Positions 1 to 64,000 of a stretch of DNA of 64,000 nucleotides are shown piece after piece. The notes beneath the pieces are model-generated. The model was not told the DNA's origin. It saw only the letters and a list, made by a program, of their open reading frames with translations, and made no database searches. This DNA is from Parasporobacterium sp. (GTDB taxonomy: Bacteria; Bacillota; Clostridia; Lachnospirales; Lachnospiraceae). The DNA lies in the NCBI GenBank assembly GCA_017459985.1, contig JAFUBX010000036.1:1-64000 (forward strand), in the 5' to 3' direction. Position 1 is the first letter of the stretch; the number at the start of each line of letters is the position of its first letter. A program made the translations under genes and the position numbers.

Positions 1-170
1 ATCCCCTCTTAAGGGATGCTCCTGACCAGCCAATCGCTTGGCTAATCATCCTTGTTTACTCGATCTCTTTTGAGTCTCGCTTTTTGAAATTTTTGAAATT
101 TCAGGGATGGTTTATACTGTTCAATTATCAATGTCCCGCTGTCCTTCAGCTCTCTTCCTCAGCGACAGCT
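1..170 (-). other. probable rRNA operon leader (16S gene lies beyond left edge)
   Basis: Read on the minus strand this is the transcribed leader that follows a very strong promoter at 176-204. It carries the string ATTGATAATTGAACAGT and then a stretch ending in GAGTAAACAAGGATGATT, which resemble 16S rRNA leaders of clostridia, and two self-complementary segments (28-43, AGCCAA/TTGGCT; 1-17, ATCCC/GGGAT) that could be processing or antitermination structures. No rRNA sequence itself is inside the window, so the assignment is inference from promoter strength and leader resemblance. Confidence 0.55.
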
Positions 171-175
171 TGCAT

Positions 176-204
176 ATATTAACATGCCATTTTTTTATTG
201 TCAA
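176..204 (-). promoter_or_regulatory. strong sigma-A promoter reading off the left edge (rRNA-type)
   Basis: On the minus strand a perfect -35 TTGACA (199-204) and -10 TAATAT (176-181) are separated by exactly 17 bases inside an AT-rich tract. It lies just downstream of lysA and points away from the window, so it serves a gene to the left, most likely a ribosomal RNA operon. Confidence 0.8.
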
Positions 205-242
205 CAACTTTTTTATATTTTTTTGAAATTTTTATTTTTTCC

Positions 243-1541
243 TCAAATGTCATTCCGGCAGAGGTCTTCGTAAGTCTCCCGATGCACCGCAATATAGGAT
301 CTTCCCTCCTTCAGCATAACGACTGCCGGTCTTGGGATCCGGTTATAATTGGATGCCATGGAATAGTTGTAAGCGCCTGTGGTACAGACTGCCACAAGAT
401 CCCCCGGCTGTACGGAGGAAGGCACCCTCACGTCTCTTTGGATCAGGTCCCCGCTTTCGCAGCACCTTCCCGCGATCGTCACTTCCATGTCACACGGTTC
501 CGCCATTTTGTTTGCGATATAGCAGGTATAGCGCGATCCGTACAGGGCGTATCTGGGATTATCCGTCATACCCCCGTCGATGGAAATGTAATTTTTGTAC
601 CCGGGAATCTTCTTGACACTTCCCGCGGTATACAGCGTTATGCCGCTGTCCGCTACAATGCTCCTTCCGGGTTCCATGAGGATCTCCGGGGCAGTAAGAT
701 CCAGTTCTTTGCAGGCTTCTGACACAGCTGCTCCGACACTTTTCACCTTTTCCGCAATATCCAGTCCCGCATCCGTTGCGACGTATTTTACGCCGTATCC
801 GCCGCCCAGATTCAGCTGTTTTGTAATCAGTCCGTACCGGTCCTGCATCGATCTCACAAATTCCAGCATGACCCGTGCGGTCCGTTCAAAAACGTCTTCC
901 TCAAATACCTGGGAGCCCACGTGACAATGGAATCCACACAGCTCAATATGTTTCTTTTCCAGGGTATAGCCGGTGATTTCCCCGGCCTGGCCGGTCTCGA
1001 TCGCATTTCCGAACTTGGAATCCACCTTGCCGGTGCTGACGGCATCGTAGGTGTGAGGATCAATCCCCGGAGTGATCCGGAGCAGGACCTTCTGGGTCAG
1101 GGCTCTTGCGGCGGCCGCTTCTTCGATCCGGTCCACCTCCGCCTGATTATCCGCCACAAAATATCCGACTCCGCACTCCATGGCGAATGCCACATCTTCC
1201 GCGGTTTTATTGTTTCCGTGGAAGTAGGCTTTCGTAAGATCGAACCCGGCTTCTCTGGCGGTATAGATTTCTCCGCAGGAAACCACATCGATCCCCATTT
1301 CCATCTCTGTCATGATCCGGTAGATCTGTTTAAATGAGCAGGCTTTGCTGGCATACAAAGGTTTTGACCCTTCCGGCAGATAAGCCCGGAAGGAATCCTG
1401 ATAGATCCTGCATTTTTCCCTGATCTTATCCTCGTCCATCAGATACAGAGGAGTTTTGTACTGCTCTGCCAGTCTGACCGTATCCTGTCCGGCAAAGAAC
1501 AAATGAGAGTTTTCCCCGATGGAAAGATTGTTGCATATCAT
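243..1541 (-). CDS. lysA: diaminopimelate decarboxylase
   Basis: 432 residues, normal length for LysA, a PLP enzyme of fold type III that decarboxylates meso-diaminopimelate to L-lysine in the cytoplasm. The Schiff-base lysine is K66 in YASKAC; the HCHVGSQ motif, EPGRSIV and the CESGD segment near the C terminus are all present, so it looks intact. The start is set by an AGGAGG site 7 to 8 bases upstream of ATG. It is the last gene of the dapA-dapB-ddh-lysA operon, 16 bases after ddh, and should share the lysine riboswitch control seen upstream of dapA. Confidence 0.95.
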   Translation of the reverse strand: MICNNLSIGENSHLFFAGQDTVRLAEQYKTPLYLMDEDKIREKCRIYQDSFRAYLPEGSKPLYASKACSFKQIYRIMTEMEMGIDVVSCGEIYTAREAGFDLTKAYFHGNNKTAEDVAFAMECGVGYFVADNQAEVDRIEEAAAARALTQKVLLRITPGIDPHTYDAVSTGKVDSKFGNAIETGQAGEITGYTLEKKHIELCGFHCHVGSQVFEEDVFERTARVMLEFVRSMQDRYGLITKQLNLGGGYGVKYVATDAGLDIAEKVKSVGAAVSEACKELDLTAPEILMEPGRSIVADSGITLYTAGSVKKIPGYKNYISIDGGMTDNPRYALYGSRYTCYIANKMAEPCDMEVTIAGRCCESGDLIQRDVRVPSSVQPGDLVAVCTTGAYNYSMASNYNRIPRPAVVMLKEGRSYIAVHRETYEDLCRNDI

Positions 1542-1557
1542 ATAAGGCGCCTCCTGG

Positions 1558-2535
1558 TTACAGACTGTGGGCTCTTAATTCTTCCGCTGACAGCGGGGAA
1601 AGATCCGCCGGCGCCACGTCCAGCATGGTAAGGCATCCGGTTACTCCCCTCTGTGCCATTTTATAGATCGCTCTTGCGCAGCAGACAAGAATGCTGGAAG
1701 TAAACTCCGGGTTGGAATCCAGCTTCAGGCTGTATTCCATCGTATGACTGCATTCGTCGTTCAGCCCGGTTTTCCCGCTGCGGATCACATTGCCGCCGTG
1801 GGGCAGCGCACTGTGATGCTCTTTCATTTCTTCCATACTGATAAAATACACGGTCGTATCATACTCGTCGAAATAATTCGGCATAGTCTTGATGGCCTGT
1901 TCGATTGCGGCTTTGTCCGCCCCTTCTTCCGCAACCACAAAGCACTCTCTGGTATGTTTCATCCGGGTGGTAAGATCCGGATTTTCTCCGTTCCTGACCC
2001 GTTCCACCGCCTCTGCAACCGGAACCGTATACTGTCTGGCATCCACAACGCCTTCAATCCGTCTGACTGCGTCCGAATGCCCCTGGCTGACGCCCTTGCC
2101 CCAGAAGGTATAGGTAGTTCCTCCGGGAAGAATGGATTCCATATAGACGCGGTTTACAGAGAACATTCCCGGATCCCATCCGCAGGAGATGATGGCAGTA
2201 TGGCCGCTTTGGGCAGCAGCTGCATCCACCGCCGCAAAATGTTCCGGAATCCTCGCATGGGTATCAAAGCTGTCCACTACATTGAAATCCGCGGCAAGCG
2301 CCGGTGTCTGTTTCGGAAGATCCGTGGCGCTGCCTCCGCAGATGATCAGAACATCGATGTCATCTTTATGGGCAAGGATCTCCTCCGCCCGGTAAACCGG
2401 AACGCCGGTCAGCGTCCGGACGTCTTCCGGGTTTCTTCTTGTGAAGACTCCGGTCAGTTCCATATCTGCATTGTGCGCAGCGGCACACTCCACGCCTTTT
2501 CCCAGGTTTCCGTATCCGTAAATCGCTATTTTCAT
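1558..2535 (-). CDS. ddh: meso-diaminopimelate dehydrogenase
   Basis: 325 residues. Ddh makes meso-diaminopimelate from tetrahydrodipicolinate in one NADPH-dependent reductive amination, bypassing the acylated intermediates of the longer branches. The N-terminal dinucleotide-binding loop GYGNLGKG (residues 7-14) is clear, followed by the conserved ISCGWDPGMFS and TFWGKGVSQGHSDA segments typical of this family. It lies between dapB (38-base gap) and lysA. Its presence in the operon, with no dapD/dapL/dapE in the window, indicates that this organism uses the dehydrogenase route for lysine and cell-wall DAP. ATG is preceded by GGAG. Confidence 0.95.
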   Translation of the reverse strand: MKIAIYGYGNLGKGVECAAAHNADMELTGVFTRRNPEDVRTLTGVPVYRAEEILAHKDDIDVLIICGGSATDLPKQTPALAADFNVVDSFDTHARIPEHFAAVDAAAAQSGHTAIISCGWDPGMFSVNRVYMESILPGGTTYTFWGKGVSQGHSDAVRRIEGVVDARQYTVPVAEAVERVRNGENPDLTTRMKHTRECFVVAEEGADKAAIEQAIKTMPNYFDEYDTTVYFISMEEMKEHHSALPHGGNVIRSGKTGLNDECSHTMEYSLKLDSNPEFTSSILVCCARAIYKMAQRGVTGCLTMLDVAPADLSPLSAEELRAHSL

Positions 2536-2573
2536 GTAATCTCCATTCTGCCGGTTCCGGCCGGCAACTTCAG

Positions 2574-3323
2574 TCAGTTTTCCTTCAGCAGGCTGTTCAT
2601 ATCGTACAGTCCTGCAGGTTTGTCCTGCAGGAAGGCGGCTGCCTTTAATGCACCTTCGGCAAACAGGGCTCTGCTGTATGCTTCATGCTTCAGGGTGATA
2701 CTCTGGTTATCTGTTCCGATCACAACTTCGTGGATCCCCACGATGTTCCCCATCCGGATCGCATGAATCCCGATATCCTGCGGGTCTCTCTTACCATATC
2801 CGCTTCTGCCGTTCACAATATTGGATCCGGGCCTTACTTCCCGGATGGCATTGGCAATGGCCAGCGCAGTTCCGCTGGGAGCATCCACCTTCCGGTTGTG
2901 ATGTCTTTCGATAATCTCGATCTCGGCTCCGCTCATGACCTGAGCCGCCTTTTTCGCCAGATCGATCAGCAGGGCGACCCCCAGAGAATAATTAGCAGCA
3001 AAGAACAGAGGGATCTTCTCAGAAGCATCCCGGATCATCTGCAGTTCCACTTCGGTCTGTCCTGTCGTGGCCAGCACAACCGGCAGAGCGCGGGAGACTG
3101 CAAATTCCAGAAGATCCCGGGTACAGGAATGATGGGAAAAATCAATGATGCAGTCCACATCCGGGCAGGCTTCTGCAAAGCTCTCACTGCAGGGCACATC
3201 AAAGCTTCCGTCAATGTCCAGGCTGACCCCGGCGGTCAGTTCTCCGCCTTCCGCCCCCTTTCGAAGCAGGGCTGCCACTTCTCTCCCCATATGGCCATAA
3301 AGTCCGCTTACTAATACTCTCAT
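2574..3323 (-). CDS. dapB: 4-hydroxy-tetrahydrodipicolinate reductase
   Basis: 249 residues, usual DapB length. It reduces the dapA product with NAD(P)H to tetrahydrodipicolinate, the substrate of the neighbouring Ddh. The Rossmann loop GLYGHMGREV (about residues 7-16) and the substrate-binding/catalytic stretch ERHHNRKVDAPSGTA (about 140-154) are intact. GGAGG stands about 10 bases before the ATG. It follows dapA by 17 bases and precedes ddh in the same operon, under the lysine riboswitch. Confidence 0.95.
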   Translation of the reverse strand: MRVLVSGLYGHMGREVAALLRKGAEGGELTAGVSLDIDGSFDVPCSESFAEACPDVDCIIDFSHHSCTRDLLEFAVSRALPVVLATTGQTEVELQMIRDASEKIPLFFAANYSLGVALLIDLAKKAAQVMSGAEIEIIERHHNRKVDAPSGTALAIANAIREVRPGSNIVNGRSGYGKRDPQDIGIHAIRMGNIVGIHEVVIGTDNQSITLKHEAYSRALFAEGALKAAAFLQDKPAGLYDMNSLLKEN

Positions 3324-3340
3324 ACGTATGTTTCCTCCGA

Positions 3341-4231
3341 TTATTTTACCAGACCGAACCGTCTCATTTCCTCGATGAGTTTCGCTTCATGGTCGCTTTC
3401 CATCGGGGTCAACGGAAGTCTGACGTAATTCTCTCCCCATCCCATGGCGGCCATGGCAGCCTTTACAGGGATCGGATTCACTTCGCAGAACAGAAGCTTG
3501 ATCAGATTCATGTACTCACACTGAAGCGCAGCGCTTCCTGCTGTATCTCCGGAGAAATAGGCGTCGCAGATCCCAACCGTCTGTTTCGGCATGATATTGG
3601 ACAGAACGGAAATGATTCCGCTGCCTCCCATGGAAAGGAGTGGAACGATCTGATCGTCATTTCCGGAATAAATGTCCAGTTTATCTCCCACCAGGGCAAA
3701 GGTCTCCACAATCTTGGAAATATTGCCGTTTGCCTCCTTCACAGCCTGAATCATCGGATGCTCTGCCAGTTTTACATAGGTTGCCGGTTCAATATTCACT
3801 CCGGTCCGGGAGGGAACATTATATACGATGATCGGCTTTGTTGATGCATCGGCGATCGTCTCATACATCTTAACCAGCCCGTTCTGCGTAGCCTTGTTAT
3901 AATAAGGGGTCACGACCAGCATGGCATCGCATCCCACTTCGCAGGCAAATTTCGTCAGGCTGACCGCATAGGCGGTATCATTGGACCCGGTTCCAGCTAT
4001 CACGGGAACCCTGCCGGCCACCTTTTCTGCTGAATATTGAAGCAGTTCCCTGTGTTCTTCATCCGTCAGGGTAGATCCTTCTCCGGTGGTTCCTGCAATG
4101 ACCAGGGCGTTGATCCCCTCGGCGATCTGCCAGTCAATCAGTTTGTCCAGAGTTTTGTAGTCCACTCCGTTTTCATTCAGCGGGGTGATCAGTGCCGTAG
4201 CTGCTCCTTTAAAAACAGGTGTCTTCGTCAT
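3341..4231 (-). CDS. dapA: 4-hydroxy-tetrahydrodipicolinate synthase
   Basis: 296 residues. DapA condenses pyruvate with aspartate semialdehyde, the committed step to diaminopimelate and lysine. The TIM-barrel landmarks are visible: GTTGEGSTL near residue 46, the tyrosine in VYNVPSRTG, and the Schiff-base lysine in QAVKEANG. AGGAGG precedes the ATG by 7 bases. As first gene of the operon it sits directly behind a lysine riboswitch and its terminator, so high lysine should shut off the whole set. Confidence 0.96.
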   Translation of the reverse strand: MTKTPVFKGAATALITPLNENGVDYKTLDKLIDWQIAEGINALVIAGTTGEGSTLTDEEHRELLQYSAEKVAGRVPVIAGTGSNDTAYAVSLTKFACEVGCDAMLVVTPYYNKATQNGLVKMYETIADASTKPIIVYNVPSRTGVNIEPATYVKLAEHPMIQAVKEANGNISKIVETFALVGDKLDIYSGNDDQIVPLLSMGGSGIISVLSNIMPKQTVGICDAYFSGDTAGSAALQCEYMNLIKLLFCEVNPIPVKAAMAAMGWGENYVRLPLTPMESDHEAKLIEEMRRFGLVK

Positions 4232-4248
4232 TGTGTTTCCTCCTTTGG

Positions 4249-4280
4249 AAAAATAAAAAAGCCATGACAGCTATCATGAC
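4249..4280 (-). terminator. riboswitch-controlled intrinsic terminator upstream of dapA
   Basis: On the minus strand an 8-bp stem (4261-4268 with 4273-4280, AGCT loop, two G-U pairs) is followed directly by a run of T residues ending about 20 bases before the dapA ribosome site. Its position right after the L-box makes it the expression platform: lysine binding should favour this hairpin. Confidence 0.85.
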
Positions 4281-4309
4281 TTGAAAACATATCGTATTCC
4301 ATGACAGCA

Positions 4310-4470
4310 CTCCGCCTGACCAGGCGACAGTCCAACGGATCTTCTCCGAAGTCCCAGTAAAGTACATATGCAGGAACACATATACTCCCTTCGGCGGCTT
4401 CCCCTTTCGTTCTCCGGATTCCTGTCCGTTCATGAAGAACTACTGATGTCGGCCGCAACCTCTATCGTGG
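4310..4470 (-). promoter_or_regulatory. lysine riboswitch (L-box)
   Basis: The minus strand shows the L-box signature in order: GATAGAGGTTGCGG, an AGTAGTTC segment, GAAAGGGGAAGCCGCCGAAG, ACTGGGACTTCGGAG, and the closing GTTGGACTGTC. This is the conserved core of the lysine aptamer, known to end transcription when lysine is bound. It lies between the promoter at 4475-4503 and the terminator at 4249-4280. Exact P1 ends are approximate. Confidence 0.93.
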
Positions 4471-4474
4471 TAAG

Positions 4475-4503
4475 TTTATAACACAAACAAAGAAGCAATG
4501 CAA
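4475..4503 (-). promoter_or_regulatory. promoter of the lysine operon
   Basis: Minus-strand TTGCAT (4498-4503) and TATAAA (4475-4480) with a 17-base spacer place the transcription start just before the first bases of the L-box aptamer. Confidence 0.75.
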
Positions 4504-4541
4504 CATGTATTCGAAAAATATGAAAATTTATTTTCCTTATT

Positions 4542-5279
4542 TTATCCGATCCGCATGGATGCCATCACAGCTGCCTGTCCCTTTGCATTGCGAATGCACA
4601 TCCGGTATGCTTCCCCCTCCTGTTTCCTGTAGATCTTCAGCCGTTCCTGCTCTTTACAGGGCGATACATAATGGATCTCAAAAGACCGGATCCGGGAGCT
4701 GAGGATCTGGTCCGACGGGAACAGGTCCAGAAACTTCCGCACATAAACAACATTGTTCATGTGAAACCCGAAATCGATATCCGTAGACTGCACGGTATAT
4801 TCACACATAAGATCCGTTTCCTCAAAATCATCCTCAAACCACAGCGGACTTTCACTGATCCCCGGCATCTGCGTAAAAACATAATATTCCGGAAATCCGG
4901 AATCCCGGAAGGGCAAAGCCTCTCCCTCCGCGTTAATAATGGCCCACTGAGTCCTGGCCAGCGCCACGATTTCCTCTCCCTTTTTGAGGGCATACCCGCG
5001 AAAACACGTCCGGCTGTCCGGATCACAGGGTTCTGCCCAGGTCTGACCTGTCAGCTGATCAAGGAGCCATGCTCTGCCTGTAAAATCCACCCGGTTATGA
5101 ACCGTCACCCAGAATTTCTTCTGTCTGGCCATGGCCGCCGCACCGATACCCAGCGCCTGGGCATGCTCCGCCGACAGGGCCTGAAGCATGTTAAATACCC
5201 CCGGCACCGACAGACTCGCATCCCGGCTGCACTGGTCCGGCTGTACAATAAATTTCCGAGAATAGATTCCTGTTTCCAT
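4542..5279 (-). CDS. acyl-ACP thioesterase family protein
   Basis: 245 residues in two hot-dog halves, the architecture of acyl-ACP thioesterases (PF01643), which release fatty acids from acyl carrier protein. The first half carries WVTVHNRVDF, the second the characteristic DIDFGFHMNNVVYVRKFL stretch that matches the Asn-His motif of the family. AAGGA precedes ATG by 4 to 5 bases. It is monocistronic-looking, between the lysine operon promoter and a secreted protein gene. Chain-length preference cannot be told. It may recycle or export free fatty acids; that is inference. Confidence 0.85.
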   Translation of the reverse strand: METGIYSRKFIVQPDQCSRDASLSVPGVFNMLQALSAEHAQALGIGAAAMARQKKFWVTVHNRVDFTGRAWLLDQLTGQTWAEPCDPDSRTCFRGYALKKGEEIVALARTQWAIINAEGEALPFRDSGFPEYYVFTQMPGISESPLWFEDDFEETDLMCEYTVQSTDIDFGFHMNNVVYVRKFLDLFPSDQILSSRIRSFEIHYVSPCKEQERLKIYRKQEGEAYRMCIRNAKGQAAVMASMRIG

Positions 5280-5316
5280 ATCGTCCTTTCCGAAAAACCT
5301 GCAAACACTTTGCGAA

Positions 5317-5347
5317 GGACCTGCACCCCATTCCGGGATGCAGGTCC
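5317..5347 (-). terminator. possible terminator hairpin after the 5401-7587 gene
   Basis: A perfect 9-bp stem (GGACCTGCA with TGCAGGTCC, 13-base loop) lies 54 bases beyond the stop codon. The T-rich stretch only comes about 20 bases further, so this is a stable hairpin at a sensible place but not a textbook intrinsic terminator. Confidence 0.45.
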
Positions 5348-5400
5348 TGATAAATCTGAGATTCTGATCCGGTCAGCGACCGGTTTTCCTCTGCTGCTGA

Positions 5401-7587
5401 TTATGCAGCAAGCTCAGCTGCGGTCAGGGTAGCGCCAGTGTACTCTTCACCGCCGACGGTCAGGGTAACGCCATCCGGAATTACGACCTGGGCATCGCCT
5501 TCGATGGTCAGCGCGTCGATCACAGAATCGCCTGCAACGGTCCAGACAGCGTTTGCAGCCAGGGCTACATTAACGATGTTCTTTCCGTTGGAGTTTACGA
5601 TATCTGTTACATGACCAAGTGCAGAAGCTTCAGACCAGTCACCGTCGTTCACCTTTGCATCCTTCACAGTGTGGGAGAATGCACCAGCAGAGATGACACC
5701 GGTCAGATCAGCATTTTCACCAAGGTTTACAGTCAGAGTGGTTGCCGGGTTGGATCCTACATAACCGGTTGCATTCCAGACATCGCCTGCCACTGTAGTG
5801 TTGGTGATGTTCAGTTCGCTTGTCCAGTTGTCTTCCACCGGAGTCTCGTTGACTGCAAATTCATTTGCATAGCCTTCTGCCTCATGGAATGTGGAGTTGA
5901 AGTTCGGCATATGGATTCCGTAGAAGTGGCCATATCCGTCATCAGTACCCCACTGGGTTTCCATATCAAGTCCGACATAGTCATCGTCGTTGTCGATGAT
6001 CTGCAGCAGAACGCCGTTTGCGGAATTCAGAACTGCATTATCAACATTGAAGATGGAGTTGATCTTCTTAACCAGGAAGATGGCATCCTGTGCATTGACT
6101 TCTGTGCCATCCAGAACGTTCACGATATTCATTCCGTCAGCTCCGTTTGCATGGCACATGAAGCCGAAGTTCTCGGAATTGATGACAGAATTTACTACTT
6201 CGCCGTCAGCGACTGCATCAGACTTCACAGTTGCAACCACATCGCCGCCTGCGCCGTGGCTGTACTCATCCTGCTCGCCATTGAACTGAACAACTTCGAT
6301 TTCCTGTCCGCCGGTGTAGGACTGATAGGTGGAAACGCCGCCGGTCATGATATTGGCGTAAGTGGAAACGTTCTCGGTTACGCCATAGTAATCTTCGGTA
6401 GAGTTACCGATGGTGTATGCACCGTAACCGGAATCCTCTACGTTCACAGTGGTATTGACAACGACCATATGCATGTTCGTGCCGGAGTCGGTGGACAGAG
6501 CGCCCCAGCCGCCTGCATTGAAGGTAGAATCAATGTAAGCTGCTACAGAGTAGTCGCCCATGATGTTGGTGGTACGTGCGTTGCACTTCGGTCCGCCAAG
6601 TCCGAGAACCCAGGGAGGAGCAACCATGACAGCCTGATCAGCTGTGGACATATATCCTTCATAGATGGTTCCACTGTTGGATGTCAGTGTGGAATTCTTT
6701 ACGATGGAAACAGCGCCGCCGTCGGTGAACAGAGCCAGCTTGGCTACACCGGTGGTCTCGATGTTGGCGTCAGTGATATTTACGACAGTTCCCTGTCCTT
6801 CTGCCAGAACAGCTGCACCCAGACCGGAGAAGTCGTTAGTGTCGGAGCCGTCTGCAGTGGTATCCATGGTAATGTCAGCGGTGACATTCCACTCGCCTGC
6901 TTCGGAGTAGACCGCACCATTGTGCCATGCGACATCATCTACGATTGCTTCTGCAGCATCTTCGTTTACATAAGTAGCATAACGGGGATATGCCAGGATG
7001 GTGCCTGCGAAAGAAGTGGTTACGATCGGCTCAAGTGCGCTGCCGTCTTCTTCGTTCTGCAGTTCAACCAGCTGCTCGTCGCCCTTGGAATCAGCGCCTG
7101 CGGAATCTCCGCCGGACTCGCCTTCACCGGACTCACCTTCTGCCGGAGCTTCCGCGGACTCTGCCGGAGCTTCGCCTTCCGGAGCCGGAGCATCTGCGGA
7201 TTCTGCCGGAGCTTCGCCTTCCGGAGACTCACCTTCCGGAGATTCACCTTCCGGTGATTCGCCTTCCGGAGAACCGCCGCCCATATTCTGGCCTGCCGGA
7301 ACAGCTGCTTCCTTCACGATACCCTGCTCGAACTCTTCCCAGGTGGAAAGGCCAATGGTTGTGAACATCTGATCCCACGGAGATACGGTCTGATCCAGTT
7401 CATCCCAGCTTCCGATTGCCGTTACCTGATCAATGAACTCCTGAAGATCCGGAGCATTGGATCCGGCTGTGTCAATAAGATACTGCTGATAATCTTCCCA
7501 TGTAACAGCTGCGTCGCCTGCGAAGGATGTGGCAGCCAGGGCGAAGATCATAGTAGCAGACACAAGGATTGCTAATAATTTCTTCAT
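5401..7587 (-). CDS. large secreted beta-helix-like protein with PEGES repeats
   Basis: 728 residues, no family named with certainty. Order of parts: Sec signal peptide (1-23, MKKLLAILVS..., ending TSFA); a helical region about 28-95 with repeated W-[ED]-x2-[FYLM] elements; a low-complexity stretch about 105-190 made of PEGES/PAESA units; then about 530 residues rich in N, G, T, V and D that look like a right-handed parallel beta-helix, as in adhesins and pectinase-like surface proteins. No LPxTG or transmembrane anchor is seen, so it is probably released or held non-covalently. It is clearly related to the protein at 13926-16283, sharing the WGALSTDSG, FGFMCHANG and VWTVAGDS landmarks, but the PEGES block sits near the N terminus here. 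Own promoter at 7649-7677 and AGGAGG site. Confidence 0.85.
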   Translation of the reverse strand: MKKLLAILVSATMIFALAATSFAGDAAVTWEDYQQYLIDTAGSNAPDLQEFIDQVTAIGSWDELDQTVSPWDQMFTTIGLSTWEEFEQGIVKEAAVPAGQNMGGGSPEGESPEGESPEGESPEGEAPAESADAPAPEGEAPAESAEAPAEGESGEGESGGDSAGADSKGDEQLVELQNEEDGSALEPIVTTSFAGTILAYPRYATYVNEDAAEAIVDDVAWHNGAVYSEAGEWNVTADITMDTTADGSDTNDFSGLGAAVLAEGQGTVVNITDANIETTGVAKLALFTDGGAVSIVKNSTLTSNSGTIYEGYMSTADQAVMVAPPWVLGLGGPKCNARTTNIMGDYSVAAYIDSTFNAGGWGALSTDSGTNMHMVVVNTTVNVEDSGYGAYTIGNSTEDYYGVTENVSTYANIMTGGVSTYQSYTGGQEIEVVQFNGEQDEYSHGAGGDVVATVKSDAVADGEVVNSVINSENFGFMCHANGADGMNIVNVLDGTEVNAQDAIFLVKKINSIFNVDNAVLNSANGVLLQIIDNDDDYVGLDMETQWGTDDGYGHFYGIHMPNFNSTFHEAEGYANEFAVNETPVEDNWTSELNITNTTVAGDVWNATGYVGSNPATTLTVNLGENADLTGVISAGAFSHTVKDAKVNDGDWSEASALGHVTDIVNSNGKNIVNVALAANAVWTVAGDSVIDALTIEGDAQVVIPDGVTLTVGGEEYTGATLTAAELAA

Positions 7588-7648
7588 GTTTCCCTCCTAA
7601 AATAAAATAAAAATATTGTTCGGTTTAAACTTATCGAAAACCTAGGTA

Positions 7649-7677
7649 ATTATATCATCCGAAAATACCGATTTCAA
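7649..7677 (-). promoter_or_regulatory. promoter of the secreted beta-helix gene
   Basis: Minus strand: TTGAAA (7672-7677), 17-base spacer, perfect TATAAT (7649-7654). The transcript has a leader of about 55 bases ending in AGGAGGGAAAC before the ATG. Confidence 0.85.
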
Positions 7678-7783
7678 CAAAACCGCCCTGTGTTTTCCCC
7701 TATCTGCCATGCAAACTTTTTCGGGAAACCTTGTATAATTTTTAAATATTATGTCAAATTTGTTAATAACCTGTATATTATAC

Positions 7784-7818
7784 AAAAGGACTGCCACGGT
7801 TATTCCCCGCCGGCAGCC
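7784..7818 (-). terminator. intrinsic terminator after the LacI-type regulator
   Basis: On the minus strand GGCTGCC pairs with GGCAGTCC (one G-U) with further CGG/CCG pairing, then TTTTG. It lies 25 bases past the regulator stop codon. Confidence 0.75.
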
Positions 7819-7842
7819 CCACAGATACGAACCCGCAGGATT

Positions 7843-8856
7843 CTATGATTTCAAATTCTTACAGGAGCTTTCTCTGACCACAAGCTCCGGTTTAATAACG
7901 TAGCTGCGGTCGGCGGGTTCTTCTTTGAGAATGCAGTTCATAATCTCAAAAGCCCGTTCACTGAGCTGATTGACTTTACCGTTTACAGAAGAAAGCTCCG
8001 GAACAGTTATCTGAGGAATCAGAATATCATTGTACCCGATAACCCGGACAAACCGTTCCCTCTCTGAAGGATCTTTTCGGATTCCCTTCAGAACCCCGGC
8101 TGCCAGGGAATCTTCCGAACAGAACACTCCGTCAATATCCGGATGTTTTTTTAATATTCTGCGGATTGCTGTTTCTCCTTCATAAACATCCTTCGCCTTC
8201 TGAAAGATTCCTTTCCGCCCGTATTCCTTTAATGCCCTAAGGTATCCGTGCCGTTTGTTCCGGGAGCTTAGTGTATCGACATCATAAATATAAGGAATCA
8301 CCCGGCAGCCCTCTTCAAGCAGATGTTTTGTTGCAATATATCCACCGTATTCATCATCACATTCTACCGAATAAACTCTTGCATCTTCCGGTATATATTC
8401 AGGTACTGAAGAATTCAGCATAACCACAGGTACTTTTTCGGAAGTCGGAAGTATAAACGGATGATCCTCGCTTTCTTCATGGAATAATGAACCGATCAGA
8501 ATAATCCCGTCTACCCGCTTATCCACCAGCATCTGCAGGGCCTCAGCCTTATCATCTTCTCCTTCCCGGATATGGGAAAGAATAATATCATATCCGCTTT
8601 GCTTTGCGTATCTGACGATGGTGTAAATTGCCGAAGCAAAATACAGATCTCGAATATTGGTTGTCAATATACCAATGGTATTAAAGGAATTACCGGCCAG
8701 TCCTTTTGCAAATACATTCGGATGATACTCCTGTTCACGGATCACCTTCTGCACCCGTTCTCTTGTTTTCTCTGCGACAAGGTCGCCATGGTTCATGACC
8801 CGCGAAACAGTGGCCGCAGAAACACCCGCCTGTTTTGCAATTTCATAGATATTCAT
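7843..8856 (-). CDS. LacI/GalR-family transcriptional regulator
   Basis: 337 residues, typical LacI-family length. The N-terminal helix-turn-helix is textbook (IYEIAKQAGVSAATVSRVMN, residues 3-22), followed by the hinge and a periplasmic-binding-protein-like sugar-sensing domain (TIGILTTNIRD onward, RVDGIILIGS, DGVFCSEDSLAAGV). The effector is unknown. A perfect 11-base palindrome lies between the -35 and -10 of its own promoter, which suggests autorepression. The adjacent upstream gene on the same strand is an N-terminally truncated sugar permease, so the regulator has probably outlived the transporter it controlled. Confidence 0.93.
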   Translation of the reverse strand: MNIYEIAKQAGVSAATVSRVMNHGDLVAEKTRERVQKVIREQEYHPNVFAKGLAGNSFNTIGILTTNIRDLYFASAIYTIVRYAKQSGYDIILSHIREGEDDKAEALQMLVDKRVDGIILIGSLFHEESEDHPFILPTSEKVPVVMLNSSVPEYIPEDARVYSVECDDEYGGYIATKHLLEEGCRVIPYIYDVDTLSSRNKRHGYLRALKEYGRKGIFQKAKDVYEGETAIRRILKKHPDIDGVFCSEDSLAAGVLKGIRKDPSERERFVRVIGYNDILIPQITVPELSSVNGKVNQLSERAFEIMNCILKEEPADRSYVIKPELVVRESSCKNLKS

Positions 8857-8957
8857 AGCAGTTATCCTTCATTTTAATCTCCGGTTTTCCCAGCTTCCCG
8901 GAACAAAAACAGCAGTTTCTGTGTTCCGACATGCGGCTGATGCAATAACCGCCGAAA

Positions 8958-8987
8958 ATTGTATCACAGAATGAAACGGTTTCGCAA
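8958..8987 (-). promoter_or_regulatory. regulator promoter with embedded LacI-type operator
   Basis: Minus strand TTGCGA (8982-8987), 18-base spacer, TACAAT (8958-8963). Inside the spacer is GAAACCGTTTC (8973-8983), arms GAAAC/GTTTC around one central base, which has the look of a LacI-family operator. Confidence 0.65.
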
Positions 8988-9000
8988 TTCTTATCTTATA

Positions 9001-9645
9001 TCACCCTTTCACCGCACCAATCGTAATTCCCTTTACAAAATATTTCTGAAAGAACGGATACACAATCAGAATCGGAAGTACCCCGACAACCGCCAGCGCC
9101 ATTCTAACCGCGGTACTGGGGATGGATCCCAGCGCCATCGCAGCTTCAGAATCAGCTGTCGTCTGCAGATACTGGATAGAAAGCAGAATACGGTTCAGCA
9201 TATTGTTAATATTAAACAGATTTTTATCGGTCAGATAAATCAGCCCGTTATACCAGTCATTCCAGTAGTCGATGCAGATAAAAAGCCCGATTGTAGCCAA
9301 TATAGGCTGGGAAAGGGGCAGTGCCACCTGAGTAAAAGATTTAAAGGTTCCCGTTCCGTCAATTTTAGCTGATTCCATCAGCGATTCCGGTATATTTGTC
9401 ACAAAATAGGACTTCATCAGAAGTACATAAAAAGCTTTCATAAGAATTCCGGGAAGCACCAGACCAAAGATTGTATTGCGCACTCCAAGTTGTGAGTAAT
9501 TCAGGTAGGTCGGAACCAGACCGCCGCTGAAAAGCATCGTAAAGAATACGAAAAAATTTAATGCCCTTCTTCCGGGAAATTCTTTTCTGGAAATCACGTA
9601 TGCCATCATTGTCGTCAGGATCAGGGCAACCGCCGTACCGCTCAT
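9001..9645 (-). pseudogene. truncated carbohydrate ABC transporter permease
   Basis: 214 residues matching the C-terminal two-thirds of LplC/YtcP-type sugar permeases (usual length about 290-300). The cytoplasmic EAA loop is intact (ESAKIDGTGTFKSF, about residues 88-101) as is the C terminus ending FVKGITIGAVKG, but the first transmembrane segment and N-terminal tail are missing; the frame opens at the segment that normally follows them. No solute-binding protein, second permease or ATPase is nearby. Most likely a remnant of a deleted sugar import operon, still next to its LacI-type regulator. A functional alternative start upstream was not found. Confidence 0.75.
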
Positions 9646-9773
9646 TTACCCTTTTGTCAATACCACCTGACAATTTTAGTAATATTTACTTGTAATTAAT
9701 GGATTTTTTGTACCTTTTAACAGAACGTCATCCGGGCTCCAAATGCTTACTCTTTGATTCCGGGGATATAATT

Positions 9774-9896
9774 TGGAAGGTAATTTCAGAAAAAGCCCGG
9801 AAACTCCATACCCGACCTTCCGTTTTCAGGGCAAATCATCGAAAATTCGGAAGGTAATTTCAGAAAAAACCAGGAAACTCCATGCCTCACCTTCCG
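9774..9896 (-). repeat. 123-bp composite dispersed repeat, copy 1
   Basis: Two 49-base units (9774-9822 and 9848-9896), each bounded by complementary CGGAAGGT/ACCTTCCG-type ends, are set 74 bases apart. The unit core reads, on the minus strand, GGAGTTTCC then a GCTTTTT tract. The spacer between units (TTTTCGATGATTTGCCC) is itself conserved in the second copy at 46138-46260, which has the same 74-base period in the opposite orientation. It therefore moves or is maintained as a whole element. Confidence 0.9.
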
Positions 9897-9983
9897 CGTG
9901 CGATGATACTCCGAAATTCCGGGCAGCCGATATGCATTTCCATAATGAAGCTTGCGAGAATCGATGCATTTTTAAACAGCATC

Positions 9984-10013
9984 AAAAAAGGAAGCGCTCC
10001 TTCAAGTGCTTCC
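9984..10013 (-). terminator. intrinsic terminator after tRNA-Ser
   Basis: Minus-strand GGAAGC/GCTTCC stem with additional pairing in the loop, followed by TTTTTT, starting 12 bases beyond the tRNA 3' end. Confidence 0.85.
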
Positions 10014-10024
10014 TTTTCCAACTG

Positions 10025-10114
10025 CGGAGAAGAAGGGATTTGAACCCTTGCGCCGCTATTAACGACCTACTCCCTTTCCAGGGGAGCCCCTTCGGCCAGC
10101 TTGGGTACTTCTCC
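10025..10114 (-). tRNA. tRNA-Ser (anticodon GGA)
   Basis: A 90-base cloverleaf with acceptor GGAGAAG/CTTCTCC, anticodon loop CTGGAAA closed by CTCCC/GGGAG, a long class II variable arm and T loop TTCAAAT. Discriminator G. The 3' CCA is not encoded (CAG follows). A promoter TTGATT-17-TAGAAT lies at 10132-10160. Confidence 0.96.
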
Positions 10115-10131
10115 GAATAACAACAGTTCAC

Positions 10132-10160
10132 ATTCTACACGATTTCATTTTTAAAATCAA
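10132..10160 (-). promoter_or_regulatory. tRNA-Ser promoter
   Basis: Minus strand TTGATT (10155-10160) and TAGAAT (10132-10137), 17-base spacer, about 18 bases before the tRNA. Confidence 0.7.
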
Positions 10161-10188
10161 GGGGATTTTCTCGTTCTGAGGATTTTCT

Positions 10189-10689
10189 TCATTCAAAGAC
10201 CTGCCGGATACTGGCATAATGAAGGAAAATGCCCTGATCCGCCAGACCGCGGATCTCCCCGGGAGTTGCAAACCGGAACTCGCAGGCTTCCTCCGGAAGG
10301 ATCGTGATATCCGCCTCCGTCAGATCCATTTCAAATCTGTAAATATCCACAAAATAGTTGTCCTTCTCCTGCGGGTTCTCTCTTTTATAGGAAAACAGAT
10401 ATCCGCCGGGAGCATTGGACACATCGACCCCGGTCTCTTCCAGGATCTCCCGCCTGACCGCTTCCTCCGAGGTCTCGCCCGCCTTCACGCCGCCTCCGGA
10501 CACCTCCCACCATCCGGGTGCCCAGGATTTGCTCATGACCCGCCGGGTGATCAGGAATCTCCCGTCCGGCCGCCGGATCACGCCAAGTACCGTCAGATGA
10601 TAGTCTCCGGGTTTCATATTCCAGTCGTTGCGCTTCATCTGTCTTCCGGTGAGCTGCTTTTGTTCATTATAAATATCCCAGTATTCCAT
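10189..10689 (-). CDS. NUDIX hydrolase
   Basis: 166 residues from the ATG at 10689. The Nudix box is complete (GGGVKAGETSEEAVRREI then LEETG), so it should hydrolyse a nucleoside diphosphate linked to another moiety using Mg2+. N-terminal YWDIYNEQKQLTGR resembles the Idi/YfcD-like subgroup with an N-terminal beta-strand extension, but the substrate cannot be named. The open frame continues upstream by 84 codons without family resemblance, so the shorter start was taken; its ribosome site (AGAAAC/AGAAG) is weak. It is divergent from the MATE gene. Confidence 0.85.
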   Translation of the reverse strand: MEYWDIYNEQKQLTGRQMKRNDWNMKPGDYHLTVLGVIRRPDGRFLITRRVMSKSWAPGWWEVSGGGVKAGETSEEAVRREILEETGVDVSNAPGGYLFSYKRENPQEKDNYFVDIYRFEMDLTEADITILPEEACEFRFATPGEIRGLADQGIFLHYASIRQVFE

Positions 10690-10802
10690 CGCTTCTGTTT
10701 CTTTCTGGATTTTTCTGTGCAAACACGGTCTGCCGCCAGTCATGCAGTGGCCATTATAACACAGACTTTTTCTATATGCATTCTTCTTTTTGCTTTTTCT
10801 CT

Positions 10803-10831
10803 TTGACAAAATCCCGGATTCCGAATACAAT
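10803..10831 (+). promoter_or_regulatory. promoter of the MATE exporter gene
   Basis: TTGACA (10803-10808), 17-base spacer, TACAAT (10826-10831). The start of transcription should be near 10838, only about 10 bases before the terminator hairpin at 10848-10887. Confidence 0.85.
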
Positions 10832-10847
10832 AACAATATCGTGTTGC

Positions 10848-10887
10848 GAAAGCGTAAGTCCAGATCGGACCTGCGCTTTCTTTTTTT
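10848..10887 (+). terminator. attenuator-like terminator in the MATE leader
   Basis: GAAAGCG (10848-10854) pairs with CGCTTTC (10874-10880), with an inner GTCC/GGAC stem and AGATC loop, followed by seven T residues. It stands between the promoter and the start codon at 10920, so full transcripts require readthrough. No aptamer or leader peptide fits in the few bases before it. Confidence 0.85.
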
Positions 10888-10919
10888 ATGAATGATTATT
10901 TTGAAATGAGGTAAATTCA

Positions 10920-12329
10920 ATGGACAGTTCTGCTTTGGCAACAGAAAACATCAGAAAACTGATCCGCAGATTTGCGGTTCCCTGCTGCATCAGTATGGTG
11001 GTTGCAGCGTTATATAATATTGTTGACCAGGTCTATATCGGCTGGAGCAATGCCGGGGCCTACGGAAATGCAGCAACGAACATTGTTTACCCCTTCACCG
11101 TGATCGCCCTGGGTCTTGCCCTTCTGGCCGGAGACGGCGCTGCGGCATCCTTCAGTCTTTTTCTGGGAGCCGGGGAAAAGAAGAAGGCCAGCCGCTGTGT
11201 CGGGAATGGCCTTCTGATGCTGATCCTCTTCTCTGTGCTTTTACTTGCTGCCGGTCTGATCTTGAAGGATCCGATCCTCCGGCTGTTCGGGGCGACCCCC
11301 GCAGAGGAACTGTGTTATCAGTATGCAAATGATTATTATTTCTGGATCTGTCTGGGAATTCCCTTCTACATCATCGGACAGGGAATGAATGCTTCCATCC
11401 GGGCGGACGGATCTCCCCGGTTCGCTATGGCTGCGACCCTGGCCGGGAGTATTGCCAATATCATTCTGGATCCTGTCTTTATTTTTGCGTTGGATATGGA
11501 AGTGGAAGGAGCCGCCATCGCAACAGTTATCGGGCAGTTAGTCACATTTGTCATGACGGTTATTTATCTGACCCGCTCCCGGTCCTTTAAAGTCTCCCGG
11601 GAATCGATCCGTCCCGAAGGGGTGATCATCCGCAAGGAACTGGGACTTGGCCTTGCTTCCCTGATCATCCAGCTGTCGATTGTGGCAATCATGACCGTGG
11701 CGAATAATCTGGTCGGCCGCTACGGATACGAGACCCTCAGTTCCTCCGGGGAGCCCTTCGGCATCGTAACGCCTCTCGCCGTCATCGGCATCTGCATGAA
11801 AGTATTCGGTATCGTGATCTCCGTCGTCATCGGGGTTTCCCTGGGCGGCCAGCCGATCATCGGATATAATATGGGAGCCGGAAACCTTGCCAGAGTCCGG
11901 GAAACCTGCCTGACCATTGTGGTCCTGGATCTGATCATCGGATTGATCGCCATGGCTCTGTTCGAACTCTGCCCCTATCAGATCGTTTCCATCTTCGGCA
12001 CCAATAACGGCCCCGTCTATCAGGAATACGCCGTCCTCTGCATGAGGATCTTTCTGGGAGGGATCGCCTGCACCTGCCTGGTAAAATCCATCTCCATCCT
12101 GCTGCAGTCCATGGGAAACAGTTTCAAGTCTACACTGCTTGCACTGTCCAGAGACGTGATCTTCTTTATTCCCGCCATCATCCTCCTGGCCAGTCTGACC
12201 GGCAGCGTAGTCGGAATGCTATGGAGTGCAGTGATCGCAGACATCCTCGCCGCTGTGACAGGAATCCTTCTGCTTTTCTCAGAATTCCGGAAATTACAAA
12301 AATCCCACGGTCGGGAAGAAGATCTGTAA
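10920..12329 (+). CDS. MATE family multidrug/Na+ antiporter
   Basis: 469 residues with about twelve hydrophobic segments and the internal two-fold repeat of MATE (MatE) proteins, which export drugs or metabolites in exchange for Na+ or H+. The N terminus (IRKLIRRFAVPCCISMVVAA, then LYNIVDQVYIGW) is diagnostic of the NorM/DinF-like bacterial group; the second half repeats the pattern (GIVTPLAVIGICMKVFGIVI, VSLGGQPIIGYNMGAGN). GAGGT precedes ATG. One of the few plus-strand genes here; its leader holds an intrinsic terminator, suggesting induction by antitermination. It converges on the fumarate hydratase beta gene. Substrate unknown. Confidence 0.93.
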   Translation: MDSSALATENIRKLIRRFAVPCCISMVVAALYNIVDQVYIGWSNAGAYGNAATNIVYPFTVIALGLALLAGDGAAASFSLFLGAGEKKKASRCVGNGLLMLILFSVLLLAAGLILKDPILRLFGATPAEELCYQYANDYYFWICLGIPFYIIGQGMNASIRADGSPRFAMAATLAGSIANIILDPVFIFALDMEVEGAAIATVIGQLVTFVMTVIYLTRSRSFKVSRESIRPEGVIIRKELGLGLASLIIQLSIVAIMTVANNLVGRYGYETLSSSGEPFGIVTPLAVIGICMKVFGIVISVVIGVSLGGQPIIGYNMGAGNLARVRETCLTIVVLDLIIGLIAMALFELCPYQIVSIFGTNNGPVYQEYAVLCMRIFLGGIACTCLVKSISILLQSMGNSFKSTLLALSRDVIFFIPAIILLASLTGSVVGMLWSAVIADILAAVTGILLLFSEFRKLQKSHGREEDL

Positions 12330-12348
12330 GCGGTAGACGCTGGTGAAC

Positions 12349-12882
12349 CTAAGGTCTCTGATATAGATCTGTTCCCTGTGCATCGATTACCACGATAACG
12401 GGGAACTCTTCCACATACATCTCCCGGATCGCTTCGGTACCCAGATCTTCATAGGCAATGACCCGGCTTTTCCGGATCTGACGGGACAGAAGCGCTCCGG
12501 CTCCGCCCACCGCTGCGAAATATACCGCATGGTTTTTCTTCATGGAATCTATGACCTGAGGACTCCTTTTTCCTTTTCCGATCATCCCCTTGAGGCCCAG
12601 CTCTAAAAGAGCCGGGGTATATTTGTCCATCCGGGAGGCAGTAGTCGGTCCCGCAGATCCGATTACCTGTCCTTCTCTGGCCGGCGTGGGTCCCAGATAA
12701 TAGATGGTCTGCCCTTTGAGGTCAAACGGAAGGGCTTCCTTCTTTTCCAGCGTTTCGATCATCCTTTTATGCGCCGCATCCCGGGCGGAATACACGATCC
12801 CCGTCAGATAAACCATATCGCCGGCCTGCAGAGAGCTGACCAGTTCATTCGTTAACGGAAGTGTGATATGCTTTTCCATCAT
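12349..12882 (-). CDS. fumarate hydratase (class I), beta subunit
   Basis: 177 residues, the C-terminal (beta) half of the two-subunit iron-sulfur fumarase/tartrate dehydratase family. It has the conserved LTGIVYSARDAAHKRM, YLGPTPAREGQVIGSAGPTT and GKGKRS segments that bind substrate. In single-chain class I fumarases this domain is fused behind the alpha domain; here they are separate genes, alpha first and 35 bases upstream, as is usual in clostridia. The oxygen-labile cluster is held by the alpha partner. Tartrate as substrate cannot be excluded from sequence. Confidence 0.92.
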   Translation of the reverse strand: MMEKHITLPLTNELVSSLQAGDMVYLTGIVYSARDAAHKRMIETLEKKEALPFDLKGQTIYYLGPTPAREGQVIGSAGPTTASRMDKYTPALLELGLKGMIGKGKRSPQVIDSMKKNHAVYFAAVGGAGALLSRQIRKSRVIAYEDLGTEAIREMYVEEFPVIVVIDAQGTDLYQRP

Positions 12883-12917
12883 TTCCCTTCTTTCCGGTAA
12901 ATCCTTTCATCGGCTTT

Positions 12918-13760
12918 TCAGATCACGGTCCGAATGTGCCGGTTCACATGACAGCAAATATTGATTCCCACCGGAAGCCCCGCAATATGGGTCGGATAGG
13001 TCTCGATCTGAACCGCAAGAGCTGTGACCCTGCCTCCGAGTCCCGCCGGTCCGATCTTTAGTTCATTGATCCGCTCCAGCGCCTTCCTTTCCAGCTCTGC
13101 GATATGGGGTTTCCCACTGGTGCTTCCGACAGGGCGGGTCAGGGCCTTCTTTGCCAGCAGCGCACATTTTTCAAAGGTTCCTCCGATCCCCACTCCGACG
13201 ACCACCGGCGGACAGGCATTAGGCCCCGCTTCTTTTACTGCGGAAACGATTGCATTCAGGACCCCTTCTTCTCCGTCGGCGGGTTTCAGCATACAGACCC
13301 TGCTCATGTTTTCGCTTCCGAATCCCTTCGGCGCCAAAGTAATGGTCACCTGGTCTCCCTGCACAATCTGGTAATGGATCACCGCCGGCGTATTATCACC
13401 GGTATTGACCCGATCCAGCGGATCTCTGACCACCGATTTCCTCAGATATCCTTCGGTATAGCCGCGGGCGACTCCGCGATTAACTGCTTCTTCCAGATCT
13501 CCTCCGGTAAAATGTACCTCCTGGCCGATCTCCAGAAACACAACCGCCATCCCCGTATCCTGACAGATCGGGATCTGCTCCTCCTTCGCGACTTTCAGGT
13601 TTTCTTCCAGGATCCCCAGAATCTTTCCTCCCAGTTCACTGGTCTCCGTTTCCGCCGCCTTCATAAGGGCTTCCTGCATATCGCCGGACAGCTCATAATT
13701 GATCCGGATACACAACTCCCTGACCGCATCTGAGATGGTTTGGACATCGATTTCCCGCAT
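12918..13760 (-). CDS. fumarate hydratase (class I), alpha subunit
   Basis: 280 residues, the iron-sulfur-binding half of class I fumarate hydratase, interconverting fumarate and malate. Cluster-ligand cysteines sit in the conserved contexts PICQDTGMAVVF, GSENMSRVCMLKPADG and NACPPVVVGVGIGG. The start at 13760 (MREIDVQTISDAV) follows AGGAGGAAATGCC and matches family length; an upstream in-frame extension lacks homology and crosses the promoter at 13807-13835. It forms an operon with the beta subunit. Confidence 0.93.
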   Translation of the reverse strand: MREIDVQTISDAVRELCIRINYELSGDMQEALMKAAETETSELGGKILGILEENLKVAKEEQIPICQDTGMAVVFLEIGQEVHFTGGDLEEAVNRGVARGYTEGYLRKSVVRDPLDRVNTGDNTPAVIHYQIVQGDQVTITLAPKGFGSENMSRVCMLKPADGEEGVLNAIVSAVKEAGPNACPPVVVGVGIGGTFEKCALLAKKALTRPVGSTSGKPHIAELERKALERINELKIGPAGLGGRVTALAVQIETYPTHIAGLPVGINICCHVNRHIRTVI

Positions 13761-13806
13761 GGCATTTCCTCCTTTATGACGGAAGGCCTTTCGGCTTCCT
13801 GTGTTC

Positions 13807-13835
13807 TGTATAGCAAAAAAGCCTGCCGTTTTCAA
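13807..13835 (-). promoter_or_regulatory. promoter of the fumarate hydratase operon
   Basis: Minus strand TTGAAA (13830-13835), 17-base spacer, TATACA (13807-13812), about 40 bases before the AGGAGG site. Confidence 0.75.
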
Positions 13836-13853
13836 GACTATACCATAAAACTG

Positions 13854-13884
13854 AAAAGAGTGCCGCAAAAAACGGCACTCTTTT
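13854..13884 (-). terminator. terminator after the second beta-helix gene
   Basis: A perfect 12-bp stem (AAAAGAGTGCCG with CGGCACTCTTTT, 7-base loop). The A/T ends make it usable in either direction; on the minus strand it lies 42 bases past the stop of the 13926-16283 gene and just before the fumarase promoter. Confidence 0.85.
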
Positions 13885-13925
13885 CTCAGGTTCTCAGATA
13901 ACAATGGTACAGCATCCGCTTCCTG

Positions 13926-16283
13926 TCAGTTCCGGGCTTCTTCCGGAGCCGGTCCTTCCGGGGACTCACCCTCCGGGGATTCTCCTTCCGGGGATTCTCC
14001 TTCGGCAGACTCACCCTCCGGGGCCTGACCTTCTTCCGACTCACCTTCCGGAGCCGGCGCATCGGCTGATTCTCCGCCGCCGCTTTCACCACCGGAGCTT
14101 TCCGGTTCCACATAATGCAGTTCGGATACGGTTCCGTATACACCGGCTTCGATTGCTTCTTCGCCGGCTGCCACGGTGATCGTTCCATTTTCATTTTCCA
14201 TAATGGTTCCGAGAACGGTGCTGCCCTCCTCAATGGTAAGGCTGTTCAGGATACTTTCTCCTGCCACGTTCCAGGTGGATCCGTTCGTTACAGACAGATT
14301 GATCTGTGCCAGTCCGTTATAGGCCGGTGTGTTCATAACGCGGCGTCCTGCATGGAAATCATAGGTGTTTTCATCGGTTCCTTCCATTCCGTCACCGGTC
14401 TTATTGAAGTAGAACAGACCTTCGATCGGATTGCCCTCTTCATCCACATGCTGCGCATAGGAGGTGGAAACAACGCCTGTCAAAACTGCATTGTCCAGTG
14501 ACACATTGACCAGGGATGCATTCCAGTCGGAGAGAATATTGGTGGTTCCGTCGTAGGATTCGGATACATGCTTGTTGTTGCTGGATCCGACAGAGTTATA
14601 GATATCTCCCTCCAGTTCGGAATTGGCAATGCGGACCGTTTTGGTGGTTCCGTCCGCAGCAGACTCGATGGTCTGGTACTCTTCATAGGTCAGATCCAGA
14701 ACATCCATTTCCATGTCATTTGCGCCGGTACCGGTATCATCGGTATCCATAAACTGGAACAGCGTTCCGCTCCAGGGATTCTCCCCATACAGACGTACCC
14801 GGACATCATCCAGTGTAATATCCACTGCACCGGTAGACATGACGCTGAACAACGAATCCGACACTTCGAAATCGGAATGGCTCAGGACTGCTGTATAGGC
14901 ATTGCCGTGGCTCATGAATCCGATCCGGTCAGAAGCGCCGTAACCTCTCTGGGTCTCTGATTCCGTAAAATCAAAGGTGCCGCCTGTCAGGATCGCGATA
15001 TAATCAGGCGCAATGAAGGTACATCCGTAGAAATTGTCATCAAATCCGTCGCAGTAGGTGACATAGCCTGTGCCTTCCGAAGTATCATAAGCATGGAAGA
15101 AATAATCTTTTCCTGCAATATTCACACCGCCGTTGGCATGCTCTTCATCGGTCAGTTCCCCGATCAGCGCGACGGTATCCGTTGCATTCAGTGTGCCGTT
15201 TCCGGAGTCTGTGGAAAGAACGGCCCAGATATCGCTGACTGCCAGACAGTTATCAAAACTCAGGGTGGCGGATCCGTAGCAGATGCAGCCTCTCATGCTG
15301 CCATGCAGGCCCAGGGCCAGCGGTACACACTGCAGCATCGGTGCTGAGAAATTGCTGGTGTAATCATCATTATAATAGTAATAATGGGTTCCGGATCCAA
15401 ACATGCTCTCATAATCTTCTGCATAGAATTCTCCGGAAATGCCGTAGTCTGCGATTTCTTCCTCCGTCAGAGGCGCCTCGGTAATGATAAACCGGTCATA
15501 GGTATAGGGCTCAAATGCATATGCCTCCGCTTCTTCCCGGGCGGACACAACGGTATCCCGGACATTGACCACAGAGCTTCCGCCGGCCCAGATGCCGTCA
15601 TGCAGCGGGCCTTCCGTATTGATCACGACATTGTCGATATCCGCTTCCGCGGTTCCCGCTATGGAAATAACGGTTCCCCAGCCGCCTTTGGTTCCGAAGT
15701 CATTGCCGCCGAGACCTTTGGAATTCAGGGTCACATCCGAGATCTGCGTATGGGCACCTGTTTCATTATAAACATAGATCCCGCTGATGTAATCCGCGTC
15801 AATGTCGATCTCGCCTCCGGTGATCCCTTCATCCGTGATCTGGGCATCATGAACCGCTGCCGGAACAGACTTCTCTTCCGCATAGGCCCCATCCTCAAAG
15901 GTTACCGCGCCGGTAAAGTAGAACGGTCCCCAATTAGCGGTATTCATGGACATCATGACTTCATCGTACTGTCCTTTGTCAATGACAAACAGCTGGGCAT
16001 CTTCCGTCCAGTTCTCCGGATCATCCAGGTCCACGATGGCCCCATCCTTTACCAGGATGAAGGTCTGCATTTCCGGATCGATTGTCTGTTCGGTTCCGTC
16101 GGAGAAGGTTACGGTTTCATACTGACTGTACAGAGAAGAATCCACATAATTGGCCGATTCTTCGCTCAGGACGATCCCTGTGATCACAGGAACTTCCTGC
16201 GGAGCTGCCATTGCAGAAACAGCCATGACACCTGTCATAGCTGTTGCCGCAAGAACAGCTGAAAACATTTTGAATCTTTTCAT
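13926..16283 (-). CDS. large secreted beta-helix-like protein with C-terminal PEGES tail
   Basis: 785 residues from the ATG at 16283, which has GGAAGGGAG 6 bases upstream; an upstream in-frame ATG would place the signal peptide internally. Parts: Sec signal peptide (about 1-27, ending AMAA), about 680 residues of Asn/Thr/Ser/Gly/Asp-rich repeats resembling a right-handed beta-helix, then a C-terminal low-complexity tail of PEGES/APEGE units. It is a homologue of the 5401-7587 protein (shared WAVLSTDSG, IGFMSHGN, TWNVAGES, LTGVVS), but with the PEGES block at the opposite end. No sortase signal or membrane anchor seen. Function unknown; a surface or released adhesin-like role is inference. Confidence 0.85.
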   Translation of the reverse strand: MKRFKMFSAVLAATAMTGVMAVSAMAAPQEVPVITGIVLSEESANYVDSSLYSQYETVTFSDGTEQTIDPEMQTFILVKDGAIVDLDDPENWTEDAQLFVIDKGQYDEVMMSMNTANWGPFYFTGAVTFEDGAYAEEKSVPAAVHDAQITDEGITGGEIDIDADYISGIYVYNETGAHTQISDVTLNSKGLGGNDFGTKGGWGTVISIAGTAEADIDNVVINTEGPLHDGIWAGGSSVVNVRDTVVSAREEAEAYAFEPYTYDRFIITEAPLTEEEIADYGISGEFYAEDYESMFGSGTHYYYYNDDYTSNFSAPMLQCVPLALGLHGSMRGCICYGSATLSFDNCLAVSDIWAVLSTDSGNGTLNATDTVALIGELTDEEHANGGVNIAGKDYFFHAYDTSEGTGYVTYCDGFDDNFYGCTFIAPDYIAILTGGTFDFTESETQRGYGASDRIGFMSHGNAYTAVLSHSDFEVSDSLFSVMSTGAVDITLDDVRVRLYGENPWSGTLFQFMDTDDTGTGANDMEMDVLDLTYEEYQTIESAADGTTKTVRIANSELEGDIYNSVGSSNNKHVSESYDGTTNILSDWNASLVNVSLDNAVLTGVVSTSYAQHVDEEGNPIEGLFYFNKTGDGMEGTDENTYDFHAGRRVMNTPAYNGLAQINLSVTNGSTWNVAGESILNSLTIEEGSTVLGTIMENENGTITVAAGEEAIEAGVYGTVSELHYVEPESSGGESGGGESADAPAPEGESEEGQAPEGESAEGESPEGESPEGESPEGPAPEEARN

Positions 16284-16378
16284 ACTGTTCTCCCTTCCAT
16301 ATAATTTTGTGAACAAATGTAAAACTGATGATAATACTGTATCACATTTCTCCGGCAGAATCTATTTCCGGAAAGCAG

Positions 16379-16402
16379 TCATCCCGGAGATTATCCGGGA
16401 TG
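16379..16402. terminator. hairpin in the gap after the GTPase-NYN gene
   Basis: CATCCCGGA pairs with TCCGGGATG around a 5-base loop. On the plus strand GTTTTTG follows; on the minus strand, where the upstream gene ends at 16438, there is no T run. A transcription boundary is likely but the direction is unclear. Confidence 0.45.
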
Positions 16403-16437
16403 GTTTTTGTTAACTTTCATGAAATTGTTACTTTTAT

Positions 16438-19044
16438 TTAATGAGTTTCCAGATATTTCTCCCTCAGGTCCGCCTGCAGCCGTTCCAGATACGCCTGAAA
16501 TTCCCGGGATGAGATCAGCATACAGCCCTGCCCTCTGGTAATAACCTGTTCCAGGCTGTCTGAAGTCACCACCAGGATTTTCTGCTTTTTCCCGTTTTCG
16601 TTGGTAAACTTCTCAATATACTGATCTGCTGTTTCCTCTTCTGCGGTATAGACGATCCGGATATTCTGGAGGGTCTGCTGTTCTGTGGCATGCCCCTTTA
16701 CCCGGTAGGCATCAAATACCGCGATCACCTCTGCGCTGATCATCGACCGGAAATTACTCAGGATCTCAATCAGCGCGTCCCTGGCAGAATCGATATTCAC
16801 CCTTGCCAGATCGCTAAGTTCCTTCCAGGCAAAGATCACATTGTATCCGTCCACCAGCACATACTCCGCTTCCTCCGGCGGGAACACCCGGGATTCTCCG
16901 GAGTTGGGGCTGACAGCCCCCGGAGCGGACAGCGGTTCTCTGGTTCCGAAGGTCTTCTTCCAGTTCTTCCCCGTCTTTTTCTCTTTGCTGTTGGAGCGTG
17001 AGATCCTGGAAATGATCTCATCCACCTCTTCGGTTCCCAGATGGATCTCCTTTGGGGAAGTACCCGAAAGCTCCGCTTTCAAGGTCCCCTCTTCCGACAG
17101 TTCCCGGGAAGGATTCTTAAAATCAGGAATCTCCATATACTGATCCACCTGGTCATAGGGGACAATGATCCCGGAGCCATGGGCGCAGAACACCGAATCC
17201 GCGGGATTTTTAAGGTCTGCTGCCGGATCATAGCCTTTCCTCCGAATCACCTCTTCCGCATTGCGGCAGAGGTCATATCCGTCATTGATCAGACGGATCC
17301 GGCCCTGTCCTTTGGTGTATGCCGCGATCTGGGATGCATAATCCTTCAGCGAAGACACCGGCCCCCTTCCCCGGATCACGCAGGTTTTCCCGGCCATATC
17401 CTGTTCCGGGAGGGAAAATCCGGCCTCCATCCGGTCGAGATCCGTCATGGCCCGCCCCACTGCGGAAGCGGGAATCTCCAGAACAAACCGGTAATAAGGT
17501 TCCAGAAGGAGATTTTCCGCTTTCATGAGTCCCTGCCGGACGGCCCGGTAGACCGCCTGCCGGAAATCCCCTCCTTCCGTATGTTTCAGATGAGCCTTGC
17601 CTCCGATCAGAACGATCTTCATGTCTGTGACGGGTGCTCCGGTCAGAACGCCTCTGTGCTGCCGTTCTCCCAGATGGGTCAGGATCAGCCTCTGCCAGTT
17701 CCGGGACAGAACATCACTGCTCAGTTCGCTTTCGAACACAAGGCCGGATCCCCGGGGAGCCGGTTCCATCCGCAGATGCACCTCCGCAAAATGACGCAGC
17801 GGCTCGAAATGACCGGATCCGATCACCGGCGAGGCGATGGTCTCCCGGTACATAACTTCCCCGTTATCAAAGTCCGTTTCCAGAGAAAACCGCTCTTTCA
17901 GCAAGGTTTTCAGAATTTCCAGCTGTACTTCTCCCATGACGCAGACATGGATCTCCTGCCGGTCTTCTTCCCAGGAGACGGATAGTTCCGGATTTTCCTC
18001 CTCCAGAGTACGGAACCAGGGAAGCACTTTCACGGCATCCTGCTCCGGCGGCAGTACCGCCCGGTAACTCAGGATCGGAGCCAGCAGCGGCAGGAATGAT
18101 TCAGATTCTGTCCCGAATCCCTGCCCGGCACAGCTTTCCTTCAGTCCCGTCACTCCGCAGATCTCCCCCGCGAAGGCCTCGTCCCTCAGGGTAAACCGTC
18201 CTCCGTTATAGATCCGGATCTGATTGATCTTGGAGGATTCCTGGCCGTCGGGAAGAACCGATTTGTTGGGCAGGGACCCGCCGGTGATCTTCATCATGGT
18301 CACTCTGCTGCCATCCGGATCCCGGATGATCTTGAAGACCCGGGCCCCGAATTCCGGCGGGTATTCTGTCTGCAGGGTCAGCCGGTCCAGAAGTTCCAGA
18401 AACTCCCTGACGCCTTCCATCTTCAGCGCAGAGCCGAAGCACCCCGGAAACAGCTTCCGCTCTTTTATCATGGACCGGAGCCGGTCATCCGTCAGACTTC
18501 CGGTACTCAGATATTCCTCCATGGCTTCTTCGGTGCACATGGCGGCCTGATCATACAGCTCCTGCGGATCCCGGGCCGAAAAATCCACCAGTTCGGAGGC
18601 CAGCACGGTCCGGAAGGTGTTTCTCAGGAGCACCGGATCTGCCCCATCCTGATCCATTTTGTTGAAAAAGACAAATACCGGGATCCGGTATTCTTCCAGC
18701 AGACGCCACAGCATCTCCGTCTGACCTTTGATCCCGTCCGCCGCGCTGATCAGGAGCACCGCATAATCAAGGACCTGAAGGGAACGCTCCATCTCCGCGG
18801 AGAAATCCGCATGCCCCGGAGTATCAATCAGAATGAACTCGGTATTCCCGAAGGTGAAACGGGCCTGCTTAGAGTAGATCGTGATTCCTCTCCGGCGCTC
18901 CAGATCGTGATCATCCAAAAAAGAAGCACCCTTATCGACCCGGCCGAAACTCCGGATGGTGCCGGTCAGGTATAACAGTGCTTCTGATAATGTGGTTTTT
19001 CCGGAATCTACATGGGCAACGATGCCGATCGTAATCTTCTTCAC
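16438..19044 (-). CDS. TetM/EF-G-like ribosomal GTPase fused to a Rae1/YacP-type NYN nuclease domain
   Basis: 868 residues, start GTG with AGGA 7 bases upstream. Residues 1 to about 650 are a translational GTPase of the ribosomal-protection (TetM) type: G1 AHVDSGKTT (10-18), switch I RRRGITI (50-56), G3 DTPGH (74-78), G4 NKMD (128-131), then EF-G-like domains II-V. A charged Ser/Lys/Pro linker (about 670-725) leads to a NYN domain (727-868) that matches B. subtilis Rae1/YacP closely: VLVDGYNVIFAW, VFDAYRVKG, EEETADQYIEK, VVTSDSLEQ. Rae1 is known to cut mRNA in the ribosomal A site. The fusion would therefore bring a nuclease to the site a TetM-like factor occupies. It is last in a co-directional run with DUF711, ACT protein, ahcY, prfA and prmC. 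Whether it gives tetracycline protection, rescues stalled ribosomes or both is unknown. Confidence 0.92.
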   Translation of the reverse strand: MKKITIGIVAHVDSGKTTLSEALLYLTGTIRSFGRVDKGASFLDDHDLERRRGITIYSKQARFTFGNTEFILIDTPGHADFSAEMERSLQVLDYAVLLISAADGIKGQTEMLWRLLEEYRIPVFVFFNKMDQDGADPVLLRNTFRTVLASELVDFSARDPQELYDQAAMCTEEAMEEYLSTGSLTDDRLRSMIKERKLFPGCFGSALKMEGVREFLELLDRLTLQTEYPPEFGARVFKIIRDPDGSRVTMMKITGGSLPNKSVLPDGQESSKINQIRIYNGGRFTLRDEAFAGEICGVTGLKESCAGQGFGTESESFLPLLAPILSYRAVLPPEQDAVKVLPWFRTLEEENPELSVSWEEDRQEIHVCVMGEVQLEILKTLLKERFSLETDFDNGEVMYRETIASPVIGSGHFEPLRHFAEVHLRMEPAPRGSGLVFESELSSDVLSRNWQRLILTHLGERQHRGVLTGAPVTDMKIVLIGGKAHLKHTEGGDFRQAVYRAVRQGLMKAENLLLEPYYRFVLEIPASAVGRAMTDLDRMEAGFSLPEQDMAGKTCVIRGRGPVSSLKDYASQIAAYTKGQGRIRLINDGYDLCRNAEEVIRRKGYDPAADLKNPADSVFCAHGSGIIVPYDQVDQYMEIPDFKNPSRELSEEGTLKAELSGTSPKEIHLGTEEVDEIISRISRSNSKEKKTGKNWKKTFGTREPLSAPGAVSPNSGESRVFPPEEAEYVLVDGYNVIFAWKELSDLARVNIDSARDALIEILSNFRSMISAEVIAVFDAYRVKGHATEQQTLQNIRIVYTAEEETADQYIEKFTNENGKKQKILVVTSDSLEQVITRGQGCMLISSREFQAYLERLQADLREKYLETH

Positions 19045-19056
19045 GTCATTTTCCTG

Positions 19057-20415
19057 TCAGTTTTTCAGGCTGTGCATCGGAGCCGGGATCCTGCCGCCCC
19101 GGGCAATAAATTCCGCGCTGGATTCTTTATGAACATCCATGACGGGAGCGTCTCCCAGAAGGCCTCCCATACGGATCGTATCCCCCACTGCTGTTCCCGG
19201 AGTCGGAAGGATTCTGACCGCGGTTGTCTTGTTATTTACCATTCCGACTGCAGCTTCATCTGCAATGATGGCGGAGATGGTTTCCGCCGGAGTATCTCCC
19301 GGAACCGCAATCATATCCAGTCCCACGGAGCAGACACAGGTCATGGCCTCCAGTTTGTCGATACACAGCGTCCCGGACCTGGCAGCCGCGATCATTCCTT
19401 CATCTTCCGATACCGGAATAAAAGCGCCGGACAGTCCTCCCACGGAAGACGACGCCATCACGCCGCCCTTTTTCACGGCATCATTCAGCAGAGCCAGCGC
19501 GGCCGTGGTTCCATGGGTCCCGCAGACCTGAAGTCCCATTTCTTCCAGGATCCGGGCTACGGAATCACCAATCGCCGGGGTCGGCGCCAGGGACAGATCC
19601 ACGATTCCGAAGGGAGTGTTCAGTCTTGCGGACGCCTCTTGGGCAACCAGCTGGCCCACCCGGGTCACCCGGAACGCGGTCTTCTTGATCGTCTCCGCCA
19701 CTTCATCCAGCGGGGCGCCCTTCAGCTCCTTCAAGGCGTTATGCACGACACCCGGACCTGATACGCCCACATTGATCACCTTTTCCGGTTCCCCGGTCCC
19801 ATGAAAAGCTCCTGCCATAAACGGATTGTCCTCTACTGCGTTGCAGAACACCACCAGTTTGGCACAGCCGATTCCGTCCTGTTCCCTGGTCTTCCAGGCT
19901 GTTTCCTTTATCACCTGTCCCATCAGCCGGACCGCGTCCATATTGATGCCGGACCGGGTAGATCCCACATTTACGGAAGAACATACCAGCTGAGTCGAAG
20001 AAAGCGCTTCCGGGATGGACCGGATCAGATTCTGATCCGCCTCGGTCATTCCCTTCTGCACCAGGGCGGAAAATCCTCCGATAAAATTCACGCCGCAGGT
20101 TCTGGCGGCTTCATCCAGGGCTTTGGCGATGGGGGTATAATCCGTGCTTTTGCAGGCAGCTCCAACCAGAGCGGCCGGAGTAACGGAGATCCGTTTATTC
20201 ACGATGGGGATTCCAAGCTCGATCTCGATCTCCTCACAAACCGGAACCAGATGCTCCGCATACCTGCAGATCTTGTCATAGATCTTGCTGCAGGCGCTGT
20301 TTATATCCTCATCGCAGCAGCTCAGCAGGGAGATCCCCATGGTAACGGTACGGATATCCAGATGCTGCTGTTCGATCATCTGGATCGTTGATAAGATATC
20401 CTTCTGATTGATCAT
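19057..20415 (-). CDS. DUF711 (UPF0210) family protein
   Basis: 452 residues, full length for DUF711/UPF0210. The family has a solved fold but no agreed reaction. Conserved glycine-rich segments are visible: [50 protein letters not shown] and the late [20 protein letters not shown]. It follows the ACT-domain gene by 35 bases, the pairing found in many Firmicutes (as in the pneumococcal SP0238-SP0239 pair), so the two probably work together. AGGAAGAGG-type site before ATG. Next gene is the GTPase-NYN fusion, 12 bases on. Confidence 0.92.
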
Positions 20416-20450
20416 AGATAGTACCTCTTCCTTTTCTCCTGCACGGAAGA

Positions 20451-20720
20451 TCAGATATTGTGCATCGCGTCAAAGATTTCTTCCCGCTGGATATGGATGG
20501 ACAGCTCCATTTCCTTTCCCAGTTCCTGCAGTCCCTCTGAGACCTGCGCAAAGGGAAGGCTGGCGCCGCTGATATCCACTGCCATCACCATGGTAAAGCT
20601 TCCCTGCAGGATCGTCTGGGAAATGTCCAGGACATTGATCTGATACTCCGCCAGCTTTACACAGATCGCGGCAATGATCCCTACTCTGTCTTTTCCAACT
20701 ACGGTTATAATCGCATTCAT
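20451..20720 (-). CDS. ACT-domain protein, UPF0237 family
   Basis: 89 residues from ATG at 20720, matching the usual length of UPF0237 proteins; an earlier in-frame ATG (20753) would overlap the end of ahcY and add 11 unconserved residues. The single ACT domain is clear: [33 protein letters not shown], ending FDAMHNI as in relatives. ACT domains bind small ligands, often amino acids. No ligand is known for this family. Paired with the following DUF711 gene. Confidence 0.9.
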
Positions 20721-20739
20721 CTGTTTTCCCCACTGTCTT

Positions 20740-21981
20740 TCATTCTTTGCCATATAGATAGATCCGCTGTTCCCCGGTAAGCGTATCGATCTTCCGCCCC
20801 ATCATGGAGAGCTTGCGCTCTGCCACCACAGCGTCGATCTCCTCCGGGACCGGGATCAGTTTTTCCGTCAGCTGATGAGCCTGTTCCGCCAGATATTTGA
20901 TGGAAAGGAACTGGATCGCAAAGCTCATATCCATGATCTCCGCAGGATGTCCGTCTCCTGCCGCCAGATTCACCAGACGTCCCTCCGCCAGTACATACAG
21001 CCATCTGCCGTCCGGCATCTCATAGCCCATGATATTCTTCCGCATCTCCCGGCTTTGGACTGCATTCCTTCGCAGATACTCCACGTCCACTTCCACGTCG
21101 AAATGGCCGGCATTGCAAAGGACCGCCCCGTCTTTCATCCGGGCAAAGGCCGCCTCCGAGATCACCTTATTGCAGCCGGTGACCGTAATAAACAGGTCTC
21201 CGATCTGAGCCGCCTCTTCCATGGGCATCACATCAAATCCGTCCATGACCGCCTCGATCGCCTTGACCGGATCGATCTCCGTTATGATAACCCGGGCTCC
21301 GAGTCCCTTGGCTCTCATGGCGCATCCCTTTCCGCACCAGCCATAGCCTGACACGACGACACTTTTGCCCGCCACGATCAGATTGGTGGTCCGGTTGATC
21401 CCGTCAAACACCGACTGTCCCGTTCCATAGCGGTTATCAAAGAAATGTTTGCATTTGGCGTCATTGACCATGATCATCGGAAACTGCAGCGTTCCCTGGG
21501 TTTCCATGGCCCTGAGTCTTAAGATCCCGGTGGTGGTCTCTTCGCAGCCTCCCAGAACATAGGGAATCTCTTCCGGCATCTGGGTATGCAGCATATGCAC
21601 CAGGTCTCCGCCGTCGTCCAGAATGATCTGGCAGTGATGCCGGAGGACTTCACGGATGTTGTCGTCATACTCCTGCGCGGAGCAGTCATACCAGGCAAAT
21701 ACTTCGATCCCGTCCTTTACCAGCGCGGCCGCCACATCATCCTGTGTGGACAGCGGATTGGACCCGGTGACGTAAAGCACTGCGCCGGCATCCCGCAGAG
21801 TCTGGCATAACAGGGCTGTCTTGGCTTCCAGATGGATCGAGACCGCGATCCGGACCCCTTCCAGAGGTTTCGTATCCCGGTACTCCTCCCGCAGGGATTT
21901 CAGCAGCGGGCAGTTTCTGCGGACCCACTCAATCTTCTGTTCCCCGCCCGGCGCCAGGCGGATATCTTTGATCCGGCTCAT
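20740..21981 (-). CDS. ahcY: adenosylhomocysteinase (S-adenosylhomocysteine hydrolase)
   Basis: 413 residues from the ATG at 21981, placed one base after the prfA stop with a GGAGGG site inside the end of prfA; an upstream frame extension overlaps prfA and lacks homology. It splits S-adenosylhomocysteine to adenosine and homocysteine with bound NAD+. Conserved segments: SIHLEAKTALL, NDAKCKHFFDNRYGTGQS, VVVSGYGWCGKGCAMRAKGLG (NAD loop), AGHFDVEVD and the C-terminal EEIDAVVAERKL. It lacks the insert of eukaryotic enzymes, as in shorter bacterial/archaeal forms. Its position after the RF1 methyltransferase gene is suggestive because that enzyme makes SAH. Confidence 0.93.
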   Translation of the reverse strand: MSRIKDIRLAPGGEQKIEWVRRNCPLLKSLREEYRDTKPLEGVRIAVSIHLEAKTALLCQTLRDAGAVLYVTGSNPLSTQDDVAAALVKDGIEVFAWYDCSAQEYDDNIREVLRHHCQIILDDGGDLVHMLHTQMPEEIPYVLGGCEETTTGILRLRAMETQGTLQFPMIMVNDAKCKHFFDNRYGTGQSVFDGINRTTNLIVAGKSVVVSGYGWCGKGCAMRAKGLGARVIITEIDPVKAIEAVMDGFDVMPMEEAAQIGDLFITVTGCNKVISEAAFARMKDGAVLCNAGHFDVEVDVEYLRRNAVQSREMRKNIMGYEMPDGRWLYVLAEGRLVNLAAGDGHPAEIMDMSFAIQFLSIKYLAEQAHQLTEKLIPVPEEIDAVVAERKLSMMGRKIDTLTGEQRIYLYGKE

Positions 21982-21982
21982 C

Positions 21983-23053
21983 TCAGCCCTCCTGTGCAGA
22001 CAGTTTCGCTGCCTGGTCTGCTGCGATATCATTCTCGATCAGTTCAAACAGATCGCCGTCCATGATGTTGGCAAGCCGGTAGGAGGTGAACTTGATCCGG
22101 TGATCCGTAACCCGGTTTTCCGGGAAATTATAGGTTTTGATCTTCTCTGACCGGTCCCCGGTTCCCACCTGACTTCTTCGCTGGGCCGCCTCGGCTGCCT
22201 GTTTCTTCTGCAATTCCAGATCGTAAAGTCTGGATTTCAGGACTTTCAGGGCCTTGTCTTTGTTTTTCAGCTGGGATTTCTCATCCTGACAGGAGATCAC
22301 GATCCCGGTGGGGATATGGGTCAGACGCACCGCAGAGTCTGTGGTATTGACGCACTGCCCGCCGTTCCCAGATGCCCGGAACACGTCGAATTTGCAGTCA
22401 TTCATATCGATCTCCACATCCACATCCTCTGCTTCCGGCATGACTGCCACCGTTGCGGTGGAGGTATGAATCCGGCCGCCGGATTCCGTGACCGGCACCC
22501 GCTGCACCCGGTGTACGCCGCTTTCGTATTTCAGTTTGGAGTAAGCGCCCTGACCGTTGACCATGAACACCACTTCCTTCATGCCCCCCAGGCCCATTTC
22601 GTTGTAGGAGACCAGTTCTGTCTTCCAGCCGTTCAGCTCCGAAAATCTGCAGTACATCCGGTACAGTTCCGCGGCAAATAACGCGGCTTCGTCCCCGCCG
22701 GCTCCTGCCCGGATCTCCATGACCACATTTTTGTCATCATTCTCATCCTTGGGAAGCAGCTGGATCTTCAGCGTCTCTTCGATGGCCTCCAGTTCCTTCT
22801 TGGCCTGTGCAAGTTCTTCCTTGGCCAGTTCCTTCATCTCCTCGTCGCTCTCCGTATCCAGGATCTCCAGGCTCTCATCAATGGTCTGCTTTGCTTTTTT
22901 ATATTTCCGGTAGCTCTCCACGATCGGAGCCAGGTCGCTTTGTTCCTTCATCAGTTTTCTGAATCTGTTCTGATCGCTGGCAACATCAGCGCCGGAAAGC
23001 TCCTTCAGCACTTCGTTATATCGTTCTTCAATTGATTCCAGTTTATCAAACAT
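21983..23053 (-). CDS. prfA: peptide chain release factor 1
   Basis: 356 residues, standard RF1 length. It terminates translation at UAG and UAA. The catalytic GGQ is in [19 protein letters not shown], and the anticodon-like region precedes it ([21 protein letters not shown] is the conserved run before GGQ). The N-terminal coiled-coil region is intact. It overlaps prmC by 8 bases; PrmC methylates the glutamine of this GGQ. It is followed almost without gap by ahcY. Confidence 0.97.
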
Positions 23054-23996
23054 TGTTATTCTCCGTTCTTGTTCCTGTGATCACCCGGTCAAGACCGGCA
23101 AGATCCCTGATCACCTGAAGGTCCGTAAATCCATTGCCTGACAGAAGCTCCGATACCGCCTCTGCCTGACGGCATCCGATTTCCAGAAGAAGCCGGCCGC
23201 CCGGTTTCAGAAATGCCGGTGCCCCGGACGCGATCCGGCGGTAACAGTCAAGGCCGTCCGTTCCGGCCGTCAGGGCCAGACGGGGTTCATAATCCTTTAC
23301 CTCCGGCATCAGTTCCTCATATTCTCCGTCTGTTACATAGGGAGGATTGGAAACAATCAGATCAAACCGTCCGGTCAGTTCTTTCCCTTCTGCCGCTGCT
23401 TCCTCTGCTGCCAGATTGTCAAACAGATCGCTTTGGATGACCCGGACTCCGAAATTCAGATTGTATCCCTGTTCCAGATCCGCCGGATCCGCGGCGCTGT
23501 TTGTCCTCTCCGCAACATCCAGGTGATTATGCGCAAGATTCCTGCGGGCGACAGAAAGCGCGTCCTCCGAAATGTCACTGATCACCATATGAATATCCGG
23601 GCGGTATCTCTTCAGCGCAATCCCCAGTGCTCCGGATCCGGTGCACAGATCCAGCACATAGGATCTGTAGGTCAGATGTCTCAGTGTCTGTTCAAACAGA
23701 ACCTCCGTATCCAGACGGGGGATCAGGACCGAAGGATTCACCTCAAAGGTCAGTCCCGCAAAATCCGCTTTTCCGATAATGTACTGATAGGGGATCCGTT
23801 TCATCCGCTCTTCGATCAGATCCATATACTGTTTCCGGTTCTGATCGCTGACCGGCTGATCCTTGTACATCAGATAGGTCGTCCGGTTCAGGCCTGCCGC
23901 GTATTCCAGCATATAGAAAGCGTCCACAGATGGATTTTCTATGTCCGCTTCCTTCAGCTTTGCTGTTCCGTGTTTATATAATTCCTCTAACGTCAT
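23046..23996 (-). CDS. prmC: release factor glutamine methyltransferase
   Basis: 316 residues. PrmC methylates the GGQ glutamine of release factors with S-adenosylmethionine. The SAM loop is [13 protein letters not shown] and the amide-binding NPPY motif is present ([13 protein letters not shown]). The N-terminal helical domain that docks onto RF1 is complete. Start ATG overlaps the stop of the DUF1385 gene (ATGA) and its end overlaps prfA, so translation is probably coupled through all three. Confidence 0.95.
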
Positions 23997-25018
23997 GCGA
24001 TCTTATTTCTTACCTCATAGGGATCTGCCGTGCAGGTTCCTTTGTTATTGCAGCCGGAAGCCGTTGTTTCCCTCGTTCCGTTCTTCATGTCTTCCAGATA
24101 TTTTCTCCAGTCGAACACATGCTCCACAGACTGGATCGCAACTTCCACCATATCCCGCTCCGGCTCCTTCGTGGTCAGTCCCTGCATCCACAGTCCAGGT
24201 TTGCTGAGGTAGTAAGCCAGTCTGGAGTCGGTATTGCCTGCCCACTGAATGAATTCATAGGACACTCCTGCCACCAGAGGGATGATCAGCAGCCGGATCA
24301 GCAGTCTCAGCCACCAGGTCTTCACCCGGATAAACATGCAGAAGATGATGCTGATCAGCAGTACGAAGAAGATAAAACTGGTCCCGCACCGTCTGTGTTC
24401 CTTGGAGGAACTCATCACATTATCCACCGTCAGTTCCTTGCCGGATTCGATGCAGTTAATGCATTTATGTTCGGAGCCATGATACATAAAGGTCCTGCGG
24501 ATATCCGGCATCAGGGAGATCACCGACAGATACCCGATGAAGATTCCGACCTTCAGTACACCCTCCACGATAGCCAGCAGTACGGTGGAATCCGAAACTC
24601 TGGTGATCAGGGAAGAGACAAAATACGGAAGAAGAACAAACAGCACAACGGAAATAACCAGGGAAAACAGAACGGTTCCGGTCATCAGCGCGGTTTCCCC
24701 TTTGGAAGATTCCTTCTTTCCCATGGATTCCGCCACGACCTCAGAACGGTTTTCTTCCTTTTTCTCCCCTTCTTCTTCAAAGATGCTGGCAGAATACATC
24801 AGCGTCCGGATCCCCAGGGAAAGGGAATCCACAAAGGAAACGACTCCGCGGATGATCGGCCACTTTAACCAGGGATGTTTGGCTGCGGCGCTCGCATACC
24901 GGGTACATCCGACCCGGATGCTTCCATCCGGTTTTCGGACGGAAACCGCAACATTTCCCTTATAACGCATCATGACGCCTTCGATCACTGCCTGGCCGCC
25001 CATGTTACATGATTTCAT
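23993..25018 (-). CDS. DUF1385 membrane protein (YqhQ-like)
   Basis: 341 residues from the ATG at 25018 (GGAGGCAAG upstream); the open frame extends further but into the rpmE terminator. The N-terminal MGGQAVIEGVMMR motif and YEFIQWAGN near the C terminus are signatures of DUF1385/YqhQ. About four hydrophobic spans (about 99-125, 146-170, 225-265) make it an integral membrane protein; HGSEHKCINCIE holds a conserved His/Cys group that might bind metal. Function unknown. The arrangement rpmE-DUF1385-prmC-prfA is a recurring order in clostridia. Confidence 0.9.
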   Translation of the reverse strand: MKSCNMGGQAVIEGVMMRYKGNVAVSVRKPDGSIRVGCTRYASAAAKHPWLKWPIIRGVVSFVDSLSLGIRTLMYSASIFEEEGEKKEENRSEVVAESMGKKESSKGETALMTGTVLFSLVISVVLFVLLPYFVSSLITRVSDSTVLLAIVEGVLKVGIFIGYLSVISLMPDIRRTFMYHGSEHKCINCIESGKELTVDNVMSSSKEHRRCGTSFIFFVLLISIIFCMFIRVKTWWLRLLIRLLIIPLVAGVSYEFIQWAGNTDSRLAYYLSKPGLWMQGLTTKEPERDMVEVAIQSVEHVFDWRKYLEDMKNGTRETTASGCNNKGTCTADPYEVRNKIA

Positions 25019-25108
25019 CTTGCCTCCTTCAATGTGAATCGATGCGTATCGCGCATCCTTATAAATGGCTCCGGAGTCCTGCCCTTCATGCCCGCTCCGG
25101 ATTAACAC

Positions 25109-25135
25109 AAAAATGCAAGGGTTCCGACCCTTGCA
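25109..25135 (-). terminator. intrinsic terminator after rpmE
   Basis: Minus strand 9-bp perfect stem TGCAAGGGT/ACCCTTGCA with a 4-base loop followed by TTTTTG, 52 bases past the rpmE stop. It partly isolates rpmE from the DUF1385-prmC-prfA genes. Confidence 0.85.
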
Positions 25136-25187
25136 AACCAAAAAATGGCTGAACAAAAAGAATCTGTCCAGCCATGTCGTTATGCAG

Positions 25188-25394
25188 CTACTGCTGTGTC
25201 ACACCATACTTCTTGTTGAACATTTCCACACGTCCGCGTGCCTTAGCAGCCTTCTGCTGGCCGGTAAAGAATGAATGGCATTTGGAACAGATTTCAACGT
25301 GGATATCCTGCTTTGTGGATCCAACTGTGAATACGTTTCCGCAGTTACAGGTTACAGTTGCCTCATAATAGGTCGGCTGAACATTTTCTCTCAT
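25188..25394 (-). CDS. rpmE: 50S ribosomal protein L31, zinc-binding form
   Basis: 68 residues. The two cysteine pairs (CNCGNVF and CSKCHSFFTG) identify the zinc-binding C+ type of L31, a late-assembling bridge protein of the large subunit. The C-terminal RVEMFNKKYG is conserved. It has its own promoter (25461-25489) and terminator (25109-25135). The paralogous zinc-free form, often made under zinc shortage, is not in the window. Confidence 0.97.
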   Translation of the reverse strand: MRENVQPTYYEATVTCNCGNVFTVGSTKQDIHVEICSKCHSFFTGQQKAAKARGRVEMFNKKYGVTQQ

Positions 25395-25460
25395 AATTAC
25401 ACCTCTTCATTAATTTCGAAAAACTTTTAACTCTTCGAATGTATTTTGACAATCCGCAAT

Positions 25461-25489
25461 ATAATATCACAGCTTCCCGGGCCTGGCAA
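25461..25489 (-). promoter_or_regulatory. rpmE promoter
   Basis: Minus strand TTGCCA (25484-25489), 17-base spacer, TATTAT (25461-25466), with a leader of about 60 bases ending in GAGGTG before ATG. Confidence 0.75.
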
Positions 25490-25506
25490 GTCATTTATCT
25501 GACGGA

Positions 25507-27108
25507 TCACAGATATTTATTGGCTCTGATCCGGTCTATGAATTCCGCGTTGTTCCGGGTTCTGAGGAACAGATCCAGGATTTTCTCGGTTGCCTCATCC
25601 GCTCTGAGACCGCCGGTTGCCTTGTGGATAATGTAAGCGGCCTCCTGCTCCGGAATGCTCAGAAGCAGGTCATCCCGTCTGGTCCCCGATTTGGAAATAT
25701 CAATTGCCGGGAACACTCTCTTTTCCTGGAGTTTTCTGTCCAGGATCAGTTCCATATTGCCGGTTCCCTTAAATTCTTCATAGACCACATCGTCCATCTT
25801 GCTTCCGGTCTCCACCAGGGCGGTGGCCAGAATCGTAAGGCTCCCGCCTTCCCGGATGTTCCGGGCGGCTCCAAAGAACCGTTTCGGCATATAAAGCGCT
25901 GCGGGATCCAGACCGCCGGAAAGGGTTCGGCCGCTGGGGGGTACCAGAAGATTATAGGCTCTGGCCAGTCTGGTGATGCTGTCCAGCAGGATAATCACAT
26001 CCTTGCCCATTTCCACCAGCCTCTTTGCCCGCTCGATCACCATCTCGGAAACCCGCTTATGGTGTTCCGGCAGTTCATCGAAGGTGGAATAAATCACTTC
26101 CACCCGTTCCCCTTTGATATCTTCTTTGATATCCGTCACTTCCTCCGGTCTCTCATCGATCAGCAGGATCAGGATATAGACTTCCGGATTATTCTTCTGG
26201 ATGGAATGGGCGACCCCTTTCAGAAGGGTTGTTTTTCCGGCTTTCGGCGGAGAGACGATCATGCCTCTCTGCCCCTTCCCGATGGGCGAGATCAGATCAA
26301 ATACCCGCATAGCAATGTTGCGGACTCCGATCTGCTCCAGTTTCAGCCGTTTCTCCGGAAAGATGGGGGTCAAATCCTCGAAGTTCTTGCGGTTCTGCAC
26401 TTCACTGGGAAGGACTCCGTTCACCCGGTCCAGATGAAGAAGGGCTCCGAATTTCTCGTTCTGTGTTCTGATCCGGACCTTCCCGGTCAGGATATCTCCG
26501 GTCCTTAAGCCGAATTTCTTGATCTGGGAGGGGGAAACATAGACATCGTTATCTCCCGGAAGGTAATTGTCGCTCCGGATAAATCCGTATCCGTCCGCCA
26601 TGATCTCCAGGATCCCGTCTGCTATGATTCCGGAATCCAGTTTTGTCTCCGGCGCTTCCTCTTCCTTCGTTTCCCGAATGTCCGCCACAGGCTCTTCCGG
26701 GGCTTCTTTTTCCGGCTCCTTCTGCGCTTCCGCCGGTTCCGGTTTTTTCACATTGTCCTTCTCTTTTGCGCTGGCTTTTTCCGATGTTTTTTTCTTCGGT
26801 CTGGAAGATTTTTCATTGGAACGTTTTGCCGGCCGGTCCGTTTTCTTCGGACTTTCGTCCTGCTTTTTGGGACTTTCGTCCTGTTTTTTCGGAGTCTCTT
26901 CCTGTTTCTTCAGGTTCTCTGCCGCTTTTTTCTCAGCTCTGGCTGCCTTCCTGGCAGCAGCCTCCTCCTGCTGTTTCTGCTCTTCCGCCATGACCATCAG
27001 GCGGTCGATCAGTTCCGCCTTCTTCAGGCCTGAAATACCCTTCAGGCCGTTTGCTTTCGCAATTTCTCTTAACTGAGCAAGGGGGAGCGAATTTAGTTTT
27101 TCTCTCAT
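25507..27108 (-). CDS. rho: transcription termination factor Rho
   Basis: 533 residues, about 100 longer than E. coli Rho because of a Lys/Glu/Pro-rich low-complexity insert (about residues 45-155, with three near-identical PKKQDES units) between the N-terminal SAP-like Rho_N helices and the RNA-binding cold-shock fold. The motor is intact: Walker [11 protein letters not shown], Walker [14 protein letters not shown] and R loops ([28 protein letters not shown]). Such charged inserts are known in Rho of several phyla and can alter RNA binding. Own promoter at 27199-27227 just past trmD. Confidence 0.96.
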
Positions 27109-27198
27109 AAAAACCTCTCGTAAACTGTGCAGTTTATGAAAAATAATGGGATTCTTTCCGGAAATGACAGAATGACAGAATTGGCTTCATTCGGGTGC

Positions 27199-27227
27199 AT
27201 TATACACAATGAGGCGTCAAATTGCAA
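27199..27227 (-). promoter_or_regulatory. rho promoter
   Basis: Minus strand TTGCAA (27222-27227), 17-base spacer, perfect TATAAT (27199-27204), directly abutting the trmD stop codon. The leader is about 85 bases and contains a duplicated TTCTGTCA, possibly relevant to Rho autoregulation. Confidence 0.8.
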
Positions 27228-27229
27228 CC

Positions 27230-28021
27230 TCAGTTTTCTTCCAGCAGATCCGGACGGCGGATCCGCGTCCTTTCTACGGATTGTTTTCTTCTCCAGGCAT
27301 CGATCCTGGCATGATCCCCGGAAAGAAGGATCTCCGGGACCTTCAGTCCCATAAACTCCTCCGGGCGGGTGTACTGGGGATATTCCAGCAGTTTCAGGCT
27401 CCGGCCCTGTGCGGTCCGGAGCAGATCTCCGTAGACTTCCTTCCGGACCTTTCTGGTAAACTCCTGTTCCGGTTGAAAGGTGCTGAAGCTCTCCTCTTCC
27501 CCGGACAGGGCGTTGGAAAGGACTCCCGGCACCATCCGGCTGACGGCATCCACCATGACCATCGCCGGCAGTTCACCTCCTGTAAGGACATAATCCCCGA
27601 TCGAGACCTCCTCCGCCTCCATCAGTTCCAGAACTCTCTGATCCACGCCTTCATAATGTCCGCAGAGAATGATCAGATCCTCCTCTTCTGCCAGTTCCCG
27701 GGCCATCTCCTGATTAAATCGCCGGCCCGCCGGACTGGTGTACAATACCCGGGGCTTTTTTTGTTCCCCGGATCCGGTGCGGCTGCTGATCTGACGGCAC
27801 ACATCCAGATAGGCATCATAAATCGGCTGGCACTTCAGCACCATGCCGGCTCCTCCTCCGAAGGGAGTGTCATCTACATGTCCGTGTTTTTCATTGGTGT
27901 ATTCTCTGAAATTCACTGTATGGATCCGGATCAGCCCGGCATTCGCTGCTCTGCCGAGAATGCTGGCGGACAGTCCCTGCCCGATCATGTCCGGAAACAG
28001 GGTCAGAATATGAAAATTCAT
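27230..28021 (-). CDS. trmD: tRNA (guanosine(37)-N1)-methyltransferase
   Basis: 263 residues. TrmD methylates G37 next to the anticodon and prevents +1 frameshifting. The trefoil-knot SPOUT core is evident: FGGGAGMVLKCQPI, LCGHYEGVDQRV, SIGDYVLTGGELPAMVMVDA. ATG overlaps the rimM stop (ATGA), showing coupling. In most Firmicutes rplS follows trmD; here the next gene is rho under its own promoter, so rplS is elsewhere. Confidence 0.97.
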   Translation of the reverse strand: MNFHILTLFPDMIGQGLSASILGRAANAGLIRIHTVNFREYTNEKHGHVDDTPFGGGAGMVLKCQPIYDAYLDVCRQISSRTGSGEQKKPRVLYTSPAGRRFNQEMARELAEEEDLIILCGHYEGVDQRVLELMEAEEVSIGDYVLTGGELPAMVMVDAVSRMVPGVLSNALSGEEESFSTFQPEQEFTRKVRKEVYGDLLRTAQGRSLKLLEYPQYTRPEEFMGLKVPEILLSGDHARIDAWRRKQSVERTRIRRPDLLEEN

Positions 28022-28542
28022 AGAAGTCCTTTCATGACATTGACGGTGATCACGCTGTTTTCGATATCCACCTGCAGAATGCAGGAGGGAATGACGGGGA
28101 GCAGAAGTTCTCCTCCGGACGGAGTTTCCACCAGATAAACGTCGTTGGCCCCTGTCTGCAGCACATCCCGGACCACACCGAGTTCCTGTCCGGCAAAGGT
28201 TTCAGACTGATCTGAGGCTTTCACGCGGCATCCGATCAGGTCCGCAATGTAGTATTCTCCCTCCTCCAGGGGCTGGGCCTGATCCCGGCGGATCATAATA
28301 TCGGTTCCCGCATATCCCTGGATCTCTTCCGGGTTCTGAAAACAGGCAAATTTGACGATTGCCAGATTCTTAAAATATTTCACGCTCTCAATGGATGTGG
28401 CGATCTCCCCTTTCGGGGTTCTTAAAATCACTTCATCCACTTCCTCAAACCGTTCCGGGTAATCCGTAGTCGGAAATACCTTAACTTCTCCATGCACTCC
28501 ATGGGGTCTCGTAATGACTCCGATTCGTAAATACTGTTCCAT
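28018..28542 (-). CDS. rimM: 16S rRNA processing protein RimM
   Basis: 174 residues. RimM helps assemble the 30S head and binds S19. The N-terminal RimM beta-barrel starts LRIGVITRPHGVHGEVKVFPTTD, and the PRC-barrel-like C-terminal half carries YYIADLIGCRV and VRDVLQTGANDVYLVE. Standard operon neighbour of trmD and rpsP. Confidence 0.95.
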   Translation of the reverse strand: MEQYLRIGVITRPHGVHGEVKVFPTTDYPERFEEVDEVILRTPKGEIATSIESVKYFKNLAIVKFACFQNPEEIQGYAGTDIMIRRDQAQPLEEGEYYIADLIGCRVKASDQSETFAGQELGVVRDVLQTGANDVYLVETPSGGELLLPVIPSCILQVDIENSVITVNVMKGLL

Positions 28543-28594
28543 AAAAGATCTGCCGATAAATTAAAAGTTTCTGAAAAAAGCAGCAGACACCGCG

Positions 28595-28828
28595 TTATTC
28601 AACGATGTCCACTACTACTTTCTTATTCTCTTTGATAGCCACAGTCTTAACCACTGTTCTGATTGATTTTGCTATTCGGCCCTTTTTTCCGATGACTTTT
28701 CCCATATCTTCCTTTGCGACATTCAGCGAAAGAACAATGGTACCGTCGTCTTCAACTGTTTGGGTGACCGTAACCTCATCTGGATTATCAACAAGAGCCT
28801 TAGCGATAACTTCGACTAATTCTTTCAT
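28595..28828 (-). CDS. khpA: KH-domain RNA-binding protein KhpA (YlqC)
   Basis: 77 residues. A single KH domain with the GxxG loop in VIGKKGRIAKSIRTVV. KhpA proteins dimerise or pair with KhpB (Jag) and bind many RNAs, affecting cell division and envelope growth in Firmicutes. Classic position between rpsP and rimM. Confidence 0.95.
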   Translation of the reverse strand: MKELVEVIAKALVDNPDEVTVTQTVEDDGTIVLSLNVAKEDMGKVIGKKGRIAKSIRTVVKTVAIKENKKVVVDIVE

Positions 28829-28842
28829 ATGTTGACCTTTCC

Positions 28843-29088
28843 TTATTTGATGATCCCTTCATTCTTAAATAATCTTGCAACGACATCTGTCGGCTGAGCA
28901 CCGTTTGCAAGCCATTTTTCAGCAGCTTCCTTGTCGATCACAACCTTTGCGGGTTCTTCATTCGGATCATAGGTTCCGACCTGATCGATAAAACGTCCGT
29001 CTCTGGGAGATCTGGAATCTGCTACGATAATTCTGTAAACGGGTGCTTTTTTCTTGCCTAATCTTGTTAATCTGATCTTTACTGCCAT
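28843..29088 (-). CDS. rpsP: 30S ribosomal protein S16
   Basis: 81 residues, full length. The N-terminal [20 protein letters not shown] and [21 protein letters not shown] are invariant S16 segments. It sits between ffh and khpA as in most Firmicutes. Confidence 0.97.
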
Positions 29089-29188
29089 GTTCTGTTACCT
29101 CAATCTTTCGTATTAATGATTTCTTTTTTGTATCTGAAATCACCCGGAGGGACCATGAAGTCCCGGTTGGATGAATTTTCAACGAGTG

Positions 29189-30574
29189 TCAGAATTTTCC
29201 GTTCCTAAGGCTCTTAATTCCTCTGAGTCCGCCCATCATACCGCCGATGCCGCCGAACCCGCCTTTGCCTTTCTTTCCTTTGCCGCCCATCTTCTTCATC
29301 AGCTGCTTCATCTGATCAAACTGCTTCACAAGACGGTTGACCTCGGCAATATCCACTCCGGCGCCCTTGGCGATCCGGTTTTTCCGGGAAGGATTCATCA
29401 GTTTCGGATTGTTCCGTTCCTTCGGAGTCATGGAATAAATGATAGCTTCGATCCTGGCAAGCTTCTTCTCATCCACGACCGCATCCGCCATATTTCCCAG
29501 GCCCAGCCCCGGCATCATCTTCAGCACTTCCGCGATCCCGCCCATTTTCTTCATCTGCTGCATGGAAAGGAGGTAGTCCTCAAAGGTGAACTCATTCTTT
29601 CTCATATGGGCAGCCAGCCGCTCGGCGTTTTCCTCATCCAGAGCTTCTTCCGCTTTCTCGATCAGCGACAGGACATCGCCCATACCCAGAATCCGGGAAG
29701 CCATACGGTCCGGATAGAAAACTTCCAGATCGGACAGTTTCTCGCCCATACCTGCATACAGGATCGGCACCTGGGTCACCTGCCGGACAGACAGGGCACT
29801 TCCGCCCCGGGTATCGCCGTCCAGCTTGGTCAGGATCACGCCGTCCACACCGATCCGTTCCTTGAATCCGGCTGCAATATTGACGGCATCCTGTCCGGTC
29901 ATGGCGTCCACCACCAGCAGGGTGTAGGTCACATCAATCCTGCCCTTGATCTCTTCCAGCTCTTCCATCATGTCTTCATCGATCTGCAGACGGCCTGCCG
30001 TATCGATAATGATCACGTTATAGTTGTTCTGTTTCGCCAGGTCCAGTCCTGCCTGCGCAATTTCAACAGCCTTATGCCCGGTTCCCATTTCAAATACCGG
30101 AACACCAACCTTTTCTCCGTTGATTTTCAGCTGTTCAATGGCCGCGGGACGATAGATATCACATCCCACCAGCAGCGGGCGTTTCCCCTGTTCCTTAAAC
30201 TTTCCGGCCAGTTTTGCTGCCGTAGTGGTCTTACCAGATCCCTGCAGGCCGGCCATCATGATAATGGTCTTGGCCATTCCCGGGAGCAGTTCCAGCGAGA
30301 CCGCTTCCCCTCCCATGAGTCTGGTAAGTTCTTCATTGACGATCTTAACCACCATTTGACCGGGGGTAAGACTCTTCATGACATCTTCACCGATGGCACG
30401 TTCCTTCACACTGTTGATGAACTGTTTTACCACCTTGAAGTTGACATCCGCCTCGAGAAGGGCCATCTTGACTTCTTTCAGGGCGACATCCACATCCGCT
30501 TCCGTCAGCCGGCCTTTTCCTCTGAGGTTTTTAAATACATTCTGTAGTTTTTCACTCAGGTTTTCAAATGCCAT
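29189..30574 (-). CDS. ffh: signal recognition particle GTPase Ffh
   Basis: 461 residues. The N and G domains carry GLQGSGKTTTAAKLA, DTAGRLQID, TKLDGDTRGGSALS; the methionine-rich M domain that binds 4.5S/6S RNA and signal peptides follows (LLSMQQMKKMGG, RIAKGAG, MKQLMKKMGG), ending in a Gly/Met/Lys tail. With FtsY it delivers ribosomes making membrane proteins. Preceded by ylxM, which stimulates Ffh in streptococci. Confidence 0.97.
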   Translation of the reverse strand: MAFENLSEKLQNVFKNLRGKGRLTEADVDVALKEVKMALLEADVNFKVVKQFINSVKERAIGEDVMKSLTPGQMVVKIVNEELTRLMGGEAVSLELLPGMAKTIIMMAGLQGSGKTTTAAKLAGKFKEQGKRPLLVGCDIYRPAAIEQLKINGEKVGVPVFEMGTGHKAVEIAQAGLDLAKQNNYNVIIIDTAGRLQIDEDMMEELEEIKGRIDVTYTLLVVDAMTGQDAVNIAAGFKERIGVDGVILTKLDGDTRGGSALSVRQVTQVPILYAGMGEKLSDLEVFYPDRMASRILGMGDVLSLIEKAEEALDEENAERLAAHMRKNEFTFEDYLLSMQQMKKMGGIAEVLKMMPGLGLGNMADAVVDEKKLARIEAIIYSMTPKERNNPKLMNPSRKNRIAKGAGVDIAEVNRLVKQFDQMKQLMKKMGGKGKKGKGGFGGIGGMMGGLRGIKSLRNGKF

Positions 30575-30595
30575 ACATTTTCACCAGGTATTTTG

Positions 30596-30659
30596 CCTGA
30601 ATCCTGCTTCCTCCTGATTCAGGAGTTTCCCATGATTCAGGAGTTTTCACGATTCAGGA
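30596..30659 (-). repeat. short tandem repeat between ylxM and ffh
   Basis: Three direct copies of TCCTGAATC on the minus strand (30651-30659, 30634-30642, 30616-30624; spacing 17-18) plus one inverted copy at 30596-30604 that can form an 8-bp hairpin with the last. Meaning unknown; it lies in the untranslated stretch before ffh. Confidence 0.6.
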
Positions 30660-30663
30660 TTCC

Positions 30664-30978
30664 TTATATCAGATCCAGGATCTCCGCCGCTTTCTCTCTG
30701 GCAGTTTCCAGATCCATACAGTTCTGGATCTCCGAGACCTTCTCCCGGATTTCCAGGAACCGCTCCACCAGCTTCAGCTTGTCCTCATAGCCGTCAAGCA
30801 GAGTGTTGCACCGCCGGATCGTATCGTAGACTCCCTGCCGGCTGATCCCGGCATCCGCCGCTATTTCTCCCAGAGAAAGATTCTGCTGGACATACGCCTC
30901 AAAAATTTCTTTCTGATGCTCCGTCAGAAGATCTCCGTAAAAATCATATAAAAGCGATTGTTTTACAAATGCTTCCAT
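30664..30978 (-). CDS. ylxM: SRP-associated DNA-binding-like protein YlxM (UPF0122)
   Basis: 104 residues. The sigma-factor-like helix-turn-helix (SLGEIAADAGISRQGVYDTI) and the N-terminal LLYDFYGDLLTEHQKEIFE are typical of YlxM. It associates with SRP in other Firmicutes. The start matches family homology, yet lies only 9 bases after the -10 box of its promoter, with no room for a ribosome site, so the mRNA may be leaderless or nearly so. Confidence 0.93.
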   Translation of the reverse strand: MEAFVKQSLLYDFYGDLLTEHQKEIFEAYVQQNLSLGEIAADAGISRQGVYDTIRRCNTLLDGYEDKLKLVERFLEIREKVSEIQNCMDLETAREKAAEILDLI

Positions 30979-30987
30979 AGCTTCGGT

Positions 30988-31016
30988 AATATACTATAGC
31001 CGGAAGGCTCTGTCAA
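30988..31016 (-). promoter_or_regulatory. promoter of the ylxM-ffh-rpsP-khpA-rimM-trmD operon
   Basis: Minus strand perfect TTGACA (31011-31016), 17-base spacer, TATATT (30988-30993). The expected transcription start is about 30981, two or three bases before the ylxM ATG at 30978. Confidence 0.85.
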
Positions 31017-31134
31017 GTATTTTCACTTTACACTCAAATCCTTTCCGTCGTGTTTTCTGCTGGACAGTCCTCTCTGCCCCACTTCCCGTCAATACGGGAG
31101 AGTTTCTGGCTATTTTCATCCTTTTGACCACATA

Positions 31135-31245
31135 GTCATGCGGAAAATGAAAACTTGAAAATACGCATGACATTCCGGATGGAAAAGTCATGCGGAAAAT
31201 GAAAACTTGAAAATACGCATGACATTCTGGCTGAAAAAGTCATCG
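31135..31245. repeat. 52-base tandem palindromic repeat
   Basis: Two nearly identical units (31135 and 31187) and the start of a third (31239) recur every 52 bases. Each unit opens GTCATGCG and, after 21 bases (GAAAATGAAAACTTGAAAAT...), closes CGCATGAC, so each can form an 8-bp hairpin. The 31017-31309 gap has no gene; besides this repeat it holds a duplicated GGCAATTA around 31253-31282. Confidence 0.9.
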
Positions 31246-31309
31246 GGAATACCGGCAATTATCTGCAGTAATACTGGCAATTACCGGAGGATTGTTATAA
31301 AATAGCAGT

Positions 31310-33070
31310 ATGTCTAATACCCGTTATTATAAAAAGAAGCGAAGAAGAAGCCGTGCCCATACTTACAGGCGCCGACAGATCAGACCGTTGTGGATCATCA
31401 TCCCTGCAGCCATTGTTATTCTGGCAGTCGTTCTTCTGATCGCGCTGCGCAAAGAAGAACCGGTCACATTTCAGAAGTATCTGGCCTCTGATTCCAAGGG
31501 GGTCTCTTTCTACTATATAAACGAAGAAGAACACCGTCTGATCAAATCCTCCGATTCCCTGCAGCGGGGAACCCTGGTCACAGATCTCAATCAGAACTAT
31601 TCCGAGAACGGGGTCGAATACGCGGTCATCGAATATAATGACAATCAGTTTTATGTTCCCCGTTCCGCCCTTGTGGATGATCCTCTGGATGTGATCCAGG
31701 AGACGGAGGTCTGGGTCCGGACTTCCACCACGATCTATGAGAACGAAACCGGACCGGAAATCGCTTCCTTCGCCAAAAAAGGAACCTGCCTGTCTGTTCT
31801 CGGTTATGATGAGATCCAGGAAGACGGAGCAATCCATAAATACAAAGTTCATTTTACGGACATGACCGGAAAGGATGTCACCGGCTGGGTATACGGAAAG
31901 TACATGGCGGCGTCCGAGCAGCAGTCCCTTGCCGTAAATACGGAGATTTATGAAATTCATAAAGACCGTATTTACAGCGGAAGGGATCTGCATGGCGGAC
32001 TTCCGACCACTTTGGACTGGTATCCGGTGGAGAAGCCCTCCTTCCCCGGCAACCCGATCTGCGACTATGCTTCCGCCATGTACATCACATCAAAGGCTCT
32101 GGACAATATTGATGCATATCTGGAGATTGCCAAGGCAAACGGGGTCAACTGCATGGTCATCAATATCAAGGGCGAGACAGGTATGTCCTATCCCGTTGAA
32201 GAAATCCGGGAACTTTCGCCGACCTCTTATGATCTCGTTTATTTCGGAAGCGCGCAAAGGTTCCAGGAGGCTGTCAGAAAATGCCAGGATGCAGGAATTT
32301 ACTGCATCGGCCGTATCATCCTGTTCAACGATGCGGTCTATGCCAAGGATCATCCGGAAGACTGCATCGAGTCCTCTTCCTCCACACAGACCTGGCCTTC
32401 TGCGTACAGCCGCAACTGCTGGTACTTCAACCTGGTCCTTGCAACAGCTGCCGTCAAGCTGTGCGGATTCAATGAAATCCAGTTTGACTACGTCCGTTTC
32501 CCGGAAGAATCCTACAGCATGTCCGAAAACGGCGACACCGATTTCAAGAACGTTTATGATGAAGAAAAGGCAGAGGCCATCCAGAACTTCTGTTATTATG
32601 CGTCCGATGTTCTTCACGAACTGGGTGTTTACATGTCCGTCGACGTCTTCGGCGAATGCGCCAATTCCTATGTAACCGCCTACGGCCAGTACTACCCCGC
32701 CCTGTCGCTGGTTGCTGACGCAATCAGTGCCATGCCCTACACAGATCACTATGGTCATCAGGTTGATACCTGGTCCGACCCGTATACCACGATCTTTGAA
32801 TGGGCGACCAAGGCCGCCCGCAGGCACAGCGAGACACCGACGCCTGCCATCGACCGTACCTGGGTAACCTGCTACGACGTTCCGAACTGGAACCCGACGA
32901 TTACCTGCGATGCGCATTATATCGCGGAACAGGCGCAGGCTCTGGCGGATGCCGGACTGACTGGCGGATTCATGACCTGGAACGGCATTTCAAATCTTGA
33001 TAAATACACCCTGATCGCCAATGCCTGGGATCATATCTATACCCCCGGTACCCCGAGGATCGAATATTAA
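31310..33070 (+). CDS. membrane-anchored DUF4015 glycoside hydrolase-like protein, paralogue 1
   Basis: 586 residues. A strongly basic cytoplasmic tail (KKKRRRSRAHTYRRRQ) is followed by one transmembrane segment (27-46), two SH3-like wall-binding stretches (about 55-215) and a TIM-barrel domain of the putative glycosyl hydrolase family DUF4015 (PF13200; about 260-580). Acidic residues in NEIQFDYVRFPEE (about 386-398) and SVDVFGE (about 442) occupy likely catalytic positions. It should act on the outer side of the membrane, on wall or exopolysaccharide. Paralogue of 37704-39380, which lies beyond two genes of the opposite strand. GGAGG stands 19 bases before ATG, too far for a normal ribosome site; a TATAAAAT box lies just before the ATG. 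The stop codon overlaps that of the convergent gene. Confidence 0.88.
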   Translation: MSNTRYYKKKRRRSRAHTYRRRQIRPLWIIIPAAIVILAVVLLIALRKEEPVTFQKYLASDSKGVSFYYINEEEHRLIKSSDSLQRGTLVTDLNQNYSENGVEYAVIEYNDNQFYVPRSALVDDPLDVIQETEVWVRTSTTIYENETGPEIASFAKKGTCLSVLGYDEIQEDGAIHKYKVHFTDMTGKDVTGWVYGKYMAASEQQSLAVNTEIYEIHKDRIYSGRDLHGGLPTTLDWYPVEKPSFPGNPICDYASAMYITSKALDNIDAYLEIAKANGVNCMVINIKGETGMSYPVEEIRELSPTSYDLVYFGSAQRFQEAVRKCQDAGIYCIGRIILFNDAVYAKDHPEDCIESSSSTQTWPSAYSRNCWYFNLVLATAAVKLCGFNEIQFDYVRFPEESYSMSENGDTDFKNVYDEEKAEAIQNFCYYASDVLHELGVYMSVDVFGECANSYVTAYGQYYPALSLVADAISAMPYTDHYGHQVDTWSDPYTTIFEWATKAARRHSETPTPAIDRTWVTCYDVPNWNPTITCDAHYIAEQAQALADAGLTGGFMTWNGISNLDKYTLIANAWDHIYTPGTPRIEY

Positions 33071-35667
33071 GCTCTGTATCTTCTTTTCCTTCGTATCATC
33101 CGGATAATCCCGGCGGCAGCTGCAGCAGCTGCCGCCATTGCGACAACCGCCCCTGCCGGTATTCCTTTTTGCTTTAATTCCGCCTTTCCTGATTTTACAT
33201 AGCCCGGCAAAGTTCTCTCATAGGTATTGCCGGCATCATCTCTGGCCACCACAGTAACATCAGGAGAACTGATCTCTTCCGGAACCTGGAACCGGTAGGT
33301 TTCTCCGTCCACACTGTACGGAACCTTTTCCTCTCCCAGATAGATATCCACCTGCGACAGCTTCACATTGTCTCTTACCCGAACTTCCCGGACTCCACGG
33401 TCTGTCTGTTCCTCCGTATCCTCACAGGACAGGATCAGCGGCTGTGTCCGGTCGATGCTGAACCAGACAGGTGTATCCTTTTTTTCATTGGAGTTCTGAT
33501 TTCCGGACTCATCTTCGGAAAACAGAACTACCCGGTAGGATCCTTCCTCTTCAAAAACATCCCTGCTGATCACATATTTATAGATCTTCAGATCCGCTGA
33601 ATTTCCAATCAGTTTGACGGAATAATCTGCGTCCCGTTTCAGTTCAAAGGTCTCCCCGTTTCTGGTTACTAGCACTTTCACAGTCTCCATATCAAGGCGG
33701 TCCATGTTGCTTTCCTGAATGACCAGATCATCGATCTGCTGCAGGACCCGTCCGTTGAAGGATTCAATCTCCGAAATATCATAGGCAGACCCATCCGTAT
33801 TTATCGGTTTACTCTCCGGTTCTTTCTTCTGTGCAGAATCCTCCTTTCCGGTCCCGGCTGGCTTTTCGGACCGCGTATCTGTTGTCAGCTCAGGGGAAGG
33901 CACTGCTTCCCGGATTTCTCCTTCCGTCCGGATCACTTCCTCCTTCAGAGTCCTATCCTCCGCCGGATTGCTTTCCTCCGTCCGGGCACGGGATTCATTT
34001 CCGCCGGTTGTATTGTAAGATTTCTCATCAGCCGGGCTGTAGGATCTCCCACCTGCCGCAGAATAGGGTCCTGCCCCTGCTGTATTATAGGCACCCGGGC
34101 TGTAGGCTGCCCCTCCGCTATAAGAGGGCTGCGGATAATAATACACGGGCACACTGTTATTCCCTGGAATAACCTGGGGCTGTGATACTTCTGCCTGCGG
34201 CTGCGGTATCTCTGCCTGTGGCTCCGGCTCCGGGGGAAGTTCCGCCTGCGGCTGCTGAGTCTCTGCCTGCGGCTCCGGCTCCGGAAACAGTTCCTCTGTC
34301 TGGACCGGCTCATCTGCAGCTGCTGGTTCTTCCGGATCCATCAGCTCTTCTGCAATCTCCTGCTCCTCTAAAACCACCGGATCATCCGGAATCTCCTCTT
34401 CCGGGCTCTCCTCTTCCACGCTTTCCGGTTCTGTCAGAATCTGCAGATCTTCCGGATTTTCCTGCACCTCCGGAACCTCCCGTTCCTCAGGTATTTCCGT
34501 ATCTCCCGGGTTCTTCGGTTTTTCGATCGATTCCGGAGATTCCTGTATCTTTGTATCTTCTGAATCCTCCGAATCTTCAGGGAGCTCTGGTTCCTCTGAT
34601 TCTTCCGGTTCCTCTGATTCTTCCGGTTCCTCCGAAATCCCTGGCTCCTCTGGTTCTTCCGGAAGCTCCGGCTCTTCCTGAATTACTGCTTCTTCCGGAA
34701 GCTCCGGCTCTTCCTTTAGTTCTGGTTCTTCCTGAATATCTATTTCTTCCGAAATCTCCGGTTCCTCCTGCTGTTCCGATTCTTCTTGGATTTCTACTTT
34801 GTCCGTACTCTCTGGCTCTTCCGCACTCTCTGGCTCATGCGCACTTTCCGGTTCTTCCCGGATTACCAATTCTTCCGTAATCTCCGGCTCTTCCGGACTT
34901 TCCGGGATTTCAGACTCCTCTGCAGTTTCCGCTTCCTCCGGAATTTCTATTTCATCTGTAGATTCTGACTGCTGTATCTCTTCCGGAAGGAACTCCTCAT
35001 CCTCTTCTTCATAAAATTCTTCTTCAGAAGGAACCTCTTCTGAAACAAGTTCCTCCAATTCTATCGTCCCCTCAGACTGGATCACAAGTTCCGGTTCTTC
35101 CCAAAGTACGGTCTCTTCCGTCATCTGATCCGCTGCCGGCTCCATTTCATAATTTTGCTGACAGCTGTAATAATGACCGGCCAGGTCGGTATAAGACAGC
35201 ACCACACAAGCCCGGGACTTTGCATAAACGCAGATGAGCCTTGACATCTGCAGGACTGTTCCGTCCTGATCTTCCACCAATGTCCATTCATTAAGATCCC
35301 CCGTTTCGTATGATTCATAATCCGGAATATCCGCTGCATAGGTTTCCTGTTCTCCCAGAGGCTTTACCGGTATATGATAAAACCACTGGTTTGTATCTGC
35401 CTCTATCTGATAAGAAACCGCAGAAATCCCATAGTTGTCGTTCTTTACCGTCAGCAGGATCCGGAGACTGTGTAACCCTTCATAATCCATATCCTGCTCC
35501 AGTATCTGCTCCTCCATCAAACTGATCTGAATATCGACCGCCGGAAGGATTTCAGAACTTGTTTCCTGTCCCTGTGCTATATTGACAGATGTGACCGCAC
35601 ATACCACTGCCATGAGAAGCGCCGTAAGATATACTACGGTTTTTTTCATTCTATTCATTATGTTCAT
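33067..35667 (-). CDS. acidic stalk surface protein with C-terminal membrane anchor
   Basis: 866 residues from ATG at 35667 (AAGGAGGT 7 bases upstream). Parts: signal peptide (about 1-33, ending AQG), an Ig-like region (about 40-180), a Glu/Pro/Ser stalk of over 250 residues built on degenerate EEPE, PEEPEESE and PEIPEE units, a Pro/Gln then Tyr/Gly/Ser-rich segment (about 480-570), two Ig-like folds (about 640-820; one ends in VVARDDAGNTYERTLPGYV), and a C-terminal Ala-rich transmembrane helix with a RRKRRYRA stop-transfer tail. It is thus held in the membrane by its C terminus, not by sortase. No family recognised. It lies behind the Ser/Thr kinase gene and shares a 4-base overlap of stop codons with the DUF4015 gene facing it. 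A substrate or partner of the kinase is possible but unproven. Confidence 0.85.
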   Translation of the reverse strand: MNIMNRMKKTVVYLTALLMAVVCAVTSVNIAQGQETSSEILPAVDIQISLMEEQILEQDMDYEGLHSLRILLTVKNDNYGISAVSYQIEADTNQWFYHIPVKPLGEQETYAADIPDYESYETGDLNEWTLVEDQDGTVLQMSRLICVYAKSRACVVLSYTDLAGHYYSCQQNYEMEPAADQMTEETVLWEEPELVIQSEGTIELEELVSEEVPSEEEFYEEEDEEFLPEEIQQSESTDEIEIPEEAETAEESEIPESPEEPEITEELVIREEPESAHEPESAEEPESTDKVEIQEESEQQEEPEISEEIDIQEEPELKEEPELPEEAVIQEEPELPEEPEEPGISEEPEESEEPEESEEPELPEDSEDSEDTKIQESPESIEKPKNPGDTEIPEEREVPEVQENPEDLQILTEPESVEEESPEEEIPDDPVVLEEQEIAEELMDPEEPAAADEPVQTEELFPEPEPQAETQQPQAELPPEPEPQAEIPQPQAEVSQPQVIPGNNSVPVYYYPQPSYSGGAAYSPGAYNTAGAGPYSAAGGRSYSPADEKSYNTTGGNESRARTEESNPAEDRTLKEEVIRTEGEIREAVPSPELTTDTRSEKPAGTGKEDSAQKKEPESKPINTDGSAYDISEIESFNGRVLQQIDDLVIQESNMDRLDMETVKVLVTRNGETFELKRDADYSVKLIGNSADLKIYKYVISRDVFEEEGSYRVVLFSEDESGNQNSNEKKDTPVWFSIDRTQPLILSCEDTEEQTDRGVREVRVRDNVKLSQVDIYLGEEKVPYSVDGETYRFQVPEEISSPDVTVVARDDAGNTYERTLPGYVKSGKAELKQKGIPAGAVVAMAAAAAAAAGIIRMIRRKRRYRA

Positions 35668-35685
35668 GATATCTACCTCCTTCGA

Positions 35686-35757
35686 AACCAGGTCTCCATA
35701 AGAAACCGGGTACATTTCTCACAAAATGTCTTTAAAACCAGGTCTTCGTGAGAAATG
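35686..35757 (-). promoter_or_regulatory. direct and inverted repeats upstream of the stalk protein gene
   Basis: A perfect 10-base inverted repeat, CATTTCTCAC (35713-35722) with GTGAGAAATG (35748-35757), overlaps a direct repeat AAACCAGGTCT-y-c-r-t-r-AGAAA near 35686 and 35735. The cluster lies just before the ribosome site of the stalk gene, where an operator or a regulatory hairpin would be expected. Confidence 0.55.
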
Positions 35758-35867
35758 ATATTTCCGGTACTCTTACAATATGGAATGTACATAGTTTCGT
35801 CTGCAATTGTTATCAGTCTCCCGGCATCTGCCGGACTTCCGGACTATCGCCGGGCTTCGCCGCTGTT

Positions 35868-37370
35868 TCATTCATCTGCCTGGCTTTCCCCGTAATAATA
35901 CGTTTTCATTTCCTCCAGCTGGTCAAGCAGTACAGAAAGCCGTTCTGACATTTCCGGAGCCGGGCTCAGCTCTGTGGCGGCGCCGGAGCAATTCCGGATC
36001 CGTAAGATCAGGGACTGCACATCGGAGCCCTCGATTCCGTCCTTCTGAAACAGTGTTATATATCTTGCTGTGCACTCTGCCGCCAGAAAACAGGCATCCA
36101 GTTTCAGTAAATACGGGATGGTGTCTGTTTCAGCCTGATTCAGCATGAGAAACATCTTCTCAAACATTTCCTCGCCGCTCCCTGTCCGGAAAGTCACCGG
36201 ATCGGTCATGTCCATATCTGTCTGAAGGCTCCCCATGTTAAGATACAGTTTTGCTTCCGCGATCTCATTTTCGGCCAGTTCAAACCAGCGGACAGCCTCC
36301 CGGGCTCCGACATGCTCCGCTCTGCCGTACTCATAGTCATTCCAATACAGTGAACCCATCTGGTACATCATTTCTGCAAATCCCTCCTTCTCCCGCCATT
36401 CTTCCAAATGCGGCACTATCAGATTTAAAAGCTGCTCTTCTTCCTCCTGAGAAAATATCCCGTCTTCCCCGCATTCTGCGATCTGATCCATCACAAACGT
36501 CATTTGCCGCTCTACGGACAGATCTACTGTTCTCCGCCAAAGCAGAATCGCAGCGGTTCCGAAGAGGACCGTCAGCAGTCCTGCCAGGATCTTCCTTCCC
36601 GGACCCCGCTTCCGGAAACTGCCGATCCTTTCCAGCGTCTGCAGCAATTCCTCCGCACTCTGGTACCGCTCCTCCGGACGTTCCCTTGTGCACCTTTGGA
36701 TCACCTCACGGACCGGATCTGAGATCCCTGGGCTCTGCGCTGCCAGATACTCCAGCGTTTTCCCGAACCCGTAGATGTCCGTTCTGGCATCTGTCTGGGA
36801 CCTGTATTCCTCATACTGCTCCGGAGCCGCATACTGAACCGTTCCCAGATAAACCGTATCCCGGTCTTTCTCCTTCCGGTATCTCCGGGCAATGCCGAAA
36901 TCGATCAGCTTCAGATGCCCGCTGTCTGTCAGGATGATATTCTCCGGTTTGATATCCCGGTAAATCACTGGTGGTTTTCTGGAATGCAGATAGATCAGGA
37001 TCCGGCACAGCTGGATCGACCAGTCTTTCAGGATCTGGGCATCCCGGAGGCCGCCGGAATCCGTGATCTCCCGGAGGGACTTCCCCTGAACGTAATCCTC
37101 CACGATATAGACTGCCTGGTCATCCCGGAAGATATCAACGATCCGGACGATCGACGGATGATCCAGACTCATGATGATCTGCGCCTCCGAAAGGGCAGCA
37201 TTCATAAACAGAGCATTTTCTTCTCCGTTGATCCTTCCGGGGATCTCCTTTACGACCCATTTTTTCCCGAGATGGATATCCCGTGCCAGGTAGACTCTTG
37301 ACATTCCTCCCCGGCCGATCAACTGCAAAATCTCAAATTTGCCGTCGATAAACTGACCAATGTGCGCCAT
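35868..37370 (-). CDS. membrane-anchored Hanks-type Ser/Thr protein kinase
   Basis: 500 residues. The kinase domain (about 12-250) is complete: glycine loop GRGGMSRV, ATP-binding K41, E62, catalytic loop YRDIKPEN (137-144, Tyr in place of the usual His), DFG (157-159), APEQ. One transmembrane segment (261-278) leads to an outer domain of about 220 residues that is helical and TPR-like (MYQMGSLYWNDYEYGRAEHV), with no PASTA repeats. It therefore differs from the PrkC/StkP class sensing muropeptides. No PP2C phosphatase lies next to it. It has a strong promoter (37512-37540), a leader of about 130 bases, and is followed by the acidic stalk protein gene. Confidence 0.93.
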   Translation of the reverse strand: MAHIGQFIDGKFEILQLIGRGGMSRVYLARDIHLGKKWVVKEIPGRINGEENALFMNAALSEAQIIMSLDHPSIVRIVDIFRDDQAVYIVEDYVQGKSLREITDSGGLRDAQILKDWSIQLCRILIYLHSRKPPVIYRDIKPENIILTDSGHLKLIDFGIARRYRKEKDRDTVYLGTVQYAAPEQYEEYRSQTDARTDIYGFGKTLEYLAAQSPGISDPVREVIQRCTRERPEERYQSAEELLQTLERIGSFRKRGPGRKILAGLLTVLFGTAAILLWRRTVDLSVERQMTFVMDQIAECGEDGIFSQEEEEQLLNLIVPHLEEWREKEGFAEMMYQMGSLYWNDYEYGRAEHVGAREAVRWFELAENEIAEAKLYLNMGSLQTDMDMTDPVTFRTGSGEEMFEKMFLMLNQAETDTIPYLLKLDACFLAAECTARYITLFQKDGIEGSDVQSLILRIRNCSGAATELSPAPEMSERLSVLLDQLEEMKTYYYGESQADE

Positions 37371-37511
37371 TCGTCATGATCCTTTGATATGATATTTTCT
37401 TCTGAAGATTCTCCGATCGTTGTTCTCAAGGAGCCGGATCCCGGAGCTTAAAAACCTCCGGAACCAGAACAGATCCTGTGACAGCCCGCGACCTGGGCTG
37501 GATAGGACTGC

Positions 37512-37540
37512 ATTATACCCAGTCCCTGTACGGAATGCAA
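37512..37540 (-). promoter_or_regulatory. promoter of the kinase gene
   Basis: Minus strand TTGCAT (37535-37540), 17-base spacer, perfect TATAAT (37512-37517). The 37371-37703 gap holds this promoter and the extended -10 promoter of the divergent plus-strand gene. Confidence 0.8.
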
Positions 37541-37628
37541 CCTCTTTCCGGGATTTTCCGCAACTTCGTGAACTTGTCCGATTATTTTTCAACTTCTTTG
37601 TTTATTAATTCCATTTATAATGATTCCG

Positions 37629-37637
37629 TGATATAAT
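37629..37637 (+). promoter_or_regulatory. extended -10 promoter of DUF4015 paralogue 2
   Basis: TGATATAAT (TG-N-TATAAT) without a good -35 box; transcription start near 37644, about 60 bases before the TTG start codon. Confidence 0.6.
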
Positions 37638-37703
37638 ATGTTTTACTTATGACGTGTTTTCGGATCAGGCCAACAACACCTGCGACTCACAGGAGGAACT
37701 CCC

Positions 37704-39380
37704 TTGAAAAAATTACTCCCCGCGATATTCAGTCTGCTGCTGATCATTGCATTTATCGTTTATCTGTTTGCAACTTCCCGCCCGAAAGAGGAACCCATCG
37801 AACGTTCCACCGTATATATTGCATCCGACTCCTATACGGCGATGGTTTATCAGGAAGAAGACAGCATGCTCTATGAATATGAAGCTCTCCCCAGAGGCAC
37901 TGCCGTAACCAGCCGGAATATCAATGTGGAGATCAATGACGGAGAATATATTTTCACGCAGGTCGAACTGGAGGATTACATCGAAGGGGAAGAAGCTCCG
38001 GCCGTTTATTATGTGGAACATTCCAATCTGACCGCCAACCCGGGGAAGGTGGTGCAGGAAACGATTAAATATGTCCGCACGCCGGTCACGGTCTATCAGA
38101 ATACCGAAGACTCCAGGATCGCTTCCTTCCTGAAGAAGGGCACGGAGCTGTCCATCGTCGGTTTTTCCGGACTGAATCCGGACGGATCTGTCGAGATGTA
38201 TCAGATCGATAATCCGGGAAGTGAAGGATACGTCTACGCGAAATATCTTGCAGATACCCAGGAGGACGCAGATCAGGTTTATACCCAGATTGCCGGGATC
38301 CATTCCGGGAGGGAATACAGTATGGAATTATACGGCGGAAGCACGGATTCCCTGGACTGGTACCCGGTTGCCAAACCAGAGCTTTCCTCCGGGCCGATGC
38401 TTCAGGATGCCCGGGCCATGTATATCACCGCCTATGCAGCCTTTCCGGATAACATTGACAGCTACATTGATCTCGCGGTTGCCTCCGGAGCCAATGCCAT
38501 GGTCGTGGACATTAAGGACGGGGCTCTGGCTTATGAATCGGAAGTTGCCCTGGAGCTGTCTCCCACTTCCTATCAGTACTCTGCTCTGACCATCGATCAA
38601 TACCGGTCCAGTATCGATAAGATCAAAGATGCGGGGCTGTATGTGATCGGAAGAATCGTTGCCTTCAATGACAACCTTTATGCGGCAGATCATCCGGAGG
38701 AATGCATCATCTCTGACATTTCGGATTTTCTGTGGCCCTCAGCCTACAGCCGGGACTGCTGGTATTACAATGTGGCTTTGGCCCGGGAAGCGGTGAAACT
38801 GTTCGGATTTGACGAGATCCAGTTTGACTATGTCCGGTTTCCCGAAACGGCCTATGCCATGTCCGACGGCGGCATGACGGATTTCAGAAATACCTATGAT
38901 GAGGAAAAGGGCGAAGCTATCCAGAATTTCTGTTTCTATGCTGCCGACCAGATCCATAAGGCCGGCGCTTACCTCTCCATCGATGTTTTCGGTGAATGTG
39001 TGTATGGATATGTTACAGCATACGGCCAGTACTGGCCCGCGATCTCCAATGTGGTGGATGCCATCAGCGGTATGCCGTATACAGATCATTTCGGAGACAC
39101 GGACACCTGGACCTATCCCTACACCACAATTTATGAATGGGCGGCCCGCGCTGCCGTGCAGCAGACGGAGATCCGGACTCCGGCCATCGCCCGGACCTGG
39201 ATCACCGGATATGATACGCCCTACTGGGATGTAACCTCGATTTATGAAAATGCAGAGCTGATCGATCAGGCAAGAGCTCTCTATGATTCCGGGCTGACCG
39301 GAGGATTTATTCCATGGAATGCCTTATCCGACATGGATAAATATCTGTCCTATTCCGGAGTCTGGGCAGATCAGTATTGA
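37704..39380 (+). CDS. DUF4015 glycoside hydrolase-like protein, paralogue 2
   Basis: 558 residues, start TTG with AGGAGG 7 bases upstream. An N-terminal transmembrane segment or uncleaved signal (about 5-22), SH3-like stretches (about 35-190), then the DUF4015 barrel (about 235-550) with DEIQFDYVRFPE (about 370) and SIDVFGE (about 424), the same acidic motifs as its paralogue at 31310-33070. It lacks the long basic cytoplasmic tail of that protein. Both probably trim a cell-envelope glycan from the outer face of the membrane. The pair brackets the kinase and stalk genes; it ends at a bidirectional terminator. Confidence 0.88.
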   Translation: MKKLLPAIFSLLLIIAFIVYLFATSRPKEEPIERSTVYIASDSYTAMVYQEEDSMLYEYEALPRGTAVTSRNINVEINDGEYIFTQVELEDYIEGEEAPAVYYVEHSNLTANPGKVVQETIKYVRTPVTVYQNTEDSRIASFLKKGTELSIVGFSGLNPDGSVEMYQIDNPGSEGYVYAKYLADTQEDADQVYTQIAGIHSGREYSMELYGGSTDSLDWYPVAKPELSSGPMLQDARAMYITAYAAFPDNIDSYIDLAVASGANAMVVDIKDGALAYESEVALELSPTSYQYSALTIDQYRSSIDKIKDAGLYVIGRIVAFNDNLYAADHPEECIISDISDFLWPSAYSRDCWYYNVALAREAVKLFGFDEIQFDYVRFPETAYAMSDGGMTDFRNTYDEEKGEAIQNFCFYAADQIHKAGAYLSIDVFGECVYGYVTAYGQYWPAISNVVDAISGMPYTDHFGDTDTWTYPYTTIYEWAARAAVQQTEIRTPAIARTWITGYDTPYWDVTSIYENAELIDQARALYDSGLTGGFIPWNALSDMDKYLSYSGVWADQY

Positions 39381-39396
39381 GAATGATTCCGCTTTC

Positions 39397-39435
39397 AAAA
39401 ACAGGGTTCCCGCGATCTGCAGGAACCCTGTTTTT
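39397..39435. terminator. bidirectional terminator between convergent genes
   Basis: AAAAACAGGGTTCC pairs with GGAACCCTGTTTTT; T runs follow in both directions. It ends the DUF4015 gene on the plus strand and the phosphoribosyltransferase gene on the minus strand. Confidence 0.9.
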
Positions 39436-39477
39436 ATATTCTACTGTTTTATTAGAGATCAGATATTCGCAATGCCG

Positions 39478-40038
39478 TCAGTCGATCGGATTTCCCTCAG
39501 CATCAAACAGGGGGAGTTTCTCCAGAAAGATGATATCCTCCCGGTCTGCGGCTTTTCCCTCTGCAAGGATCGCCATTCTGCCGACGATCTTTCCGCCGGC
39601 TTCATTCACCAGCGTTTCCACAGCAGCCAGAGATTCGCCGGTGGAGATCACATCATCCAGGATCAGGACCCTCTTTCCCTTCAGCTTCTTTGCATCCGCG
39701 CCATCCATATACAGTTTCTGTACAGCTTCGGTGGTGATCGATTTCACCTGAGTCTCAAAAACGCCGTCCATATACAGTTTCGGGGCTTTCCGGACCAGCA
39801 TGTAATCATTTCTGCCGCTCTGGCGGGCCATCTCGTGGATCAGCGGGATTGCCTTTGCTTCCGGAGCGACCATATAGTCAAATTCCGGTGCCTTTTTCAG
39901 AAGCTCCGCAGCGCTGGCGATGGTAAGCTCCACATCTCCGAATATTACAAATGCACCGATCATAAGGGTATCAGACGCCTTGCACAGCGGAAGATCCCGC
40001 TCACATCCTGCAATCGTCATATGATATGTCTTTTTCAT
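39478..40038 (-). CDS. adenine phosphoribosyltransferase-like protein
   Basis: 186 residues of the type I phosphoribosyltransferase fold. The PRPP loop is VLILDDVISTGES; VAPEAKAIPLIHEMARQ and the flexible YMLVRKAPK stretch resemble Apt/Xpt. It probably salvages a purine base with PRPP, but the hood sequence does not settle adenine against xanthine. GGAGAG precedes ATG. The gene follows the Mrp ATPase by 24 bases. Confidence 0.8.
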   Translation of the reverse strand: MKKTYHMTIAGCERDLPLCKASDTLMIGAFVIFGDVELTIASAAELLKKAPEFDYMVAPEAKAIPLIHEMARQSGRNDYMLVRKAPKLYMDGVFETQVKSITTEAVQKLYMDGADAKKLKGKRVLILDDVISTGESLAAVETLVNEAGGKIVGRMAILAEGKAADREDIIFLEKLPLFDAEGNPID

Positions 40039-40062
40039 TTGAACTCTCCAATCTGTCCGTGA

Positions 40063-40926
40063 TCATTTCTGCTCTGCAGCTGCAATTGCCTCTACAGCAT
40101 CTGCGATCATATCATTTTCCACTCTTTCAAACAACCCCTCATCCGACAGCTTTGCAAGCTCCGGACGGATCGGCATTTTCCCCAGGACCGGAACATTCAG
40201 CTGGGCGGCCACCTCATCAATGGTGCTTTCACCGAACACCGGGATATGTTTCCCGCAATCCGGGCACTCCAGCCAGGAATAATTCTCGATTACACCCAGA
40301 ACCGGAATATTCATCTGGGCAGCCATATTATAGGCCTTCTTCACGATCATATTGACAAGACTCTGGGGAGAAGTGACAATCACAACGCCTTCCACCGGAA
40401 GGGACTGGAATACGGTCAGCGGTACATCGCCGGTTCCCGGAGGCATATCCACCAGAAGATAATCCAGCTCGCCCCAGACGACGTCTGTCCAGAACTGTTT
40501 TACGACACCGGCCAGCACCGGCCCTCTCCAGATCACAGGAGTCGTGTCATCTTCCAGAAGCATATTGATGGAAATGATCTTGATCCCCATTTCCGTCTGT
40601 GCCGGATAAACCCCGTTCTCATCCCCGGAGGCACCCTGGGTGATCCCGAACATTTTCTGAATGGATGGGCCTGTGATATCCGCATCCATAATTCCGACTT
40701 TATAACCTTTTCTTGCCAGCTCCACCGCCAGGCTGCCGGTCACAAAGGACTTGCCGACGCCGCCCTTGCCGCTGACGATTCCATATACATGCTTAATACT
40801 GCTGAACACATTCTGATCTTCCAGAAAACTCTGGGGGCCCTGATTGCTCGGGCAGTTGGATGCATGGGAGCATCCGGAGCACTGTTCCGGAGAACATCCT
40901 TCCTGCAATTCTTTTTCGTCTGCCAT
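40063..40926 (-). CDS. Mrp/NBP35-type iron-sulfur carrier ATPase
   Basis: 287 residues. Deviant Walker A GIVSGKGGVGKS, the VDMPPGTGD switch, and the CPDC pair that bridges a labile cluster in the dimer (ECPDCGKHIPVFG) are present. An N-terminal cysteine cluster (CSPEQCSGCSHASNC, residues 11-25) adds a second likely cluster site, as in NBP35-like Mrp proteins. It delivers Fe-S clusters to apo-proteins; clients here could include the class I fumarase and radical SAM enzyme. Located 17 bases after htpG. Confidence 0.93.
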   Translation of the reverse strand: MADEKELQEGCSPEQCSGCSHASNCPSNQGPQSFLEDQNVFSSIKHVYGIVSGKGGVGKSFVTGSLAVELARKGYKVGIMDADITGPSIQKMFGITQGASGDENGVYPAQTEMGIKIISINMLLEDDTTPVIWRGPVLAGVVKQFWTDVVWGELDYLLVDMPPGTGDVPLTVFQSLPVEGVVIVTSPQSLVNMIVKKAYNMAAQMNIPVLGVIENYSWLECPDCGKHIPVFGESTIDEVAAQLNVPVLGKMPIRPELAKLSDEGLFERVENDMIADAVEAIAAAEQK

Positions 40927-40943
40927 ATTTCTCTCCTATTGAT

Positions 40944-42896
40944 TTATTTTGCTAATTTTAACATGATCTCATTGCTTCTTGCAATAAACCGGCCCATCTC
41001 CTCCGGAGAAAGCGGTTCATTGCCCAGTTTGGCAAGGTCATAGAGCTGCTCCAGGAACAGGTCCGTATCCGCCGGCTCTTCACTGTCCGCATGTTCCATG
41101 ACATACTGTACCAGTTCATTCTGTCCGTTCAGGATCAGGGTCCCCGGCTGTTTGAACTGTCCCATATCGCGGCCCATGCCCATCTGAATCATCATATCCT
41201 CCATCCGTTTGGATTCTTCGGATACCGTCAGCATGGAGGAAACCGCTTTGTTCTTAAGATTCTGGATCTTTACCTCCAGCTTGTCGCTTCCGGTGATGGA
41301 CCGCAGTCTCTCCTGGATCTTCTCTGCCTTGCTGTCCAGCTCCTTCTGATCCTTTTTGGAGGTTCTCTTCTTGAATGCCTTGCTCAGGTCCGTATCGATC
41401 CGCATGAACTTCAGCCCGTCATTTTTGGCTTCCAGCTGAGAAATGAAGGAAGAATCGATCACATGCTCCAGATACACGGCATCCATCTTTGCTTCCCGGA
41501 ACATCTTAATATACTGTCCCTGGAGATTCCGGTCAGATACATAGAAGATCGTCTTCGGCTCCTTCTCCTGCTTTGTCTCCTCTGCCGGATTCTCCGCCTG
41601 ATCCTCTTCCGTTTCTTCCGGTTCCCCGACATATTCTTTATAGGTCAGGTACTTGTCATCCAGGTTTTTGAAGAGGATGTAGTCTCCCATCTTTTCGCAG
41701 AATTTCTCATCCTTCAGGCAGCCGTATTTGATGAAGGGATTGATGTCATCCCAGTACTTCTCATAGTTTTCCCGGTCTGTTTTGCACATACCGGAAAGCT
41801 TGTCCGCCACTTTCTTCGAGATATAATCACTGATTTTCGTTACGAATCCGTCATTCTGCAGAGCGCTTCGGGACACATTGAGAGGCAGATCCGGGCAGTC
41901 AATGACGCCCTTCAGCAGCATCAGGAATTCCGGAATCACTTCCTTGATATTATCCGCAATAAACACCTGATTGTTGTACAGCTTGATCACGCCTTCCAGC
42001 GTATCATACTGCGTATTCAGTTTCGGGAAATACAGGATTCCTTTCAGGTTGAAGGGATAATCCATGTTCAGATGGATCCAGAATAACGGCTCCTTGTAAT
42101 CATTGAAAACCTTCCGGTAAAACTCCTTGTACTCTTCCTCCGTACACTCATTCGGATGTTTGGTCCAGAGCGGATGGGTATCATTCAGCGGCTTCGGCGC
42201 CTCCGGCTCCTTCTCCTGCGCATTCTCCTCCTCCGGCACACTGCTGTCTTCCTTCCCGAGGGTGTCGGTATTTACGAGAAAAATCTCTTCCGGCATGAAC
42301 GAGCAGTACTTATTGATGATCTCCCGGATCCTGTATTCATTGGAGAATTCATAACTGTCCTCATTCAGATACAGGGTGATCTCGGTTCCGACGGTCTCCT
42401 TGTCGGATTCTTTCATCTCGTATTCCGTTCCGCCGTCGCACTCCCAGTAAACAGCCTTTGCCCCTTCTTTATAGGAGAGGGTCTCAATCGTCACTTTGTC
42501 CGCCACCATAAAAGCGGAATAAAATCCCAGTCCGAAATGACCGATGATCTGATCTTCGGTTGCCTTATCCTTGTACTGTTCCATGAAAGCCGCAGCGCCG
42601 GAGAAGGCAATCTGGTTAATGTACTCCTTCACTTCCTCTTCGGTCATTCCGATTCCGTTATCAAGGAACTTCAGGGTCTTCTTTGTCGGATTGGCGATCA
42701 CCTGAATCGAGAACTCCTGCCCCTCCGGGAACTGATATTCTCCCATAATCTCAAGCTTTCTCAGCTTCGTGATGGCATCGCATCCGTTGGAGATCATTTC
42801 TCTTACAAAAATATCATGGTCCGAATACAGCCATTTCTTTATAATCGGAAAAATATTCTCACTGTTGATTGATAAATTTCCTTTTTCCAGACTCAT
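40944..42896 (-). CDS. htpG: molecular chaperone HtpG (Hsp90)
   Basis: 650 residues. GHKL ATP-binding domain: ISNGCDAITKLRKLE (usual SNASDA, here with Gly-Cys), FLDNGIGMTEEEV, GHFGLGFYSAFMV. Middle and C-terminal domains are complete, with an acidic insert (about 220-240, EENAQEKEPEAPK) and another near 430-450. AAGGAGTG precedes ATG. A perfect CIRCE operator and a sigma-A promoter lie upstream, so HrcA should control it; in B. subtilis htpG is not a CIRCE gene. Confidence 0.96.
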   Translation of the reverse strand: MSLEKGNLSINSENIFPIIKKWLYSDHDIFVREMISNGCDAITKLRKLEIMGEYQFPEGQEFSIQVIANPTKKTLKFLDNGIGMTEEEVKEYINQIAFSGAAAFMEQYKDKATEDQIIGHFGLGFYSAFMVADKVTIETLSYKEGAKAVYWECDGGTEYEMKESDKETVGTEITLYLNEDSYEFSNEYRIREIINKYCSFMPEEIFLVNTDTLGKEDSSVPEEENAQEKEPEAPKPLNDTHPLWTKHPNECTEEEYKEFYRKVFNDYKEPLFWIHLNMDYPFNLKGILYFPKLNTQYDTLEGVIKLYNNQVFIADNIKEVIPEFLMLLKGVIDCPDLPLNVSRSALQNDGFVTKISDYISKKVADKLSGMCKTDRENYEKYWDDINPFIKYGCLKDEKFCEKMGDYILFKNLDDKYLTYKEYVGEPEETEEDQAENPAEETKQEKEPKTIFYVSDRNLQGQYIKMFREAKMDAVYLEHVIDSSFISQLEAKNDGLKFMRIDTDLSKAFKKRTSKKDQKELDSKAEKIQERLRSITGSDKLEVKIQNLKNKAVSSMLTVSEESKRMEDMMIQMGMGRDMGQFKQPGTLILNGQNELVQYVMEHADSEEPADTDLFLEQLYDLAKLGNEPLSPEEMGRFIARSNEIMLKLAK

Positions 42897-42952
42897 TTCA
42901 CATCACTCCTTTATAGATTCTCTTACGATGGATCATAACTTTTCCTGATTCT

Positions 42953-42980
42953 ATTATATTGCATTCTTTCATAAAGTCAA
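42953..42980 (-). promoter_or_regulatory. htpG promoter
   Basis: Minus strand TTGACT (42975-42980), 16-base spacer, perfect TATAAT (42953-42958), placed 7 bases downstream of the CIRCE element. Confidence 0.8.
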
Positions 42981-42987
42981 CAAAAAT

Positions 42988-43014
42988 TTAGCACTCAACA
43001 ATGTCGAGTGCTAA
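42988..43014 (-). promoter_or_regulatory. CIRCE operator (HrcA binding site)
   Basis: TTAGCACTC, nine bases, GAGTGCTAA: a perfect match to the CIRCE consensus. It lies immediately upstream of the htpG -35 box. Confidence 0.97.
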
Positions 43015-43038
43015 CACATTGGCTGTAATTTATTCTTC

Positions 43039-43521
43039 TCAGCGGTATTCCTTCAGCTGTGCTTCCATATAATCATCCCACAGGTGATCCAGACTTTTAT
43101 CCATGCTGAATGTCTGCAGGGCACTTCCGGTCGTACAGTACATCTGATTGTCCCGGAAATGAAGATTCAGAAACAGCCCGCTGATCTGCTCTGCACTGAA
43201 GGCGCATCCGGTCTCCTTCAGAAAGGAACGGACCATATCCAGAGGCATTTTGAAGACGATCTTGAACTGCTGCGGCACCTTTTTCCCTTTGATGATCTCA
43301 AAGCAGATGGGGCGCAGTTTTTTCCAGCGTATCATTCCTTCCCTGTTTTCCGGAAGCTGCATTTCTTCTTCACCCAGAAACACATCATTGAGATAACCGT
43401 TTATGGAAAAGGTCGCCGCGGTACTGATCTGCACCTCTGCAGTCAGAAGCCGGTCAAACCTCTCCCCGGCGAACAGCTCTGCCGTGAACTTTTTAATATT
43501 GCTGATTTCAATCGATCTCAT
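43039..43521 (-). CDS. DUF5721-like uncharacterised protein
   Basis: 160 residues from ATG at 43521. It is soluble, begins MRSIEISNIKKFTAELFAGE and has a mixed alpha/beta pattern; the text resembles the clostridial DUF5721 family, whose function is unknown. The assignment is from memory of that family and is tentative. No good ribosome site precedes either the ATG or the TTG two codons earlier. It lies just upstream of the CIRCE/htpG promoter on the same strand. Confidence 0.65.
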   Translation of the reverse strand: MRSIEISNIKKFTAELFAGERFDRLLTAEVQISTAATFSINGYLNDVFLGEEEMQLPENREGMIRWKKLRPICFEIIKGKKVPQQFKIVFKMPLDMVRSFLKETGCAFSAEQISGLFLNLHFRDNQMYCTTGSALQTFSMDKSLDHLWDDYMEAQLKEYR

Positions 43522-43619
43522 AATCAAAAGACAGTCTACTTGATTTTTTGTGTATTATTTAAAGTACAATGAAACAAGGCAGAGTCAAAACAGCGATAAG
43601 GGGCTCTTTGCACGAAAAA

Positions 43620-43692
43620 AGCCACTGGCCGGACTCGGACCGGCTACCTCATCATTACGAGTGATGCGCTCTACCGGGTGAGCTACAGTGGC
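43620..43692 (-). tRNA. tRNA-Thr (anticodon CGT), possibly degenerate
   Basis: Cloverleaf with acceptor GCCACTG/CAGTGGC, anticodon loop CTCGTAA closed by CATCA/TGATG, T stem GCCGG/CCGGC. Three near-invariant tertiary positions are altered: the D loop reads ACCCGGTA (C at 15), position 48 is A, and the T loop is TCCGAGT (C at 55 instead of U). All stems still pair, so it may be functional or a decaying copy. Discriminator T; no encoded CCA. Confidence 0.8.
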
Positions 43693-43911
43693 TTATCATG
43701 AATGCAGCTGTTTCTGCGTGCTGTAACAAGGTATCATATTTTATCCCGGTTTTCAATCATTATTTTGAAGAATCCCTTCCCGCAGAGCAGCTTCACAAAA
43801 TGAAAAGCAGGAATCCCGCTGATCGACTCCTGGAAGCGACGGGGCTTGAATCCGTGACGAACATATAAAAAACATTAAAAGGATTATGGTTTTCTCACTC
43901 CGCCACTCCGA

Positions 43912-43965
43912 AAAGTGTAATCACAGAGCCAAAGTGTAATCACTTTTTACAGTATAAAATGGCTA
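43912..43965 (+). mobile_element. possible insertion sequence end (IS21-like)
   Basis: AAAGTGTAATCAC occurs twice (43912-43924 and 43931-43943, 19 bases apart), the second followed by TTTTTACAGTATAAAATGGC. Tandem short repeats of this kind are seen at ends of IS21-family elements. No transposase gene is present, so this would be a leftover end next to the oxidoreductase pseudogene. The family assignment is a guess. The rest of 43693-44010 holds nothing recognisable. Confidence 0.3.
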
Positions 43966-44009
43966 CAATGATCAGTCTCTTTCCTGGTTTACCAGCATAA
44001 CCAGATTCT

Positions 44010-44835
44010 TTTTAATCGTACGGGATCGATTTGCTTGTGTTCTCCCACTGCGGCCCCAGCCGTCCGATGACAATTGAAGAAATCCATCACGTTGAGAAAA
44101 AGTTCATCGCCGCTGCGAAATTTGCGAAGCATGCTCATTTGGACGGCGTACAGATTCATGCGGCGCATACGTATCTAATCCTCCCCACAAGCAGAACATC
44201 AACAAAGCGGTTGCCTGGTATGGGCGTATGCTTGAAAAGAACGGTGGAACGTCGTTCTGAACAAAGAAGCCACGGTAGAAGACGTGATGGCTTACCAGCC
44301 TGATGTCGTGTTTGAAGTCACCGGGTCGCTCCCGTTCATTGCCCCGATTAAGGGAATTGAGAATGCAGTTGAGTCTTGGGATATCCTGTCCGGAAAAGTG
44401 GATGTTCCCCAGAACAAGACCATCGTGGTCATCGGCGGTGGCATTGTGGGCTGTGAAACTGCGGAGTATCTTGCGGAAAAAGAAAACAAGGTCCATGTTC
44501 TGGAAATGCTTCCTTCCATAGCAAACGGACTTGAGTATGTGAACCGTCTCGTCCTGGACGTTACCTTGCAGCAAATGAAGATCGATGTCGTTGTCAACGC
44601 CTCTGTTACTGACGTTGATAGCAGCAAAGTCACCTACACTGTGGACGGCGCTGAGCACGCAATCGACTGTGATCTGATTGTTGTGTCTACCGGCCAGAAG
44701 CCCTATGTACCGGCAGTCGTAAAGGAACTGCAGGACAGAAATATCCGTGTTCTCAAACTTGGAGACGCAGAGAAGGTAGGTAAGATCTTCAATGCAACTG
44801 CGGAAGGTTTCCACAAAGCACACGATCTGTTCTGA
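44010..44835 (+). pseudogene. collapsed NADH:flavin oxidoreductase (OYE / enoate reductase type)
   Basis: Two pieces of one gene. About 44019-44170 encodes the barrel segment FSHCGPSRPMTIEEIHHVEK and DGVQIHAAH, which in intact enzymes (FadH, BaiCD, enoate reductase) continues into the FMN/4Fe-4S region. That region is deleted; the sequence jumps to NKAVAWYGRMLEKNG, then needs a one-base frame change near 44245 to reach LNKEATVEDVMAYQPDVV and the FAD/NAD domain (44284-44835; VVIGGGIVGCETAEYLAE, CDLIVVSTGQKP). The N-terminal third is also missing. Intact relatives are about 640-670 residues. Confidence 0.85.
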
Positions 44836-44861
44836 TATAATAAGTGTTTAAAAAAGAGAAG

Positions 44862-44895
44862 GCGGTCACTTCAATGAAGGTGGCCGCTTTTCTTC
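44862..44895 (+). terminator. terminator after the oxidoreductase remnant
   Basis: GCGGTCACTT pairs with AAGGTGGCCGC (including G-U pairs), loop CAATG, followed by TTTTCTT, 27 bases past the stop codon. Confidence 0.7.
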
Positions 44896-44957
44896 CATTG
44901 ACCGTGAAGAGGATGAGAAACGGAACGAAAAGTTCGAGTAAGCAAATATTGCGATGA

Positions 44958-45269
44958 TCATTCTTTGCTAACAAAGGCTAAATCCAGTTCTTTTCCTGCG
45001 GACAGAATATTCATCAGTCTGTATGCAGGACCGGTTGGATGTGTTCTCCCGTTTTCCCATGCTTCCACTGTTTTCTTGGATACTCCCATATAGCTGGCGA
45101 AAACACTTTGCGTCATTCCTGCTTTGTTTCTGATATCGCGGATTTCTTTATTGCTATATTCTTTGACCGGCTCAATCACATAAGTAGTGACACGCGCTTT
45201 GCCGGTGCCTTTTTCAAACTCAATTGCTTCATTTAAGCCCTGCTTGAGATCATCAAATAATTTACTCAT
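44958..45269 (-). CDS. XRE/HigA-type antitoxin
   Basis: 103 residues from ATG at 45269, which overlaps the end of the preceding small gene (AATGAGTAA). The C-terminal half is a Cro/C1-type helix-turn-helix (IRNKAGMTQSVFASYMGVSK, then KTVEAWENGRTHPTGPAYRL). This layout, toxin first and HTH antitoxin second, is that of HigBA/RelBE-like type II modules. A palindromic operator between the -35 and -10 boxes upstream (45464-45480) is the expected site for autorepression. The toxin gene is internally deleted, so the protein now has nothing to neutralise at this locus. Confidence 0.88.
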   Translation of the reverse strand: MSKLFDDLKQGLNEAIEFEKGTGKARVTTYVIEPVKEYSNKEIRDIRNKAGMTQSVFASYMGVSKKTVEAWENGRTHPTGPAYRLMNILSAGKELDLAFVSKE

Positions 45270-45435
45270 TAAAAACACCTCTTCTGTTTTTGGCAGCTTC
45301 ATCTTTGAGTGCCTTCACAAGTTTCTTTAAAACATTCTTTTCTTCAGTAGTAAGATTTTCCTGTTCGCTTTTTGTAAATGCGGTAATAAGATAGGTAACT
45401 TCATATTCTGCGAAATCTGTAAATGTTCTTATCAT
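45262..45435 (-). pseudogene. internally deleted RelE/HigB-type toxin
   Basis: 57 codons: MIRTFTDFAEYEVTYLITAF, then KSEQENLTTEEKNVLKKLVKA and a short tail. Residues 7 onward match the C-terminal half of about 110-residue RelE/HigB-type toxins (the pattern DF-x-Y-E-x-x-Y-L-I-T-A-[FY]-x-K-x-E-x-[ED]-N-L-[ST]), while MIRTF matches their usual first residues. About 50 internal codons, including most of the catalytic sheet, are gone, and the frame closes cleanly. Promoter, ribosome site (GAAGGG) and translational coupling to the antitoxin are all kept. Confidence 0.75.
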
Positions 45436-45456
45436 CAGTACTCTTTTCCCTTCTAA

Positions 45457-45485
45457 ATATTATACCCTACAATATAGGGTGTCAA
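45457..45485 (-). promoter_or_regulatory. toxin-antitoxin promoter with palindromic operator
   Basis: Minus strand perfect TTGACA (45480-45485), 17-base spacer, TAATAT (45457-45462). The spacer is filled by ACCCTA-tattg-TAGGGT (45464-45480), a 6-base inverted repeat well placed for repression by the XRE antitoxin. Confidence 0.85.
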
Positions 45486-45498
45486 GTTTCATCGTTAC

Positions 45499-45625
45499 TT
45501 AATTCGTTAATAATAACTTTTTGCTGCTTATGATTTCCTTCCCCTGTTGCTCCTGCAGCTTTTTAGCTTCTTCGATTTCTTCAATACCTCGATCAGCATC
45601 TTCGTCTGTTGCGAAGATCGTATTT
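45499..45625 (-). pseudogene. 3' remnant of an unknown gene
   Basis: An open stretch of about 40 codons without a start encodes IFATDEDADRGIEEIEEAKK then LQEQQGKEIISS and stops at 45499. Codon choice looks protein-like and the sequence breaks into stops upstream. It is probably the tail of a gene deleted along with other parts of this region. Not identified. Confidence 0.4.
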
Positions 45626-45657
45626 CATCAAAATTCGAAAAAGTCTTAAAAATCAAT

Positions 45658-45694
45658 AAAAAAACAGAGTTCCGATTATGAAAATCGAAACTCC
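45658..45694 (-). terminator. terminator after tRNA-Val (GAC)
   Basis: Minus strand GGAGTTTCGATT pairs with AATCGGAACTCT (one mismatch) and is followed by TTTTTTT, 12 bases after the tRNA. Confidence 0.8.
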
Positions 45695-45704
45695 ATCTTC
45701 CTTC

Positions 45705-45777
45705 TGGGCACTAAGGGACTCGAACCCCTGACCCCTTCCACGTCAAGGAAGTGCTCTCCCAGCTGAGCCAAGTGCCC
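45705..45777 (-). tRNA. tRNA-Val (anticodon GAC)
   Basis: 73-base canonical cloverleaf: acceptor GGGCACT/AGTGCCC, D arm GCTC/GAGC, anticodon loop TTGACGT closed by CTTCC/GGAAG, T loop TTCGAGT, discriminator A. CCA not encoded. Promoter TTGATT-17-TATTCT at 45794-45822. Confidence 0.97.
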
Positions 45778-45793
45778 TCAAAACGACTCCAAT

Positions 45794-45822
45794 AGAATAC
45801 CTACTTTTGCGAAAAAAATCAA
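45794..45822 (-). promoter_or_regulatory. tRNA-Val (GAC) promoter
   Basis: Minus strand TTGATT (45817-45822), 17-base spacer, TATTCT (45794-45799). Confidence 0.7.
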
Positions 45823-45911
45823 TATCTTATTTTAAATATTCTTAACTTTTTGCAGAAAACAGTCTTCCATTTGCCCAAAGCATAAAATATCCGGCGAATT
45901 TCATTTTCTGC

Positions 45912-45941
45912 TTGACCTTATGGGGTAAAAAGTGCTACCAT
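45912..45941 (+). promoter_or_regulatory. tRNA-Val (CAC) promoter
   Basis: TTGACC (45912-45917), 18-base spacer, TACCAT (45936-45941), 13 bases before the tRNA. Confidence 0.65.
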
Positions 45942-45954
45942 TCTTTTCAGACAA

Positions 45955-46028
45955 GGAAGCGTAGCTCAGCTGGGATGAGCGTTCGCCTCACACGCGAGAG
46001 GTCACGGGTTCGAGCCCCGTCGCTTCCA
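45955..46028 (+). tRNA. tRNA-Val (anticodon CAC)
   Basis: 74-base canonical cloverleaf: acceptor GGAAGCG/CGCTTCC, anticodon loop CTCACAC, T loop TTCGAGC, discriminator A. CCA not encoded (ATCA follows the stem). It is divergent from tRNA-Val (GAC). Confidence 0.96.
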
Positions 46029-46030
46029 TC

Positions 46031-46063
46031 AGAGCCTGACCGGGAATGGTCAGGCTCTTTTTA
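46031..46063 (+). terminator. terminator after tRNA-Val (CAC)
   Basis: A perfect 11-bp stem AGAGCCTGACC/GGTCAGGCTCT with a 6-base loop followed by TTTTATT, starting 3 bases after the tRNA. Confidence 0.93.
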
Positions 46064-46137
46064 TTGTTTTTACAGAGTTTGTCGGCATGGAACCCCTGCA
46101 TATTCTGTTTCTGAGTCTTCTGCGCCTTAGGCGGACG

Positions 46138-46260
46138 CGGAAGGTCGGGTATGGAGTTTACAGGCTTTTTTGGAATTTACCTTCCGGATTTTCGATGATT
46201 TGCCCGAAAAGTGGAAGGTCGTATGTGGAGTTTACAGGCTTTTTCCGGATTTACCTTCCG
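46138..46260 (+). repeat. 123-bp composite dispersed repeat, copy 2
   Basis: Two 49-base units (46138-46186 and 46212-46260), period 74, each starting GGAAGGTCG and ending TTTACCTTCCG, joined by GATTTTCGATGATTTGCCCG. This is the same composite as at 9774-9896 in opposite orientation. The second unit overlaps the last codons and stop of the amidase gene. Confidence 0.9.
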
Positions 46261-47140
46261 AATATTTTTCAGAGAAAAATACCTGAATACCTTCCAGTAA
46301 CCCTTCCGCGTAACGGTCAATCACTTCATCATTCAGAACTGTACTCTGGTTCCCCAGTTCAATATCAACAGATGGTATTGTGCTGTACGATGTCTGTGTC
46401 AGATCAATCGGCACATAGCCGTCTTCATAAAGGAAAAAGCCCTGATCAACAAGGCCGTCAACAAGCAAACGTCCCAAACTGTCGCAGGGCTTCCAGTTAA
46501 AAGAAACAGGCCTCATGCTCTTCAACCCATCCGGGACGGATATGAAAAAGCAGCCTTTATCATAATCAAGGCCGTCACTGTCAAAATGAATTGCGATATG
46601 GCAATCAGCCACATTATTACAGATGACGGTTCTGGCTACATTGTCCAGCTGTACATTGGCGTCATCCCGGATCATGAGGACATCAAAACCTGCATCTAAC
46701 AGTTTTTCTTTCAGTTTCCCGGCAACTAAAAGGTTTGCATCCGCCTCTGTCTCCCCGTTATGGAAGATCATCCCGTCCGAGACTGCATAAGACTGGATTG
46801 CGCCTTCTTCTGTAGTGCCGCCGGTACATTTTGGCGACTTATCCGGATGACAATAAGTGTATACCAGGGCTCCGCCTTCTGTTCCATGTCCGGCATTCAG
46901 CCCGATCACGACATCCTTCCGGTTCTCTTCTGCACGATACAGAACGGCGTTTCCCGTGTTGATCTCTGAGAATTCCGCATATAACCACTCCGGGTTCAGA
47001 AAGACTTCTTCAGACGTATCATTCACTGCCGCTTCTGCATTCTGCACCATAACCTGGCAAATGAAAGCGATTATGAAAACACAGATCAAAATACGAAAGC
47101 CGGTCCCGTAATGCTGAAAATGCTGCACTTTTTCAACCAT
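46232..47140 (-). CDS. N-acetylmuramoyl-L-alanine amidase (Amidase_3)
   Basis: 302 residues. A signal peptide or N-terminal anchor (about 16-37, FRILICVFIIAFICQVMV...AEA) precedes an Amidase_3 zinc domain with the ligand pattern His in GLNAGHG, Glu in GETEADANL, His in IAIHFDSD and catalytic Glu in VDIELGNQS. It cuts the lactyl-peptide bond in peptidoglycan. No SPOR or SH3 domain. The final eight or so residues (EGKSGKSL) and the stop are read from the dispersed repeat, so the original C terminus was probably replaced. Last gene of the operon that begins at 49935; GGAG 7 bases before ATG. Confidence 0.9.
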   Translation of the reverse strand: MVEKVQHFQHYGTGFRILICVFIIAFICQVMVQNAEAAVNDTSEEVFLNPEWLYAEFSEINTGNAVLYRAEENRKDVVIGLNAGHGTEGGALVYTYCHPDKSPKCTGGTTEEGAIQSYAVSDGMIFHNGETEADANLLVAGKLKEKLLDAGFDVLMIRDDANVQLDNVARTVICNNVADCHIAIHFDSDGLDYDKGCFFISVPDGLKSMRPVSFNWKPCDSLGRLLVDGLVDQGFFLYEDGYVPIDLTQTSYSTIPSVDIELGNQSTVLNDEVIDRYAEGLLEGIQVFFSEKYSEGKSGKSL

Positions 47141-47157
47141 CCATTGTCTCCTGCAGA

Positions 47158-48030
47158 TCAGACCGGGACTTCGCCATCTTTGAACCGCTTCATCATTTCA
47201 TTGGTGAGGCTGAAGGAGTCCGGCTGCAGTTCGATCTCCTCTCTTCGTTTCCACAAAGCAAGCCGGAGTTCCTGCTCATCCATCCGAATGGTATCATCCC
47301 CGTCCGCTTCACAGTAGAAACCTGCCAGAAGATCCTGGGCGATTCCCCAGGGCTGTGATTTGTAATACCGGATATTCTTTACTTTCAGGCCGGTCTCCTC
47401 CATCACTTCCCGGCGGACCGTTTCCTCAAAGGTCTCCCCAATCTCCGCAAATCCCGCCACCAGGGCATAATACTGATACCCTTCCCGGTACTGTGTCACC
47501 AGCAGACGGTCCTTGCTCGTCACGCCGACAATCACTGCCGGCTGCAGCCTGGGATAAATCTTATGGCCACAGGAAGGACAATCCATGGCCCGCTCCGCCG
47601 GATCATGCCGGGTGAGCTGGCCGCAGCATCCGCAGAACCGGCTCTGGCGATACCACTGAAACAGATGAATTCCGGTGAACACGATCATGCCATCGGCATT
47701 ATCGCAAAGCCTCCTGAGCTTCCGGATCTCCCGGTACTCAAATCCGGGGATCTGGCAGCGCCGTCCGCTGAGGTCCAGAAAATAGGCGGTCTCATCCATC
47801 CGGAAGGCGAACACCAGGTCCTGCCGTTCTCCGCCCGGAAGCATGTTCGGAAACACATCCGGAAACACCTCCTGCGCTGTGGGAAACCGGATCTTTGTTC
47901 CCTCCGGCGTCCGGATCTCCCGGACCAGGATCCCGCCCGCATCAAAGCAAAGGACGGGACTGTCCGCTTCTGCCGAAGCGCCCGGATCATATTCATTATG
48001 AAATCTGTGGGATCCGATATCCTGTATCAT
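47158..48030 (-). CDS. nudC: NAD+ pyrophosphatase / NADH diphosphatase NudC
   Basis: 290 residues. A zinc ribbon (FCGCCG ... CPSCGHKIYPR) precedes a Nudix domain with GETFEETVRREVMEETG and the downstream SQPW motif that marks the NADH-pyrophosphatase subgroup. NudC cleaves NADH and removes NAD caps from RNA in other bacteria. Start overlaps the end of the inositol phosphatase gene by 4 bases. Confidence 0.93.
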   Translation of the reverse strand: MIQDIGSHRFHNEYDPGASAEADSPVLCFDAGGILVREIRTPEGTKIRFPTAQEVFPDVFPNMLPGGERQDLVFAFRMDETAYFLDLSGRRCQIPGFEYREIRKLRRLCDNADGMIVFTGIHLFQWYRQSRFCGCCGQLTRHDPAERAMDCPSCGHKIYPRLQPAVIVGVTSKDRLLVTQYREGYQYYALVAGFAEIGETFEETVRREVMEETGLKVKNIRYYKSQPWGIAQDLLAGFYCEADGDDTIRMDEQELRLALWKRREEIELQPDSFSLTNEMMKRFKDGEVPV

Positions 48031-48803
48031 AACAGCCCGCTTTCCGCAACACTTGCCGGGGTCCCCGCCAGGACAGAGCTCTTGACTGGGCGGTCAAATA
48101 CCAGCGTATTCCCGCCAAAGGCTGTACACCGGCCTCCCGCTTCTTCCACAATCAGAGCTCCTGCCGCGTAGTCCCACACGGAGAGAATAGACTCAAAAAA
48201 CAAAGCTGCCCTGCCCGCCGCCACATAGCACAGATCCAGCGCTGCGGATCCGCTTTGGCGGACATCCTGGCATTTACCGAACAGGGACCGAAGATTCCGG
48301 AACGTCTCCTCCGTCAGCTCCGGATTGTAAGGCGCCGATCCGAACAGCACCAGCCCCTCGGAAAGAGGCAGATCCTCCATCCGGAGACGTCTGTCGTTCA
48401 GGTACGCTCCCTGTCCCTTTTCCGCCCGGAACATTTCATCCAGAAAAGGATCATAAACGACCGCTGCCAGGGGCTTTCCGTCCCGGATGCATCCGATGGA
48501 CGTACAGCTGTGCTGATAGTGATGCACAAAATTAGCCGTCCCGTCGATGGGATCGATGACAAAGGTCAGTGCACTCTCCGCCTGTTCGTATTCGCCGCTC
48601 TCCTCACCGATAAACCCGGCTCCGGGAAACCGCTCCGACAGCTGCCCGATCGCATAGTTCTGAACCTGTACGTCGTATTTTGTCACCAGATCCCGGAAGC
48701 TGCTCTTTATATCCGCACCGATCCGCTCTTCAGAAGCCTTCCGGATGATCTGCCCGCAGCCCCGGGCAACCTCCATCATCTGACTGATCATCTCTGATTT
48801 CAT
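48027..48803 (-). CDS. inositol monophosphatase family protein
   Basis: 258 residues with all metal-site motifs of the Li+-sensitive phosphatase family: GEESGEYE, VIDPIDGTANFVH and WDYAAGALIVEEAGG. The substrate could be inositol phosphate, another sugar phosphate, 3'-phosphoadenosine phosphate or fructose bisphosphate. It starts one base after the radical SAM gene ends, and its stop overlaps nudC (ATGA). Confidence 0.93.
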   Translation of the reverse strand: MKSEMISQMMEVARGCGQIIRKASEERIGADIKSSFRDLVTKYDVQVQNYAIGQLSERFPGAGFIGEESGEYEQAESALTFVIDPIDGTANFVHHYQHSCTSIGCIRDGKPLAAVVYDPFLDEMFRAEKGQGAYLNDRRLRMEDLPLSEGLVLFGSAPYNPELTEETFRNLRSLFGKCQDVRQSGSAALDLCYVAAGRAALFFESILSVWDYAAGALIVEEAGGRCTAFGGNTLVFDRPVKSSVLAGTPASVAESGLL

Positions 48804-49454
48804 TTATTTCTCCGCCGGATTACCGGCCTTTCTCCTTCCCCTCGTGATATCATACCGGAACAGATCAAACTTTGAAAATCCCATCTGTCTCAGCTGTTCC
48901 TGACTTCTCCTCCGGTCCTCTTCCGTATTAAACCCTTCGATCAGGGGAATCCGGACCCTGATCTTCTCCGGATCTGTCTTCTCCAGGAGAAGCCGAAGCC
49001 CGGCAAGGGTCTTTTCATTACTGCAGCCGGTATAGGCTCTGTAGATTCCCGGATCCATATCCTTGATATCCACCAGAAACAGATCGATATCAGGGATCAC
49101 TTTGGCAAGCTCCTTTGGATCTACAGCCAGAGAAGATTCCAGACCGATCTTCCAGCCGGACGGAGCCTCCTTGCGGAAGGCATGGATAAAATCCGCCTGC
49201 AGCAGCGGTTCTCCGCCGCCGAACATCACGCCTCCTCCGGTGGCGAGAAAATACAGATCATCGACAGCAACCGTTTCGATCAGCTGCTGCACTGTATATT
49301 CCTTTGCAGGTTCCGGTGCTTCAAAGCACTGGGGATTCAGACAGTATCTGCAGCGTAACGGGCAGCCGTATCCTGCTGCCAGAGTCGTTACCCCTTCCCC
49401 GTCAGTTACGATCCGGAGTCTTGAGACCCCGATCGACCGGAATACCAGAGACAT
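48804..49454 (-). CDS. radical SAM enzyme (activating-enzyme-like)
   Basis: 216 residues from ATG at 49454 (AGGTGAG upstream); longer frame extensions overlap the neighbour gene and lack homology. The SAM [4Fe-4S] motif is CPLRCRYC (CxxxCxxC) in YGCPLRCRYCLNP, followed by VMFGGGEPLLQ and FLVDIKDMDPGIYRAYTG, which resemble pyruvate formate-lyase activating enzymes. It lacks the extra ferredoxin domain of many glycyl-radical activases and no glycyl-radical enzyme is near. It begins 4 bases after the Cys-rich protein gene, so the two are certainly co-transcribed; a modification role on that protein is a hypothesis. Confidence 0.87.
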   Translation of the reverse strand: MSLVFRSIGVSRLRIVTDGEGVTTLAAGYGCPLRCRYCLNPQCFEAPEPAKEYTVQQLIETVAVDDLYFLATGGGVMFGGGEPLLQADFIHAFRKEAPSGWKIGLESSLAVDPKELAKVIPDIDLFLVDIKDMDPGIYRAYTGCSNEKTLAGLRLLLEKTDPEKIRVRIPLIEGFNTEEDRRRSQEQLRQMGFSKFDLFRYDITRGRRKAGNPAEK

Positions 49455-49458
49455 GATC

Positions 49459-49935
49459 TCACCTGCCTTCTGACCGGGCATCATACATGTCGTCATAGGA
49501 AATATATCCCGACAGCTCATCCTCCGGAATGAATACGCTGTCATCCTCACCATTATCGATCCAGGCTTCATAAGCAACTTCTCCGTCCAGCTCGATAATC
49601 TCCGGCTCCGTTTCCTGTTTCTTCTCATGCAGCACGATCAGATCCCGGATTCCCTGAACCGCCTGCTCTCCGAACTCCGCCACGTCCTCCAGGGTACATC
49701 CGGTCAGTCCGGCGATGCATGCAGCAGAAACTCCGGTGAGTGCCACCGCCTTTCCCAGCCGGCGTCTCAGGGACAGTTCCCGCTCCAGCTGACGCACTTC
49801 ACTTTCGCATTTCGGACAGGTCCCCTTACAGTTGCCCTTATGGGTACATTCACTGACGACCCATTCGATGTCATTCTGCTCTGCAATTGACTTTCTGATA
49901 TCTTTCAAAATCCTGCATTTGTCTTTTCCGTTCAT
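49459..49935 (-). CDS. Cys-rich CGTCPKC-type protein with internal lipobox-like segment
   Basis: 158 residues, AAAGGAG before ATG. The N-terminal 60 residues form a helical domain with a tight cysteine set: C7, C30, C36, C40, C43 (SECTHKGNCKGTCPKCESEV), then an arginine-rich helix (LERELSLRRRLGK). This is followed by a hydrophobic stretch (62-79) ending LTGC at residue 80, which looks like a lipoprotein signal placed inside the protein. The rest is strongly acidic (EPEIIELDGE, DNGEDDSVFIPEDELSGY). A similar GTCPKC N-terminal domain occurs, to my recollection, on diverse gut-bacterial proteins of unknown role. First gene of the operon, directly ahead of a radical SAM enzyme. Zinc or Fe-S binding is likely; function unknown. 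Confidence 0.82.
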   Translation of the reverse strand: MNGKDKCRILKDIRKSIAEQNDIEWVVSECTHKGNCKGTCPKCESEVRQLERELSLRRRLGKAVALTGVSAACIAGLTGCTLEDVAEFGEQAVQGIRDLIVLHEKKQETEPEIIELDGEVAYEAWIDNGEDDSVFIPEDELSGYISYDDMYDARSEGR

Positions 49936-50038
49936 TTTTGTCTCCTTTTACGTGTGCAATCTGATGAAATGATATGTTTCTGCCAATAAAGTACCCGGGA
50001 CCCGTAGGATTCCTACGAAAAAAATCCGTTTTCCGGAA

Positions 50039-50692
50039 TTATTTCCGGAGCCCTGCATACCGGTCCACCATGTCCTTCGCATCATAGTAGATCTGATGCT
50101 CCTTTACAAACCGGAACTCTCCGTTCCGGACTTCGAGAATATTCACTTCGCAGTTTAACGGCACATGCTGCTGCCAGAAATCCGAGGGATCTTCATAGAG
50201 AAAATTCAGCATTGCCCGCATGGCGAATCCATGAAGGGAGATGAGATAGGTCTTATCATCCCCTGCGGCGGCCAGTTCCCGCAGAAACTCCTGGGTCCTC
50301 TGGCAGACCATCCCTGCAGTCTCTCCGTTGGGAAACCCGGGAAAATCCAGGGGCGAATTGAAAAAGGCCCGGGCCTCCGGAAAAACGATCGTCCCGTTTT
50401 CCGTGCGGATCGTTCTTCCTTCCCAGTCCCCCATATTGATCTCTTTGATCCGCTCATCCGTCCGGATCGGAACCTCCGGATTGCCGCTTTCCGTAAGAAC
50501 ATACTGCGCTGTCTGGACCGCCCGGATCAGCGGACTGCTGTAACATCCGTCAAATCGGACTCCCCGCAGGCCTTTTCCGGTTTCCCTGGCCAGCTCGACC
50601 CCCTTCTCATTCAGAGGATTATCGGTCCATCCCTGAAATCTTCCTTCTTTGTTCGCCTGTGTTTCTCCATGTCGTATGACGTATAACAGCAT
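50039..50692 (-). CDS. histidine phosphatase (phosphoglycerate mutase superfamily)
   Basis: 217 residues from ATG at 50692, which has GGAAGGA upstream and starts MLLYVIRHGETQANKEGRFQ as family members do. The catalytic RHG histidine, the second arginine and late SLHGFAMRAM histidine are present. Substrate unknown; relatives include alpha-ribazole phosphatase (CobC) and cofactor-dependent mutases, and a cobalamin operon lies 5 kb away, but this gene is separate with its own promoter (50736-50764). Confidence 0.9.
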   Translation of the reverse strand: MLLYVIRHGETQANKEGRFQGWTDNPLNEKGVELARETGKGLRGVRFDGCYSSPLIRAVQTAQYVLTESGNPEVPIRTDERIKEINMGDWEGRTIRTENGTIVFPEARAFFNSPLDFPGFPNGETAGMVCQRTQEFLRELAAAGDDKTYLISLHGFAMRAMLNFLYEDPSDFWQQHVPLNCEVNILEVRNGEFRFVKEHQIYYDAKDMVDRYAGLRK

Positions 50693-50735
50693 ACCCGTTC
50701 CTTCCTTCTGTACAAAACGTAACAACTTTATAGGA

Positions 50736-50764
50736 ATTTTACAATCCGGCTGTCAGATATTCAA
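50736..50764 (-). promoter_or_regulatory. promoter of the histidine phosphatase gene
   Basis: Minus strand TTGAAT (50759-50764), 17-base spacer, TAAAAT (50736-50741). Confidence 0.65.
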
Positions 50765-50850
50765 TATTAAAAGCAATTTATCTTTTCATGGAAATCCTGT
50801 ACAATAATAAGAACGATCAACTATTTATCCCGACGAAGGAGACTCTGATC

Positions 50851-51381
50851 ATGATGAAGTTTTTTCAGAAGATGAGTAAAGACGCTTTTAAGCTGCAGTT
50901 CGCTGCTTTTTTATGGATCCTGATCTGCAATATCCTGGTTCAGATCCTTCATGAGCCTCTGGAAAGCATCGGCGTCCCGGGCTGGACGATTTTCCTGGCC
51001 AACGTGCTTTTCTTTATCAAGAACAACCCGAATCATAAAGAAGGATTGCTGGAGAACGCCTGCGGCGGCATTTTCGGACTGATCTGCGCCGTCGGCCTGG
51101 TCTATATGGACGGATGGCTGGTGGGACTCGGACTGTCCCCTGTCATGGCCATCATTATCCCCATCGCAATCTTCCTGTTCCTGACTATTGCGATCCACCC
51201 CCTGGTTCCCTATGTATTCAATAACATGGCTCTGTGTTTCTTCATGGTGGCCCTGATTGAAATGACGGTTGTGGAAAACCTCTGGGGGCATATCCTGGGC
51301 GTGATCCTTGGAAATGTGATCGTAAATGTGGGAACGATCCTGGTGATCGACCTGGTATTAAAATGGTCCGCAAAAAAATGA
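50851..51381 (+). CDS. integral membrane protein, DUF1097-like
   Basis: 176 residues from the first of two adjacent ATGs (50851), GGAG 9 bases upstream; an earlier in-frame ATG has no ribosome site. Five to six hydrophobic spans, starting FAAFLWILICNILVQIL and ending VIVNVGTILVIDLVLKW. The GWTIFLANVLFF and glycine-rich ENACGGIFGLICAVGLVYM segments recall DUF1097 membrane proteins, but the match is weak. Weak promoter TTTATC-17-TACAAT at 50777-50805. It converges on the histidine kinase gene, whose stop lies 5 bases away. Confidence 0.75.
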   Translation: MMKFFQKMSKDAFKLQFAAFLWILICNILVQILHEPLESIGVPGWTIFLANVLFFIKNNPNHKEGLLENACGGIFGLICAVGLVYMDGWLVGLGLSPVMAIIIPIAIFLFLTIAIHPLVPYVFNNMALCFFMVALIEMTVVENLWGHILGVILGNVIVNVGTILVIDLVLKWSAKK

Positions 51382-51386
51382 TCTGA

Positions 51387-52703
51387 TCAGTCTTTCTGCT
51401 CTTTCGGAAAGACCAGGGTGATCCTGGTTCCTTCCCCTTCCGTACTTTCAAGCTCCACGGAGGCATTGTGAAATCTTGCCCCGTGCTTGACAATGGAAAG
51501 CCCGAGACCCGTTCCTTCGATGCCGGAGGAATGGGTTTTGTCTACCCGGAAAAATCGTTCGAACACCCGGCTCTGATATTCTTCCGGAATCCCGATTCCG
51601 GTGTCCGCCACACAAAGCCGTACCTGTGTCTCATTTTCTGAGAGTTCCACTGTTACGCTCCCGCCGGCATGATTATATTTGATCGCATTGTCACACAGAT
51701 TATGCAGCATTTCACTGAGCAGCTGCGAGATTCCTCTGACATGGACTTCTTCCCCCTTCACCTCCAGGGAGACATGGCTCTGCTCCGCTTTGCTTCTTAA
51801 GCTGTCCAGCACCTCGTAGGACAGTTTTCTCAGATCAATGTCTTCCTGGGTGGGTCCTACTGCATCCTGGTCCAGATTGGACAAGGCAATGATATCATCG
51901 ATCAGGGAGATCAGCCGCTGGGACTCTTTGTGGATCTCCCCGGAATACTCCTTTGTCTTTTCGGGAGAAACGATTCCCTCAGACATGAGCTGCGCAAACC
52001 CGGAGATTGCGGTGACCGGTGCCTTCAGCTCATGGGAAATATTGGCGGTAAATTCCCGGCGCATCTGCTCCCGCTGAAAAGTTTCGTCCTGAATCGTCAG
52101 CTTCTGTTCCTGGATCTTCTCGATCAGCGGCCGGATCTCCGGATAGGATTCTTCATCCGGATGATCCAGATCGATCTCATTGATGGGTTTTACGATCTTC
52201 CGGGCTGCCCGGAATGCCAGGACGGCGGAAATAATCAGAACAATGACCAGCACCCACAGAACCGGGCTGACCCGCAGGAAGGCGTCCCAGATGGAGCGAA
52301 GATGCATGCTGAGCCTCAGCACACTGCCATCCGGGCAGGAAAACGCATAGTACAGGATCCGGGCGGAATCCTGGTCAGACCTGCGGATTGCATGTCCTTC
52401 TCCCTCATTAAATGCATCCCGGACCTCCGGGTCTTCAGTGGCCTTTTCCTGACCGGTACCATTGGAGAACAGGATCCGGCCGTCCGCTCCGATCCAGACC
52501 ACCGGATTGTCCGGATCCAGCTGTTCCAGATACTCTGTTCCGTCCAGCAGAAGACCTGCCTGTGCATAGACCGCTTCCTGGCGGAGGGCTTCATAACCGT
52601 CATTGCGGGATCCCGTATACTGCAGAGCAAAAAACAGCAGTCCGCAGATGATCAGCACGGATACTCCCACCAGCAGTATATTTCTGAATATTGTTTTGAT
52701 CAT
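51387..52703 (-). CDS. PhoR-like sensor histidine kinase without a neighbouring regulator
   Basis: 438 residues: transmembrane segment 8-28, an extracytoplasmic sensor of about 115 residues, second segment 148-165, HisKA domain with the phospho-accepting H224 in NISHELKAP, and HATPase with NLCDNAIKYN, DTGIGIPEE and GTGLGLSI. The motif set is that of PhoR/WalK-like kinases. Its ATG overlaps the stop of the Na/Pi cotransporter gene (ATGA), so the two are translationally coupled and it is probably concerned with phosphate. No response regulator gene lies in the operon or within the window. Confidence 0.93.
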   Translation of the reverse strand: MIKTIFRNILLVGVSVLIICGLLFFALQYTGSRNDGYEALRQEAVYAQAGLLLDGTEYLEQLDPDNPVVWIGADGRILFSNGTGQEKATEDPEVRDAFNEGEGHAIRRSDQDSARILYYAFSCPDGSVLRLSMHLRSIWDAFLRVSPVLWVLVIVLIISAVLAFRAARKIVKPINEIDLDHPDEESYPEIRPLIEKIQEQKLTIQDETFQREQMRREFTANISHELKAPVTAISGFAQLMSEGIVSPEKTKEYSGEIHKESQRLISLIDDIIALSNLDQDAVGPTQEDIDLRKLSYEVLDSLRSKAEQSHVSLEVKGEEVHVRGISQLLSEMLHNLCDNAIKYNHAGGSVTVELSENETQVRLCVADTGIGIPEEYQSRVFERFFRVDKTHSSGIEGTGLGLSIVKHGARFHNASVELESTEGEGTRITLVFPKEQKD

Positions 52704-54475
52704 GTTCTGTCTCCGATCGATCCTGAATCAATGGTATATTTTTCCCTGTAGCTTTCATACAGCCGTTCGAAATCCGGCAGTCTCTTGTCTTTGACTCTTT
52801 CCAGATACTCATGGCCGGCGATATGCTCCGCATGCATTTCAATGATCGCTACGGCAATATTGGAACAATGGTCTGAGATCCGTTCAAAATTGGTGATCAG
52901 GTCATTAAAGACGAAGCCGTTGGCAATGGTGCACTGGCCCCGCTGCAGACGGTCCACATGACGCATCTTCATCTCATCGCTCAGATCATCAATCACCTCT
53001 TCCAGGGGTTCCACATGTTTTGCCAGCTCCGCATCCTCCGTGCGGAAGGCCTTCATCGTCGTCTGCAGGATCTCATTGATCGCGCCTTCCATCACCGACA
53101 GTTCCTGAAGCGCCGCGTCAGAAAAGGCCAGATGCTTGTCATGAATCTCCGCCGCATTTTCCGCAATATTCCTGGCGTGATCGGAGATCCGCTCCAGATC
53201 AGACAGGGAATGCAGATACACCGAAGCGTACCGGCTCTGCTGATCCGTCAGCTCCCGGCTGGTCAGCTTCATCAGATAATCCCCCAGTTCATCCTCGAAC
53301 ACATCCCCGTTGGCCTCCAGCTGATAGACTTTGTCAAGTCCCGCCTGCTGAAACTGGGTAATCAGGCTCATGGCGGCGCCGACCGCGGTCTCGGCCTGCT
53401 CCGACATCTGACTGATGGCCTGCCGGCTCTGTTCGATGGCCAGAGCCGGATGATTGATGAACCGTTCCTCCAGATTGAGGCCCGGAGTATCAGGTTTCTT
53501 TTTATCCGGAATCAGACGGACTACGACGGCTTCGATGACATCGGTGAAGGGCGCCAGGATCAGCAGTATGATCAGACGGAATATGGTATTCACAATCGCG
53601 ATGGTGACCGGGCTCATCACGGTATTCATAAAATAAAACTCAAATACCGCGTCCAGAATATAGAAAATGGAAGCAAATACCATGACTCCCATAAAATTAC
53701 AGACCAGGTAGCTGAAGGCCGTCCTTCTTCCGTTCACCTTGGCTCCCAGTGCGGACAGAAGCACCGGAAATGCGGCTCCGATCGAGATCCCCATCAGCAA
53801 AGGAAGCGCATTGCTCAGTGCGACAGCCCCCGTTACGGAAAGGGCCTGAATGATACCGACCGCTGCGGAAGCGGACTGCAGCAGAGCGCAGAACAGCAGT
53901 CCGATCAGCATTCCCAGAAGCGGGTTGGTCAGGCTGACCAGAAGAGAGGTGAACCAGGGCTGTTCCCCCAGACTACTGACGGAACCGCTCATGGTGCTCA
54001 TGCCGAACATCAGGATGGCAAACCCCATCATGATGTCGCCGATATGTTTATGCATGGGATTCTTGCTGAACATCCGGAGGATGATCCCCGCGACTGCCAC
54101 AATCCCTGTCAGGGTCGCTGTGGACAACAGGCTGCTCAGCCCGGAGGTGCCGTTAATGTAGCTGAGGCAGACCACCCAGCCGGTGATGCTGGTGCCCAGG
54201 ATGGCTCCCAGGATCACATAGATCGCCTGCCGGATCTTCATCATTTCCGAATTTACAAAACCCACAACCATCACGGAGGTTGCGGAAGAGGATTGGATCA
54301 CTGCGGTAACTCCCGTTCCCAGCAGGATCCCTTTGAGAGGGGTACTGGATAACTTAAAAAGGATCGGCTCCAGCTTATTTCCTGATACATGCTTGAGACC
54401 GTCTCCCATCAACGACATGCCGAATAAGAAAAGCGCTACGCCCGAAAGTAAACTGATCACATCGGTAATACTCAT
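52700..54475 (-). CDS. Na+/phosphate cotransporter with PhoU-like C-terminal domain
   Basis: 591 residues. Two inverted Na/Pi repeats carry the paired QSSSATSVMVVG and QSASAAVGIIQ motifs with eight or so membrane spans (1-310), then a cytoplasmic PhoU-like four-helix region (about 340-560, LTDQQSRYASVYLHSLSDLE and RISDHCSNIAV). This NptA/YjbB type moves inorganic phosphate, in YjbB outward; the PhoU part links it to phosphate signalling. Set between trpD and the histidine kinase in one operon. Confidence 0.93.
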   Translation of the reverse strand: MSITDVISLLSGVALFLFGMSLMGDGLKHVSGNKLEPILFKLSSTPLKGILLGTGVTAVIQSSSATSVMVVGFVNSEMMKIRQAIYVILGAILGTSITGWVVCLSYINGTSGLSSLLSTATLTGIVAVAGIILRMFSKNPMHKHIGDIMMGFAILMFGMSTMSGSVSSLGEQPWFTSLLVSLTNPLLGMLIGLLFCALLQSASAAVGIIQALSVTGAVALSNALPLLMGISIGAAFPVLLSALGAKVNGRRTAFSYLVCNFMGVMVFASIFYILDAVFEFYFMNTVMSPVTIAIVNTIFRLIILLILAPFTDVIEAVVVRLIPDKKKPDTPGLNLEERFINHPALAIEQSRQAISQMSEQAETAVGAAMSLITQFQQAGLDKVYQLEANGDVFEDELGDYLMKLTSRELTDQQSRYASVYLHSLSDLERISDHARNIAENAAEIHDKHLAFSDAALQELSVMEGAINEILQTTMKAFRTEDAELAKHVEPLEEVIDDLSDEMKMRHVDRLQRGQCTIANGFVFNDLITNFERISDHCSNIAVAIIEMHAEHIAGHEYLERVKDKRLPDFERLYESYREKYTIDSGSIGDRT

Positions 54476-54511
54476 AGCTCCTCCACATATGATTCCTGTT
54501 CTGTATGACTG

Positions 54512-55531
54512 CTATTCCCGGGACTGCCGAATAAATTCTTCCATTCTCCGCAGGGCTTCTTTGCTGTCAATGCAGTTCTGCGCAATCTCAATCCCGTCTT
54601 TTATGGAATCTGCCTTTCCGGCTGCATAGATGGCCGCGCCGGAATTCAGCAGAACGGTTCTTCTCTGGGGGCCCTTCTCACTTCCGTCCAGGACAGCCCT
54701 CGTAATCGCTGCATTGACTTCCGGAGTTCCTCCTACCAGCTGCTCTTTGCTGCATCTGCGGAATCCGAAATCCTCCGGCCGGATCACATAGGACCGGTAA
54801 TAGCCGTCCCTGATCTCACAGACTGCGGTTGCAGCACTCAGAGAGATCTCGTCCAGCTTATCCCGGCCATAAACGACCAGTCCCTTTTTCACCCCCAGCC
54901 TGATCAGGACCTTTGCCATAGGTTCCACCAGATATTCATCATAGACGCCCAGCAGATAATGGGTCGGGTTCGCAGGATTGGCCAGCGTACTGATCAGCCT
55001 CAGAGCGTTGCGGACCCCCAGCTCTTTCCGGATCTCCTCCAGCGCTTCGATCTGCTGGTGGTATTTCTGCGCAAAGAAGAAACAAAATCCGGTATCTTCC
55101 AGAAGTTCGATACATTTTTCCGGATCCAGGGAGATCTGTGCTCCCAGTGCCTCCAGACAGTCTGCAGTTCCGGATTTGGAGGACGCAGCCCGGTCTCCGT
55201 GCTTGGCAACATTGATCCCGGCGGCCGCAGCCACGAAGGCTGAAGTTGTGGAAATATTAAAACTGGAGGATCCGTCTCCTCCGGTCCCCACGATCTCCAG
55301 CACATCCAGATCATGTTCCACTGTCAGGCTGTGCCTTCTCATGGCGGATACACATCCGCTGATCTCTTCCACGCTTCCGTCGCCGGCCTTTTTGGTGGAA
55401 ATTGCCGCCAGCAGTGCTGCCGACTGGATCTGGGAAGCCCTCTGGCCGAGAACCTCATCCATCACGTTGTATGCTTCATCAAATGTAAGATCCTTCTTGT
55501 CAACGATTTTTTCAATTGCCTTCCCGATCAT
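54512..55531 (-). CDS. trpD: anthranilate phosphoribosyltransferase (stand-alone)
   Basis: 339 residues, complete TrpD fold. It joins anthranilate to PRPP, releasing pyrophosphate. Visible sites: GTGGDG (82-87), [27 protein letters not shown] (110-121, Asp where most TrpD have Asn), [25 protein letters not shown]-type stretch and DEISLSAAT. No other trp gene is nearby. It leads an operon with a phosphate transporter and a PhoR-like kinase, so a role outside tryptophan synthesis is possible. Promoter at 55595-55622. Confidence 0.88.
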
Positions 55532-55594
55532 TTTTCTTCTCCTTTGTCCGGATGGATGTATCCCCCATGATACACTCCACCATCCTCTGTATCT

Positions 55595-55622
55595 ATATTA
55601 AATGAATCACGGGATTTGTCAA
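55595..55622 (-). promoter_or_regulatory. promoter of the trpD / Na-Pi / kinase operon
   Basis: Minus strand perfect TTGACA (55617-55622), 16-base spacer, TAATAT (55595-55600). A GTATC/GATAC hairpin lies in the leader. Confidence 0.75.
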
Positions 55623-55639
55623 ATACAAGATGAAAAACA

Positions 55640-56104
55640 TTATTTCAGTATCTGGGCAAGTCCGCAGATGACCCGGACAACCTCATCCGCCTCCTTCGCC
55701 AGCAGGCACAGGATCCGGCCGACACGCTCCCGGTAGTCCCGGTCTTCCCGGCTCAGGGGAATGATGCCGTTTCCGACTTCATCGCTGATCAGGATCAGTT
55801 CCTGATGGTTCTGTTCACATTTCCGGATCAGATGCCGGATCTGCTGCCAGGCTGTTTCTTGCTCTTCAAAACTGCGGATAATCAGATGCAGATGGTTTAC
55901 GATGATCACTTTCTGATTTCCGCCGGGGATCAGTTCCTGCAGTTCTTTGTCCTGGACCGTCTGTTCATCCAGGATCAGACATTCGTCTTCACACTGCCGG
56001 TTTATGTCCTCCGTCTCCGGATGCTCCTTTTCCAGTTCCTTCGCCACCTGTTCCAGAACGTATTCCAGTTTTCCCTGCGCAAATCCGCCAATGATTAATT
56101 TCAT
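55640..56104 (-). CDS. diverged CobU paralogue with degenerate P-loop
   Basis: 154 residues from ATG at 56104; a GTG four codons earlier is an alternative. The C-terminal part is plainly CobU (LISDEVGNGIIPLSREDRDY, then ERVGRILCLLAKEADEVVRVICGL), but the P-loop reads GGFAQGKL, losing the Ser/Thr, and the segment holding the guanylylated histidine is missing. A kinase/guanylyltransferase role is therefore unlikely. It follows the P-loop-intact CobU gene by 94 bases and may be its non-catalytic partner. Confidence 0.78.
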   Translation of the reverse strand: MKLIIGGFAQGKLEYVLEQVAKELEKEHPETEDINRQCEDECLILDEQTVQDKELQELIPGGNQKVIIVNHLHLIIRSFEEQETAWQQIRHLIRKCEQNHQELILISDEVGNGIIPLSREDRDYRERVGRILCLLAKEADEVVRVICGLAQILK

Positions 56105-56198
56105 ACTGTTTTCCACTTCTCCGCTTTTTACCGGCGGATTCTGTCTTTTTCTGCCGGTACCCTTGATTTTCGGCTCTGTCTGTCTTTCCCTGGAGCCG

Positions 56199-56747
56199 CT
56201 ATCTGATCTGCTGCGGGATCCCGGCCGTCACTTCAAATACCCTGTCCGAGTCTGCGGCCAGCTGCCAGTTTACCATTCCCAATGCTTTCGCGTAAGCGAC
56301 TGTGAGATGATCATATTCCATCCCGTCGTCAAAAATGTTGTTTGACACCAGCACCGCGTCTCTGACCTGCTGAGTCAGACCTTCGATCCCGGAGATCACT
56401 TTTTTCACGACCTGGGGGATCTTCCCGTCCGGCGATCCCCCGGCCGGATCGCTGTCAAACATCTCGTTTGCCACAAGGTTGGAAACGCATTCGATTAATA
56501 AAACCGCTTCCTCCGGTCGGGGAATTCTCCGGAGCGCTTCTTCAATGTTCCTGGGACATTCAATGGTCTGAAATCCCTTGCCGCTGCGCAGTTTTACATG
56601 CCGTTCCACCCGTCTTCGTCCTTCTTCGCCGGCGGCAATCATAGTGGCGATATAATACCGATGACCGGGTTCTGCCCCGGACATCACAAGATCCTCTGCA
56701 AACTCCGATTTTCCGCTTCCGCTTCCCCCGTAAACCAATGTTACCAT
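56199..56747 (-). CDS. cobU: adenosylcobinamide kinase / guanylyltransferase
   Basis: 182 residues. CobU phosphorylates adenosylcobinamide and transfers GMP to it. P-loop GGSGSGKS (7-14), YYIATMIA and the guanylylated histidine H50 in RRVERHVKLR, then IECVSNLVANEMF. The later segment VSNNIFDDGMEYDHLTVAYA replaces the usual NEVGxGIVP motif, which is instead kept in the next gene. It follows cobT by 54 bases. Confidence 0.87.
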   Translation of the reverse strand: MVTLVYGGSGSGKSEFAEDLVMSGAEPGHRYYIATMIAAGEEGRRRVERHVKLRSGKGFQTIECPRNIEEALRRIPRPEEAVLLIECVSNLVANEMFDSDPAGGSPDGKIPQVVKKVISGIEGLTQQVRDAVLVSNNIFDDGMEYDHLTVAYAKALGMVNWQLAADSDRVFEVTAGIPQQIR

Positions 56748-56801
56748 CTGTCTGTTCTCTGTTTTATTTCTTTCGCGTCTGTTCCTATTTCAAATCCGCT
56801 T

Positions 56802-57956
56802 CTATGATTGATTCCGCTCATATTGCTCCACGCCGATCTCCGCAAAGGAACCGCTCTCCCGGTAGACGGCATTCGCCATATCCAGCAGCGGAAACAGCAT
56901 AACTGCGCCGGTACCCTCTCCCAGGGCCAGACGGGCATGGATGATCTCCGAAAGTCCCAGATGGCTGAGGATATCGCGCATCCCGGGTTCCGCCCCCGCA
57001 TGGGACGCCAGCATAAAATTGCGGGTTCCCGGAACCAGATGCTCCGCGCACAGGGCAGCCGCCGCGCTGATCAGTCCGTCAATGATCACCGGAACCCGGA
57101 AGATGGCTCCTCCGATAAATACTCCGCACAGTCCGGCAATATCCAGACCCCCGACGCAGCGAAGGATCCGGAAGGTCCGTTCCTTTTCATTCAGAACATC
57201 CTCCGGAAAATCCCCGGCGGACTTTGACTTACGGCCTGACAGAATGGCCGGCGGATCCGCCGCTTCTCCCTCCTTCAGAAATCCATATTTTTTCAAACCC
57301 TCCCGGATCACCTGTTTTTTTCTGCGGATCCCGGCAGAACTCAGTCCGGCGCCTTTTCCCGTAATCTCATCCACATTCAGTCCAAGGATCCCCGCGGCTA
57401 CTGCTGTGCTGGTGGTGGTATTGCCGATCCCCATCTCACCCGTGGCAATCAGACGGATCCCGGTCTTTCGCAGTTCGCCGGCCAGTTCGATTCCGGTCCG
57501 GACCGCCTGCAGCAGCTCTTCCTCCGTCATCGCAGGCTCCTGAAGGAAATCCCTTGTTCCGCGGCGCACCTTCCGGTTTCTCACCCCGGGAATCTCCTCC
57601 CCGGAATTGATTCCGATATCCACCGTGATGACCCGGGCCTTCGCGATCTCCGCCATCTTACAGACGGAACTCCGAAGATTTCCCATATTGCGGGCCACCG
57701 CCAGGGTCACATCCTGTCCGGACTGGCTGACGCCTTCCTGCACCACGCCATTGTCGGCACACAGGATCACCAGCGCCCTCGGATCCAGCTGCGGATGGGT
57801 TGTCTCCTGGACCGCCCCTATGGTACACAGCATTTCCTCCAGAACACCCAGTCCGTCCAGCGGCTTTGCCACATGATTCCAGTTGTCTTTGACCGCGGCA
57901 TACACAGATTCCGGAAACGGAGCCGGCTGCAGCGCAAATAAGTCTTCTTTATTCAT
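56802..57956 (-). CDS. cobT: nicotinate-nucleotide--dimethylbenzimidazole phosphoribosyltransferase
   Basis: 384 residues. CobT makes alpha-ribazole phosphate for the lower ligand of cobalamin. Conserved: PLDGLGVLEEML, CADNGVVQEGVSQSGQDVT, ATGEMGIGNTTTSTAVAAG, GGLDIAGLCGVFIGGA and a late LALGEGTGA loop holding the catalytic glutamate. Its first 8 bases overlap the end of cbiP. Confidence 0.95.
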   Translation of the reverse strand: MNKEDLFALQPAPFPESVYAAVKDNWNHVAKPLDGLGVLEEMLCTIGAVQETTHPQLDPRALVILCADNGVVQEGVSQSGQDVTLAVARNMGNLRSSVCKMAEIAKARVITVDIGINSGEEIPGVRNRKVRRGTRDFLQEPAMTEEELLQAVRTGIELAGELRKTGIRLIATGEMGIGNTTTSTAVAAGILGLNVDEITGKGAGLSSAGIRRKKQVIREGLKKYGFLKEGEAADPPAILSGRKSKSAGDFPEDVLNEKERTFRILRCVGGLDIAGLCGVFIGGAIFRVPVIIDGLISAAAALCAEHLVPGTRNFMLASHAGAEPGMRDILSHLGLSEIIHARLALGEGTGAVMLFPLLDMANAVYRESGSFAEIGVEQYERNQS

Positions 57957-59418
57957 CTTTTAATCCCATGATCCGGTAAATGTAATCCATATCCAGATTG
58001 GCGCGGACCATATCCGCCAGCAGGTCATACTGCTGCTCCTTGTACTGCTTCTGGTCAAATGTTCCCAGAGACTCAAATGGGATACCCTTCTGAGCGCAGA
58101 TCGCTTTCAGAATAGTATCCGTAATGCCCGGAGCGTCAAAGATGCCATGAATATAGCTTCCGTAGATATTTCCCTTCGTTCTGACCGGCAGCTCCCGATC
58201 CCTGCGGTTCCGTCCCATATGGATCTCATATCCCTGATAGGCCAGACCGTTCAGTCCGGAAAGGACCCCTTCGATCCCGGAGAACACCCCGGAGGTCTGA
58301 ACCTGTACTTTTTCTCCTTCAAAGACAGTTTCCATATCCAGCAGGTTCATTCCCGCCACTGACGTGACGGATGCCGCTTCGACCCCCTCCGGATCAGAAA
58401 TCCGGCTTCCCAGCATCTGATAACCCCCGCAGATCCCGAAGATCAGAGTTCCGGCAGATGCTGCGTGCAAAACAGCCGCTTCCAGCCCGTTCTGCCGCAT
58501 CCAAAGAAGATCCGCGATGGTACTCTTGGTCCCCGGAAGAAGGATCAGATCCGGCTGATGCAGCTGACCCGGATGTTCCACATAACGAAGAGAAACATTC
58601 TCATATCGTTCCAGGGGACTGAAATCGGAAAAATTGGAAATCCGGGGAAGACGGATCACCGCGATATCCACGGCTTTCCTGGAGCTGTCCCTTCCGAACC
58701 GTTCTGTCAGGCTGTCCTCATCATCGATATCCACATGAAGATAAGGAACCACGCCCACCACCGGAACCTTGCACAGATCCTCCAGGATCTTCAGTCCCGG
58801 TTCCAGAATCTTGCGGTCTCCCCGGAACTTGTTGACTACAGTTCCTCTGACCAGCGCCCGTTCTTCCTCTTCCAGAAGAGCCACCGTTCCGTACAGCTGG
58901 GCAAATACTCCGCCCCGGTCGATATCCCCCACCAGAAGGACTGGGGCATGAACCATTTTTGCAAGTCCCATGTTCACGATATCTTCCTGCTTCAGATTGA
59001 TCTCTGCCGGACTTCCGGCGCCTTCGATCACAATGATATCAAACTCCCGGTCCAGACTCTGATACGCTTCCATTACTGCTGGGATATACTCCCGTTTCCG
59101 CCGGTAATACTCCATGGCGTTCATATTGCCCTGAACCTGGCCGTTCACGATCACCTGGCTGCCCACATCCGTGGTCGGTTTCAACAGCACCGGATTCATC
59201 CGCACATCCGGATCGATTCCGGCGGCTTCCGCCTGCACGACCTGAGCTCTTCCCATTTCGCCTCCATCCCTGGTGATAAAGGAATTCAGCGCCATATTCT
59301 GACTCTTAAAGGGAGCGGTCTGATATCCATCCTGATGAAAGATCCGGCACAATCCTGCTGCCAGCAGACTTTTTCCGGCATTTGACATCGTTCCCTGGAT
59401 CATGATATTTTTTGCCAT
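57949..59418 (-). CDS. cbiP: cobyric acid synthase
   Basis: 489 residues. CbiP/CobQ amidates four side chains of adenosylcobyrinic diamide using glutamine. N-terminal synthetase domain: MIQGTMSNAGKSLLAAGLCR, KSQNMALNSF, VLLVGDIDRGGVFAQLYGT; C-terminal class I glutamine amidotransferase domain with nucleophile Cys in FGICGGYQMLG and the late His in YIHGIFD. Overlaps cobT. Confidence 0.96.
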   Translation of the reverse strand: MAKNIMIQGTMSNAGKSLLAAGLCRIFHQDGYQTAPFKSQNMALNSFITRDGGEMGRAQVVQAEAAGIDPDVRMNPVLLKPTTDVGSQVIVNGQVQGNMNAMEYYRRKREYIPAVMEAYQSLDREFDIIVIEGAGSPAEINLKQEDIVNMGLAKMVHAPVLLVGDIDRGGVFAQLYGTVALLEEEERALVRGTVVNKFRGDRKILEPGLKILEDLCKVPVVGVVPYLHVDIDDEDSLTERFGRDSSRKAVDIAVIRLPRISNFSDFSPLERYENVSLRYVEHPGQLHQPDLILLPGTKSTIADLLWMRQNGLEAAVLHAASAGTLIFGICGGYQMLGSRISDPEGVEAASVTSVAGMNLLDMETVFEGEKVQVQTSGVFSGIEGVLSGLNGLAYQGYEIHMGRNRRDRELPVRTKGNIYGSYIHGIFDAPGITDTILKAICAQKGIPFESLGTFDQKQYKEQQYDLLADMVRANLDMDYIYRIMGLKDE

Positions 59419-59470
59419 CTGTTCTCCTTTGTTTTATCTGTCGCTGACCTCAATTCCGCCCGCGGAAATT

Positions 59471-60619
59471 TCAGGGCTCTTTTTGCAGGGTCCGGACCGC
59501 TTCCTTCAGTGCCCCGGCAAGCCGCCGGTTCTCTTCGGGAAGCCTGACGGCGATCCGGTACCAGCCCGGACCAAGCCCCGGATAATTGCTGCAGTCCCGG
59601 ATCGCGATTCCTCTCTTTCTTAATTCCGCATCCAGCCCCGTCGGTCCGTAAAACAGAAGATAATTTGCCTGGGACGGACAGACCTCGAATCCCAGATCCT
59701 TTAAGCATCTGCTCAGATACTCCCTCTGGGAAGGGATCAGCGCTCTGGCCCGTTCCGGAAATTCCGGATCCGACATCGCCGCGATCCCCGCTTTCTGGGC
59801 GATCACGGACACATTCCAGGGTTGAACCGTCTCCGCCATTCTCTTAAGCAGCTCCGGATCCGAGCACAGGCCATAGCCCAGCCGGATCCCCGCCATTGCG
59901 TAATTCTTCGTAAAGGCTTTCAGGATGAACAGTTCCGGATACTCCGCAAGACATTCTTTCATACTGACACCCTGATCCGACAGATCAATAAAACATTCAT
60001 CCAGAAAGATCCGGAACTGTTGTTCCTTTCCCAGAGTCAGAAGTTTCCGCAGCAATTCCCGTGGGATCAGTTGTCCGTCCGGATTGTTGGGATTGCACAA
60101 AAATACCGCAGCCGGTCGGTGCCTTAGGATAAATTCCAGAATTCCTTCGTCAGGGAGAAATCCCTGCCTGCGGTCCAGAAAATACCGGCAGACGCCAAAG
60201 CCTGCATTCTTCAGTCCCAGTTCATATTCTGCAAAGGTCGGCGCGGGAATCACCGCCTTCCGGGTACCGGACAGGGTTCCGGACGAAGAATCCGGGCCGG
60301 TGCGGGAAGCTGCTGCAGTCCCTACGCTGCCCCGGGACCGTTCCAGCCGGTTCAGGGCACTGCAGAAGGAGTAGATCAGTTCCGCCGCTCCGTTTCCGCA
60401 GAGGATCTGTGTTTCCGGAACCTGCTCCCGGGCGGCGATCGCCGCCACCAGATCTCTGCAGAAGGGATCCGGATACGCGCAGGCCGACTCAAGCGCCTCT
60501 GCCGCCGCTTTCCGGACGGCCGGCGAAAGTCCGTAGGGATTCAGGTTGACCGAATAATCCAGATCAATGAATTCCTGATAACTGTCTCCGCCGTGTAGAT
60601 TGTTTTTCTGATATAACAT
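59471..60619 (-). CDS. cobD: threonine-phosphate decarboxylase-like PLP enzyme
   Basis: 382 residues of the histidinol-phosphate aminotransferase fold. N-terminal HGGDSYQ and LDYSVNLNPYG match CobD, which makes aminopropanol phosphate for the cobalamin linker; the PLP lysine is in LKAFTKNYAMAGIRLGYG. A Ser/Thr/Gly-rich insert (about 93-118) is unusual. Placement between cbiP and cbiB supports the cobalamin role over histidine synthesis. Confidence 0.87.
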   Translation of the reverse strand: MLYQKNNLHGGDSYQEFIDLDYSVNLNPYGLSPAVRKAAAEALESACAYPDPFCRDLVAAIAAREQVPETQILCGNGAAELIYSFCSALNRLERSRGSVGTAAASRTGPDSSSGTLSGTRKAVIPAPTFAEYELGLKNAGFGVCRYFLDRRQGFLPDEGILEFILRHRPAAVFLCNPNNPDGQLIPRELLRKLLTLGKEQQFRIFLDECFIDLSDQGVSMKECLAEYPELFILKAFTKNYAMAGIRLGYGLCSDPELLKRMAETVQPWNVSVIAQKAGIAAMSDPEFPERARALIPSQREYLSRCLKDLGFEVCPSQANYLLFYGPTGLDAELRKRGIAIRDCSNYPGLGPGWYRIAVRLPEENRRLAGALKEAVRTLQKEP

Positions 60620-60649
60620 TGATTCTTCCTGTATGAAAATCCTGTCCTG

Positions 60650-61615
60650 TCACAGCAAAAGGGTAACCGCCCTGACTGCAGTAAAAATCACCAGAGCCAG
60701 AACTGCGGTCAAATACATCAGCCGGCAGCTTAAGGGAATATCCTCCGCCCGGATCCGGCGGAGGGGTTCTCCGATAAAGGGCTTTCGGTGAAGGTTTCCG
60801 TGATACCAGGCGTCTCCCGCCAGACGTACTCCTAAAAGCCCCGCGCAGACCGATTCCGTCTGGGCGGAATTCGGGCTCGCATGCTTATACCGGTCCCGGC
60901 AGAAAATCCTCCATCCGTTTTTCACATCCAGCTTCAAAAGCGCTCCGGAAAGGAGCATCAGAAGCGCAGATAATCGGGCGGGAATGAAATTCATCACATC
61001 ATCCGCCCGGGCGGGAAATGTTCCGAAAAAGGTATAGGGCGGATCCGTATAGCCCAGCATGGAATCCATGGTATTCACCGCTTTATAAAGGAATCCGAAG
61101 GGAGCTCCCAGTATCACCAGATAAAAAAGCGGCGCGATCACTCCATCCGATGTATTTTCCGCAACGGTCTCCACCGCGGCCCGAGTCACTCCCGCCTCAT
61201 CCAGCCGCGCCGTATCCCTTCCCACGATCATGGAAACCGCATATCTGGCGCCTTCCAGATCCTGTTTTCTCAGGGCGTCGAACACCTTCATGCTTTCCTG
61301 CTTCAGCGATTTCGCCGCAAGGATCTGCCAGCACATGAGACTCTCCGCGAAAACCCTCAGCCAGGGTGTCACCTTCTGACAGAGAAACAGGATCACCCCC
61401 GGAACCAGCAAAGATACCAGCGCCACGATCAGCCACAGAAGAAATCCCCCCAGCCGCTCGCCCTTCGGAGTTTTGGGAAACCGCTTCCGGATCGGCCGTT
61501 CCAGAAGAGAAATCAGTTTCCCGATTCCCACCACCGGATGCGGAAGATTCCGGGGATCCCCAAAGATGCAATCGATCAGAAATCCGATCAGGATCGCCAG
61601 CAAAGACCATTTCAT
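60650..61615 (-). CDS. cbiB: adenosylcobinamide-phosphate synthase
   Basis: 321 residues, membrane protein with several hydrophobic spans. CbiB attaches the aminopropanol arm to cobyric acid. Landmarks: LIDCIFGDPRNLPHPVVGIG, VSMIVGRDTARLDEAG, VETVAENTSDGVIAPLFY, NTMDSMLGY and SPNSAQTESVCAGLLGVRL. Start ATG overlaps the stop of the cbiJ-E-T gene. Confidence 0.95.
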   Translation of the reverse strand: MKWSLLAILIGFLIDCIFGDPRNLPHPVVGIGKLISLLERPIRKRFPKTPKGERLGGFLLWLIVALVSLLVPGVILFLCQKVTPWLRVFAESLMCWQILAAKSLKQESMKVFDALRKQDLEGARYAVSMIVGRDTARLDEAGVTRAAVETVAENTSDGVIAPLFYLVILGAPFGFLYKAVNTMDSMLGYTDPPYTFFGTFPARADDVMNFIPARLSALLMLLSGALLKLDVKNGWRIFCRDRYKHASPNSAQTESVCAGLLGVRLAGDAWYHGNLHRKPFIGEPLRRIRAEDIPLSCRLMYLTAVLALVIFTAVRAVTLLL

Positions 61616-63684
61616 CCTTTTCGCCTCCGGATCGTAAAGAGGAATACCGGGTTCTGGGCCGTCATCAGATGATAGGACCCCGCCGGCCGGTCCCCTGCAA
61701 TATTTACAGACAGAATCTCTGTTTCCAGCGATCCCTCCGGTTCCCGTTTTTTCATCTTATGGATCAATTCATTCATCTGCCCGATCGTTTCCAGGGTAAT
61801 GGCTGTGACAACTACAGTCGCCCCGGGATTTTTGGAATAGATCAGATCCAGGATCTGCTCCAGATCCCCGGAACTCCCCCCGATAAACACATGGGTCGGC
61901 GCAGGAAGGCTGCGAAGGGCCTCCGGCGCGGTTCCTTCCACCACCGTCAGATTCGGAAGGGCAAATGCCGCCTGATTGAACCGGATCAGTTCCGCCGCTT
62001 CCGGTTTTTTCTCCACCGCATACACAAAGCCTCCGGGGATCTGCCGTGCGATCTCGATCGCGACGGATCCGGTTCCGGCTCCCACATCCCAGCACAGAGC
62101 ATCTCCGGTCAGCTGAAGTTTGGAAATACTGATGGTCCGCACTTCACTCTTCGTCATCGGTACGATCCCCTTTTCAGAGGTCCCCCGCAGAAATGCCGTG
62201 TCCGGAAGGCCGTGGGTCACAACAAAGCCATAGGGCGTTTCCCGGCATTCCTTCAAAGGTGCCTTTCCCGGCTGAGACAGCTCTTCATTTTGCGGTGCTT
62301 TCTCGATCAGGGCCGCGCTCAGGGAAGCAAAGGATTCCTTCTCCAGTTCCCGGGCGGTGCCTTCTGTGATCTTCTCATTCTCATAGCTCAGATGCTCTCC
62401 CACATGAAGCCGTACATCCCCATAACCGGCGTCTATGAGGGACCGGCACAGCCGGTTGATTCCATCCGATCCTCCCACCAGAACAAACAGCCTGTCATGC
62501 TGTTTCAGTTCTCCGGCAATGTCTCCTTCCCTTCCGTGAAGGCTCACCGGCTGTACTTCCTCATACGGGACCTGCAGACGGGCACACAGATAGGACAGGG
62601 AGCTGATCCCGGGAAGAACCGTGGTATGACAGTCCATACCGGACTGCTGCAGACAGGTGATCAGCTTTCTGGTTCCGCTGAAAAATCCGGTATCTCCGGA
62701 CATCAGCACCGTGAACCGGCGGTATTGGGTCAGCGTGCGGATATAGTCCGTGATCGCATCCGGCGCAATAGCCTCGAAAGCGGGCTGTCCTTCTCTTCCC
62801 GCACTTTTCAGCATCCGGCCGGCGCCGATCAGGCACTGGGCGGTTTCAATGGCTTCCCGGACTTCTCCGGTCAGCAGTGCCTCGCTGCCGGGACCGATGC
62901 CGGCAATCACCACCTCCGGTACCCGGCGGCAGTCATATTCCCGGCATAACAGATCAATGACCTCCTGGTAAGAGGATCCGGTCTCTTTGAGCGGCCGCCC
63001 GATCACCACCAGCCGGACTGCGGATTTCCGGGCAGCCTCTGCCTTCTCCGGAAACCCTCCTGCACTGCCCCCATCCTTGGTTACCAGAAAGGAGATCCGG
63101 AACTGCCGGAGCATAGCCGTATTCAATTCCTCCGAAAACGGTCCCTGCATGGCAATGATATGAGCGCCCTGCAGACCGGCTTCTTCACAGCTTCTCAGAG
63201 AAGATTCCAGGGGAAGCACCCGGGCGTAGACCCGGTCCGCAAATCCGGTAATTTCCTGAAATTCCCGGAGCTCCTTGCTTCCTGTGGTAAGGAGGATATT
63301 TCCCCGGGTACGATTCAGAAAGGAAACCGCTTCCTTCACGTCCCGGACGAAGACCGCCTCCTGGCCGGCGCCGGATTCTTCCCGGAGGAGCCTTAACCGG
63401 CGGATTTTCCGGGAATCACATACCTCGCAGATACTCCGGGTAATGGAGCTGGCATACGGATGTGTTGCATCGATCACCAGGTCAAACGCTTCCCTGTCAA
63501 ACAACTCCTTCATCCGGTCTACAGGGAGCCGTCCGCTGAGGACCGTGAGATTGCCTCCACTTTTCACCAGTTCTCCGCCATATTCCGTGGCAACGCAGAT
63601 CACAGCGCTGACCGGCTGTCCCCGCAGGAATTCCGCCAGCATCCGTCCTTCCGTTGTTCCGGCGAATATGCATATCTTCTTCAT
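61612..63684 (-). CDS. fused precorrin-6A reductase (CbiJ) - CbiE - CbiT methyltransferase
   Basis: 690 residues joining three corrin-ring enzymes. About 1-245 is CbiJ/CobK (CIFAGTTEGRMLAEFLRGQP, DATHPYASSITRSICEVC, TKDGGSAGGFPEKAEAA), reducing cobalt-precorrin-6A. About 258-460 is the C5 methyltransferase CbiE (VIAGIGPGSEALLTGEVREA, VLMSGDTGFFSGTRKL). About 495-690 is CbiT (MTKSEVRTISISKLQL, CWDVGAGTGSVAIEIAR), which methylates C15 and decarboxylates C12. CbiE-CbiT fusion is common; the added CbiJ makes consecutive steps one polypeptide. Overlaps both neighbours by 4 bases. Confidence 0.94.
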   Translation of the reverse strand: MKKICIFAGTTEGRMLAEFLRGQPVSAVICVATEYGGELVKSGGNLTVLSGRLPVDRMKELFDREAFDLVIDATHPYASSITRSICEVCDSRKIRRLRLLREESGAGQEAVFVRDVKEAVSFLNRTRGNILLTTGSKELREFQEITGFADRVYARVLPLESSLRSCEEAGLQGAHIIAMQGPFSEELNTAMLRQFRISFLVTKDGGSAGGFPEKAEAARKSAVRLVVIGRPLKETGSSYQEVIDLLCREYDCRRVPEVVIAGIGPGSEALLTGEVREAIETAQCLIGAGRMLKSAGREGQPAFEAIAPDAITDYIRTLTQYRRFTVLMSGDTGFFSGTRKLITCLQQSGMDCHTTVLPGISSLSYLCARLQVPYEEVQPVSLHGREGDIAGELKQHDRLFVLVGGSDGINRLCRSLIDAGYGDVRLHVGEHLSYENEKITEGTARELEKESFASLSAALIEKAPQNEELSQPGKAPLKECRETPYGFVVTHGLPDTAFLRGTSEKGIVPMTKSEVRTISISKLQLTGDALCWDVGAGTGSVAIEIARQIPGGFVYAVEKKPEAAELIRFNQAAFALPNLTVVEGTAPEALRSLPAPTHVFIGGSSGDLEQILDLIYSKNPGATVVVTAITLETIGQMNELIHKMKKREPEGSLETEILSVNIAGDRPAGSYHLMTAQNPVFLFTIRRRKG

Positions 63685-64000
63685 ATCTGATAGCCTCTGG
63701 GAGTTACCATTTCATCCCCGATTTTCCTGCTCATACTGTTTCCGATGAAGACTGTACAGAACATATCCACTTCCGCCTTCCCCAGCTCTTTCAGGGATAA
63801 GATCCGGCTGCTCTGTCCCTCCCTGCCGATATTCCGGACGATCCCGCAGATACGGTCCCAGGGAAGATACTCCAGCAGAATATCACAGGCATTTCTCAGA
63901 TGCTCCGGCCGCCCTTTGCTGGCCGGATTATAAAGCACAATCGAAAGATCGGACAATGCGGCAGCTTCCAGTCTGCACCGGATCGTTTCCCAGTCGGTAA
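63681..64000 (-). CDS. cbiH: cobalt-precorrin-3B C17-methyltransferase, 3' part
   Basis: The C-terminal 105 or so codons, cut by the right edge; the frame remains open to 64000 (TDWETIRCRLEAAALSDLSI...). LSIVLYNPASKGRPEHLRNA and the ending TVFIGNSMSRKIGDEMVTPR, then GYQI, are typical of CbiH/CobJ, the ring-contraction methyltransferase of the anaerobic pathway. Stop codon overlaps the start of the fused cbiJ-E-T gene. Confidence 0.92.
   Translation of the reverse strand, partial: TDWETIRCRLEAAALSDLSIVLYNPASKGRPEHLRNACDILLEYLPWDRICGIVRNIGREGQSSRILSLKELGKAEVDMFCTVFIGNSMSRKIGDEMVTPRGYQI

What the first reader, a model, noticed from the sequence alone, without database searches (positions are those of the whole stretch)
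16438..19044. TetM-like ribosomal GTPase fused to a Rae1-type A-site nuclease domain
The sequence shows an intact EF-G/TetM-class GTPase followed by a full NYN domain with the VDGYN, FDAYRVKG and TSDS motifs of Rae1/YacP. From established knowledge, TetM-class proteins enter the A site to displace tetracycline, and Rae1 cleaves mRNA in the A site. Joining them suggests a factor that recognises a blocked ribosome and cuts its mRNA, or protects and then resets it. Co-directional genes upstream are prmC, prfA (RF1), ahcY, an ACT protein and DUF711, which strengthens a link to termination or rescue. I believe such fusions exist in database entries for related bacteria but know of no functional study.
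Basis: partly seen in the sequence, partly recalled or inferred. Interest (0 to 1): 0.8.

Follow-up and report, generated by a model that had tools for sequence, protein, structure and literature searches.

The report
Tet-like GTPase fused to Rae1 RNase
This gene joins a ribosome-binding type of GTPase to an enzyme of the kind that cuts messenger RNA on ribosomes; in most sampled relatives of this bacterium the joined form stands in for the free-standing cutter, and no functional study of it was found.

Summary
Window 16438-19044, minus strand, is one intact 868-aa frame: an EF-G/Tet-type GTPase with its G motifs, a C-terminal extension, an ~80-residue disordered linker and a YacP/Rae1-type NYN domain with its acidic residues. 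The architecture is already in print: Atkinson 2015 (PMC4342817) notes it in ten clostridial species. I found no functional study.

New here: of 299 genomes of the family, 264 carry NYN_YacP, and in 243 of these it lies in a long fused frame. No fused genome showed a complete stand-alone copy, and the cysS-mrnC-rlmB slot held no NYN in 10 of 10 inspected. The GTPase tree favours one fusion, onto a clade distinct from Tet(M/O/S): domain IV loop III reads KHTEGGDFR, not YYSPVSTPADF, and the score is half of NCBI's Tet cut-off. 'TetM' is thus a fold-level label, and tetracycline protection is unsupported. The prmC/prfA neighbourhood occurs only in near kin.

Best reading: this is the Rae1 of these bacteria, an A-site mRNA endonuclease delivered by a GTPase. 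Domain IV and NYN should compete for one A site, so NYN probably acts after the GTPase leaves, or on a neighbouring ribosome. Ribosome binding and cleavage are inferred.

The parts
16438..19044 (-). whole fusion gene, 868 aa, GTG start
18379..19035 (-). GTP-binding domain (GTP_EFTU), residues 4-222; AHVDSGKTT, RGITI, DTPGH, NKMD, GSALK present
   Evidence: K16, T17, D74, P76, G77, H78, N128, K129, D131 invariant in 70 of 70 fused proteins
18133..18351 (-). EF-G domain II, residues 232-304
   Evidence: 26.3 bits, just under the cut-off of 27
17869..18048 (-). EF-G domain III, residues 333-392
   Evidence: 26.5 bits, just under the cut-off of 27
17515..17862 (-). EF-G domain IV, residues 395-510
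17560..17592 (-). domain IV loop III, residues 485-495 (HLKHTEGGDFR); sits where Tet(M/O/S) have YYSPVSTPADFR
17260..17508 (-). EF-G domain V (EFG_C), residues 513-595
17131..17259 (-). C-terminal extension, residues 596-638, with SVFCxHG...YM; the unfused relatives end here or shortly after
   Evidence: model residues to 632 align with TetM to its residue 639; residues 613-625 have pLDDT under 50
16864..17130 (-). linker, residues 639-727; disordered but for a short predicted helix at 672-681
   Evidence: pLDDT under 50 at 639-719; linker length and helix motif in relatives
16441..16863 (-). NYN (YacP/Rae1) endoribonuclease domain, residues 728-868; D732, N735, D778, D807, E811, D829
   Evidence: these residues invariant in 70 of 70 fused and 32 of 32 stand-alone sequences compared
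19057..20415 (-). DUF711 gene directly upstream; context only, not a conserved partner

Best explanation
The protein is this lineage's Rae1: a ribosome-associated endoribonuclease whose recruitment has been taken over by a Tet-like translational GTPase. The GTP form binds ribosomes with an accessible factor-binding site and A site, as stalled ribosomes have. Domain IV, with its own invariant loop (KHTEGGDFR), probes the decoding centre. The C-terminal NYN domain, on a flexible ~80-residue tether, cuts the mRNA in or next to the A site, and GTP hydrolysis releases the factor. Domain IV and a docked Rae1 should not fit in one A site together, so cutting probably follows release of the GTPase body or falls on a neighbouring ribosome. 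Shown here: the fusion, intact motifs in both halves, absence of a stand-alone NYN in fused genomes, the empty old locus, and conservation. Inferred: ribosome binding, the A-site target, the order of steps and the outcome (free mRNA ends for decay and ribosome rescue).
Against: No binding or cleavage data. Outside the fusion, NYN and this GTPase do not depend on each other in the class sample: both 3, NYN only 42, GTPase only 4, neither 46 (p 1.0). An association does appear in the family (both 9, NYN only 4, GTPase only 0, neither 34; p 5e-7), but the genomes are related. Rae1 works in B. subtilis without such a partner (recalled). One locus (L176) has a stand-alone NYN away from cysS-rlmB. 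G039 has a second NYN piece at a contig edge, and G154 has an equal-scoring copy on a second contig. The fused clade has only 72% SH-aLRT, and the NYN tree needs two changes with weak support.
Confidence: 0.5

Rival explanations
1. The NYN domain does the Rae1 job alone; the GTPase is only a ribosome anchor, or keeps a separate EF-G-like role such as translocation or splitting, with no coupling between GTP cycle and cutting.
For: Stand-alone NYN exists without the GTPase in 42 of 45 class genomes, and the unfused GTPase exists without NYN in 4 of 7. The linker is long and disordered.
Against: Once fused the two stay together: long fused frames in 243 of 264 family NYN genomes. A short helix motif in the linker recurs in 53 of 70 by a strict pattern, against 0.3% of shuffled linkers.
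Confidence: 0.25
2. A tetracycline (or other drug) protection protein in which RNase activity adds to resistance, as Atkinson 2015 suggested.
For: NCBIfam's general Tet profile is its best family, 386 bits; the fold matches TetM over residues 1-632. PMC4750697 states that a triple S508A/P509A/V510A Tet(M) can stay active if the loop shape is kept (passage), so the loop sequence alone is not proof.
Against: Half the Tet cut-off, while tet(M) and tet(O) pass it. Loop III differs and is invariant in its own way. EF-G structures fit better than TetM by Z. Three of 51 fused class genomes carry a separate canonical-level Tet relative as well (G207, G332, G345). Chromosomal and family-wide rather than sporadic.
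Confidence: 0.12
3. An rRNA or tRNA maturation or quality-control nuclease carried to ribosomes by the GTPase.
For: Atkinson 2015 cites a proposed rRNA/tRNA maturation role for YacP and lists rRNA RNase activity as a thing to test. In B. subtilis yacO (rlmB family) and rae1 are adjacent and act in one genetic pathway (PMC6613710 passage).
Against: Later work on Rae1 points to mRNA in the A site.
Confidence: 0.08

Closest known systems
Clostridial 'Tet proteins with a YacP-like NYN domain' (Atkinson 2015, PMC4342817; passages seen)
   Same: The same architecture, described there for ten species; the authors proposed an RNase-linked resistance role.
   Different: Here: counts across 299 family, 148 class and 149 phylum genomes, loss of the stand-alone gene, a separate GTPase clade, non-Tet loop III. 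The list of the ten proteins (Additional file 8) could not be seen.
Rae1/YacP of Bacillus subtilis (5MQ8, 5MQ9)
   Same: NYN domain E 6e-23; acidic residues aligned.
   Different: Rae1 is stand-alone, encoded after the rlmB homologue; here it is the C-terminus of a GTPase.
Tet(M)/Tet(O) ribosomal protection proteins (3j9y, 4v6v)
   Same: Same domain order and fold; G motifs; C-terminal extension in the same place.
   Different: About 31% identity, a different loop III and loop I, below the Tet cut-off, extra linker and nuclease.
Unfused Tet-like GTPases of Clostridia and Ligilactobacillus salivarius (WP_069469564.1)
   Same: Same clade (100% SH-aLRT) and nearly the same loop III.
   Different: No linker and no NYN; annotated as TetM/TetW/TetO/TetS family in L. 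salivarius.
EF-G
   Different: G' insert largely missing, different domain IV tips, NYN domain added. The same genome also encodes EF-G-like proteins elsewhere.

Membership tests
Rae1/YacP NYN endoribonucleases | Pfam NYN_YacP above the curated cut-off | tested here: met
   153.7 bits against 24.6
Rae1/YacP NYN endoribonucleases | conserved acidic active-site residues (which ones are catalytic is recalled) | tested here: met
   D732, D778, D807, E811, D829 aligned with YacP and invariant
Rae1/YacP NYN endoribonucleases | position in the cysS-mrnC-rlmB locus | tested here: not met
   no NYN near cysS in the own genome or in nine other fused genomes. Location does not define the enzyme
Rae1/YacP NYN endoribonucleases | translation-dependent mRNA cleavage in the A site | not testable with these tools
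   needs biochemistry
Tet ribosomal protection proteins | NCBIfam NF012153 curated cut-off, 775 bits | tested here: not met
   386 bits; tet(M) 877 and tet(O) 851 as positive controls
Tet ribosomal protection proteins | loop III of domain IV of the Tet(M/O/S) type | tested here: not met
   KHTEGGDFR; P509 aligns with K487
Tet ribosomal protection proteins | tetracycline resistance | not testable with these tools
   MIC needed
EF2-family translational GTPases | G1-G5 motifs and EF-G domains II-V | tested here: met
   domains II and III found slightly under cut-off; fold match over residues 1-608
EF2-family translational GTPases | ribosome-stimulated GTPase activity | not testable with these tools
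   needs biochemistry

The most novel reading that the evidence does not exclude
The GTPase half is a sensor that occupies the empty A site of a stalled ribosome while the tethered NYN half reaches over to cut the mRNA at a neighbouring, collided ribosome or just after a hand-over in the same A site: a GTP-gated, single-chain surveillance nuclease, a mechanism not known in bacteria as far as I recall.
Probability: 0.18. Interest if true: 0.8.

Novelty: new member of a known kind. Interest (0 to 1): 0.47.

Why it matters
If right, a large family of gut bacteria carries its ribosome-associated mRNA nuclease in a GTP-controlled form, and genes annotated as tetracycline resistance proteins (for example the unfused relative of L. 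salivarius) include factors with no sequence support for that role. It offers a natural construct for asking how a nuclease is admitted to the A site, and it would correct resistance counts in gut metagenomes.

Tried and rejected
Operon link to termination (prmC/prfA): blocked out by synteny. Of 26 fused loci, L022 and L025 hold the DUF1385-DUF711 block and L023 holds part of it (its contig starts there); 23 hold none of it (two show only a weak MATE-like match). No other neighbour family within five ORFs was shared by three or more loci.

Partnership in trans between NYN and the unfused GTPase: present in the family sample, absent in the class sample. In that class table G426, probably a fusion cut by a contig end, fell under 'neither'; G433 and G348 were left out as unclear; G441, G346 and G412 carry more distant Tet-like relatives and were not counted as clade members. 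In the family, G029 was counted as having the GTPase from its best E-value alone, and the G099 copy is short with a stop in the match. G213's hit (E 4e-70) was read as canonical Tet.

Phage carriage: 80 of 109 related viral-contig loci were kept; none of the 80 holds a fused frame. Defence: PADLOC gives one marginal ThsB match, E 0.0065. VIA-align rows cover the GTPase only, so the NYN fold was compared by sequence, not by structure. The first AlphaFold model (6 sequences, mean pLDDT 48) and its fold search were set aside for the second (27 sequences, 77.9). One search was a script error, mended. The papers that define Rae1 (Leroy 2017; Condon 2018 on its distribution) are not held, so Condon 2018 may already mention the fusion. 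Searches for prior functional work.

Full report

How widespread. In 299 genomes of the family 264 have NYN_YacP. Reading the open frame of each by hand: 243 are in frames of at least 690 aa (fused); 13 are clear stand-alone genes; 8 are unclear (split next to each other in G042; broken at contig ends or short of 690 in G095, G256, G128, G140, G151, G098, G229). The GTPase part is found (E up to 1e-45) in 261 of 299; both halves in 260 genomes, NYN alone in 4, GTPase alone in 1, neither in 34. In 148 class genomes 98 have NYN: 51 fused, 45 stand-alone, 2 unclear. In 149 phylum genomes 86 match, 10 of them fused.

Replacement of the stand-alone gene. No fused genome showed a complete stand-alone NYN. 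Six genomes with second matches were rechecked: G278, G076 and G431 have only sub-threshold pieces, G173 has pieces on two contigs, G154 an equal-scoring copy on a second contig, and G039 a second piece (139-aa frame) at a contig edge. In 10 of 10 fused genomes inspected, the stretch around cysS-mrnC-rlmB has no NYN; sigH follows nearby in 8 of 10 and was not found in G000 and G247. NYN follows rlmB in stand-alone loci L175, L177 and L178, but L176 has its NYN without cysS or rlmB. In B. subtilis yacO (rlmB family) and rae1 are adjacent and co-transcribed (PMC6613710 passage).

History. A GTPase tree of 92 rows places 70 fused and 15 unfused proteins in one clade (SH-aLRT 100) away from tet(M/O/S). 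The fused rows form one group (72), joined by the L. salivarius unfused protein at 99, with the other unfused rows outside. The program warned of long branches, and support is SH-aLRT only. The NYN tree (102 rows) puts 69 of 70 fused sequences with the nine family stand-alones, weakly (72), and the other 23 stand-alones apart (96); L153 is the odd row.

Motifs. GTPase residues K16, T17, D74, P76, G77, H78, N128, K129 and D131 and loop III residues K487, H488, T489, G491, G492, D493, F494 and R495 are the same in 70 of 70 fused proteins; K487 is kept in 14 of 15 and H488 in 15 of 15 unfused relatives. TetM P509 aligns with K487. PMC8161019 (passages) says P509 sits in the tetracycline site; PMC4750697 (passages) says a triple change around P509 can stay active, so the loop difference weakens but does not exclude drug protection. 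NCBIfam's Tet cut-off (775 bits) is met by tet(M) 877 and tet(O) 851, not by the window protein (386), two other fusions (444, 405) or three unfused relatives (387, 442, 377). NYN residues D732, N735, D778, D807, E811 and D829 are invariant in 70 of 70 fused and 32 of 32 stand-alone sequences. The linker measures 38-117 residues, median 80, in the 58 of 70 where its start could be set. A helix motif like EELxxIFxRTY occurs in 53 of 70 by a strict pattern; shuffled linkers, taken from residue 640 rather than 600, give 0.3%.

Neighbourhood. The DUF1385-prmC-prfA-AdoHcyase-ACT-DUF711 block recurs in L022 and L025 and partly in L023; 23 of 26 loci hold none of it, and no other neighbour is shared by three or more loci. 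The gene seems to act on its own.

Mechanism. The replacement pattern says the fused NYN does what the stand-alone enzyme did. [quoted passage not shown] PMC6613710; PMC12320835). Tet-type GTPases bind the same A site (PMC8161019). Both cannot be there at once (inference), so a hand-over on one ribosome or action on a neighbour follows; the flexible linker allows either. GTP control of the step is inferred. That the halves can live apart is shown by the class sample, where stand-alone NYN and unfused GTPase are not associated (3, 42, 4, 46; p 1.0), although they are in the family (9, 4, 0, 34; p 5e-7), neither corrected for kinship.

Known or new. Atkinson 2015 reported the domain combination in ten species and suggested an RNase-linked resistance mechanism (passages). 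Seven text searches found no functional study; Leroy 2017 and Condon 2018 are not held. NCBI names the Monoglobus homologue 'translation factor GTPase family protein'. The finding is therefore a member of a described but unstudied kind, with new evidence for what it replaces and against the Tet label.

Noticed in passing
L179 4980-6914 (L. salivarius plasmid pA17A): An unfused member of this clade, annotated as a TetM/TetW/TetO/TetS family resistance protein, scores 377 bits against the Tet cut-off of 775, so the label may be wrong.
   Followed up: partly
window 13926-16316 (-): 796-aa protein with a signal-like N-terminus and a C-terminal tract of PEGES-like repeats; no Pfam match at 1e-3.
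   Followed up: no
window 20740-22032 (-): AdoHcyase homologue of 430 aa directly before an ACT gene and DUF711, kept together in near kin.
   Followed up: no
window 4297-4472 (-): Lysine riboswitch, 81.8 bits.
   Followed up: no
G042 C93:5567-8198 (-): GTPase and NYN lie next to each other as two frames, a fission or a frameshift.
   Followed up: no
L159-L166 (unfused GTPases): Four class genomes (G326, G331, G359, G375) carry the unfused GTPase with no NYN at all, so it has a role of its own.
   Followed up: partly
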